A stretch of DNA of 38,526 nt from an uncultured Lachnospiraceae bacterium. GTDB taxonomy: Bacteria > Bacillota > Clostridia > Lachnospirales > Lachnospiraceae. This document shows, piece by piece, positions 1 through 38,526 of the stretch. The notes beneath the pieces were generated by a model that had not been told where the DNA came from, ran no database searches, and worked only from the letters and a program-made list of their open reading frames with translations. The stretch covers positions 1 to 38,526 of the forward strand of contig CANRJM010000020.1 of NCBI GenBank assembly GCA_947630925.1, written 5' to 3'. Every line of letters begins with the position of its first letter. The first letter of the stretch is position 1. The position numbers and the translations under genes are program-made.

Positions 1-764
1 TAATACCAGCACGAACCGCTCATGGGGAGAAACCAGCGGATGTAATCGTAATCATAGCAGAACTGGAGCCATGTGGTAACGGATCCAAGAGAAAAGCCGC
101 CAAACGCCCGATGGTCGCGGGACGCTTTCAAATCCTCCGGCGATGTGGAGGCGGCATAAGTATGAAACTGCCCCTCTACGGCTGGCATCAGATGCTCCTC
201 AAAATCCCGGTGAAACTGGCGGAACTCATCAATCGAGCTGCTAAAGTCTGCGTCGCTGTTCTCATTGTAAAAGGTAGCCGACACGATAATCACCGGCGAG
301 ATATCCCCGTTTTCAATCAGGTGGTCAAACATATTTTTGGTGGGCGTGTACTCAAAATACTCTCCCGCGTGACCGCCCCAGCCGTGCATCAGATAAAGGA
401 TGTTATACCTCGTGTCGGTATCGTTTTCATCATAGCCATAAGGCGTATAGACATACGCGGTCTTTGTAATCGCTTTGCCGTCCCGCACATAATCTTCCGA
501 TTCATAGTCCATCTGTACGACATTTCCTTTTTTGTCCGCGTCTTCCTTATAGGCGGCAGGCACGGCCTTTGTCCAGCCTGTTTGACGGATCTCCATATCT
601 GTATTCTCCTCGGATGCGCCCTCACTCTCCCCGGAATCCTTTTTCTCCGGAGAAACTGTCTTCTGACCGCCCTTTTCCCGTGAAATATCAGTATTTGCCG
701 CACAAGCAGACAAGGCCGTCAAAAAGAATATTACAATCAACCCTGTTACAATCTTGTATTTCAT
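1..764 (-). CDS. Secreted lipoprotein esterase, esterase D/feruloyl esterase type (3' end outside window)
   Basis: The reading frame starts at ATG 764 after an AGGAAATGGAG ribosome site and stays open to the left edge, so only about 254 N-terminal residues are visible. Residues 1-22 form a lipoprotein signal with the lipobox LSAC, followed by a charged linker to about residue 60. The alpha/beta-hydrolase core shows the oxyanion-hole motif LMHGWGG (about residue 125) and the nucleophile elbow GFSLGS (about residue 223), as in the PF00756 esterase family that removes feruloyl or acetyl groups from plant cell-wall polymers. The likely role is release of ester-linked groups at the cell surface, but the substrate is not readable from sequence. 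The catalytic acid and histidine would lie beyond the window. No cellulosome or carbohydrate-binding module is visible in this part. Confidence 0.85.
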   Translation of the reverse strand, partial: MKYKIVTGLIVIFFLTALSACAANTDISREKGGQKTVSPEKKDSGESEGASEENTDMEIRQTGWTKAVPAAYKEDADKKGNVVQMDYESEDYVRDGKAITKTAYVYTPYGYDENDTDTRYNILYLMHGWGGHAGEYFEYTPTKNMFDHLIENGDISPVIIVSATFYNENSDADFSSSIDEFRQFHRDFEEHLMPAVEGQFHTYAASTSPEDLKASRDHRAFGGFSLGSVTTWLQFCYDYDYIRWFLPMSGSCWY

Positions 765-831
765 CCCATTCTCCATTTCCTGATACAGATCCAGGACTTT
801 GTCTTAGCTCTATATTGTTTTCTTATAGTAT

Positions 832-864
832 AAAAAAAAGAGAACCTCCTAAGAAGTCTCTTTT
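832..864 (-). terminator. Rho-independent terminator after the LysR gene
   Basis: On the minus strand AAAAGAGA pairs with TCTCTTTT around an inner CTTC/GAGG helix and a TTAG loop, and a run of eight T follows. It lies 70 nt downstream of the LysR stop codon and upstream of the esterase gene, so it probably separates the two transcripts. The A-run on the other side makes it potentially bidirectional. Confidence 0.65.
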
Positions 865-933
865 CGTTCATCAGTTCTAACCTGTAGTTATAACCGACTT
901 TATCATAGATTTTTTGCCGTAACTGCTGTGCCA

Positions 934-1851
934 TCATGATATCTTAGAGGAATCCAGAACCTCCTTCAGCGCAGACAAAAACCGCTTTACCACTTCCGTT
1001 GGCTGTGGCGAATACAAAATTCCCACCGGCATGGTATAATCATCATCCCATTCTACCGGAATCACCTTCATCAGAGGATGAACCATGCTCCAGCTCTTTA
1101 TGGATACTAGGACATCCCTTCTCTGCTCGCACTGATTAAAAATACCCACATCATAGAGATCAAAATCCACAAGATGAATCTGTGGATGATTTTCTGTAAG
1201 ATTCCTGCGAAGCTCATCCATATGCTGGCACCATCCCGGATGAATCATCATCAGATTTTTGCCATACAGGTCTTTCACGGTCAGTATTTCTTTTTCCGCC
1301 AGAGGATGGTATATCGAAACAGCACAACAGATAGGCTCTCTTTCAATCTCGAGTCCCACACAGTTCCGCTGGCTCATCAAAAGCTCATCTACAAAGCCGG
1401 TGACAACATCAATATTCTGTCCAAGATTTTTTAAAATTTCCCTGGCATTATCCGAAGTATTTTCAAAGGGAACTAATCGAAAGCTCACATCTGCGCAGTG
1501 TTCATGTATCTTAGTCCACAAATCCATCAACATCTGCGCAGGCATAATCGGAGACGTCCCGATACGAATCACCTGCTCCTGCTCAGACATTGCACTTTTG
1601 GCACGGAGAACCGCCTCGCGACAATATTCCGTTATGTACTTCGCATCCTTATACAGAGATTCGCCCGCTTTAGTCAGTTTCAGCCCCCTGTGCGACCGCT
1701 CAAAAAGACTCACGCCTAAATCATTTTCCAGAAGATTGATCTGCTTGATCAAGGCAGTGGATGTAATGTACAACCCATCGGCAGCCTTATTAAAACTGCC
1801 AGCCTCTGCTACATGGATAAACGAAGTGAAGTTAATGTTGTTTATATTCAC
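934..1851 (-). CDS. LysR-family transcriptional regulator
   Basis: The protein has about 305 residues, the normal LysR size. Residues 1-60 form the winged helix-turn-helix: an FIHVAEAGSFNKAA helix, a TSTALIKQINLLE recognition region and LGVSLFERSHRGLKLT as the wing. Residues 90-295 resemble the periplasmic-binding-like effector domain. I place the start at GTG 1851 because AAGAAGGAG lies 6 nt before it and because the frame from there begins directly with the first HTH helix. An upstream in-frame ATG at 1887 has no comparable ribosome site. It precedes the esterase gene on the same strand, and a terminator lies between them. LysR genes often control a neighbour, but no target or effector can be named. 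No divergent partner gene is present. Confidence 0.88.
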   Translation of the reverse strand: MNINNINFTSFIHVAEAGSFNKAADGLYITSTALIKQINLLENDLGVSLFERSHRGLKLTKAGESLYKDAKYITEYCREAVLRAKSAMSEQEQVIRIGTSPIMPAQMLMDLWTKIHEHCADVSFRLVPFENTSDNAREILKNLGQNIDVVTGFVDELLMSQRNCVGLEIEREPICCAVSIYHPLAEKEILTVKDLYGKNLMMIHPGWCQHMDELRRNLTENHPQIHLVDFDLYDVGIFNQCEQRRDVLVSIKSWSMVHPLMKVIPVEWDDDYTMPVGILYSPQPTEVVKRFLSALKEVLDSSKIS

Positions 1852-2102
1852 AATTATCTCCTTCTTACAGTACTTTACAACCAACAATCCTATTTTATTA
1901 TATCGCCTGTTTTGCTTGAAATCAAGCAGGTTTCAACTTTAGTTTGTGTCAAGTACTCGTTGGCACATATCCTGTTTTTCTTTATGCATCGTTTATTCCT
2001 CTGGCAACTGCTCCACTAATCGAATTGCGATATGAATTTATTATATACCCAAAAAGCATTATACCTAATCCATTTCGCAACATAATCTTATTTTTACTTC
2101 AA

Positions 2103-2850
2103 TCAAAGCTTTATACTTTTCGATATGCAAGCATAACAACAGTCACAACAAAATCCCTGAATAATGTCCAATACCGTATCACTATAATAAACCGCTCCGC
2201 CATGGGCATCATTTCCCTCAATTTCATAGTAGGAAACATCATGATTAGAAGTTATAAGTTTTTCGTATAGTATTCTACTATTTTCCACGGAAACACACGG
2301 ATCATATTCACTGTGTATAAGCAGTATTGGCGGGAGCTTAATATTCTCAGTAATATACATTACACAGGATGCCTTTTGGGCAAGTTCTTCGTGACCTTCA
2401 ATTTTATCAACGCCAAGAAGCGCGGCGGATGGACGTATTTTCATCCACGGCGGAAGTTTTTCTTTGGCACAAACTAGCAAATCCGTTGAACCGTTTTCAC
2501 AGATAACGCCGGAAATTTTCGGTAATGCACCGCATAATCCATGTGCATTAAAAAGAACCGACATCATAGCGATATGTCCACCGGAAGAATTTCCCATAAT
2601 GAAGATTTTACTTGTATCAATATGAAAATTATCAGCAATTTGGGGAATAAATTATTTCCTGTTTGTGCCATGCAGAACCCGGTATTAACAAAATGAGCGG
2701 GTATTTTTCATCCTCTGTCATTTTAGGCTTGTACGGAAAAATTATCTGCAAGTGCCTCTGACAGCCGCCATAGTCATAATATTCCCAATCCTGTGAATAT
2801 AGGTACTGCGTTTTATCGCAATTATCTGCAACTTTTATTCTATATTTCAT
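2103..2850 (-). pseudogene. Alpha/beta hydrolase (BD-FAE-like esterase), internal deletion and frameshift
   Basis: Two frames together spell one hydrolase. The first (ATG 2850 to stop at 2632) gives the N-terminal strands up to the oxyanion segment LILLIPGSAWHKQE. The second resumes in another frame at about 2650 and runs to 2103. It contains the nucleophile elbow GNSSGG, an aspartate region LIHSEYDPCVSV and a DAHGG histidine, so the catalytic triad is still encoded. Compared with this family, roughly 40-45 residues between the oxyanion strand and the helix before the nucleophile are missing, and the junction near 2640 is out of frame. The ribosome site AGGAAAGGG precedes the first ATG. The damaged middle makes an active enzyme unlikely, and the well kept flanks suggest recent loss. 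The family assignment rests on motifs. Confidence 0.72.
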
Positions 2851-3296
2851 TATTTTTCCCTTTCCTGCGATGCTGCCTACATTGCCATAAAACTGTCTGT
2901 GTGAATATTTTTGAATTTATTATTATAGCAAAGCAGCATTATGCGCAATCTGTTTCTCAGCATAGAATACAGGCAATCTACCGTTCTTTACCGTTTTCTT
3001 ATTCAGAAATTCTTATACAGCAGTTACATGATCCAAATACTCCTCAAATTTTTGTTCTCATCCTCCATGACATCCAGTTGGAGCATGAGAACAAATCTGT
3101 AACTACTGCAATTGGCTGAGTTATGAAAACGCTATGAGATGCCTGACTTGGGATTCAAATAAAACAGCTTTATATGGCAAACGGAAAAATTACACCGCAA
3201 AGGTGCACTTTTCAATTATTCCCCCGCTTTGTATCAAACTCTGCAAGATTATATTGATATTCTTTGCAATTTTAATACAAACGGAAAGATGTCTTA
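2851..3296. other. Gene-poor AT-rich gap with no confident gene
   Basis: No convincing gene was found on either strand. A plus-strand frame stays open from about 2793 to 3119, but it overlaps the 5' end of the hydrolase, has no ribosome site and matches no family I recognise. Its composition, and a short run of plausible residues further on (about 3220-3300), would fit the worn remains of a gene. The right end contains the first copy of a diverged 40-bp repeat described separately. Confidence 0.4.
3251..3290 (+). repeat. Diverged 40-bp direct repeat, copy A
   Basis: This stretch matches 3864-3903 at 29 of 40 positions without gaps, and nine of the eleven differences are transitions. Read in the plus frame both copies give a similar short peptide (I-D/N-I/V-L/F-C-N/G-F-N/G-T-N-G). 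The two copies flank the GNAT gene and the Nudix stub. The match could reflect an old duplication, a pair of recombination scars, or similar 3'-flanking sequences of decayed cassettes. Confidence 0.4.
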
Positions 3297-3656
3297 TCAT
3301 ACTGTTTTAACAAAAAGCTGCTCTACTGTGCCATATATCGTTTCGTAATCTCCCAACTTCCTAAAACCGTATTTTTCATATAGCCCAATTTCTCCACTCA
3401 TAATGTATATTTTTTGATACCCCAATTCACGTGCATAAGAAGCTGTGTTGTCAATCAATAATTGTGATAATCTTTTGCCCCGATATTGTTCGCCAACAAA
3501 AACAAAACCTATAAATACTCTTTCCCATTCGTGAAATTCATTATTTGCCATTTTTTGCGACAAATAATGTCCCGCTTTCCATGAGCATTTTGCAGCAAAT
3601 GATAGAGTATCTTTCCAATATTGATGTTCTTGAGACATTGCGTATATTTCTGTCAT
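3297..3656 (-). CDS. GNAT-family N-acetyltransferase lacking an internal block
   Basis: The frame starts at ATG 3656 with GAGGAGA upstream and codes for 119 residues, about 30 fewer than related GNAT proteins. The N-terminal helix region is kept, and so is the acetyl-CoA-binding segment: FIGFVFVGEQYRGKRLSQLL includes the V-x-x-x-x-R-G-x-x-x pyrophosphate loop at about residues 50-65. The C-terminal SGEIGLYEKYGFRKLGDYE motif is also intact. The block normally lying between the WERVF strand and the GFVFV strand, which forms central beta-strands of the fold, is missing in frame. The gene therefore looks translatable but probably misfolded or inactive. It lies 24 nt downstream of the Nudix stub on the same strand. 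A functional short variant cannot be excluded. Confidence 0.7.
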   Translation of the reverse strand: MTEIYAMSQEHQYWKDTLSFAAKCSWKAGHYLSQKMANNEFHEWERVFIGFVFVGEQYRGKRLSQLLIDNTASYARELGYQKIYIMSGEIGLYEKYGFRKLGDYETIYGTVEQLFVKTV

Positions 3657-3679
3657 GTAGGCTTCTCCTCAAATCCTCG

Positions 3680-3826
3680 TTAATTGTCGGCTTCCTTCCC
3701 ATTGCATCTTTTGACCTGTAAAACCATAAAAATCAAATTATATGTATGCCGGGCAAGCAACACCTTATTGTCTTTTATCACGACACCAGCAACACTTTGT
3801 CCCCAATTTGTATTTTCGTTGACCAT
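3680..3826 (-). pseudogene. Nudix hydrolase stub, N-terminal part only
   Basis: A 48-codon frame starts at ATG 3826 behind AAGGAGTGACA and ends at TAA 3680. The first 29 residues (WGQSVAGVVIKDNKVLLARHTY) match the opening strands of Nudix hydrolases. After that the expected G-x5-E-x7-R-E-U-x-E-E-x-G-U Nudix box is absent, and an unrelated-looking basic tail of 19 residues follows. Without the box the metal-binding catalytic site is gone. It sits between the truncated PIN toxin gene and the GNAT gene on the same strand. Confidence 0.65.
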
Positions 3827-3863
3827 ATTGTCACTCCTTTTTGATTATTTGATTAAATAAAGT

Positions 3864-3903
3864 ATATCAATGTTTTTTGCGGTTTTGGTACAAACGGGCA
3901 GCT
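3864..3903 (+). repeat. Diverged 40-bp direct repeat, copy B
   Basis: This is the partner of 3251-3290. It lies between the Nudix start and the end of the truncated PIN gene, so on the minus strand it occupies the region upstream of the Nudix ribosome site. Confidence 0.4.
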
Positions 3904-3938
3904 TCACACTGCCACTTCGGTCGTGAAAAGTTTTTTGT

Positions 3939-4112
3939 TTACTTCTCTCTATGCAGCACTTCATCATACTCAGCCAAAATTTCATTATGATACAGCGGCA
4001 CAATTCTCCCATCAAAAATTGCCCGAAACACTTTTACTGTTGCGGCATCATTATTTTTTGACAAAAGAGCTGATATGAATACATTTGTGTCTATTACCGC
4101 ATAACAGATCAT
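3939..4112 (-). pseudogene. PIN-domain toxin, truncated after about 57 residues
   Basis: The frame begins at ATG 4112, four bases after the antitoxin stop codon, an arrangement typical of type II toxin-antitoxin operons. The N-terminus VIDTNVFISALLS carries the first PIN-domain aspartate, and YHNEILAEYDEVL carries the conserved glutamate of the second helix. The frame then stops at 3939. The family normally runs to about 140 residues and needs further acidic residues for Mg-dependent RNA cleavage, and those are missing here. The following minus-strand sequence shows no continuation in another frame, which points to a deletion rather than a single stop mutation. The toxin is therefore probably dead while its antitoxin remains. 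Confidence 0.7.
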
Positions 4113-4116
4113 GCCG

Positions 4117-4416
4117 CTACCTCTTTTTTCTTTCTGCTCTGGCAGCAGATATTTCTGTATTAATTTCCTCCAAAGTCATTTCCGGAAGATCTGCGGTCTG
4201 CGCACGCAGATCCTCAAAGGCTTTTATTGCTTCTGCCTTCGTTACCGTATTCTCCGGAAGCCTCACATCAAACGGAACTCCTTTGACCATCTTGCTTTTA
4301 TTCATAAACATACGCAATGCCGTGGGTAAATCCATTCCAAGAGATTCGTAAATCTCCGTCACTTCCTGTTTTAATTTTTTATCTGCACGAAACTGAATCA
4401 ATACCTGTTCTGCCAT
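4117..4416 (-). CDS. RelB/DinJ-family antitoxin
   Basis: The product has 99 residues. The N-terminus VLIQFRADKKLKQEVTEIYESLGMDLPTALRMF is the ribbon-helix-helix DNA-binding and dimerisation domain of RelB/DinJ antitoxins, followed by VKGVPFDVRLP and a charged, probably flexible toxin-binding tail. I choose ATG 4416 because GGAG lies 7 nt upstream. A longer frame reaching 4482 runs through a structured leader and has no ribosome site of its own. Downstream is a truncated PIN toxin, so the antitoxin appears orphaned. RelB-type proteins usually pair with RelE-type toxins, but pairing with PIN toxins also occurs in Firmicutes. Expression probably depends on the promoter at 4633-4661 and the folded leader at 4421-4583. 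Confidence 0.85.
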   Translation of the reverse strand: MAEQVLIQFRADKKLKQEVTEIYESLGMDLPTALRMFMNKSKMVKGVPFDVRLPENTVTKAEAIKAFEDLRAQTADLPEMTLEEINTEISAARAERKKR

Positions 4417-4420
4417 AATA

Positions 4421-4583
4421 ATCTCCATTCCGGAGCGTTTATGCGACGGGGCGATGAGAAAGCTGCGTATGCAGTTTCTCATCTGCCATCAGAGCTATTT
4501 GAGACGCTCCGGCACAAATAGCCAAAGTGAGCATGAGCTCACTTGTGAAAAATAAGCTATCGAGCTTATTTTTCACACTATAC
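4421..4583 (-). promoter_or_regulatory. Structured 5'-leader element, copy 1
   Basis: Read on the minus strand, this leader contains in order: a perfect 14-bp hairpin (4545-4576, loop CGAT); a perfect 8-bp hairpin (4525-4544) found only in this copy; an 8-bp stem (4494-4501 with 4515-4522) whose 13-nt loop holds CCGGAGCGT; and a 9-bp plus 4-bp stem (4453-4483, inner CTGC-ATAC-GCAG). The loop CCGGAGCGT (4504-4512) is fully complementary to ACGCTCCGG (4430-4438), four bases before the antitoxin Shine-Dalgarno, giving a pseudoknot. The CTCC of that same strand could instead pair with GGAG of the Shine-Dalgarno. A second copy precedes the gene at 20426-21487. Structure and duplication are direct observations. 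A regulatory role is inferred. Confidence 0.75.
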
Positions 4584-4632
4584 CCCCGTTTTCACTTCAA
4601 ATCATAGTTGTTTTGCAGTTGTTTTTAATACT

Positions 4633-4661
4633 ATTATATACCTGATACTGCATTTTATCAA
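4633..4661 (-). promoter_or_regulatory. Sigma-A-type promoter for the antitoxin leader
   Basis: On the minus strand TTGATA (4661-4656) is followed after exactly 17 bp by TATAAT (4638-4633). Transcription would start near 4626, about 45 nt before the structured leader and about 210 nt before the antitoxin start codon. Confidence 0.65.
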
Positions 4662-4940
4662 TCATCCTGAGATAGCTATTTTATAAATTGTAAACAGAAT
4701 CATATCAAAGTTCTTCCCCAAATGGTGTAGTAGTGGTGTAGCAAACGCTTTCCCTCTCTTTGAAACCATTGATTTTACAGGCTTTTTCAAAACTTCTCAA
4801 CATTCCTGCCATGGTAGATGAAGAGTATTTTTATCATTTTCCGATAACTCCTTTAATATCCTATGCTCGGCAATTTTATTTATAGCCTTTTCTTATAAAA
4901 CGCAAATGCCAATAGAAATGTCATCTATAGCTTTCAATAT
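4662..4940. other. Intergenic region between broken gene and antitoxin promoter
   Basis: No gene is supported here. A 35-codon minus-strand frame (about 4727-4834) exists but has no ribosome site and matches nothing I recognise. The stretch is AT-rich like the surrounding decayed zone. Confidence 0.4.
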
Positions 4941-5779
4941 CTATCTCTCCAAAGCTACCTTGCGAACCCAATAATGTGAATCTGCAACTCCTTTATCAAA
5001 AATATACTGAATTTTAGAATCTTGTATATCTGTTTCCTTCAAACGATATAGCATTTGAACTTTATTATTGTAAGGTTCAGTATCAATCATTTCAACCAAT
5101 CGCGTCAAGCATATCTCCCTATATTTACTACCAAGTAATTTAATCAATACTGTCATTGTCATAAAGCGTTCATCACAATTATTGCTATAACTAGCATTCA
5201 TAATATACTGAAAAAAATAACCTTTTTCGGAATCATTCAATATATTGTTTGACATATTTCCAGCTTGTCTTTATATTATGATTCTCAACATTTAGTAAAT
5301 AGGTCTCTTCAAAAAAAGTTTTATTACTTTCTTTTACTGCCTTATCTAAAGATTCATGAGATATTGTCTCACACTGCCGAAGTGTTTGCGCCGCATAAAA
5401 TATGTCATTACAATTCTTTCTAATATCATCATGAAGGCATTCCACAATAAATTTTTGATACTCCGATTGTTCAATGTCATTAAGATTATTAAAACTAAAA
5501 TTATATAAAAACTTGAAAGAATCATTATAATATCGATTGCATCTATGTTGAAATAACATATATATAATTTAAATTATAATGCTCTTCACATCTAACCATA
5601 TTTTCCTCAATAGCTCCCAACATGGGCTTTATCACTAAAGATGTGGCTTTTTTATCTATAATATATTTTTCTATTCTATTAAAAAGAAATTCTGTTTCTT
5701 CCTTAAATTGTTCATCAGAATAATAATATCCAAAATGAAAGAAAATCTGAATTCCTCTCGAATAAAAAAATACATTCAA
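4941..5779 (-). pseudogene. Hypothetical protein broken over three reading frames
   Basis: Three consecutive minus-strand frames (5779-5543, 5559-5233, 5255-4941) overlap end to end by 17-23 nt and share the same composition, rich in Asn, Tyr, Glu and Lys. Small frameshifts near 5550 and 5245 would join them into one protein of about 275 residues. The last part contains helical repeats ending in DSHYWVRKVALER, reminiscent of HEAT-like repeats. The first frame opens with TTG at 5779 without a clear ribosome site. None of the pieces has a convincing start signal of its own, so I read this as a decayed gene. I do not recognise the family. An immunity or phage-defence accessory role is possible but unsupported. 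Confidence 0.5.
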
Positions 5780-5817
5780 GGTGAAGTCAAACCCTCACTA
5801 TAAATCTGTTTTATCCA

Positions 5818-6222
5818 TCATTCATCATTTTTCAAAAATTCCGTCATCGTTACAATTTCCGGTGTTTCTACATTCTCCAATACAAGAAAATCCTTATCCC
5901 CCGTTATGAAGACATCTACATTCTCTAAAATAGCTGTCGCAAGAATCGGAGAATCCTTCACATCCCGCATAGCTGGAAAACCATTTGTGTCTATTTCCTT
6001 GGGCGTATACACCAGTTCAAACGGAAGTTCTCTGAAAAATTGGTCTAAATACATTCTTTTCTTTGGGAACTTTCGATCCACTACAAGCCGCAGTTCTTCA
6101 ATCACATAATCGCACACAACAATCTGGTGTTCATCCGTCAACTGCTTTGCCAATTTTCTTGTCTGACCGGACAGGAAGAAGATCATAGAAATAAACACAT
6201 TTGTGTCAAGCATTACCCGCAA
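5818..6222 (-). CDS. PIN-domain toxin (ribonuclease) of a type II toxin-antitoxin pair
   Basis: The product has 134 residues, full length for the PIN toxin family. The acidic residues expected for Mg-dependent RNA cleavage are present: the aspartate in VMLDTNVFIS (about residue 6), the glutamate in VIEELRLV (about 43), the aspartate in RDVKDSPILATAI (about 90) and the one in VFITGDKDFL (about 108). The start is TTG 6222, one base after the antitoxin stop codon at 6224, with GGGAG eight bases upstream. An internal ATG at 6213 would remove the residues before MLDTN. The gene is coupled to the AbrB-type antitoxin directly upstream. Unlike the PIN gene at 3939-4112 it looks intact, so this pair should be functional. 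Confidence 0.85.
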   Translation of the reverse strand: MRVMLDTNVFISMIFFLSGQTRKLAKQLTDEHQIVVCDYVIEELRLVVDRKFPKKRMYLDQFFRELPFELVYTPKEIDTNGFPAMRDVKDSPILATAILENVDVFITGDKDFLVLENVETPEIVTMTEFLKNDE

Positions 6223-6223
6223 T

Positions 6224-6481
6224 CTAATGCTCCCTTACTTCCTTTCGGATCTCCCGCATATAATCCTGCATATCCTCCTCTGTCTCAAAACCTGCCTTGG
6301 CTGCTTCTCCAGCAAACGCTTCCTCTGCTCCTTTAAAAGCCAGCATCGCAGAATTTTCAAAATAAAATCTGCCGTTTTCCTCAAAAATTACTATTTTATC
6401 GCCTGTTTTCAATTTCAATTTTTTCCTTACCGATACGGGGATTGTAATCTGCCCCTTACTTGAGATTTTCGCTATTTCCAT
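6224..6481 (-). CDS. AbrB/SpoVT-type antitoxin
   Basis: The product has 85 residues. Residues 3-48 form a swapped-hairpin AbrB domain with the signature ISSKGQITIPVSVRKKLKLKTGD and the following IVIFEENGRFYF strand. The rest is an acidic helix likely to bind the toxin. I place the start at ATG 6481 because AAAGGA lies eight bases upstream. The ATG at 6490 directly abuts that site, and the frame extending to 6625 has no start signal. The gene ends one base before the PIN toxin. As in other such operons the antitoxin probably represses its own promoter, but no operator could be identified. Confidence 0.85.
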   Translation of the reverse strand: MEIAKISSKGQITIPVSVRKKLKLKTGDKIVIFEENGRFYFENSAMLAFKGAEEAFAGEAAKAGFETEEDMQDYMREIRKEVREH

Positions 6482-6655
6482 ATTCGCCATCCTTTCAAAA
6501 TAATGATTGGAATTCTTTACTTTCTTTACATTTCTATTATTATATTCAAGACCACTCAAAAAATCAATGCCATGTTTCCCCATTAAAATAATAAAATTTT
6601 TTTGCGATTGATTTTTTGACTGCATTTGATTATTAAGTTTTAAAATCTTGTCAAT

Positions 6656-8320
6656 TCAATAATGTCTATCAAAAAGCAAATAGCATTTTATCTCTGTTCC
6701 TTTACCGGGGCTGCTCTGCAAGTCAATTTTACCATTCAAATACTGTACAGCGTGTTTTACAATGGAAAGACCTAAACCCGTTCCTCCGGAATCCTTAGAA
6801 CGACTTTTGTCCACCCGGTAAAACCTTTCAAATATCCTTGCCTGATGTTCCGGCGGTATACCGATTCCTGAATCTTTTACGGAAATCACGGCACTTTTGC
6901 CCTGCCTGTTTATCGAAACTTCTACCCTGCCGCCATCTTTATTATACTTGATTGCATTATCACAAAGATTAAATAGAATTTCTGCCAAAAGCTGCCGGAC
7001 GCTTTTTATCTTGAGCTTTTCTCCCGTTACTGTAATTTTAATATTTTTGGCGGCTGCCAGATCAGTCAGCCGCATAACCACATCCGTTGCAATTTCATAT
7101 AAATCAATTATTTCAAAAGGCATATCGCATCCCTCGTCCAACCTTGACAGACGGATAATATCATCAATCAATATCACAAGCCGCTCTGCCTCTGTGCGGA
7201 TATGCCCTACAAAGCGTGTCATATCCTCTGGTTTTACAAGACCATTTTCCATCAGCTCCGCGCTCCCCATTATGGACTGCAGGGGAGTTTTCAATTCATG
7301 TGATACATTGGCAGTAAACTCCCTCCTGTTTCTTTCTGCAAAAGCTGCTTCTGTTATATCAAAAGTAAACAAAACCGCCCCCATCACAGCACCGTTTGAT
7401 TCAATACGGTTGATATGAAGCTGGTATTCCTTTCCCTCGCATTCCATACGGATTTCACTGTGCCCGCTTGAAAATGCCTCCTGTATAGCACGGCTTACTT
7501 CACGGCTTCGCTCCACTGTCAGAAAATCTTTGCCTTTGCAGGATGGATCTGTATGGAACAGCTTTAACGCGGCCGGATTGATGTTCAAAATCACGTTTTT
7601 CTCATTCAAAAGCACCAGCCCTTCCGTCATGCCGTATGTAATTTGTGCAAATTCATCATTTTTCCTCCGAAGCTCCGACAACTGCATATCAATCTGCTTG
7701 TGCTGCTTATTGATACGGTTTAGCAGGGGCGCCAGTTCCTCATAAGTATCGTTTTCCAATGGTTTTTCCAAATCAAGGCTATTCAACGGCTCCATGATAT
7801 GTTTCGAAATACGGCTTGCTAATACTACCGATAAAATGAGGGTTACAACAACCACAATCAGAATCGGTTGTATCATCCCCAAAATAAGCACCCATATCGT
7901 AACGCTGCTAACAGAAATCCTTAATACCGATCCATCATCCAACCGCCTTGCGCAGTAAATTGTTTTTTCTAAAAGCGTTGTGGAATAACGTGAGCTTTTT
8001 CCCTCTTTATTTTGCAAGGCTTCCTGTATTTCTTCCCTGTCCGCATGGTTCTCCATACTTTCCCCGTCAGACTGTGTATCATATATGACATCCCCGTTTT
8101 CAGCAACCCATGTCAGACGGTATTGATTTGACTGTAATTCCTTCAGATAGTTCCGTCCATCCTTTTCAACGGCTATAACAGCCAAAGATAGCTCATCCTC
8201 TAACTGCTTTTCCTGGATATCGCTAAAATAACGATAAAGACACCCCATGATAATGGCAAGGCTTGCAATCAAAACAGTACTCGCCACAATCATAATCGAC
8301 TTGAAAATTTTCTTTGTCAT
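6656..8320 (-). CDS. phoR: Phosphate-responsive sensor histidine kinase
   Basis: The protein has 554 residues and the PhoR layout. A membrane segment lies at about 8-30, an extracytoplasmic sensor region at about 31-140, a second membrane segment at about 143-167, and a HAMP-like linker and PAS domain at about 215-330. The kinase core shows the phospho-acceptor H-box FTANVSHELKTPL (near residue 340), the N-box LCDNAIKYN, the G1 box VKDSGIGIP, the F-box FERFYRVD and the G2 box GGTGLGLSIVKH. The start codon overlaps the stop of phoP by four bases, so the two are translationally coupled. It is the last gene of the pst-phoU-phoP-phoR operon. In the usual model it senses phosphate status through the Pst complex and PhoU and phosphorylates PhoP. 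No strong terminator was seen downstream. Confidence 0.92.
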   Translation of the reverse strand: MTKKIFKSIMIVASTVLIASLAIIMGCLYRYFSDIQEKQLEDELSLAVIAVEKDGRNYLKELQSNQYRLTWVAENGDVIYDTQSDGESMENHADREEIQEALQNKEGKSSRYSTTLLEKTIYCARRLDDGSVLRISVSSVTIWVLILGMIQPILIVVVVTLILSVVLASRISKHIMEPLNSLDLEKPLENDTYEELAPLLNRINKQHKQIDMQLSELRRKNDEFAQITYGMTEGLVLLNEKNVILNINPAALKLFHTDPSCKGKDFLTVERSREVSRAIQEAFSSGHSEIRMECEGKEYQLHINRIESNGAVMGAVLFTFDITEAAFAERNRREFTANVSHELKTPLQSIMGSAELMENGLVKPEDMTRFVGHIRTEAERLVILIDDIIRLSRLDEGCDMPFEIIDLYEIATDVVMRLTDLAAAKNIKITVTGEKLKIKSVRQLLAEILFNLCDNAIKYNKDGGRVEVSINRQGKSAVISVKDSGIGIPPEHQARIFERFYRVDKSRSKDSGGTGLGLSIVKHAVQYLNGKIDLQSSPGKGTEIKCYLLFDRHY

Positions 8321-8994
8321 TCCTGCACCTCTAATCTGTAACCAATACCCCTTACTGTTTCGATCATTTTCCCATAATCTCCCAATTTTGCGCGCAATGT
8401 TCGTATATGCATATCAACCGTTCTTGTTTCGCTGGCATAATCAGCGCCCCATACATCGTTTAAAAGCTGGTCGCGGGTAAAAGCAATCCCTGGATGAGAG
8501 AGGAACAGCCGGAGAAGTTCAAATTCTTTTAATGTAAGTTGGATTCTTTCATTGTCAATGGTAACAATATGTTCGTCCAGATTGACAACAAGACCTCCCG
8601 TTTTTAAAAGATGTTCTACCTCTGTGGGATTGCATCGGCGAAGCACCGCCTTTACGCGGGAAACCATTTCCATCATCCCAAAAGGCTTTACCAGATAATC
8701 ATCCGCACCCAGATCAAGGCTCTGAATTTTATCATACTCCATGCCTTTTGCAGTTGCCATGATGACAGGAATCCTGCGAGTATCAGAGCAGTTTTTCAAA
8801 AATTTCAACAACTCCACTCCATCCTCTCCGGACAACATAATATCAAGAATAATCAGATCCGGCTTGCTTTTGGTTAAAGCGTCCCGAAAAGCTGCCGCAT
8901 CCGGAAAGCCTTTTGCTTCAAAGTCAGTAGAATTGAGTGTATATACTTCAATATCACGGATACTTGCGTCATCCTCAACACACCAAATTTCCAT
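8317..8994 (-). CDS. phoP: OmpR/PhoB-type response regulator of the phosphate regulon
   Basis: The product has 225 residues. Residues 1-120 form a receiver domain with the acidic pair at the N-terminus (VEDD), the phospho-acceptor aspartate in LIILDIMLSGEDG (about residue 51), a conserved Thr/Ala position in PVIMATAKG and the lysine in GADDYLVKPFG. Residues 130-223 form the OmpR winged helix with LTLKEFELLRLFLSHPG and RTVDMHIRTLRAKL. The start ATG 8994 has TGGAGGAAC upstream. It overlaps phoR by four bases and follows phoU by 72 nt with no visible terminator. It probably binds the Pho boxes upstream of pstS and so controls its own operon. The name phoB would be equally usual. Confidence 0.92.
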   Translation of the reverse strand: MEIWCVEDDASIRDIEVYTLNSTDFEAKGFPDAAAFRDALTKSKPDLIILDIMLSGEDGVELLKFLKNCSDTRRIPVIMATAKGMEYDKIQSLDLGADDYLVKPFGMMEMVSRVKAVLRRCNPTEVEHLLKTGGLVVNLDEHIVTIDNERIQLTLKEFELLRLFLSHPGIAFTRDQLLNDVWGADYASETRTVDMHIRTLRAKLGDYGKMIETVRGIGYRLEVQE

Positions 8995-9066
8995 ATAGTT
9001 CCTCCAGAGTTTTCACTTATTACTTTTCAGACAAAGCCGGAATCCACATTGCAAGCATTTCTACCT

Positions 9067-9717
9067 CTATATTTGCTTCCCTTTGTGCATTCCTGTCACG
9101 GAAAATACCACCCACTTCGCAATATTGACCGCATGATCCCCAATACGCTCAAAATATTTGGCAATCATCAGCAAATCCAGCGCATATCCTCCGTCTGCCG
9201 GCTTTTCTTCTATTAACCTGATCAGTGATGATTTGGCCTGTAAAAACAGGTCATCAACCACATCATCACGGTCAATTGCCGTGCCCGCCAATATCACATC
9301 CTGCTTGACGAAAGCATCAATGCTCTCTGTAACCATCTGGCCCGCTGTCTCCGCCATAAACCGAATCTGTTCGCACTCCTCGCCGGTCCTTCCGTCAAGA
9401 AACGTAATAATTTCCGCAATATCCGCCGCCTGTGTTCCGATACGCTCCATGTCCGTAATCATTTTAAGGGCTGCAGAAATCTGCCGCAGATCCCTTGCCA
9501 CCGGCTGCTGCTGCAGCAGCAGTTTCAGACACAGTGTTTCTATTGTACGCTCCATCCGGTTTATTTCCCCGTCAAGGGATAAAACTCTGTCCGTCAGCTT
9601 CGCATTACCAAGAGCCAATGCCTTTGAAGCAACGGCAATTGCTTCCTCACACATAGCCCCCATCTGGGTAAGCTCATTATGAAGCTCAGCAAGCTGTTCA
9701 TCAAAATGACTTCTCAT
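9067..9717 (-). CDS. phoU: Phosphate transport system regulator PhoU
   Basis: The product has 216 residues made of two tandem three-helix bundles, the normal PhoU architecture. Metal-binding-type signatures of the family are visible as DRVLSLDGEINRMERTIE (about residues 44-62), DMERIGTQAADIAE (about 90-103) and FERIGDHAVNIAKW (about 191-204), the E/D-R-I-G-D motifs being diagnostic. PhoU links the Pst transporter to PhoR and holds the kinase in its inhibiting state when phosphate is plentiful. Its ATG shares bases with the pstB stop codon (TAATG at 9717), so translation is coupled to pstB. Confidence 0.93.
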   Translation of the reverse strand: MRSHFDEQLAELHNELTQMGAMCEEAIAVASKALALGNAKLTDRVLSLDGEINRMERTIETLCLKLLLQQQPVARDLRQISAALKMITDMERIGTQAADIAEIITFLDGRTGEECEQIRFMAETAGQMVTESIDAFVKQDVILAGTAIDRDDVVDDLFLQAKSSLIRLIEEKPADGGYALDLLMIAKYFERIGDHAVNIAKWVVFSVTGMHKGKQI

Positions 9718-10472
9718 TATCCAAACCTCCCCGTAATATAATCCTCTGTCCGCATGTCCTTTGGCTGTTCAAACATCTTCTGCGTATTTCCATATTCAAT
9801 CAACTCGCCGAGGAGAAAGAAGGCGGTATTGTCCGAAATCCGTACGGCCTGCTGCATATTGTGCGTTACAATGATAATAGTATACTTATTCTTAAGTTCC
9901 ATTGCAAGCTCCTCAATTTTAGATGTGGAAATCGGATCAAGGGCGCTTGTAGGCTCATCCATCAAAAGCACATCCGGCTCCACCGCTAATGCGCGGGCAA
10001 TACAAAGCCTCTGCTGCTGACCTCCTGACATTCCCAACGCCGACTTTTTCAGCCTGTCTTTCACTTCATCCCAAATGGCAGCACCCCGCAGGGAACGCTC
10101 TACGATATCATCTAGCTTTGCCTTATTTTTAACGCCATGCGTTCTCGGCCCGTAAGCAATATTATCATAGATGCTCATCGGAAAAGGGTTAGGCTTTTGA
10201 AAAACCATACCAATGCTGCGGCGGAGTTCATTGACATCCACATTTGCATCAAAAATATCATTTCCCCTGTAACATACTTCTCCTGTGATCTTTACATCGG
10301 CAATCAGGTCATTCATTCGATTTAAGGATTTAAGGAACGTGGATTTCCCACACCCGGAAGGACCGATCAAAGCTGTAATGCTCCGTTCCTCAATCTGCAT
10401 ATTTATATTTTTTAATGCCTGCGTACTGCCATACCAAAGGCATAACTCCTTTATTGTCATAACATAATTCAT
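9717..10472 (-). CDS. pstB: Phosphate ABC transporter ATP-binding protein
   Basis: The product has 251 residues, the standard PstB length. It shows Walker [10 protein letters not shown] (about residue 34), the Q-loop in [21 protein letters not shown], which is characteristic of PstB, the signature MSGGQQQR, Walker [13 protein letters not shown] and the switch histidine in IIVTHNM. It energises phosphate import through the PstC-PstA channel. The start overlaps the pstA stop by four bases (ATGA), and the stop overlaps the phoU start, which ties its synthesis to both neighbours. Nothing unusual was seen. Confidence 0.95.
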
Positions 10473-11338
10473 ACATCTCTCCTTTTCTGGAAATATCTGC
10501 CCGCCAGTGCGGCCGACAGATTGATTAATACTGTCAGGAGCATCAGGATGGCGGCAATTGCAAACGCAACCCCAAATTCTCCGTTTTCTTTTGCATAGAC
10601 ATATAATGCGACTGTCAGAGTCGCCCCCGCACTCCCAAGTCCTTCAAAAATCCCATTTAGGGCATGGGCAAAACCAGCTGTAAAAAGAAGCGCCGCCGAT
10701 TCCCCGAGAATACGCCCGACTGATAAGATACATCCCGTTATGACTCCATCCATGCATCCGGGAAGCACAACCGTATAGATCATACGCCATTTCCCAGCCC
10801 CCAGCCCGAAAGCGCCTTCACGGTAACTTTGCGGCACTGTTTTAAGGCTCTCCTGTGTGGTACGCATGACCGTAGGCAGATTCATGATTACCAGTGTAAA
10901 CGCTCCCGCTAAGAGAGAGGTTTTCATGCCCAGGAACTGGCAGAAAAACAGCATTCCCACAAGCCCATAAATAATAGAGGGTATTCCTGACAAGGTTTCG
11001 GCGGCATATTCAATCATGTTTACCAGCTTCTTATTTTTGGCGTATTCCGTAAGGTAAATCGCTGCACCCACTCCAAGCGGGAGAACAAATACCAAAGTTG
11101 CGATCACGATATACATTGTATTAAGTATATCTGGCAAAATCCCTATATGTCCAGACAAATGGTTCGGCTTCGTAGTAAGCAGCTGCCACGATACATTAGG
11201 CAATCCTTTGTACAACACATAACCGATTAAAAACAGCACCAATGCGCAGGTAAGGCTTACGGAAATCCCCATCAGCACACGCATGGCTGCAATATAGGTT
11301 TTCCTTCTAAAGGAAATAGATTGTTTCTGCATTTTCAT
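10469..11338 (-). CDS. pstA: Phosphate ABC transporter permease PstA
   Basis: The product has about 289 residues with six predicted membrane segments. The binding-protein-dependent permease signature (EAA loop) is visible as [24 protein letters not shown] (about residues 170-194), which contacts PstB. The N-terminal [10 protein letters not shown]-type loop and [12 protein letters not shown] repeat the motif seen in PstC, as expected for paralogous subunits. Two start codons are possible. ATG 11338 lies only three bases after AGGAG, while ATG 11332 has a nine-base spacing and may be the main start. The gene follows pstC by 20 nt and overlaps pstB by four. Confidence 0.94.
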
Positions 11339-11358
11339 TTACTCCTATAAAAACCGTT

Positions 11359-12237
11359 TTACAGTTCCTTATTGTGTGATTTTAAAAAGAAATTTAATAC
11401 GGCGTTGATTAGCATGATAAAGAGGAACAGCACCAGAGCAATGGAAAACAATGCCTGTTTTTGCAAACTGCCGTCAGCCGCATAAGACATTTCACTTGCC
11501 ACAGCAGTTGTAAGGAAACGGACGCTCTGAAAAAGTTTCGGCATATTCGGTGCATTTCCTGCCACCATCATAATCGCCATTGCCTCGCCAACCGCCCTGC
11601 CGACGCCTAACACAACAGCCGCCGCAATGCCGCTTTTTGCCGCCGGGACAGATACCTTAAAGTACGTTTCAATCGGCGTTGCGCCAAGCGCAAAGGAAGC
11701 ATCCTCATATTCTTTTGGAACAGCTTCCAACGCCGTAAGTGATACTTTAATGATCGAAGGTAAAATCATAATGGCAAGCACAATAATAGCAGCAAACAGG
11801 CTGGCTCCGTCCGGAATATGGAAGGCAATCCGTATCCCCGGCACAAGCACCATCATTCCTACAAGTCCATAAACTACCGAAGGAATACCCGCCAACAGAC
11901 TGACCGCCGTTTCAATTACAGTTTTTACTTTTAATGGCGCAATCTTAGCGAGATAAACCGCCGTCATAAAGCCAATCGGCACTCCAACAACAATTGCACC
12001 AGCCGTACCATAAATACTTGTAAGGATAAAAGGTAAAATCCCATACTGCGGTTTGGCTGCCGTGGAAGCCCATTTCCCCCCAAAAAGAAATTGAAAAACA
12101 CCTATTTTTCGGATAGCCGGAATTCCGGATATGACAAGATAAACGGTAATAAGAAGTACACATCCAACCGTGATCAGGCCAAGTATCAGGAATATTCCAT
12201 GTATGACTTTCTCCATCAGCCGCTTTTTATTCTTCAT
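11359..12237 (-). CDS. pstC: Phosphate ABC transporter permease PstC
   Basis: The product has 292 residues with six membrane segments and a short cytoplasmic N-terminus. The permease signature is EYEDASFALGATPIETYFKVSVPAA (about residues 177-201), and LAGIPSVVYGLVGMMVLVP is the conserved membrane segment shared with PstA. I choose ATG 12237, which has AGGTGG six bases upstream. The upstream ATG at 12264 has no ribosome site and would begin inside that spacer. Its partner PstA follows, and PstS precedes it by 38 nt. Together they form the high-affinity phosphate importer. Confidence 0.94.
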   Translation of the reverse strand: MKNKKRLMEKVIHGIFLILGLITVGCVLLITVYLVISGIPAIRKIGVFQFLFGGKWASTAAKPQYGILPFILTSIYGTAGAIVVGVPIGFMTAVYLAKIAPLKVKTVIETAVSLLAGIPSVVYGLVGMMVLVPGIRIAFHIPDGASLFAAIIVLAIMILPSIIKVSLTALEAVPKEYEDASFALGATPIETYFKVSVPAAKSGIAAAVVLGVGRAVGEAMAIMMVAGNAPNMPKLFQSVRFLTTAVASEMSYAADGSLQKQALFSIALVLFLFIMLINAVLNFFLKSHNKEL

Positions 12238-12275
12238 TTGACTCCACCTCTCAGAACACTTCATAATCCGCAGGA

Positions 12276-13085
12276 TTATTTATTTATTGGTACTTCCCCC
12301 GCAGAGGAAATAATCTCATTTGCTTCAGGCGAAGTAATATAGTCAAAGAAATCCTGTGCCGCCCCTGAAAGCTTTGTACTATCCTTTGTTACCAATACAA
12401 AAAGACGCTGCACCACATAGCTTCCATCTTTTACCGTTTCTTCCGTGGCCGCAATGCCTCCAACGGAAAGTGCTTTTACCGTTTCGTTTACAGAAGCAAG
12501 GGAAGCATACCCGATTGCCGCCGGATTCCCTGCCACCGTTGTGATCACATCTCCGGTAGATGTAAGTTCCTGACGGTATTTGCAGGCGTCTTCCGTACCC
12601 GTAATGGATTCAAAGCCATCTCTTGTACCGCTTCCCGCTTCACGGCCAATCAGGACAATTTCCTGATCATTGCCGCCTATGTCTTTCCAGTTCGTTATTT
12701 CACCCATGTAAATCTTGCCAATCGTTTCAATGTCAAGATCATTTACCGGATTCTCTGGATTTACAATAATAGCAATCCCATCAAGGGCAAGCACCGTTTC
12801 CGTTAATCCCTGCGCTTTTTCTTCTTTTTTTAAGTTGCGGCTGGAAAGACCGATATCGCAGCGTCCTTCTGACACAGCCGTAATCCCGGAACCGGAACCG
12901 GTAGGATTATAGGTAAAGGTCACGCCGGAATTGTTTTCCTCAAAGGCTTCTCCTAAAGCACCGATTACTTTTTCCATAGAAGTTGATCCATCCGTAGATA
13001 CTGTTTTGCTGTCCGTTTTTCCACATCCGACCACAGTTGCGAGCATAAGTGACAAAATGGCAGCAAAAGTAATAATTTTTTTCAT
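12276..13085 (-). CDS. pstS: Phosphate-binding lipoprotein PstS
   Basis: The protein has about 269 residues. Residues 1-20 are a lipoprotein signal ending in the lipobox TVVGC, so the mature protein is anchored outside the membrane. The phosphate-binding loops of the family are present: DGSTSMEK near the mature N-terminus, GSGSGITAV, the DIGLSSR strand and the REAGSGTRDGFE loop at about residue 160. The better start is ATG 13085, with AAAGGGG nine bases upstream. ATG 13091 is only three bases from that site. It is the first gene of the operon and lies behind the Pho boxes at 13146-13185. It captures phosphate for PstCAB. Confidence 0.94.
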   Translation of the reverse strand: MKKIITFAAILSLMLATVVGCGKTDSKTVSTDGSTSMEKVIGALGEAFEENNSGVTFTYNPTGSGSGITAVSEGRCDIGLSSRNLKKEEKAQGLTETVLALDGIAIIVNPENPVNDLDIETIGKIYMGEITNWKDIGGNDQEIVLIGREAGSGTRDGFESITGTEDACKYRQELTSTGDVITTVAGNPAAIGYASLASVNETVKALSVGGIAATEETVKDGSYVVQRLFVLVTKDSTKLSGAAQDFFDYITSPEANEIISSAGEVPINK

Positions 13086-13130
13086 AAACATTTTCCCCTT
13101 TTCTTTGTGATATTTTGTTCTACGCTTTTT

Positions 13131-13185
13131 ATCATAAATGCTATTTGTAAAATCAAAAACACAACTTTTGTAAAATTTCTGTAAA
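13131..13185 (-). promoter_or_regulatory. Pho-box promoter of the pst-pho operon
   Basis: On the minus strand TTTACA occurs at 13185-13180, 13174-13169 and 13151-13146. The first two are 11 bp apart and the third is 23 bp further, close to two more 11-bp steps. This matches the direct-repeat PhoP box of Firmicutes (TT-A/C/T-A-C/T-A with about 5-bp spacers). A TATGAT at 13136-13131 may be the -10 box. The location 46-100 bp upstream of the pstS start fits phosphate-starvation induction by PhoP. Confidence 0.75.
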
Positions 13186-13406
13186 GTTAAAAAACCTATA
13201 TAAAAAATACATCATGAAAATGTGCATAACTGACTATTACGGCGAACTCTCTCCATGCATTTTATAAAAACGCAAATTAAAAAAGCCCTGCATCATATAG
13301 ATAAGGCCTTTCTAATCTTTGATTATTCATCAAACAGTAACGCACGAACGCATACAATTCATTACAATGCTTATCGTCATTCCCTTTATCGTCTAATAGC
13401 GTCTGA
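13186..13406. other. Gap between the agrC-like gene and the pst promoter
   Basis: No gene was found. Short frames on both strands here overlap the agrC-like 3' end and have no start signals. The region serves as 3' flank of the agrC-like gene and as distal upstream region of the pst promoter. Confidence 0.4.
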
Positions 13407-14732
13407 TCAAAAATCAGGCATCTTCCACCCGCATTTTTTAAGAATAAGAATGGTATGGAATGTATAATTTTCCGCATTAAAATATAAACGGGAATCTCCC
13501 TGATATTTATCTACAACACGCTGAATGCTCTTCATGCCATAACCATGTCTCTGCTTATTCTTCTTTGTTGTAATTAACTGTCTGTTATGACCGGAAAACG
13601 GATCCTGTCGGCAGGAGTTAATCATTGTAATAACAATCCTCTTGTCGCCTTGCGGAGTGACACTTAATTCAATATAGGAATCCGATATGTTTTTTGCGGC
13701 GTCTATCGCATTATCCAGAAGATTACTAAACAATGCTGTCAAGTCATATTCTGAAAGAAAATCCACACAACCGCTGCGGATATCTGTCAGAAAAGAAGTG
13801 TCGGATTCCCTGCATTGCTGTCTTGTACGAAAAAGAATGGTATTTAACAGATTATTATCACAGATTCGCACAGATCTCTGTAAATCCGAGGATTGTATGA
13901 TCTGATTAATATAATCGGCGATTTTCTTTGTATCTCCCTTTTCATTCAAATCAGCAATTGATAAAAGATGCTTCCGAATGTCATGGATCAATATTTTTTG
14001 CTTTTCATCCTGCTGATAAAGTGCGTCGAAATATAACGCCGTATCATATTCTTTCTGCAGAAGTATCTGCATTTCCATAAACTTCTGGTTTTTCTCCTGT
14101 GTGGAGGTGTGGAACCAAGTCAGAAAGATATTGATGGCAAGCAGCGCGATAGCGCTGATGCTTATTAAAGCATTCAGAAAAAAAGAAAGAGAAACTTTCG
14201 TGCATACGGCGGCAAGCACAATGGCAATAAAAGCAGACAGCAGAGGGATGATGTTTAGAAACAGAGTGCTTGTGCCGAAAGAAATTTCCTCTGCAATCCT
14301 CTGTTTGATATAAACAGAGGTGCATTGAAGAATCAGGAAATATAGCAGCTTGCTGATTACGGAAAGAATCACAAGGTTTCTAAAATATGATTTTTCTTCA
14401 TAAAAGTCCGGTCCAAAATAGGACAATATGCTTATGATGCCAAGTTCGCTTAACACCATGGATATGGTAATAAACAAGGTATGAAACAGGGCGGTAAGCA
14501 GTTTGAGTTGATAGATGACAAATATACAGATAAAATTTACAATGAAGAACAGCGCAATGTTAACCCGATAATCATCCAGAAAAGAACCGGCAAACAAGAC
14601 AAAATAGCCTAAAAACAAAAACGCCGCTTCACTCTTTCTTGTATATTTTGACGGAAAAAAATTCTGGCAGTATTGCCAAAGAATGCATGCCTCTAAAATA
14701 TAAATAACCGCATAACAAATACTAATCGCCAT
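13407..14732 (-). CDS. AgrC-like GHKL sensor histidine kinase
   Basis: The product has 441 residues. Residues 1-215 contain about six membrane segments, as in AgrC-type peptide receptors. The cytoplasmic part begins with a coiled helix and the phospho-acceptor motif LIHDIRKHLLSIADL (histidine near residue 252). The GHKL ATPase domain shows the N-box FSNLLDNAIDAA and the glycine motif KQRHGYGMKSIQRVV, and it lacks a classic G1 box as GHKL kinases do. The start ATG 14732 lies four bases after the stop of the response-regulator remnant, whose last codons contain its GAGG ribosome site, so the two genes were translationally coupled. It probably senses the peptide made by agrD/agrB at 15617-16371, but its cognate regulator is damaged. 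Confidence 0.86.
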   Translation of the reverse strand: MAISICYAVIYILEACILWQYCQNFFPSKYTRKSEAAFLFLGYFVLFAGSFLDDYRVNIALFFIVNFICIFVIYQLKLLTALFHTLFITISMVLSELGIISILSYFGPDFYEEKSYFRNLVILSVISKLLYFLILQCTSVYIKQRIAEEISFGTSTLFLNIIPLLSAFIAIVLAAVCTKVSLSFFLNALISISAIALLAINIFLTWFHTSTQEKNQKFMEMQILLQKEYDTALYFDALYQQDEKQKILIHDIRKHLLSIADLNEKGDTKKIADYINQIIQSSDLQRSVRICDNNLLNTILFRTRQQCRESDTSFLTDIRSGCVDFLSEYDLTALFSNLLDNAIDAAKNISDSYIELSVTPQGDKRIVITMINSCRQDPFSGHNRQLITTKKNKQRHGYGMKSIQRVVDKYQGDSRLYFNAENYTFHTILILKKCGWKMPDF

Positions 14733-14736
14733 TCAT

Positions 14737-15024
14737 CTACCTCGTACTTTCTAAATATGTAAAATAAGCGTTCTTAAACTCCACGTATTTTCGTTTCGCC
14801 AGATAAGCTATGTATTGGTCATCATGGAGATGAATCATGGAACGGTTAAAATCCGTTACATATTTCATGTTGACAATAAAACTGCGGTGGGTTTCTCCGC
14901 TGCTATAGGATTGAATTTCGGGAGCTCTGATCTTTCCGTGTTTAAAAAATTCAATAATATGACTACTTGCTATTATATATCTAATAAACAAAATAGCAAG
15001 TGAAAATCGAAAAGATATGCACAT
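14737..15024 (-). pseudogene. AgrA-like response regulator reduced to part of a LytTR domain
   Basis: The frame opens at 15063 and is uninterrupted to 14737. Residues from ETHRSFIVNMKYVTDFNRSMIHL to RKYVEFKNAYFTYL are the second half of a LytTR DNA-binding domain, which in full-length AgrA-like regulators lies at the C-terminus of a protein of about 240 residues. The N-terminal receiver with its phospho-acceptor aspartate is absent. A short LKIFMC at about 15024 may be the last trace of the receiver start, and FFKHGKIRAPEIQ seems to be an LytTR fragment joined out of context. There is no good ribosome site. It most likely arose by deletion of about 400 nt in total. It sits between the XRE gene and the kinase and shows that the circuit has lost its phosphorylatable output. 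Confidence 0.65.
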
Positions 15025-15032
15025 AAAAATCT

Positions 15033-15278
15033 TTAATCTGGCGGATATGGATTTACATTCCATGCACCTTGATTGCGCGCAACCATAAGTTCAACAATCT
15101 GTCCTGCCAGTTTGATATCTTCTGCATTGCACAGCCCAAAATTATCCGATATGTTTTGAGAAACATTGGAGAAATGCAGGATTCCCAATAATTCGGCTAA
15201 TTTGTTTTGAGTAAGCCCAAGTTCTTTGCGGCGTAATCGAATACGTTTCCCCATCGTTATAAATTCTTGTTCCCTCAA
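15033..15278 (-). CDS. XRE-family regulator with internal deletion
   Basis: The start is TTG 15278, eight bases after AAAGGAG, giving 81 residues. Residues 1-32 (MGKRIRLRRKELGLTQNKLAELLGI) are the first two helices of an XRE helix-turn-helix. The normal recognition helix and the following helices are missing. The sequence continues directly with the C-terminal segment NVSQNISDNFGLCNAEDIKLAGQIVELMVARN, which in related proteins of about 115 residues lies some 35 residues further on. The frame is preserved across the junction near 15180. Without the recognition helix, specific DNA binding is doubtful. It lies divergent from agrD and just upstream of the regulator remnant, so it was probably part of the agr locus. 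Confidence 0.65.
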   Translation of the reverse strand: MREQEFITMGKRIRLRRKELGLTQNKLAELLGILHFSNVSQNISDNFGLCNAEDIKLAGQIVELMVARNQGAWNVNPYPPD

Positions 15279-15616
15279 AATAATTTCTCCTTTTGACATT
15301 TATCTTAATCGGTAATTGCGAAACAATTCAAAATAGTATAAGTATCCCTCATTGTGTAATCTCCTATTTATTTTAACAGGGATAATTTTCCAAAAGAAGT
15401 TACTAATACAGAATAATTCTGTATTATATTAACTTTAAGTTCTGTTATTCCCAATTTATTCTGAAATATATATAAAAAAACGGCAAAATTCAACAAAAAT
15501 GACCAAAAAACGCCAAAAAACATCCATTCATGTATTATCTGTCGATTTTTTGCAAAAAATAAGCTATTATAAATTAACAACCAATTAATTACATATTACC
15601 GAAAGGAGGTATCTTT
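15279..15616. other. Divergent control region between the XRE gene and agrD
   Basis: The gap is AT-rich and carries no gene. It holds the inverted repeat at 15405-15425, a TATACT sequence on the minus strand (15342-15337) that may serve as -10 box for the XRE gene, and a TATTAT (15565-15570) that may serve as -10 box for agrD, for which no good -35 box is visible. Confidence 0.45.
15405..15449. promoter_or_regulatory. Inverted and direct repeat, candidate regulator site
   Basis: AATACAGAAT and ATTCTGTATT form a perfect 10-bp inverted repeat around one base (15405-15425). A further TTCTGTTATT begins 23 bp downstream of the TTCTGTATT arm, so the arms are also direct repeats about two helical turns apart. 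LytTR regulators such as AgrA bind direct repeats with about this spacing, but the sequence does not match the AgrA consensus well. Confidence 0.45.
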
Positions 15617-15772
15617 ATGAATATGAAAAAGAATACTGCCCGCAAGTCTGCATCACTTGCTGCTAAAGCGCTTACCAATGTACTAAAGGCAGACGCAAAC
15701 TCAACGGCATGCTTTTTCGCATACCAGCCAAAAGCTCCAAAAGAGCTGTCACGTTTTAGGAGACAGAAATAA
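15617..15772 (+). CDS. agrD: AgrD-type cyclic autoinducer peptide precursor
   Basis: The 51-residue frame starts at ATG 15617 behind the strong site GAAAGGAGG. It has a positively charged amphipathic N-terminus (MNMKKNTARKSASLAAKAL), a central NSTACFFAY and the C-terminal recognition sequence QPKAPKEL followed by a basic tail, which is the AgrD layout. By analogy with staphylococcal AgrD, AgrB would cut before QPKAPKEL and join the cysteine thiol to the new carboxyl end. The predicted ring is Cys-Phe-Phe-Ala-Tyr, with an N-terminal tail of unknown length. The stop codon TAA shares bases with the ATG of agrB (TAATG), so the two are coupled. The ring boundary is inferred. Confidence 0.88.
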   Translation: MNMKKNTARKSASLAAKALTNVLKADANSTACFFAYQPKAPKELSRFRRQK

Positions 15773-16371
15773 TGGAACATGTTTTGAGGGCATTGAGCAA
15801 CTGGTTAGTACAGCAGGATGCCATCGAATCCAGCGACAGGGAATTATATGAATATGCCATCTATAGTTTTCTGATTTCTGTTATGCCGTTAGCAATCTTT
15901 TTGATTGTTAGCGGCATAATGGGAATGCTATTGGAAGGACTGCTGATTGTGATTCCCTTTATGGTAATAAGAAAATTCAGCGGTGGTTATCATGCAAGAC
16001 ATGCATTCACATGTATGTTTATCTCAGTGGGATTACTGACAAGCAGTTTTTATGTGATAACACATGCAGATTGCAGTTGGCTCTTTCATATTCTGGCAGC
16101 TATTAGCGGATTAAGCGTTGCGTTCAACAGCCCCATTGATTCCGAAAACAAAAGATTAAAAGAAGATGAAATTAAGCAATACAGGCACACAACGTACCTA
16201 CTGATTATCATATCCGTGGGATTGTATTCTGTTTTAGTCGTTCTGCATCAGACTCACTATGCAGTATGTATAGCGGTCAGCCTTGTATTGACAGCGCTGA
16301 TGCAGTTGCCTTGTATTTTAAAAAAGAAAAACGAAAGAATGAAATTTTTGCCCAAAGTTAATAAAAAATAG
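15772..16371 (+). CDS. agrB: AgrB-type autoinducer-processing protease
   Basis: The product has 199 residues with four to six membrane segments, the usual AgrB size. The catalytic histidine and cysteine lie in RKFSGGYHARHAFTC (about residues 65-79), the R-K/R-x-x-G-G-x-H-A-x-x-x-x-x-C pattern of the family. A second conserved region is the AFNSPIDSENKRL segment. AgrB is an integral membrane cysteine endopeptidase that cleaves AgrD and forms the thiolactone. The start overlaps the agrD stop. The gene is followed by an inverted repeat and a second XRE gene on the same strand. Confidence 0.93.
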   Translation: MEHVLRALSNWLVQQDAIESSDRELYEYAIYSFLISVMPLAIFLIVSGIMGMLLEGLLIVIPFMVIRKFSGGYHARHAFTCMFISVGLLTSSFYVITHADCSWLFHILAAISGLSVAFNSPIDSENKRLKEDEIKQYRHTTYLLIIISVGLYSVLVVLHQTHYAVCIAVSLVLTALMQLPCILKKKNERMKFLPKVNKK

Positions 16372-16454
16372 CGTTTCATGCAGAATATGCCAGTGTTCTT
16401 TATCCATATAACTACAAGTAAAATGAATTTATGGAAATATATCTGCATGAAACG
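16372..16454. repeat. 13-bp inverted repeat with 57-nt spacer
   Basis: CGTTTCATGCAGA (16372-16384) and its exact complement TCTGCATGAAACG (16442-16454) face each other. Inside, TCCATA and TATGGA can form a second short helix. It starts immediately after the agrB stop and ends 41 bp before the XRE start codon. There is no T-run, so it is not an ordinary terminator. It may be an operator pair for the XRE protein or an RNA structure. Confidence 0.55.
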
Positions 16455-16495
16455 TTTATATTGAATTTATATCTGTTCCAGAAAGGGTGAGAAAA

Positions 16496-16810
16496 TTGAC
16501 AATAGGCGAACGAATTATGCTGCTTCGGGATAACAGAGGATATACCAGGGCGCAATTAGCGGGACTTGCTGATATTTCCGAGAAATTTTTATATGAAATT
16601 GAAATGAGTAAAAAAGGATTTTCAGCGATAACGCTTCTGAATCTTTCCCATGCATTGGAGGTCAGCCTGGATTATATCATGACAGGAATTGGAAGCGGAG
16701 AATATGAAGACAATATTATAACTACGTTAAGGAAATTTAAGCCAAATTCTTTAGAAACGGTAAACCGTCTGCTGAAAACAGCATACGAACTTTCAAGGAC
16801 CGGACGGTAA
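16496..16810 (+). CDS. XRE-family transcriptional regulator
   Basis: The protein of about 104 residues starts with an intact Cro/C1 helix-turn-helix: IGERIMLLRDNRGYTRAQLAGLADISEKFLYEIEMSKKGFSAITLLNLSHALEVSLDYIMTG, residues 2-64. A short helical tail follows (NIITTLRKFKPNSLETVNRLL), probably for dimerisation. I prefer TTG 16496, nine bases after AAAGG. GTG 16487 overlaps that ribosome site. It lies downstream of agrB with a large inverted repeat in between and is followed by a terminator. It may regulate the agr genes, which is an inference from position. Confidence 0.82.
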   Translation: MTIGERIMLLRDNRGYTRAQLAGLADISEKFLYEIEMSKKGFSAITLLNLSHALEVSLDYIMTGIGSGEYEDNIITTLRKFKPNSLETVNRLLKTAYELSRTGR

Positions 16811-16821
16811 CTTTCTGTAAC

Positions 16822-16852
16822 AAAAAAGAAGGTATCTTTCAACCTTCTTTTT
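16822..16852 (+). terminator. Bidirectional rho-independent terminator
   Basis: AAAAAGAAGGT pairs with ACCTTCTTTTT over 11 bp around the loop ATCTTTCA, and a T-rich tail follows on both strands. It lies 12 nt after the XRE stop and about 70 nt after the end of the convergent flavoprotein gene, so it can serve both. Confidence 0.8.
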
Positions 16853-16919
16853 CTATAACCGCATTTAAACATACGTTAACAAACATTCTAAAATCTTTTA
16901 TCTGCCTGCGGAACGGGAT

Positions 16920-17540
16920 TTAGCGAATAAAATTCGTCCGAATAACCGGCTCCCGCTCCGGAAACGTAATTCCTTGATTTTTCCCTGCCTGAATACACTT
17001 TAGCAGCCATGCCATATTATTTCCAAGCGTCCGCATTGTCTGCATCCCTTCCTCGTCCTTAGCGACCTCTTCTGCGCTATTTCCATGAACTTCATTCCAA
17101 TACTGGGAAGATACCACCGGCATACAATTGATTGTAAAATATTTGTTGATTTGATCAAAGGTTGCCGAAGCCCCGCCTCGTCTGCAGCTCACTACAGCTG
17201 CCGCCGGTTTTCCGGCCATCATGCTGCCTCCGCTATAGAATACCCGATCCATAAAAGATGTAATGGCGCCGCTGGCCGCCGCATAATGCACAGGCGTTCC
17301 AAATACATAACCGTCGGCTTCCGCCGCTTTTTTCACAAACTCATTTACCACATCCTTACGGAAACATTCTCCGGTATCGCTGCAAGCGCCGCAGCCGATG
17401 CATCCTGCAATCTCGCCAACGCCCAACCAGATTATCTCTGTCTGGATTCCGTTTTTCTCTAATGTGTCTGCCGCCTCTTTTAAAGCAGTGTAAGTACACC
17501 CTTCCTTATGAGGCCCTCCATTTACCAATAATACTTTCAT
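16920..17540 (-). CDS. Flavodoxin-fold NAD(P)H-dependent FMN reductase with an iron-sulfur motif
   Basis: The product has 206 residues. The N-terminus VLLVNGGPHKEGCTYTAL is the FMN phosphate loop of the flavodoxin-like reductase family PF03358, and TPVHYAAASGAITSFMDRVFY is its second FMN-contact region. The segment AGCIGCGACSDTGEC contains C-x2-C-x2-C-x4-C (about residues 46-59), as in iron-sulfur flavoproteins of anaerobes, so a cluster is likely besides FMN. The start ATG 17540 has GGAGGG upstream. A TTG at 17552 is too close to the same site. It probably moves electrons between reduced carriers and a small acceptor in the cytoplasm. The substrate is unknown. Confidence 0.85.
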   Translation of the reverse strand: MKVLLVNGGPHKEGCTYTALKEAADTLEKNGIQTEIIWLGVGEIAGCIGCGACSDTGECFRKDVVNEFVKKAAEADGYVFGTPVHYAAASGAITSFMDRVFYSGGSMMAGKPAAAVVSCRRGGASATFDQINKYFTINCMPVVSSQYWNEVHGNSAEEVAKDEEGMQTMRTLGNNMAWLLKCIQAGKNQGITFPEREPVIRTNFIR

Positions 17541-17884
17541 TTGACCCTCCAATATTTTATTACTATTCTTAATATATTTTTAAAATCTGCAACTATGCCC
17601 ATTCCACAGGCTGTATTTTAACCCTGACCAGCTTTTTACGGCTTTGCCGTTCCCCCCTTCCTTTTTTTGTCGCTTGCAGCGTCGCAGGATTTTTATTATG
17701 GCATTATTATAACACATTTGGTCGCCAGAGGAATTATAAAATATAAAAAAAGAAAACCGCTGAAGCAAAAGAAAGAATATGGCAAGAGGACGACACAATA
17801 TTTTGTAATAGTAAAACGAGAGCAGACAGCAGAATAAAATGCAGATCAGAGGGAAACGGAGAGAGGAAGAATTGTAGAAAACGG
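17541..17884. other. Intergenic region without a supported gene
   Basis: Small frames occur here but have no start signals and show biased composition. A short ACGGCTTTGCCGT hairpin (about 17638-17650) and a GC-rich patch at about 17670-17690 are the only notable features. No tRNA or other RNA gene was recognised. Confidence 0.4.
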
Positions 17885-17913
17885 TTGAAATGTAATGTTG
17901 GAAATGCTATATT
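17885..17913 (+). promoter_or_regulatory. Promoter of the aldo/keto reductase gene
   Basis: TTGAAA (17885-17890) and TATATT (17908-17913) are separated by exactly 17 bp. The start codon follows after about 100 nt. Confidence 0.6.
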
Positions 17914-18021
17914 GGTAACGTGGCGAAAGCCATAGGTACTTTCCTTTTCTGAGAATGCTATACCACACTTTTCACATATATTCAACAAAAATTTTATAAC
18001 ATATAACAGGTGGAGATTTTT

Positions 18022-19200
18022 ATGAATTATCGCAAGGACAAATACGGCAATGATATTTCTATTTTAGGTTATGGATGTATGCGCTTTACCCAGAGCGGCG
18101 GAAAGATTCAGTTGGAAAAAGCGGAAAAAGAAATCATGACGGCATTTCAGGCGGGCGTAAATTACTACGATACCGCATATGTATATCCGGGCAGCGAAGC
18201 GGCGTTAGGAAAAATACTGCAAAAGAACCAGATACGCGACAAGGTAAAAATTGCGACAAAACTGCCGCATTATCTGCTTAAGAAGACTGAAAATATGGAA
18301 AAATATTTTCAGGAACAGCTTAACCGGCTTCAGACCGATTATATCGACTATTATTTAATGCATATGCTGACGGACGTTCAAACCTGGCAGCGTTTGAAGG
18401 CACTGGGTATTGTAGAATGGCTGGAGGACAAAAGGAAAAGCGGCGCCATCCGCCAGATTGGCTTTTCCTATCACGGCAATTCCGATATGTTTTGTCAGTT
18501 AATCGATGCGTATGACTGGGACTTCTGTCAGATCCAGTATAATTATATGGATGAAAATTCTCAGGCTGGAAGACGGGGATTGAACTATGCCGCAAAAAAA
18601 GGACTGCCTGTTATTATCATGGAACCGCTCCGCGGAGGAAGGCTGGCAAATCGGCTGCCGGAAAAAGCGCTTCGCATTATTAACGGCTATTCTGTAAAAT
18701 ATACTCCTGTTCAGTGGGCGCTCAGATGGTTGTGGAACCAGCCGGAAGTAACCTGCGTTTTATCAGGCATGAATTCCATAGAAATGATAGAAGATAACGT
18801 ACAAACTGCTTCCACAGTTAAAACGGGCGAAATGAGTACGGAAGATGAAAAGATGCTGCAAAATGTCGTAGCTGCTATTAATGAGAAAATGAAGGTTGGC
18901 TGTACGGGCTGCGGCTATTGTATGCCTTGTCCGAAAAATGTAGATATCCCGGGGACATTTGCCGCATATAACCGATATTATACCGATGGAAAATTTACCG
19001 CATGGAAGGAATATATTATGTGTACCGCATTGCGGAAAAACTCTTCGGCGGCCTCATGCTGCGTTGCCTGCGGGAAATGCGAAAGCCATTGTCCACAGCA
19101 TATTGCCATACGCAGTGAATTAAAAAAAGCCCGCAAAAAGCTGGAAGGTCCGATTTATCGCCTTGTCCGCAGAGTGATATTATGGATACGCGCATATTAA
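18022..19200 (+). CDS. Aldo/keto reductase with two 4Fe-4S cluster motifs
   Basis: The product has 392 residues. Residues 1-270 form the aldo/keto reductase barrel with the tetrad candidates Asp and Tyr in YYDTAYVYPGSE (about 48-59), Lys in KIATKLP and His in YYLMHML. The C-terminal quarter is ferredoxin-like: CTGCGYCMPCPKNVDIP and CCVACGKCESHCPQHI supply cysteines for two 4Fe-4S clusters. This architecture is common in anaerobic Firmicutes and suggests electrons pass between ferredoxin-type carriers and an NAD(P)H-linked carbonyl reduction. I choose ATG 18022 with AGGTGGAG upstream. GTG 18010 overlaps that site. A promoter lies at 17885 and a hairpin terminator follows. The substrate cannot be told. 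Confidence 0.9.
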   Translation: MNYRKDKYGNDISILGYGCMRFTQSGGKIQLEKAEKEIMTAFQAGVNYYDTAYVYPGSEAALGKILQKNQIRDKVKIATKLPHYLLKKTENMEKYFQEQLNRLQTDYIDYYLMHMLTDVQTWQRLKALGIVEWLEDKRKSGAIRQIGFSYHGNSDMFCQLIDAYDWDFCQIQYNYMDENSQAGRRGLNYAAKKGLPVIIMEPLRGGRLANRLPEKALRIINGYSVKYTPVQWALRWLWNQPEVTCVLSGMNSIEMIEDNVQTASTVKTGEMSTEDEKMLQNVVAAINEKMKVGCTGCGYCMPCPKNVDIPGTFAAYNRYYTDGKFTAWKEYIMCTALRKNSSAASCCVACGKCESHCPQHIAIRSELKKARKKLEGPIYRLVRRVILWIRAY

Positions 19201-19217
19201 ACGGTCTCATTAAAGAC

Positions 19218-19281
19218 AAAACCGGCAGACATTCTATTATGATACATCTACCATAACCAAAAATAGAATGCCTGCCGGTTT
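19218..19281. terminator. Long hairpin between convergent genes
   Basis: AAACCGGCAG and CTGCCGGTTT pair, then CATTCTATT and AATAGAATG pair inside, giving about 19 bp with one bulged base pair and a 22-nt loop. It lies just after the aldo/keto reductase and ends next to the tspO stop codon, so it probably terminates both transcripts. Confidence 0.7.
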
Positions 19282-19282
19282 A

Positions 19283-19750
19283 TTAATTGAAATACCAAAT
19301 GCCAAGATTTAAGTAGCCCGCAAAGGTAACCCATACAAGATAAGGAATCATAAGATACCCTGCCGGTTTGGATATGGAAAAGAACAACGTCATCGTTTCC
19401 CATATCAGTATCCACAATAATACAAGCCATAAGAACGAAAATCCATACCATTTAAAAGTAAAAAAGAAAATTGGCCAAAGAAAGTTTACTGCAAGCTGAT
19501 AACCGTATTTTGTCAACGCTTTTGTAATATCTGAACTTTCTGCATCGGATGTATATACGAGATAGGAAGCGATTCCCATCAATACATATAAAATCGTCCA
19601 GACAACCGGAAACAGCCATGCCGGCGGCGATAGCGGCGGTTGATTTAGGGATTGGAACGTCTGCATTGCGCCGCGCGTAAGGACGGCGGAAAGTCCACCG
19701 ACAAGCAGCGGGATGGCAATGCATTTGATGAAAGTTTTTACTGATTTCAA
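19283..19750 (-). CDS. tspO: TspO/MBR family tryptophan-rich membrane protein
   Basis: The product has 155 residues and five membrane segments, the family standard. Diagnostic motifs are LNQPPLSPPAWLFPVVWTILYVLMGIASY (about residues 33-61), the tryptophan-rich NFLWPIFFF and a C-terminal PYLVWVTFAGYLNLGIWYFN. The start is TTG 19750, with AGGAGGTGG four bases upstream. The open frame continues to 19939, but that part is not membrane-like and lacks a ribosome site. TspO proteins bind tetrapyrroles and related ligands and are linked to stress and light or oxygen responses. The exact role in anaerobes is not established. Confidence 0.9.
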   Translation of the reverse strand: MKSVKTFIKCIAIPLLVGGLSAVLTRGAMQTFQSLNQPPLSPPAWLFPVVWTILYVLMGIASYLVYTSDAESSDITKALTKYGYQLAVNFLWPIFFFTFKWYGFSFLWLVLLWILIWETMTLFFSISKPAGYLMIPYLVWVTFAGYLNLGIWYFN

Positions 19751-19841
19751 TATACCACCTCCTGATATAGAGTATGATACATGAATAGCGTATATGCATA
19801 GAAAACGTCTCTGCTTCCCTGGCAGCCGGTACCGTTTTCCA

Positions 19842-20336
19842 TTATCCCCAGTATGAAATATGCTTCCGAATGACGCCGCAGGCAATTTTTTCCCCTGCGT
19901 CTCCGGATGGCTGTGATACAAAATCATCCCGCTTCTCATGCAAAATAAGCGAGCGGTCTAAAATATCTGAAAGCTCTAAAAAACTATCATAAAAAACCAT
20001 ATAGGCATAACCATTACTGTTTAAGATGGCAGGAAAATCCCCCAAATGATAAGGATGCACTGCCATCGTTGGATTGTAGTGCATCCCTGTATTGCTGAAA
20101 TTATTGCTGCAGTCTCCATTTTCATGAAGATGCATTGCAAAAAAACGCGGAGAGTGTGTCCTGTCATTCGGCAGACCGGAAAACTCAACCTCTACCATCA
20201 GTCCGGTGTTCCATCTGGTTTGATAAAAATTTGCAACACCCCTGATTTCCGGATTGTTTTCCCCGCCACGTACAATAGCGACGGCATCCGGAATACTGCT
20301 TTGTATGGATATAGAAAAAATTGTTTTATGATTCAC
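19842..20336 (-). CDS. sodC: Cu/Zn superoxide dismutase family protein
   Basis: The product has 164 residues. Metal ligands can be placed: two histidines in MHLHENGDC, one in GMHYNP, the zinc-site histidines and aspartate in HPYHLGDFP, and the last copper histidine in ILHEKRDD. The closing GDAGEKIACGVI matches the family signature, but the usual arginine at the active-site rim is a lysine (GEK instead of G-x-R). There is no signal peptide, which is unusual because most bacterial SodC proteins are secreted, so this one is probably cytoplasmic. The start is GTG 20336 with a weak GCAGG site. It sits beside tspO and other redox genes, which suggests a role in oxidative stress. Confidence 0.82.
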   Translation of the reverse strand: MNHKTIFSISIQSSIPDAVAIVRGGENNPEIRGVANFYQTRWNTGLMVEVEFSGLPNDRTHSPRFFAMHLHENGDCSNNFSNTGMHYNPTMAVHPYHLGDFPAILNSNGYAYMVFYDSFLELSDILDRSLILHEKRDDFVSQPSGDAGEKIACGVIRKHISYWG

Positions 20337-20425
20337 GGCGCAACCTGCTTTGTTTTTCTCTTATTGTATGCGCTTCCACACAATATGTCACAAATTCTGT
20401 CAGCCTGAAATCCCACATACTGCTT

Positions 20426-21487
20426 TTAAACCAAAACATCAACGCCAACTGTCGCCGCAGCCGTATTGGTATCCGCCAATGCCGCGTCTGTCATCTGCTG
20501 CAGACCGTCCGTTGAATTCGTCTCTTCTGCAGGTGCGGCGCCAGACGCAGACGGCTGTTCTGCCGGACCCGCCACGGTCTGCTGCATTGCCATCTCTGTG
20601 GCAGATTGTTTTTGTTCCGTACGCATCAATTCTATCTTCCGTTTTAGGTATTCCATATCCGCCTGCATCAATTCCCAGTCTTCATTGCGGCGGTGCATAT
20701 TCTTATACCGCTTTTCTTCCCTGTTTAACTCCTTTTGCAACTCCTGCAATTCATCTTTCAATTCGACATACTCTTTCCGATTCACTGCCGCTTCTTTGGT
20801 ATCCTGACGTTTCCCATTTTCCGTCATGATATTGATTTTCTCCTGGTTCTTCTCCATCTTGATATGTCTGAGTTTTTTACGCGCAGCGCGCACCATTTTC
20901 ATAGCATGGCTTTTTGCAATAGCAATCTCATTCTCATCATATCGCCCGCTGGCTTCTTTTCTTTTAATTGCGCTTAAATTGCTGTTCGCTGATGCAACTG
21001 CATTAGAAGCCTGTATCAAGGTCTTTGCGCCGCTAATAGTCGTTGATATTTTTTTATGGTTGTACACCAGAAGACGCTTTGTCTTTTTTTGATCGTTTTT
21101 CTTCTGCCGCTGTTTGCGAAGCCGTTCTAATAAACGTTCCAACCTTCGGATAGACTCTTCGGTATCATCATAGAGATCCTCTTCCTTTTTTTCCCACGGT
21201 AGCTCTTGCTCTTCCTGTGCTTCTTCTTCTCCTCCAATAACGGAAATAACTTCTGTCTTCGTCTTTCCCTCTTTCTGCACATTCATATCCTGCAGCCATT
21301 CCGCAATTTCTCCGGCTCTGCCTGATACCTCATACTGCACGCCATCAATGGAAGCCTGCGCATACGTATCGTTTACCGTCTCTCCTTCCACTGTTCTGAC
21401 TGCCTTATCGGATTCTGATAATGCGTTGGCCGGATTCCTGTACTCCGCTATATTGCGGATTTCTTCGTTTTTCCCTATTACTGCCAT
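20426..21487 (-). CDS. Conserved coiled-coil protein of unknown function behind a structured leader
   Basis: The product has 353 residues and no signal peptide or membrane segment. Residues 1-75 form a small folded region (VEGETVNDTYAQASIDGVQYEVSG then AGEIAEWLQDMN). Residues 85-115 are acidic. Residues 115-140 and 225-290 are strongly charged heptad-like helices suited to coiled coils. Residues 145-215 contain an Ala/Ser-rich helix, IQASNAVASANSNLSAIKR. The tail is Gln/Ala/Thr-rich and ends VGVDVLV. I recall similar hypothetical proteins in Lachnospiraceae but cannot name a function. A scaffold or structural role would fit. The start ATG 21487 is preceded by GGAG, and the sequence from the leader through ATGGCAG matches that of the antitoxin gene at 4416. 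Confidence 0.75.
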   Translation of the reverse strand: MAVIGKNEEIRNIAEYRNPANALSESDKAVRTVEGETVNDTYAQASIDGVQYEVSGRAGEIAEWLQDMNVQKEGKTKTEVISVIGGEEEAQEEQELPWEKKEEDLYDDTEESIRRLERLLERLRKQRQKKNDQKKTKRLLVYNHKKISTTISGAKTLIQASNAVASANSNLSAIKRKEASGRYDENEIAIAKSHAMKMVRAARKKLRHIKMEKNQEKINIMTENGKRQDTKEAAVNRKEYVELKDELQELQKELNREEKRYKNMHRRNEDWELMQADMEYLKRKIELMRTEQKQSATEMAMQQTVAGPAEQPSASGAAPAEETNSTDGLQQMTDAALADTNTAAATVGVDVLV

Positions 21488-21491
21488 ATTT

Positions 21492-21650
21492 AATCTCCAT
21501 TCCGGAGCGTTTACGCGACGGGACGATGAGAAAAAACTGTTGACACAGTCCGCGTATGCAGTTTCTCATCCGCCATCATAACTATTTGTGACACTCCGGC
21601 ACAAATAGCCGTGTAAAACATAAGCTATCGAGCTTATTTTTTACACTAAC
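21492..21650 (-). promoter_or_regulatory. Structured 5'-leader element, copy 2
   Basis: On the minus strand this copy has a 16-bp hairpin with one mismatch (21611-21646, loop CGAT), then a stem of about 11 bp including two G-U pairs (21580-21590 with 21600-21610). The 9-nt loop of that stem, CCGGAGTGT, pairs with ACGCTCCGG at 21502-21510, with one G-U. Next comes a 9-bp stem (21525-21533 with 21562-21570) that encloses two small hairpins, CTGC-ATAC-GCGG and ACTGT-GTCA-ACAGT. Copy 1 has only the first of these two. Compared with copy 1, most base changes keep pairing, as expected for a selected RNA. The Shine-Dalgarno of the coiled-coil gene follows four bases after the pseudoknot strand. Confidence 0.75.
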
Positions 21651-21684
21651 CTCCTTGTATCATTTGGCAAACCTGTCAAACCCA

Positions 21685-21712
21685 AACTGCTGCAAATCCT
21701 TTTGCAGCAGTT
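21685..21712. repeat. Perfect 12-bp hairpin upstream of leader copy 2
   Basis: AACTGCTGCAAA and TTTGCAGCAGTT are exact complements around the 4-nt loop TCCT. There is no following T-run on either strand, so a simple terminator is unlikely. It lies about 35 nt upstream of leader copy 2 and 125 nt after metG. The rest of the gap, 21713-21837, holds only AT-rich sequence with a weak terminator-like GATTTTT/AAAAATC repeat close to the metG stop. Confidence 0.6.
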
Positions 21713-21837
21713 ATATAACATCTCTTATCTGATATTTCGGCAGAGTATGGCAATCTCCTTAGAGGAAGGGAATCATTTTAAAAAACGTCTTATTATTGCT
21801 TTTCCCCATTCAAAGATTTTTTAAAAATCATTTTTAA

Positions 21838-23820
21838 TTAACAGATTTCCGCTCCGGCAGGCATTTCCTTCTCTGGTACTACCAGAGCCAGTTTTCCTTC
21901 TGCATCCTCAGCGCATAGAAGCATTCCTTCCGAAAGAACGCCCGCCAGTTTTGCCGGTTTTAAATTCACAAGAACCATAACCTTTTTGCCGACCATCTCT
22001 TCTGCAGAATAATGTTGCTTAATTCCGGAAACAATCTGCTTTACTTCACTGCCTATCTTAACCTTAGAGCAAAGCAGTTTCTTTGATTTTTTAACCTCTT
22101 CACAGGCAATGATCTCTCCTACCTGAAATTGCAGTTTCATAAAATCATCAAATGTGATTTCCGGCTTTGCTTCTATATCAATCCCTTTTTCCCCGCCGTT
22201 TTCCTTTCTCGCCTCTGCAATCTGTTTCTGCTTGATCTCTTCTGCTTTTGCAAGAACCTCCTTCGGATCCATGCGCATAAATAAAATCTCCGGCTGCTCT
22301 GTTACCTTTGTTCCGGAAACATATTTTCCAAATACATCCATTTCTTCCAGACTGCGCTTTGATGCATGAAGTTGTTGTAAAATCTTCTCTGTTGTCTCCG
22401 GCATAAACGCCTCCAGCAAACTTGCGCCAATCGTAATACTCTCCACCAGATTGTAAAGAACGGTAGAAAGACGGTCTTTGTTTGCCTCATCTTTCCCTAA
22501 TACCCAAGGCTCTGTTTCATCAATATATTTATTGCACCGTTTAAAGAGAGAAAAAATCTCTGTAATAGCGTCTGCTACGCGAAGTTTTTCCATCTTCTCC
22601 ACAACTTTTTTCGGAGTTTCCAAAACCTTTTGCTTCAAGCTTTCATCTACCGGTTCTGCATTTCCCCTGTCGGCAACCTCCCCGCCAAGGTATTTATTTG
22701 TCATGGAAATCGTGCGGTTTACCAGATTGCCCAATACATTTGCAAGGTCAGAGTTCATGCGCTCTATCATAAGCTCCCAACTAATTACGCCATCATTTTC
22801 AAACGGCATTTCATGCAGCACAAAATAGCGAACGGCATCAACTCCAAAAATACGAACCAAATCATCCGCATAGATAACATTTCCCTTCGATTTGCTCATC
22901 TTTCCATCTCCCTGCAAAAGCCACGGGTGGCCAAATACCTGTTTCGGAAGCGGAAGATTGAGCGCCATCAGCATGATTGGCCAATATATGGTATGGAATC
23001 GTAAAATATCCTTCCCAATCAAATGGAGATCTGCGGGCCAGAATTTTTCGTATAAATTTGTTCCATTTTCATCCGGCGCGTAATTGCCATCCACGTCATA
23101 ACCAAGACCTGTAATATAATTGCTCAACGCATCAATCCATACATAAATCACATGACCCGGATCAAAATCGACCGGGATTCCCCATTGAAAAGAAGTACGG
23201 GATACGCACAAATCCTGTAATCCCGGAAGCAGAAAATTATTCATCATTTCATTTTTACGGGATTCCGGCTGAATAAATTCCGGATGCGTATTAATATATT
23301 CAATCAGACGGTCTGCATATTTACTAAGCTTTAAGAAATATGCCTCCTCCTTTGCCGGCTGGCATTCCCTGCCGCAGTCCGGACATTTGCCGTCTTTCAA
23401 CTGCGACGCTGTAAAAAAGGATTCGCAGGGCGTACAATACATCCCCTCATAATATCCCTTATAAATATCTCCCTGCTCATATAATTTCTTAAAAATCTTC
23501 TGTGTCTGCCTCTCATGATCTTCATCCGTTGTCCGGATAAACTTATCATATGAGGTATTCATCAGATCCCATATTGTTTTTATCTGTCCTGATACATCAT
23601 CTACAAACTGCTTCGGCGTTATCTGCGCTTCCTTTGCCTTTAATTCAATCTTCTGACCATGTTCATCCGTACCGGTCTGAAAACGGACATCATATCCCTG
23701 TAATCTTTTAAAACGTGCAATACTGTCCGCCAATACCGCCTCATAGGTATTGCCGATATGTGGCTTACCGGATGTATAAGCGATTGCTGTTGTTAAATAA
23801 AATGTTTTCTTTTCCTTCAT
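21838..23820 (-). CDS. metG: Methionyl-tRNA synthetase
   Basis: The product has 660 residues, matching the long bacterial form. The class I motif is GKPHIGN (about residues 18-24), the zinc-knuckle cysteines are in CTPCESFF and CPDCGREC (about 127-150), and the KMSKSKGN loop is at about residue 300. The helical anticodon-binding domain follows, then a linker, then a C-terminal OB-fold tRNA-binding domain (FDDFMKLQFQVGEIIACEEV to the end). It charges tRNA-Met in the cytoplasm. The start ATG 23820 lies 65 nt after the T-box terminator, so expression should rise when uncharged tRNA-Met accumulates. A promoter is at 24174-24202. Confidence 0.96.
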   Translation of the reverse strand: MKEKKTFYLTTAIAYTSGKPHIGNTYEAVLADSIARFKRLQGYDVRFQTGTDEHGQKIELKAKEAQITPKQFVDDVSGQIKTIWDLMNTSYDKFIRTTDEDHERQTQKIFKKLYEQGDIYKGYYEGMYCTPCESFFTASQLKDGKCPDCGRECQPAKEEAYFLKLSKYADRLIEYINTHPEFIQPESRKNEMMNNFLLPGLQDLCVSRTSFQWGIPVDFDPGHVIYVWIDALSNYITGLGYDVDGNYAPDENGTNLYEKFWPADLHLIGKDILRFHTIYWPIMLMALNLPLPKQVFGHPWLLQGDGKMSKSKGNVIYADDLVRIFGVDAVRYFVLHEMPFENDGVISWELMIERMNSDLANVLGNLVNRTISMTNKYLGGEVADRGNAEPVDESLKQKVLETPKKVVEKMEKLRVADAITEIFSLFKRCNKYIDETEPWVLGKDEANKDRLSTVLYNLVESITIGASLLEAFMPETTEKILQQLHASKRSLEEMDVFGKYVSGTKVTEQPEILFMRMDPKEVLAKAEEIKQKQIAEARKENGGEKGIDIEAKPEITFDDFMKLQFQVGEIIACEEVKKSKKLLCSKVKIGSEVKQIVSGIKQHYSAEEMVGKKVMVLVNLKPAKLAGVLSEGMLLCAEDAEGKLALVVPEKEMPAGAEIC

Positions 23821-23884
23821 GCATATCCCTCCATATTTTCTATAAGGATTAGGCGTCCGTGCTTTTTGACGCTGAATCCTATAA

Positions 23885-24166
23885 GCAAAAAAAGTCTTTA
23901 AGAAATAATTCTTAAAGACGATTTGCTCGTGTTACCACTTTAATTTATCCCTGCTTCACAGCAGAAACCTCATTCACTGCAGCGCTCCCGCTTACAGTGT
24001 GACGCTCTAACGGGCGCACCCGTCGCAGCCTGACAACACTCCTGTTGTTTCGGTACGAAGCTCCAAGGCCATCTTCCATCATAGAAGTAATTTCCCTTTC
24101 GCAGCAGCCGGGTTCTCTGTAAAAACTTCTATCATGTACTCTTCTCTTCACAGCCGTTTCTGTATT
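23885..24166 (-). promoter_or_regulatory. T-box riboswitch, methionine specific
   Basis: The minus-strand leader contains GAAGAGTA of stem I (about 24145), a candidate AUG specifier in the TATGATGGAAG part of stem I, and the T-box core AAAGTGGTAACACG (23941-23928). It ends in the terminator GTCTTTAAGAA-TTAT-TTCTTAAAGAC followed by a run of seven T (23919-23885). The T-box can form the competing antiterminator. Uncharged tRNA-Met would bind the specifier and the T-box bulge and allow transcription into metG. The specifier assignment fits the gene but was read by eye. Confidence 0.88.
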
Positions 24167-24173
24167 TTGTATT

Positions 24174-24202
24174 ATTCTAGTCCGCATTTTTTCATTTGTC
24201 AA
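24174..24202 (-). promoter_or_regulatory. Promoter of the metG T-box transcript
   Basis: TTGACA (24202-24197) and TAGAAT (24179-24174) are 17 bp apart on the minus strand, directly upstream of T-box stem I. The promoter begins eight bases after the end of the DUF4130 gene. Confidence 0.8.
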
Positions 24203-24209
24203 TACCCGT

Positions 24210-25001
24210 TCAACGAAATTCTGTCACATGCTTCCGCAGACGTAACGGCATCAGATTTCTTTGAAGTGTTTTATTCGTCCTCTCTGCTATCGCAATGTTG
24301 TTGAAAAAAAACTTCCATAAATCCTGATATTCCTCCTGCTGTTCCGTCAGTTCTTCCAGTTTTACGGCTTCCTCTTCATTCAGTATATGCATATCCCAAC
24401 CGCCGTCTGCATAATGAAAAGAAGCTTCTCGATGCGTCTTATCATATATAATAAACCACTCCTCCATAAATCTGTCTGCAAAATGTTCGGTTACCATTGG
24501 AATAATGCGATGTTTCGGTTCAATCACAGCCGCAAGCAGCGGCGGATTTTTTTGAACCTCCTGAAAACGGAGAAACTCAATAAAAAAATGCTCTTCATTC
24601 TGCACGGAACGCTTGATCTCAAATACCCTCTCTACACATGGAAGCTGCAAAGCGCCGCATATCTTTGCACCGATTGAAAAACCGTAAGTAATAAACTGAT
24701 AAACTGCAGTGGCTCTGTCTTCCTGACAGGATGCAATCGCATACATCATATCAATATAAGCCTGCTCAGAAATCTTATGCCGGACTGCTGAAATCACCTT
24801 TTCCGCCTTCTGTGTATCTGTCTTCACAAAAATATATTCCGAAAAAAGCTCCAGATTCTCCGCCTGTCCCTTTGTCAATGGCTGAATCTTGATATACTGA
24901 TGGCCATATCCTGACAAACCCGCATCATAAACAGCGCTCAAAATACCGTTTACCGTATCTTCACACTGATAAATCCGAACCGGCTTATCCACAGGTGTCA
25001 T
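24210..25001 (-). CDS. DUF4130/TIGR03915-type putative DNA-repair protein
   Basis: The product has 263 residues. It matches the TIGR03915 type found next to the radical SAM protein of TIGR03916. Visible markers are an N-terminal YQCEDTVNGILSAVYDAG, a central ATAVYQFITYGFSIG, the segment FIEFLRFQEV and a C-terminal NKTLQRNLMPLRLRKHVTEF. In some relatives this domain is fused to a uracil-DNA glycosylase-like domain, which is absent here. The function is probably DNA repair or modification with its partner, but the reaction is not known. Its start overlaps the radical SAM gene by four bases (ATGA), so they are co-translated. Confidence 0.85.
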   Translation of the reverse strand: MTPVDKPVRIYQCEDTVNGILSAVYDAGLSGYGHQYIKIQPLTKGQAENLELFSEYIFVKTDTQKAEKVISAVRHKISEQAYIDMMYAIASCQEDRATAVYQFITYGFSIGAKICGALQLPCVERVFEIKRSVQNEEHFFIEFLRFQEVQKNPPLLAAVIEPKHRIIPMVTEHFADRFMEEWFIIYDKTHREASFHYADGGWDMHILNEEEAVKLEELTEQQEEYQDLWKFFFNNIAIAERTNKTLQRNLMPLRLRKHVTEFR

Positions 25002-26542
25002 TCTTTTCCCTCCAAACGTAAAGATAAATCGTCAAACAATGTCAACTGTCTATATGTCACTTTCTCGCCAAACCCTTTCATCACCTCCACGTCATTTTCC
25101 AGTAGGTTTCTTGTAATATAGTCTTCGTCAATTTTTAAAAACTGATACATCATCCGCCCGTTACAGGTAATAAAATAAATCGCCCTCTTCATCACGACGC
25201 CAATCGCTTTTAACGTCTGAAAATCTAAACTTCCCGTCCGCCGTGCAGCCACAATCCTTTTTGCAGATTTCGTACCTATCCCCGGCACGCGAAGCAATGT
25301 ATTATAATCTGCCGTATTGATCTCTACCGGGAACTGTTCTAAATGACCTAATGCCCAATCGCATTTTGGATCGAGATATGTGTTAAAAAATGGCCGTTTT
25401 TCCGTTAATAATTCATCCGCACGAAACCCATAATAGCGAAGAAGGAAGTCTGCCTGGTACAGCCGATGCTCCCTGCGGAGCGGGGGCTGTCCGTTTAAAG
25501 CGGGGAGCGTTGCATCCTGATTCACATTAATAAAAGCAGAATAAAATACCCGTTTTAAATCAAACCGCTGATATAACGCCTCTGTAACCGCCATAATCTC
25601 ATAATCACTCTCTCCGGCAGCGCCCACAATCATCTGCGTGCTCTGTCCTGCCGGAACAAAGCCGCGGCTGATATCACAATGCTTCCATAAGAACAATCCT
25701 GGATTTTTTGAAGATGATGGCAGCGCAATGCCGGATGCAGGCTTATCAGATAACGGCTGCTGCGGAAAATCGCTCTTTTTGTCCCGAACCGCTTTCGGCC
25801 CTCCTCCGGACAGCATTCTATCCTTTGAGGAATCTGCCTGTGAACCCGGAAGCTCTCTTCCGTTTCTCTTTTGTGTATACCAGTATGCGCTTCGGTTTCC
25901 GCCTTTCATCCCAAGCAATTCTCTGCTCTCCGCCATGCCATTCTGTATCTGTCGCATTGGCGTCAAAATTGCCTTTCGGTTCTTATTCGGTGCAAGTTCC
26001 TGCAATCCGCGCATCGTAGGAAGTTCGAGATTTACACTCATACGGTCTGCATACCATCCCGCCTCCTCTATCAATTCTGGCGATGCGCCGGGAATCGCCT
26101 TACAATGGATATAACCATTAAACCGATAGGTACGGCGCAAATCGCGAATCGTTTTACAGATTTGTTCCATTGTATAATCGGGAGAAACGATAACGCCTGA
26201 ACTCAAAAAAAGCCCTTCGATATAATTTCTCCGATAAAACTCCATTGTCAGGGTACAGACTTCTTCCGGAGTAAAAGTCGCTCTCGGAATATCATTTGTA
26301 CAACGATTGATACAATATTTGCAATGGTAAATACATTCGTTTGTAAAAAGAATTTTCAGCAGGGAAATACATCTTCCATCTGCGGAAAAACTATGACAAA
26401 TACCGCTTGCAGAGGCGTTTCCTACCTGTCCTTTCTTTCCCTTTCGTTCCACCCCGCTGGAAGTACATGCTACGTCATATTTTGCTGCGTCGGAAAGAAT
26501 CGCCAATTTCTCCCGCAACGTTGCATTTTCCTGAAAAACCAT
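24998..26542 (-). CDS. Putative DNA modification/repair radical SAM protein (TIGR03916 type) with inserted segment
   Basis: The product has 514 residues. The radical SAM cluster motif C-x3-C-x2-C is in CIYHCKYCINRC (about residue 70). The C-terminal third has a helix-hairpin-helix DNA-binding motif, LLRVPGIGTKSAKRIVAARR (about 400-420). An N-terminal LREKLAILSDAAKYDVACTSSG is typical for the family. Residues of about 215-290 are a low-complexity segment rich in Ser, Gly, Lys and Pro between ESRELLGMKGG and FVPAGQSTQMI, and they make the protein clearly longer than the roughly 420-residue relatives. The start ATG 26542 has AGGTGAG upstream, whereas the frame to 26593 has none. It is co-translated with the DUF4130 gene. 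Confidence 0.87.
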   Translation of the reverse strand: MVFQENATLREKLAILSDAAKYDVACTSSGVERKGKKGQVGNASASGICHSFSADGRCISLLKILFTNECIYHCKYCINRCTNDIPRATFTPEEVCTLTMEFYRRNYIEGLFLSSGVIVSPDYTMEQICKTIRDLRRTYRFNGYIHCKAIPGASPELIEEAGWYADRMSVNLELPTMRGLQELAPNKNRKAILTPMRQIQNGMAESRELLGMKGGNRSAYWYTQKRNGRELPGSQADSSKDRMLSGGGPKAVRDKKSDFPQQPLSDKPASGIALPSSSKNPGLFLWKHCDISRGFVPAGQSTQMIVGAAGESDYEIMAVTEALYQRFDLKRVFYSAFINVNQDATLPALNGQPPLRREHRLYQADFLLRYYGFRADELLTEKRPFFNTYLDPKCDWALGHLEQFPVEINTADYNTLLRVPGIGTKSAKRIVAARRTGSLDFQTLKAIGVVMKRAIYFITCNGRMMYQFLKIDEDYITRNLLENDVEVMKGFGEKVTYRQLTLFDDLSLRLEGKE

Positions 26543-26672
26543 CACTCTCACCTGATTTCTGCCTGATATAAACCCTTGTCCGGAATCGAACATTTGTTTG
26601 TATTATCTTATCATAGATTATTGAGAGAGTCAACAGCTTCCTGTCATTTTTCAGCCAAAATGCTTTCTTCAT

Positions 26673-27329
26673 TCAGGAATCAATCTTAAGCACAATCGGA
26701 ATAAGCTCCTCCGGATTGGTAATCAGATATTTCGGATGCAGTTTTTCCAATTCCTCTGCGCTTCGAAATCCCCATGTTACTGCAACGCAGTCTATCTCAG
26801 CATTCTTTGCCGTTTCCCAATCCACCTCGGAATCCCCCACATACAGCGCTTCTGACGCATCGGTCTCCAGAAGGCGCAGCACTTCCAATACGGTATCCGG
26901 CGCCGGTTTTCTCCTGACGCCCTCCTTCTCACCCACCGCTATATCAATGTAACCGTTAAAATAATGCGCAGCAAGCTCCTTTACAGCAATATCGCTCTTA
27001 TTTGATACAATCGCCACGCGGAAACCATGTTCTTTCAAATATTGAAGTATCTCCTCAATTCCATCATATGGGCGGGTCTTGTCCTGGCAATGCGCCAGAT
27101 AATGCGCGCGAAACACATCAAATACCTTCTGAATCTGCGTTGCCTTTGTTCCCTCCGGGACTGCTCTCTCGATTAATCTGTGTACTCCATTCCCAACAAA
27201 CGTCCGGACCTCTTCTAACGTCCGCTCCGGCAATTCACAAGACGACAGCGCATAATTCGTACTATCCTTTAGATCCTCCAGCGTATTGAGCAAAGTCCCG
27301 TCTAAATCAAAAATAATTGTCTGATACAT
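26673..27329 (-). CDS. HAD-superfamily phosphatase, phosphoglycolate phosphatase-like
   Basis: The product has 218 residues. HAD motif I is FDLDGTLLNT (nucleophile aspartate near residue 9), motif II is IVSNKS, motif III is the lysine in RRKPAPD, and motif IV is YVGDSEVDWETAKNAE. An alpha-helical cap at about residues 15-85 places it in the Gph/PGP subgroup. The start ATG 27329 follows GGAGGGG. It probably removes phosphate from a small metabolite such as 2-phosphoglycolate, but the specificity of this subgroup is not readable from sequence. The next gene upstream lies on the other strand. Confidence 0.9.
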   Translation of the reverse strand: MYQTIIFDLDGTLLNTLEDLKDSTNYALSSCELPERTLEEVRTFVGNGVHRLIERAVPEGTKATQIQKVFDVFRAHYLAHCQDKTRPYDGIEEILQYLKEHGFRVAIVSNKSDIAVKELAAHYFNGYIDIAVGEKEGVRRKPAPDTVLEVLRLLETDASEALYVGDSEVDWETAKNAEIDCVAVTWGFRSAEELEKLHPKYLITNPEELIPIVLKIDS

Positions 27330-27694
27330 CTATTTTCCCCTCCAAACTTTTCCATTTTACTGAACCGTTTTTCTTTCAGCCAGAAAAAAATGTAAATTTT
27401 TACCATTTATTTTTATTTTATAAAAGGTTTTATGATACTTCAAGAAATTTCTTCTTTTTTATCCTACAGAATTTTCCAACGACATAATCAATTTGGGGAT
27501 ATTGCCTGTATGACAGGGTTATTTTCATGAAATCCCCTATATAAATACCGATTGTCATAAAATTGTCACTATAAATTAAAAAAGTGTGTTACAATGGACA
27601 AAGGGATTCCGATAGAGATTATAGATGTACATTCGCATAAATTACCGATATCCCTGAAAAATACCAAAAAAGTTCAATAGAATGGAGAATACTT
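27330..27694. other. Divergent intergenic region upstream of the GH25 gene
   Basis: No gene was found. The part nearest the GH25 start shows a small three-way-type fold at about 27493-27537 (GGGGAT/ATCCCC enclosing CCTGT-ATG-ACAGG), a doubled ATTGTCA at 11-bp spacing (about 27553-27570) and an AGGGAT/ATCCCT pair (27601-27656). These could be a leader structure or regulator sites, but no known riboswitch class was recognised and no well spaced promoter was found. Confidence 0.4.
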
Positions 27695-29212
27695 ATGAGA
27701 CAAAAACTTTTAGCAATGATGCTGACTGCTGCATTGGCAGTCACTTCACTGACCGGACTTGCAAAGGCTGCCGGCACTGCAACAGAGGGCAAAAGCACGA
27801 CCATCAGCCCTTTTACCGGGGAAACCTATACTCATTCAGCCGTCTTTGACAACATGAATATCTATAACGGAATTGATGTTTCCAAATATCAGGAGACAAT
27901 TGACTGGGAAAAGGCGAAAAATGCCGGTGTGGAATATGCTTTTATCCGCGCCGGGTATCACGGGACGTCTGATTCTTTGCAAACCGATTCTAAATATTTT
28001 GATAACGTGGCAGGCGCAACTGCCGCCGGGATCAAGGTTGGGTTGTATTTCTATACAGAGGCCACTGATACCGCAGAAGCAAAAGAAGAGGCGCAGTATG
28101 TCGTAAATCTTGCAAAAAATTACGATATTTCCCTCCCCATCGCATTTGACGTTGAATTTTCAAACGGCGTCAAAAGCCGCATGGTTAAAGCAGGATTAGA
28201 CAAAAATAAAAAGGCGTTGACCGATATCTGCGCAGCATTCTGTGACGCTATTGAAGAAGCAGGCTATACCCCGATGGTCTATGCCAGCAGAAGTTTTTTG
28301 ACGTCAAATATCGATGGCGCCACGCTCGGAAAGTCATATCAGATTTGGGTCGCAAACTATGCCACAAGCACCCCATATACCGGTAAATACGAATACTGGC
28401 AGTACAGCAGCAGCGGTAAGGTAGACGGTATTTCCGGAAGAGTAGACTGTAACTTCTGGTATACCGCTGAATCAATTAACACATTGAAAACCAGCATCGC
28501 AAAAGCAAAATTTAACCCGGTAACCGACCGGGTATATAAAGGAAAGGCAATTTCCCCAACGCCGGTATTAACGCTAAATGGCCAAAAGTTAAAGAAAAAT
28601 GTCGATTACCGCCTTACCTATTCAAACAACGTCAAGATTGGGAAAGCTACCATTAAGGCAATGGGAATTGGAAAATACAAAGGCGTTAAAACAACGACCT
28701 TTAAGATTATTCCAAAGAAAGTAACTTCTTTTAAGAAAAAGAGCGGTACCAAACAAATTACTTTAACATGGCAGAAACACAACACCGCAACCGGTTACCA
28801 GATTTTCCGCAAAGCGACTTACAATGGAAAAAAATATACAAAAGTAAAAACATTGAAAAATAAAACTAAGATTACCTGGACAAATACAAAGTTAAAAAAT
28901 AACCGCGAATATTTCTACAGCATCCGCGCTTACACAAAAGCAAACGGCAAAAATTATTATAGCGACGATACCTATTTAACCGCCCCTACTCTCCCGGGTA
29001 CCAAAAAGGCGGTGATTGGAAAGAAGGCAAAACTGTACAGTCAACCGGATGATACCGGCACAGTTCTGACAAAAGTACCAAAGAAAACAAAAATTACGTA
29101 TCTTGGCCGTACCTATACGAAAGGAAGTAAGTATTATTATCATATCAAATATACCTCCCATGGCAAAACATACAAAGGGTATATCCTTTCTTCCATCAAA
29201 TTAACATTTTAA
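27695..29212 (+). CDS. Secreted GH25 lysozyme with Ig-like, fibronectin III and SH3-like domains
   Basis: The product has 505 residues. Residues 1-26 are a signal peptide. Residues 55-255 are a GH25 muramidase, with GIDVSKYQ (first aspartate), an acidic pair in AFDVEF and the YWQYSSSG strand. Residues 280-340 resemble an MBG/Ig-like module (VYKGKAISPTPVLTLNG to FKIIPK). Residues 345-430 are a fibronectin type III-like module, and 437-505 an SH3-like module with KLYSQPDDTG and YYYHIKYTSHGKTYKGYI. The rear half is very lysine-rich, which would suit binding to anionic cell wall. It hydrolyses peptidoglycan outside the cell, for wall remodelling or against competitors. The start ATG 27695 follows AATGGAG. 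A terminator lies 12 nt after the stop. Confidence 0.9.
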   Translation: MRQKLLAMMLTAALAVTSLTGLAKAAGTATEGKSTTISPFTGETYTHSAVFDNMNIYNGIDVSKYQETIDWEKAKNAGVEYAFIRAGYHGTSDSLQTDSKYFDNVAGATAAGIKVGLYFYTEATDTAEAKEEAQYVVNLAKNYDISLPIAFDVEFSNGVKSRMVKAGLDKNKKALTDICAAFCDAIEEAGYTPMVYASRSFLTSNIDGATLGKSYQIWVANYATSTPYTGKYEYWQYSSSGKVDGISGRVDCNFWYTAESINTLKTSIAKAKFNPVTDRVYKGKAISPTPVLTLNGQKLKKNVDYRLTYSNNVKIGKATIKAMGIGKYKGVKTTTFKIIPKKVTSFKKKSGTKQITLTWQKHNTATGYQIFRKATYNGKKYTKVKTLKNKTKITWTNTKLKNNREYFYSIRAYTKANGKNYYSDDTYLTAPTLPGTKKAVIGKKAKLYSQPDDTGTVLTKVPKKTKITYLGRTYTKGSKYYYHIKYTSHGKTYKGYILSSIKLTF

Positions 29213-29223
29213 CCGGACAAAAC

Positions 29224-29256
29224 ACCCCCTTATCCCAACTATGAGATAAGGGGGGT
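29224..29256 (+). terminator. Rho-independent terminator after the GH25 gene
   Basis: ACCCCCTTATC pairs with GATAAGGGGGGT around a 10-nt loop, followed by ATTTTCT. The next gene is convergent and ends 42 nt beyond it. Confidence 0.8.
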
Positions 29257-29297
29257 ATTTTCTATAACCATCTTTTCAGGCGGGCAATTCCCATTTC

Positions 29298-32200
29298 CTA
29301 TCTAAACTTCTTATAGCCTGATTTCTTTAGTTTCTTAATATTTGCTTTGCATACTTTCTTTGTTCCGCCGCTTACCTTAATCTTCTTTTTGCATCCTTTA
29401 AATGCGCCTTTCTTTACGGAGACAAGCTTTTTCTTTAACGTCAGTTTCTTAAGCGCCTTATCTCCCTTAAATGCGCTTTTTTCAATCTTCGTTACGCCTG
29501 CGGCAGTTACTGCGGTGAGTTTTTTACATCCTGCAAATGCGCTTGCCGGTATTGTTTTGATACTGCTTCCCAAAGTCGCTTTCTTCAGTTTCTTTGCGTT
29601 CTGGAATGCCTTTTTCCCAAGAGCGGTTACCTGATAGAATGCGCTTCCGTTCGCAACGGTATTGTTCACGCTGACGGAAGAAGCTGTCTTCTTTGCCAAT
29701 CCGACTACCGTAACGATTCCCGCCGTTTTTTTCTTAGAAACAGAAGTGATGGTCGCAGCCTTTGTGACCTGATATTTCAGGCTGCCTGCCGTAAAGGTTT
29801 TTCCTTTTGCAAGACCGTCTGTCTGAACCGTATCCTGGTTTTGATTGCCGCCCGGTGCAGGCGTTACGTTTCCGCCCGGTGCAGGCGTATTGTCTGGACC
29901 GGGAGCCGGCGTATTGCTTGGACCGGGTACTGGCGTATTGCTTGGACCGGGTGCTGGCGTATTATTTGTGCCAGGGGTCGGAGATGGCGTTGCTTCAGAC
30001 TTTTTGACCAGTCCGTTTATTGCGTCGCGCAAGGCATTTAATGCCTGAGTGACTTCCTCTGCAGATGCGTTTTCGTCAATGGCTTTTGCTGCCTCCAATG
30101 CATTCTTCAGGTTGGTCGCGCTTTCTTCCGTATAACCGGTCAGATCCATTCCTGCAGCTTCCTCAATAGACTGTGCCAGTTGCTGCCTTGCCTGCTGTTC
30201 TTCAGTAGTCAGTCCGTTTACTGCGTCGCGCAGGGCACTTAACGCTGCATTGACTTCTTCCAGAGATGCATTTTCGTCAATAGCTTTTGCTGCTTCCAAT
30301 GCGTTCTTCAGGTTGGCCGCGCTTTCTTCCGTATAACCGGTCAGATCCATTCCTGCGGCTTCCTCAATAGACTGTGCCAACTGCTGTCTTGCCTGTTCCT
30401 CCGGAGTGATTTCTGTTAAGATCGTAAGCCCCGTCAGGGTAATCTCCGGCTCTGCCTGTGCAAAAAAGAGATTGATCTCCGTAATCTCATCATCGCTGTA
30501 CATGGAATCAAACATTGTTTTTAACGGTACATAGGCCGTATAGGCTCCGTCTGAACCTGCGGCATGACCTGCAAGGATGGAATAAATCTGTCCCACCGAA
30601 AATATTGAATGTGAACTTGCTTTAATCTTAAACAAACTTTGGACAACATCCTGTTCTTTCATGACCGCATCGTCTGCCGTAAAGTCCAGTTTCAGATACG
30701 CAGCGTCTCCCAGGTTCGTATCCGTCATCCGGATATCCTCGATAAATCCGCCCTTTTTAAAGCCTGTTCCGGAATTAAAATCACAGGTTGTAGAAGTAAA
30801 GTTCTCTTCCTGAGAAGCATCCCGATAGTTAAATACATCTTCCTTTTTGTATTTTGTTTCTTCAATGTTCGTTATGGCAGTGACATTACTTCGTTTGATG
30901 AGATGACCGTCCCAGCCGGCATTCCGATTGGCAGCATTGATCTTTTTCTTCCATTCAGCGTATGTGCTGCTCGCATTGCTCCAGTCGATACAGCCGCCTG
31001 TTTCCTTATTCTGGAAGGTGGACAGGATATCGTAGGTCGTTCCGTCCGCCACTACGAGAAAATCCCTGTTGCAGTCATCAAACATCAGCTCTGCGCAGTC
31101 AGTCGTGTTGCCGGAACCGAGTACGCTCTGGTAACAGTACGTTCCCTGCAGGCTTTCTGCGTCATAATCCGTCTTTTCAAATTCTACGTATTCCAAGTTA
31201 TTACAGCCGGAAAAGAGACCATCTCTCATGCCCTTGTAACCCTGTATTTTGGTAACCGTCTCCGGAATGACAATCTTCTTTAAGCCCGAATCGGAGAACA
31301 GACTCGGGAAGAGGGTCGTAAACCCTTTTGGGAAGACAACGTCGCTCAAAGGGCAGCCATAGAAAATAGAATTGCTTGTGTCGTCTGCGAGATGTTCCGA
31401 GCTTACTTCGTTATCTGGCAGCGTAACCTTCTTTAAAGCAGTGCAGTTAAAGAATACCTGGCGTTTCATATTCTGCACATGGGAAAGTTCAACGCTTTCC
31501 AGCGCCTTATCTCCCTGAAATGCGTGTTCCCCAAGATCTTTTACACTGTCCGGAAAGGATATCGACGTCAGCCCGGAGCCTGCAAAGCTCTCCTTTCCTA
31601 CAGAAATCACGCCCTGCGGAATAGTAATCTGCTTGAGCGATGTACAGCCTTTAAAGGCATAGTCTGCTACGCGGACAGAGGAACCGGAAACTGTATCCGG
31701 ATAAACGACTGTCGCTAACGCCGTACAGTTCTCAAAACAGTGGCTGTCGCCTATACGGCTTGGGTTCTCTGCCAGAACTTCTACCTTGTTCAGGGAGGTG
31801 CATTCCGCAAAAGCATAGGAACCCGTACTGGTTACTTTTGGAAGGCGTACTTCCTTCAGAGCGCTGCAGCCATAGAAAGCATGGTCGTTTATAGATGTAC
31901 AGCTTTCCGGTATCGTAATATTTGCCAGTTCCGTACAGCCGCTTGCAAAGTAATTTGACAAAGAGGTAACGCCCTCCGGGATAGTAAGCGCAGTAACCTT
32001 AGAATCCTGAAAACAGCTTTTTCCAAAGGTGCGCACGCTTTGCGGTATTGTAACGGTACGGATTCCCGTTCCCATGAAACACTCTTTTGGAATCTCTGTA
32101 ATTGTATTGCTCCATTCCACGGAACCGCTTAAGGACGCACAGTCTTTCAGCGCCGCCTCGCCCAGTTCTGCATTTTTTAAGGAAATTTCCGATTTCCACT

Positions 32201-34031
32201 GTGTGCAGCCTGCAAAAGCAAAAGCGCCTATCATTACGACTGTGTCCGGAAGCGTCAGGCTCTTTAGGGCAGTGCAGCCGTTAAAAGCATAGTCCGGCAC
32301 TCTCTTCATGCTCTGCGCCCCTCCGCTGAAAGTAACGTTGTTAATATAGGTGCGGTACGCATTCCACGGCACCTCTTCATCACTGCTCCAGTTCTTCGCC
32401 GACAGGTCGTCCGTAATCTCCAGGGTATAACCGGCTGTCTTATCCCCATCCAGCGTATAGTAACCAGAAGAGACGGTTCCGCCCTGCATGTACTTTAAAA
32501 CGTTGCTGTGGGTGCCGTAGTACCCATCCGTGTCCTGTGTCTCTCCGCGGACATAATACTCGCCGCCTTTTGTCGGCACAATTTTCGGATTGCCCCCTAC
32601 GGCTGCTGTAGCGCATGCCTCATCCTTATAATAGCACAGAGTAATGCTGGCGCTGCTGTCATCATTCCGCTGCGCTTGAAAGAGAGTCTTCGGGGACTCA
32701 TCTTTTGCTACCTCCGAAGGTCCTTCGAGGATAAGATGGTTTTCTTTTTTCAGGGTGCTAAAATCGCTTACCACCGTAATCTTGTCCTGATGCGGATAGT
32801 TCTTCCATCTGCCTTCTTTGACCTCTTGGCTTTTGACATAGATTTGCAGGTCCTCCGGCAGTCCGTTAAACGCGCTGGTACTCAATGCTGCAACGGAAAT
32901 ACTCTCATCATACAGCCGCTTCAGGGAAGAAGCGCCGCTAAAGCTTATGCTGGAACCGTCATACCAGACAAGGTTTTTTCGGCTAGCTTCAGGCGGAAAC
33001 GGTCCCTTAACGCCTATCAGCTTTGTAGAAGTAGACAGGTCAAGTGCGGCCACTCCCTCTGCGCTCACTGCATTTGGCGCATCTAAAAATAACAGATTGG
33101 GACAATTAAGCAACAGTTTGAGCGATACCGTACAACTTGTAAAGCTCGGAAGGGAAACATCCATCAAATTGGTACATCCATCGAAACAAAAACCGTATTC
33201 TACCTTCTGCAGTTTTGGGAAAGAAATACTTTTTAATGATGTACAACCTTGAAACATCCTGGCACTTGTGAATGTGGTAACCTGCGGCAGATCTACTTTC
33301 TCTAACGCCGTACAACCGGAAAAGTTAGGTCCTCCGCCCCCCATGGTAATGATTTTGGGCATGCTTACTGTCTTCAAATTTGGACAATCAATAAAAGCAC
33401 CCGTATCATCTGTCAGATCTTCAAAAGCAACCTCTTTAAATCCTGTCTTTTCAAAGCAGTAATTCTTAATACTCTGCAGCTTTTCTATTCCCGTAATCGT
33501 ATCCAATGCCGTACAGCCGGAAAAGGCATAGCGGTCGATGGTTGTGACAGACGATTGCGAAATATCGATTTCTTTTAGATTCGTATAGTCCTTATAAAAG
33601 TTATATCTTCCAATCTCACTGATCCTGCCTTTCACTATAAGCTTTACAATGTGTGAGGCATAGTCATTCCAGGGATCCAAAGTATACGTTGACTGACCGC
33701 TATCCGACATTGCAGTATCTCCAGCCGGATCAAACTTTGGTCCTTCTTCAATGGTAAGGACGCCATCCGCTGTGATGGAATAGGACATGTCATTGCTGCT
33801 TCCGTAGATTTTTCCCTTAACCCCGTCCGCAGGAATAGGAGAACTCGTCGGCGCTGCAGTCTCTTCTATAGCTGCTTCCATAATCTTCATATTCTGCTGT
33901 GCCGACGTATTTGATACGGATGCGGACGCATTCTGTGCCGACATATCTGATGCGGACGCAGACGCCTCTACCGGCAGGGTTCCGCAGATGAGCGCCGCTG
34001 CCACGGCAAAGCTGATGATTTGTTTTCGCAT
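29298..34031 (-). CDS. Giant secreted BspA-type leucine-rich-repeat protein with FIVAR repeats and a Pro-rich linker
   Basis: The product has 1577 residues. Residues 1-26 are a signal peptide, and Ser/Ala-rich sequence follows to about 60. LRR_5-type repeats (x-x-I-x-x-x-A-F-x-G-C-x-x-L) occur in two blocks, about 110-410 and 530-970, with a small domain in between. After a beta-rich segment, two FIVAR-type helical repeats of 67 residues follow (about 1212-1340). A linker with repeated NTPAPGP/NTPVPGP units comes at about 1345-1397, and a lysine-rich LRR tail from about 1400 to 1577. No LPxTG sorting signal or S-layer module is visible, so the basic tail may bind the wall. The start ATG 34031 follows AGGAGG. 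It is probably an adhesin or matrix protein. The ligand is unknown. Confidence 0.88.
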   Translation of the reverse strand: MRKQIISFAVAAALICGTLPVEASASASDMSAQNASASVSNTSAQQNMKIMEAAIEETAAPTSSPIPADGVKGKIYGSSNDMSYSITADGVLTIEEGPKFDPAGDTAMSDSGQSTYTLDPWNDYASHIVKLIVKGRISEIGRYNFYKDYTNLKEIDISQSSVTTIDRYAFSGCTALDTITGIEKLQSIKNYCFEKTGFKEVAFEDLTDDTGAFIDCPNLKTVSMPKIITMGGGGPNFSGCTALEKVDLPQVTTFTSARMFQGCTSLKSISFPKLQKVEYGFCFDGCTNLMDVSLPSFTSCTVSLKLLLNCPNLLFLDAPNAVSAEGVAALDLSTSTKLIGVKGPFPPEASRKNLVWYDGSSISFSGASSLKRLYDESISVAALSTSAFNGLPEDLQIYVKSQEVKEGRWKNYPHQDKITVVSDFSTLKKENHLILEGPSEVAKDESPKTLFQAQRNDDSSASITLCYYKDEACATAAVGGNPKIVPTKGGEYYVRGETQDTDGYYGTHSNVLKYMQGGTVSSGYYTLDGDKTAGYTLEITDDLSAKNWSSDEEVPWNAYRTYINNVTFSGGAQSMKRVPDYAFNGCTALKSLTLPDTVVMIGAFAFAGCTQWKSEISLKNAELGEAALKDCASLSGSVEWSNTITEIPKECFMGTGIRTVTIPQSVRTFGKSCFQDSKVTALTIPEGVTSLSNYFASGCTELANITIPESCTSINDHAFYGCSALKEVRLPKVTSTGSYAFAECTSLNKVEVLAENPSRIGDSHCFENCTALATVVYPDTVSGSSVRVADYAFKGCTSLKQITIPQGVISVGKESFAGSGLTSISFPDSVKDLGEHAFQGDKALESVELSHVQNMKRQVFFNCTALKKVTLPDNEVSSEHLADDTSNSIFYGCPLSDVVFPKGFTTLFPSLFSDSGLKKIVIPETVTKIQGYKGMRDGLFSGCNNLEYVEFEKTDYDAESLQGTYCYQSVLGSGNTTDCAELMFDDCNRDFLVVADGTTYDILSTFQNKETGGCIDWSNASSTYAEWKKKINAANRNAGWDGHLIKRSNVTAITNIEETKYKKEDVFNYRDASQEENFTSTTCDFNSGTGFKKGGFIEDIRMTDTNLGDAAYLKLDFTADDAVMKEQDVVQSLFKIKASSHSIFSVGQIYSILAGHAAGSDGAYTAYVPLKTMFDSMYSDDEITEINLFFAQAEPEITLTGLTILTEITPEEQARQQLAQSIEEAAGMDLTGYTEESAANLKNALEAAKAIDENASLEEVNAALSALRDAVNGLTTEEQQARQQLAQSIEEAAGMDLTGYTEESATNLKNALEAAKAIDENASAEEVTQALNALRDAINGLVKKSEATPSPTPGTNNTPAPGPSNTPVPGPSNTPAPGPDNTPAPGGNVTPAPGGNQNQDTVQTDGLAKGKTFTAGSLKYQVTKAATITSVSKKKTAGIVTVVGLAKKTASSVSVNNTVANGSAFYQVTALGKKAFQNAKKLKKATLGSSIKTIPASAFAGCKKLTAVTAAGVTKIEKSAFKGDKALKKLTLKKKLVSVKKGAFKGCKKKIKVSGGTKKVCKANIKKLKKSGYKKFR
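30009..30397 (-). repeat. Tandem 201-bp repeat coding for two FIVAR modules
   Basis: Two nearly identical 201-bp units (30009-30209 and 30210 to about 30397) lie head to tail inside the LRR gene. Each encodes a 67-residue helical module containing AGMDLTGYTEESA and NLKNALEAAKAIDENAS. The low divergence suggests a recent duplication or ongoing homogenisation. Confidence 0.85.
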
Positions 34032-34124
34032 AATTTTCCTCCTTTTTTTGCACCATGGCATAGCAAAGATCCCGCCTTAAGAACAGGCAGAACAAGAAAC
34101 TTTTCCACACAATAGCGCTGTTAT

Positions 34125-34142
34125 TTAAATATCGATATTTAA
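34125..34142. promoter_or_regulatory. Perfect 18-bp palindrome upstream of the LRR gene
   Basis: TTAAATATCGATATTTAA is its own reverse complement and lies 94 bp before the LRR start codon. A TTTACA at about 34155 on the minus strand could be a -35 box, which would put the palindrome over the promoter core. It is probably a dimeric repressor or activator site. A weaker ATTTCTC/GAGAAAT repeat lies at about 34173-34188. Confidence 0.5.
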
Positions 34143-34273
34143 GTTTGTATTGTAAATTATTTGTTCATATTTCTCAAGAGAAATCTCTTATTTTTTGCGC
34201 TATTATGGGCTAAATTTTTATTATGAACTGTTTGTTAACATTTTTTAAATTTTTTTTATTTTGCAAAAAACTT

Positions 34274-34302
34274 AAAAAAAAAAGCGCTCAAGGCGCTTTT
34301 TT
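34274..34302 (-). terminator. Terminator after the alkyltransferase-like gene
   Basis: GCGC (34284-34287) and GCGC (34293-34296) pair around TCAAG, extended by long flanking A and T runs. It overlaps the last base of the stop codon of the preceding gene and ends the glgB-alkyltransferase transcript. The A/T runs allow termination in both directions. Confidence 0.75.
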
Positions 34303-34625
34303 CATTCAAATATTCCAACTGACCACCGATATCGCTCCATATCGACATGACCATAGACAAATTTGATTCCATCCGCTTCCAACAACTCTCTCTGCCGGCC
34401 CTCGCCGCCAAAAACATAAGCGGGCGCAACTCTTCCTTTGCTGTTGACAACGCGATAACAGGGAATGCCCTCCGGATCTGGATTGACATGCAGCGCATTG
34501 CCAACCGTCCTTGCCCAGTTTGCATTTCCCGCCAGATACGCTACCTGCTTATATGTGGCAACATAGCCTTTTGGAATCTGACGAACCACATCATATATTT
34601 TTTCATATGTTCCTTTTGTTGTCAT
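34302..34625 (-). CDS. MGMT-family O6-alkylguanine DNA-binding domain protein
   Basis: The product has 107 residues and consists only of the C-terminal DNA-binding domain of O6-methylguanine methyltransferases. It contains YDVVRQIPKGYVATYKQVAYLAG, RTVGNALHVNPDPEGIPCYRVV and SKGRVAPAYVFGG. The active-site motif reads PCYRV instead of the usual PCHRV, so the acceptor cysteine is present but the following histidine is tyrosine. It may be a methyltransferase of reduced activity or an alkyltransferase-like damage-recognition protein. ATG 34625 follows GGATAGG by eight bases. TTG 34631 is too close. It begins ten bases after glgB, whose last codons contain its ribosome site. Confidence 0.85.
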   Translation of the reverse strand: MTTKGTYEKIYDVVRQIPKGYVATYKQVAYLAGNANWARTVGNALHVNPDPEGIPCYRVVNSKGRVAPAYVFGGEGRQRELLEADGIKFVYGHVDMERYRWSVGIFE

Positions 34626-34634
34626 AACCAATAC

Positions 34635-36863
34635 CTATCCTTTATAATCAAACCGATATACCGTCACAGACAATGGCGGTAAATGCATTGCAATTGAATA
34701 CTCCCTGCCGTCGCACGCCTTCTTTTTCGCCATAACAGTCTTGCTGTTTTTGACACCGATACCGCCGAAACGTTCTTCATCAGAAGAAAGAATCTGCGTA
34801 TACTTTCCGGCGCAAGGCACTCCTGTGCAGAAGTCGTCATACTGAACCGGTGTGAAGTTACAGATGAAAAGAAGTTGATCCTTTTTCAAAGTACCGCGTC
34901 TGACAAAGCTGACCGTACTCATCTGGTTATTCTCACAGCTCATCCATTCAAATCCCATTGTATCATAGTCATTAATATACATTGCATCATACTTCTGATA
35001 CAACCTATTTAGTTCTTTCACATAATCCTGCATCTGTTTGTTACGGGCCTCATCCAAAAGCTCCCAATCCAGACTGCGCTTCTCACTCCACTCACGGTAC
35101 TGTGCAAACTCCTGTCCCATGAATAAAAGCTTTTTGCCCGGATGCCCATACATAAATCCATATGCTGTACGGAGATTGGCAAATTTATCGTCTAATTCTC
35201 CCGGCATTTTATTAATCATGGAACCCTTGCCATGTACTACTTCATCATGCGACAGCACCTGAATAAAGTTCTCACTATACGCATACTGCATGCTAAATGT
35301 AAGCCGTTGGTGATTGTTTGACCGAAAATAAGGGTCTAACCGCATATACTCCAAAAAATCATTCATCCAACCCATATTCCATTTAAAGAGGAATCCCAGA
35401 CCGCCTAAGGCAACCGGAGAAGTAACTCCTGCCCACGCCGTTGACTCCTCAGCAATGGTTAAAGTGCCCGGAGCCTGTATTTCAAACTGCTCGTTCATGT
35501 GATGGAATAGACGGATTGCATCATAATTTTCCTTGCCGCCCTCTTCATTTGGAAGCCACTCTCCATCATTCTTGCCATAATCCAAATATAACATTGATGC
35601 TACCGCATCCACGCGAAGGCCGTCAACATGAAATTTCTTTAACCAGAACAAACCATTTGCCAGCAGAAAGTTCTCAACTTCACGCTTGCCGTAATTAAAA
35701 ATCAACGTTCCCCAGTGCGGATGCTCGCCTCTCCGCTTGTCCGGATGCTCATATAAAGGCTGCCCTGCAAAGTTTGCAAGTCCATGCGCATCCCTTGGGA
35801 AATGAGCCGGAACCCAGTCAAGAATAACGGCAATCCCCTTCTGATGCATATAATCCACAAAATACATAAAGTCCTGCGGTTCGCCATATCTTCTGGTCGG
35901 CGCATAATAACCGGTTACCTGATACCCCCAGGAACCATCAAAAGGATGTTCTGCAATTCCCATCAACTCAATATGCGTATATCCCATTTCCAAAACATAC
36001 TCTGCGAGCATTGGCGCCAGCTCACGATAGTTGTAGAAACCGTCCTCTGTTCCATCCTCTTTCTTTTTCCATGAACCGAGATGTACTTCATAAATAGAGA
36101 TCGGCTTTTTGCGTAAAGAATTTCTTGTTTCTTTCTCTCTTCCCGTCATCCACTCTTTATCTGACCAGTGAAATGCCCTGATATCAGCTACAACAGACGC
36201 ATTATTCGGTCGCAGTTCCGCGCAATTTGCATATGGATCTGCTTTCATCAGGATATCCCCTGAGCGCGTCAGAATCTGATATTTATATACCGCTCCCGCT
36301 GAAACTCCCGGTATAAAGATTTCATAAATGCCGGACACCTCTAATGTCCGCATCGGATGCAGCCTGCCATCCCACATATTAAAATTCCCAACTACACTGA
36401 TGGCTCTGGCATGCGGCGCCCATACGGCAAAATACACGCCCTCCACGCCATGAATCGTCATAGGGTGCGCGCCTAGCTTGTCATAAATCTGGTAATGTCT
36501 TCCCTCCGCAAATAAATACAAATCATCACTGCTGATCTGCGGCCGGAAAGAATAAGGATCGGCAGTTACTACGATATCCTCTTCACTATACTGAATATGG
36601 AGCAGATAATCGGAATCGTACTTTTTCCCTTCCACGTATAAGCCAAAAAAGCCGCTTCCTTTTTCCACTTCCTCTAATTCAATTTTATGTTGACGCTTGC
36701 TATCCGTAACAAAAATCCTCTGCGCCTCCGGACGATACACCGTAAAGACCTGCCCTTGTCCAAATTCATGTAACCCCAACAAATTATGCGGCGCATTATG
36801 CTGCCCTGCAAGCAGCTCATCATACTCAACCCAATTGATCCACTGGTCCAATTTTTCCTGCAT
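34635..36863 (-). CDS. glgB: 1,4-alpha-glucan branching enzyme
   Basis: The product has 742 residues, the size of two-CBM48 branching enzymes. The N-terminal carbohydrate-binding modules lie at about 20-110 and 130-230 (VYFAVWAPHARAISVVGNFN). The GH13 barrel shows region I (ILDWVPAHF), the nucleophile in GLRVDAVASM, the acid/base glutamate in LTIAEESTAW and the last catalytic aspartate in VLSHDEVVHGK. The C-terminal all-beta domain ends in PPLSVTVYRF. It makes alpha-1,6 branches in glycogen. No other glg gene is in the window. The start ATG 36863 has a weak upstream site. It is followed by the MGMT-family gene. Confidence 0.95.
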   Translation of the reverse strand: MQEKLDQWINWVEYDELLAGQHNAPHNLLGLHEFGQGQVFTVYRPEAQRIFVTDSKRQHKIELEEVEKGSGFFGLYVEGKKYDSDYLLHIQYSEEDIVVTADPYSFRPQISSDDLYLFAEGRHYQIYDKLGAHPMTIHGVEGVYFAVWAPHARAISVVGNFNMWDGRLHPMRTLEVSGIYEIFIPGVSAGAVYKYQILTRSGDILMKADPYANCAELRPNNASVVADIRAFHWSDKEWMTGREKETRNSLRKKPISIYEVHLGSWKKKEDGTEDGFYNYRELAPMLAEYVLEMGYTHIELMGIAEHPFDGSWGYQVTGYYAPTRRYGEPQDFMYFVDYMHQKGIAVILDWVPAHFPRDAHGLANFAGQPLYEHPDKRRGEHPHWGTLIFNYGKREVENFLLANGLFWLKKFHVDGLRVDAVASMLYLDYGKNDGEWLPNEEGGKENYDAIRLFHHMNEQFEIQAPGTLTIAEESTAWAGVTSPVALGGLGFLFKWNMGWMNDFLEYMRLDPYFRSNNHQRLTFSMQYAYSENFIQVLSHDEVVHGKGSMINKMPGELDDKFANLRTAYGFMYGHPGKKLLFMGQEFAQYREWSEKRSLDWELLDEARNKQMQDYVKELNRLYQKYDAMYINDYDTMGFEWMSCENNQMSTVSFVRRGTLKKDQLLFICNFTPVQYDDFCTGVPCAGKYTQILSSDEERFGGIGVKNSKTVMAKKKACDGREYSIAMHLPPLSVTVYRFDYKG

Positions 36864-37036
36864 ACGACATTACCCCCATTGTTCATAATTTTAGTATTTT
36901 ACAATTCATCCCTTTCAAAAATGACCACAAGTCATAACCTATAATTGAAACATCTATATTTTACCATAAAATCCATCTGTTATCTATAAATTTTTGAAGA
37001 ATTGATCAATCAAAATTATGTTAAACCGGTCTTCTC

Positions 37037-38422
37037 CTATTCCGCTATCTTTGCAATCGTTCTTTTGTTAATCCGGTGCATAAATCCCAGAGAAAGCAAT
37101 GCCGATAACCCTTCGGCTATCAAAAAGGTAAACCAGATCAGCCATATATTCCCGGAAGAATGTATGGCAATCTGCGAAAATCCCCATGCAACCGGCAAAA
37201 CAAACAGGCACTGCCTGCAGACAGAAACCGCCAGTGACTCCAAACCGGCATCAAGCGCCTGAAAAATGCCCTGAAACGCAATATTCGCGCCCGCAAACAG
37301 AAAACTCAGCGATACAATCCGCATCGCGTCAATGCAAAGTTTCTGTGTCTCTCCGGATAAGCCAAATACTGCTGAAAACGGTTGTGCAAATATTTCCAAT
37401 GCAAATAGACCTGCTGCCATAATAAGCATCGTATAGAGCATTCCATACCGGATGCCCTCTTGAATCCTCTTTTTGCTCCTCATTCCGTGATTAAAAGATA
37501 CTATCGGCGTGATGGCATCGCGGAGTCCAAAGGCTGCAAAAAGAATGAACTGCTGAATTTTATAATACAAACCATATGCAGTTACTACCGTTTCATCAAT
37601 TTTGACAAATATGATATTTAAACCATATGTCATAACCGACATCAATGCCTGTGCAATAATTGCTGGAAGACCGATTGCATATATCTGGCGTATAATCTTT
37701 GCAGAAGGCTTTAAATTGGATAGACGGTTGCTGATTTCCCTGTTGTATTTCAGATGAAAGATAACAGCCAGAACAAGCGCCGCTATCTGACCAAGTACAG
37801 TCGCATATGCCGCGCCCCGTACTCCCATGGCGGGCAGTCCCAAATATCCGTATATCATAATCGGATCCAATATCATATTAACCACTGCGCCGCATATTTG
37901 CGCAATAGTAGAATACAAGGAACGTCCTGTTGCCTGCAGCAGCTTCTCATATATGGAGAAAAATACAATGCCAAAGGATATCACGCAGCAAATCTGCAAA
38001 TATTCGACCGCCATTTTTGCAATTTGGGAATTAGCAGTCTGTGAACGGATGTATATTCCTGCTCCAAAAATGCCAAACAAAAGAAATACAAGATAAATGA
38101 GGATTCCCAAAAAGACAGCGTTACCTGCAGCGCGGCTCGCTTTTCTGTAGTCCTGCTGCCCAAGGCTTTTGGCGATCAATGCATTCATTCCAACACCGGT
38201 ACCGATTCCAATGGCTACCATCAGCATTTGCACAGGAAACGCCAACGTCAAAGCGTTAAGCGCAGCTTCTCCCGTCCCCTGCATATTTGATACAAAAGCG
38301 CTGTCAACAATATTGTAGACTGCCTGCAGCATCATAGACAGAATCATCGGAATGCCCATTGTCAATAACAGTTTATGAACCGGCATTATGCCCATTTTGT
38401 TTGTTGCTTTCTTTTCTTCCAT
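37037..38422 (-). CDS. MATE-family efflux transporter
   Basis: The product has 461 residues with about 12 membrane segments in two repeats, as in MATE exporters. Typical segments are GIPMILSMMLQAVYNIVDSAFVS (about residues 22-44), GTGVGMNALIAKSLG (about 80), a PIMIYGYLGLPAMGVRGAA loop (about 185) and a second-half GLPAIIAQALMSVMTYGLN (about 250). It exchanges cations for drugs or metabolites across the membrane. I choose ATG 38422, ten bases after AGAGAGG. The open frame continues to 38452, where it enters a group II intron boundary. The intron lies about 30 bp upstream of the start, so it may separate the gene from its original promoter. Confidence 0.9.
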   Translation of the reverse strand: MEEKKATNKMGIMPVHKLLLTMGIPMILSMMLQAVYNIVDSAFVSNMQGTGEAALNALTLAFPVQMLMVAIGIGTGVGMNALIAKSLGQQDYRKASRAAGNAVFLGILIYLVFLLFGIFGAGIYIRSQTANSQIAKMAVEYLQICCVISFGIVFFSIYEKLLQATGRSLYSTIAQICGAVVNMILDPIMIYGYLGLPAMGVRGAAYATVLGQIAALVLAVIFHLKYNREISNRLSNLKPSAKIIRQIYAIGLPAIIAQALMSVMTYGLNIIFVKIDETVVTAYGLYYKIQQFILFAAFGLRDAITPIVSFNHGMRSKKRIQEGIRYGMLYTMLIMAAGLFALEIFAQPFSAVFGLSGETQKLCIDAMRIVSLSFLFAGANIAFQGIFQALDAGLESLAVSVCRQCLFVLPVAWGFSQIAIHSSGNIWLIWFTFLIAEGLSALLSLGFMHRINKRTIAKIAE

Positions 38423-38451
38423 AAATATATAACCTCTCTTTTCTATTATCA

Positions 38452-38526
38452 ATCGAGTAGGAGGAATTTCTCTTAAATGAGAAATTCCGACCTCTCACAC
38501 CACCGTGCGTACCGTTCGGTACACGG
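38452..38526 (-). mobile_element. Group II intron, 3' end (domains V and VI), continuing beyond the window
   Basis: On the minus strand the sequence begins at the window edge with CCGTGTACC-GAAC-GGTA-CG-CACGG. That is a domain V hairpin with a two-base bulge, followed by GTGGTGTGAGAGG. Next comes the domain VI-like stem GGAATTTCTC-ATTTAA-GAGAAATTCC and the typical end CCTACTCGAT. The intron 3' boundary lies near 38452, ending in AT as group II introns do. The catalytic triad of domain V and the reverse transcriptase gene, if present, would lie to the right of the window. Confidence 0.78.

Follow-up and report, generated by a model that had tools for sequence, protein, structure and literature searches.

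The window analysed here is a stretch of 38,526 nt from an uncultured Lachnospiraceae bacterium, and two copies of a structured leader lie on its minus strand, each directly 5' of a start codon. Both had been picked out by a sequence-only reading and were confirmed as such. Copy 1 stands before a small gene that the same reading had taken for a RelB-like antitoxin, an assignment borne out by its match to the corresponding Pfam family, and copy 2 stands before a gene for a 353-aa protein for which a Pfam scan at E ≤ 0.01 returned no family (Table 1). Read side by side, the two sequences show the same hairpins and the same 3' end through the Shine-Dalgarno sequence (SD), as had been described, and they also differ in the way described: copy 1 has an extra hairpin, H2 (about 4525-4544), that is missing from copy 2, and copy 2 has an extra hairpin inside H4. 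The GCAG that follows the ATG in both copies had likewise been counted as part of the shared end; as other bases follow the start codon in most of the remaining copies, this agreement looks fortuitous. A covariance model of the element, R1, built without the pseudoknot, matched copy 1 at 4414-4525 (E = 1.1e-30) and copy 2 at 21485-21612 (E = 1.3e-26), with the H1 part of copy 1 read from the sequence. In a DNA search with copy 1, positions 21481-21648 were matched at E = 1e-32, and the resemblance of the two leaders is far beyond chance. The SD-like flank upstream of copy 1 is where the ribosome-binding site (RBS) of the host gene before insertion would be expected to lie. Copies in two genera (window 4117-4416 and locus L371) precede small RelB/DinJ-like proteins that look alike, the window one alone having been scanned against Pfam; this is possibly a coincidence.

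Table 1. Features of the two leader copies and their downstream genes in the 38,526-nt window
Feature	Position	Strand	Basis
Copy 1, first H1 base to RelB start codon	4414..4578 (5' end approximate)	-	Sequence and covariance model
Upstream SD-like flank of copy 1, GGGGGTATA	4579..4587	-	Sequence; flank pattern of other copies
H1 of copy 1, AT-rich terminal hairpin, optional module	about 4544..4577	-	Sequence
H2 of copy 1, optional hairpin AAGTGAGC/GCTCACTT	about 4525..4543	-	Sequence
H3 of copy 1, hairpin GCUAUUUG/CAAAUAGC	4494..4522	-	Alignment pair counts
5' pseudoknot strand of copy 1, within H3 loop	4505-4512	-	Alignment pair counts
H4 of copy 1, enclosed by pseudoknot	4445..4490	-	Alignment pair counts
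3' pseudoknot strand of copy 1, CGCUCCGG, partner of 4505-4512	4430..4437	-	Alignment pair counts
SD of copy 1, GGAG	4423..4426	-	Sequence
Start codon after copy 1	4416-4414	-	Sequence
RelB-family antitoxin gene, 99 aa, after copy 1	4117..4416	-	Pfam PF04221, E = 5.4e-9
Copy 2, H1 to start codon of 353-aa gene; no H2	21485..21646 (5' end approximate)	-	Sequence and model
Upstream SD-like flank of copy 2, GGAGGTTA	21647..21654	-	Sequence; flank pattern of other copies
H1 of copy 2	21611..21646	-	Sequence
H3 of copy 2 (5' pseudoknot strand 21592-21599)	21581..21609	-	Sequence and alignment
H4 of copy 2, including its extra inner hairpin	21517..21577	-	Sequence and alignment
3' pseudoknot strand of copy 2	21502..21509	-	Sequence and alignment
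SD of copy 2, GGAG	21495..21498	-	Sequence
Start codon after copy 2	21487-21485	-	Sequence
353-aa gene after copy 2	20426..21487	-	No Pfam family at E ≤ 0.01

From 5' to 3' the element comprises two optional hairpins (H1 and H2), H3, another hairpin that is not always present, H4 (which in some copies encloses an inner hairpin), the 3' pseudoknot strand, AAU, GGAG, a few nucleotides and AUG, and it is about 110-185 nt long. The loop of H3 carries the 5' pseudoknot strand, its partner strand lies 3 nt upstream of the SD, and H4 is enclosed between them. Pairing in H3, H4 and the pseudoknot was scored in an alignment of 25 of the 30 loci from the DNA search of the window's own genome (alignment A1), in which 94.8% of cells were paired and double changes occurred in 14 of 34 pairs; 0 of 500 shuffles reached any of five pairing measures. 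A wider alignment (A3; 84 matches in 80 loci, 79 of them distinct and some common to A1) was fitted to H3 and H4 and not to the pseudoknot. Here 93.2% of cells were paired, and 314 cells carried double changes compared with 80.8 in shuffled and 26-47 in slid versions. The pseudoknot, already proposed from the sequence alone, proved to be real and among the best-supported parts of the fold in both alignments, with double changes in 7 of its 8 pairs in A3 and with sequence types as different as CCGGAGCGU/ACGCUCCGG, CCGAAGCGU/ACGCUUCGG, UUUCUGAGCGA/UCGCUCAGAAA and CUGGGAACGU/ACGUUCUCAG. The best loop-tail stretch had 8-11 pairs in 59 of the 84 sequences and 6 or fewer in 14, and loops set against the tails of other subtypes gave a mean of 5.7 pairs versus 8.4, some still reaching 7 or more. 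G-U pairs outnumbered A-C combinations by 71 to 15 in A1 (15 of the 71 G-U cells sit in one pair whose commonest state is U-G) and by 128 to 30 among the nested pairs of A3. As judged from covariation, compensatory changes maintain the conserved fold, and since G-U is frequent and A-C scarce on the sense strand, the fold acts as a sense RNA or a sense single strand.

One genome (G061) offers two further observations on the fold. A separate subtype (L448-L454 and L462), marked by the pseudoknot CCGAAGCG/CGCUUCGG and by an H3 resembling CGAGUUUG, occurs there beside type I. Twelve copies in this genome (L360-L369), compared by eye, are near-identical in the core, and their H1 and H3 stems differ mainly by paired double changes; either pairing alone is constrained, or one arm templates the other during movement.

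A comparison of the whole window and six divergent-subtype loci with 4227 Rfam models gave 0 matches above the gathering threshold, in line with the initial impression that the leader resembles no riboswitch class; at E ≤ 10 the only hits were four in copy 1, with scores that fell far short of the gathering level. Our literature search found no paper describing this element. In its own genome (2.42 Mb in 55 contigs) the element is abundant. The DNA search with copy 1 yielded 56 matches at E ≤ 10, some of which are parts of one place. With R1 there were 65 at E ≤ 1, a number that fell to 46 at E ≤ 0.0021. Within the genus, 23 of 28 genomes, this one included, had matches at E ≤ 0.001, with 0-43 copies per genome, the highest number being that of the window's own genome and the next 40. 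Scans of the family and the class, which were filtered more strictly than that of the genus, gave a match in 29 of 150 genomes of the family, sampled at one for each genus and including the present one, and in 2 of 245 class genomes, both of the same family and one of them the present genome; among these 245 sampled genomes the element was not found outside its own family. The exact type I pattern occurs in at least 113 stretches of GTDB genomes, and its hosts among the matches listed include Lachnospiraceae, Acetatifactor, Eisenbergiella, Roseburia and Lachnospira. A phage vehicle was considered and set aside, as the exact type I pattern, the one subtype searched for there, had 0 occurrences in the viral contigs scanned.

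Many of these further structured copies in related genomes lie upstream of start codons, as the sequence-only reading had anticipated. Among 111 distinct copies that fit the strict type I pattern and have enough flank, 105 have an ATG 8-15 nt after the CGGAA at the element's end, compared with 14.6% at random places. The same spacing was found in 75 of 79 copies from loci retrieved by a pattern that contains no start codon and stops before the SD is complete. In the window's own genome 38 of 46 copies end at a start codon followed by an ORF of at least 50 aa, a count that leans toward start codons because the last three columns of R1 are ATG. A filled site consists of the host SD with its spacer, the element itself from H1 through CGGAA, and finally an SD, a spacer and the ATG, so that the gene behind it keeps an SD at a normal distance. 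Inspection of the sequences of 100 downstream ORFs, with no systematic family scan (10 of the 111 copies were dropped as short or without a start and 1 as a repeat), revealed no common functional theme. They include what we take to be RNase III, ArgB, TrpA, SmpB, MurG, HrcA, transporters and the like, and copies in the window's own genome precede genes that presumably encode ClpX, glycyl-tRNA synthetase, an FtsE-like ATPase and MnmG. At C54:12704-12840 (L027) in that genome, a copy without its 5' portion runs directly on from the end of the preceding gene, presumably rnpA, for which it seems to provide the stop codon.

To compare filled with empty sites we used ClpX, which was found in 27 of the 28 genus genomes; in the window's own genome an element lies between genes that we take to be clpP and clpX. 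A scan of the 27 clpX loci with R1 gave one full match, that of the own genome (E = 3e-23), and, apart from the two mini-hairpin matches described below, five weak ones (E = 0.04-0.67), none of them a full copy before clpX. The nearest species by ClpX identity (93%; G164) has a plain RBS, AAACGGAGGTTAGCATGGCAGG, at the clpX insertion point. Over about 1.27 Mb of this species compared, 15 copies could be mapped by both flanks within 700 nt, and at 14 of these 15 orthologous sites R1 found no match at E ≤ 1, with a weak match (E = 0.071) at the remaining one. Intergenic DNA has diverged or changed in length at several of the 15 sites, so that "empty" there means no model match only, and the clean empty sites are therefore clpX and C7:57607, where the nearest species has a plain RBS exactly at the insertion point. 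At C37:7932, mapped on its downstream side only, a match (E = 2.5e-6) was found beside the ortholog in the nearest species, and this copy may be shared between the two. In the clpX RBS of two genus genomes we also noted a mini-hairpin ending in GGAATGGAG (R1 E = 0.15 at L121 and 0.37 at L125), perhaps a shrunken relic or a minimal subtype. The element therefore has the dispersed multiple copies and the empty orthologous sites of a MITE-like repeat. Copies also nest in one another's RBS (C26:17032 and C26:16869 in the own genome, L449 elsewhere and probably L451), and 3' ends alone persist before ATG, where decayed ends are kept as RBSs. At one RBS, before a gene that we take to be etfA, two records (L222 and L185) show clearly different subtypes, which suggests repeated hits on one site.

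The junctions point to what is hit. A hairpin stands at the place of H1 in 77 of the 111 copies, and since some of these are plainly not H1, we kept the 54 with a clean H1 shape for flank analysis; H1 was not recognisable in at least 34 of the 111. The flank before H1 is SD-like and ends in TA (T in 83% and A in 93% of the 54 copies). Direct repeats of 8-12 nt that contain the SD were present in 11 of the 54 copies, against 2.5 expected from swapped flanks. In the other 43 the two flanks, although both SD-like, share no more than the swapped-flank control, and a target duplication is thus supported for a subset only and has no fixed length. Inspection of the junctions, in one part of the work those of 23 copies from three genomes, turned up unusual sequences repeated on both sides, GAGGCATA, CGGAGAATA, AATAGGAGAAAAA and ATGGAGGAAAA, the exact H1 start at the AATAGGAGAAAAA repeat in L462 being ambiguous by a few A. 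From these repeats we read the SD as the probable target, its duplication being often eroded or variable from the start. Insertion at TA as a general rule was discarded, repeats such as ATGGAGGAAAA speaking against it. Copies without H1 in the own genome mostly have no SD repeat at the 5' junction when examined by eye, and L367 is a truncated copy with an SD at that junction. A comparison by eye of the H1 end with the CGGAA end showed no terminal inverted repeats.

A search for the gene that might mobilise the element, limited to Y1_Tnp, RVT_1 and the reverse transcriptase group UG26, found no mobilising gene, and all three were rejected as mobilisers, none of them tracking copy number. Y1_Tnp is present in 15 of the 28 genus genomes, with a short weak match only in the window's own, and its rank correlation with copy number across the 28 is -0.25 (p = 0.21). 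RVT_1 is also present in 15 of the 28, with no match in the window's own, and the corresponding correlation is -0.22 (p = 0.26). Among 12 high-copy genomes picked by hand, Y1_Tnp occurs in 3 and RVT_1 in 7. The partner Y1 transposase expected in many-copy genomes of an IS200/IS605-derived element was thus missing from 9 of the 12, and the RVT_1 match expected of a retroelement from 5. The seven reverse transcriptases of the high-copy genomes comprise two with a group II maturase domain, two of UG26, one DRT2-like and two unassigned. UG26 enzymes occur in 16 of 150 genera and coincide with the element in 5, compared with 3.1 expected (Fisher p = 0.20). Two element-rich genomes do encode UG26 enzymes (L476:312-1583 and L478:1755-2948), with the overall overlap not above chance. 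In two genomes with many similar copies, the half-matches inspected included no autonomous copy of greater length; they proved to be the ends of contigs, 3' relics, stretches resembling H1 or another subtype.

Taken together, these data lead us to regard the leader as very probably a short, non-autonomous mobile element with the SDs of genes as its target, at which it inserts in a single orientation and leaves the host gene with an SD. The sequence-only reading had left the choice between a mobile, modular, BOX-like element that brings a ribosome site with it and a cis-regulatory RNA with a shared signal. The former is supported by the many copies, their variable number within the genus, their absence from most orthologous sites tested, the nesting and the SD repeats of the subset, whereas the latter is not supported as it was put, because the host genes look unrelated and the element is absent from most of their orthologs in the nearest species. 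In its broader form, a widespread riboswitch or a protein- or sRNA-responsive leader through which one signal sets the translation of a regulon by exposing or masking the SD, with the pseudoknot opposed to CUCC/GGAG pairing, the regulatory explanation would account for the mostly sense-strand position immediately 5' of start codons, for the strong covariation including the pseudoknot that adjoins the SD, and for G-U being tolerated more than A-C. We nevertheless consider it improbable given 100 downstream ORFs without a common theme, 14 of 15 orthologous sites without a match, 0-43 copies inside one genus, nested copies and 3'-only relics, and, in a subset, direct repeats that contain the SD. 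Still less credible is a mobile translated leader. On this view a short ORF would begin at an NTG of H1, just behind the host SD, and its translation would open up the pseudoknot. H1 does most often begin with two bases and then NTG-A right behind the host SD, but one common variant, GTGTAA (8 of 54), runs into a stop immediately. H3-H4 also fall into different reading frames behind the two H1 lengths that are common, and a conserved leader peptide was accordingly rejected.

How an element of this kind would move is a separate matter, on which two explanations compete. An ordinary MITE of a DNA transposase (DDE or IS200/IS605-type) that recognises the hairpins as DNA, its bias to RBSs reflecting target preference and selection, is possible, if short of an even chance. 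The element is small, hairpin-rich and multicopy, a subset has 8-12-nt direct repeats, and the 5' boundary follows TA in most of the 54 copies, which is reminiscent of site-specific single-strand transposition. Against this, no terminal inverted repeats were seen by eye between the H1 and CGGAA ends, the Y1 transposase is missing from 9 of the 12 high-copy genomes and the pairing bias is strand-specific; for the IS200/IS605 type in particular the direct repeats are awkward, as those elements are not known to duplicate their target. An IS605-like guide formed by CUCC with GGAG was weakened as a candidate, the strand being CUUC or CUCA in other subtypes that still lie at GGAG. The competing explanation is a reverse-transcribed, SINE-like element, whose RNA, running from H1 to the SD or into it, is copied at a nicked target where the antisense SD primes on the SD at the 3' end of the RNA. 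Asymmetric ends with a fixed 3' end, the loss of a recognisable H1 from at least 34 of the 111 copies, the truncated copy L367, the sense-strand structure and the variable repeat length all fit such a route. The own genome and 5 of the 12 high-copy genomes, however, have no RVT_1 match, and the own-genome copies without H1 mostly lack a repeat by eye, so that we put this explanation forward tentatively and as somewhat unlikely. Its fullest version is a bacterial retroelement that targets SDs, in which the RNA carries its own gene's SD behind the H3-pseudoknot-H4 fold, copying starts from a nicked antisense SD at another place in the genome, which pairs with the SD of the RNA and serves as primer, and each insertion remakes an RBS and creates a new source copy; this we regard as speculative and rather unlikely.

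On the preferred reading of a mobile element that inserts at SDs, the SD of the target would be duplicated or replaced by an equivalent one, so that a gene could take an insertion without being silenced; this would account for copies in front of genes like clpX and that for glycyl-tRNA synthetase. The enzyme that moves the element would act in trans, presumably by recognising the folded strand, and a target-primed RNA intermediate is a plausible fit to the asymmetric ends, the fixed 3' end and the frequent loss of the 5' part. The element may have a regulatory effect on the genes on which it lands, in that the pseudoknot and an alternative CUCC/GGAG pairing beside the SD could tune the translation of any gene hit. 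If this reading is right, we are dealing with a mobile element that lands on the ribosome-binding site itself and that has rewired some 40 gene leaders in one bacterium with the genes left intact. As a small mobile element of bacteria with a structured RNA, it would also lend itself to experimental test. Structured 5' leaders of this sort in Lachnospiraceae could otherwise pass for candidate riboswitches.

Several known systems share part of these properties. As in riboswitches and other leaders that sequester the RBS, a pseudoknot and perhaps an alternative pairing lie right at the SD of the gene that follows, but the element differs from riboswitches in having no Rfam match, no coherent regulon that we could see and signs of mobility. 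Eukaryotic SINEs and target-primed retroelements are non-autonomous structured RNAs with asymmetric ends, a fixed 3' end, 5' truncation and direct repeats of variable length. The Lachnospiraceae element resembles SINEs in its asymmetric ends, fixed 3' end, 5' truncation and variable-length repeats and differs from them in being bacterial, in lying at SDs and in that no partner reverse transcriptase was found. The closest bacterial parallels that we know are small repeats. An account of the BOX, RUP and SPRITE repeats of Streptococcus pneumoniae mentions an enrichment between convergently transcribed genes and describes terminal inverted repeats that are paired in the folds of BOX and RUP (PMC3049150). 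The repeats described there resemble the present element in being small, modular, folded, probably non-autonomous, inserted into one another and able to be co-transcribed with genes. The Lachnospiraceae element differs in that no inverted termini were seen by eye, in lying at the SD in one orientation and in having a covarying pseudoknot. YPAL/RU-2 is similar in other ways. YPAL too has no TA termini, and it combines internal inverted repeats with target duplications whose size varies (3-26 bp) and with both empty and filled sites; targets at or next to dyad symmetry are mentioned in the same review (PMC2229807). Set against YPAL/RU-2 as described there, the Lachnospiraceae element is distinguished by its targeting of RBSs and by its pseudoknot.
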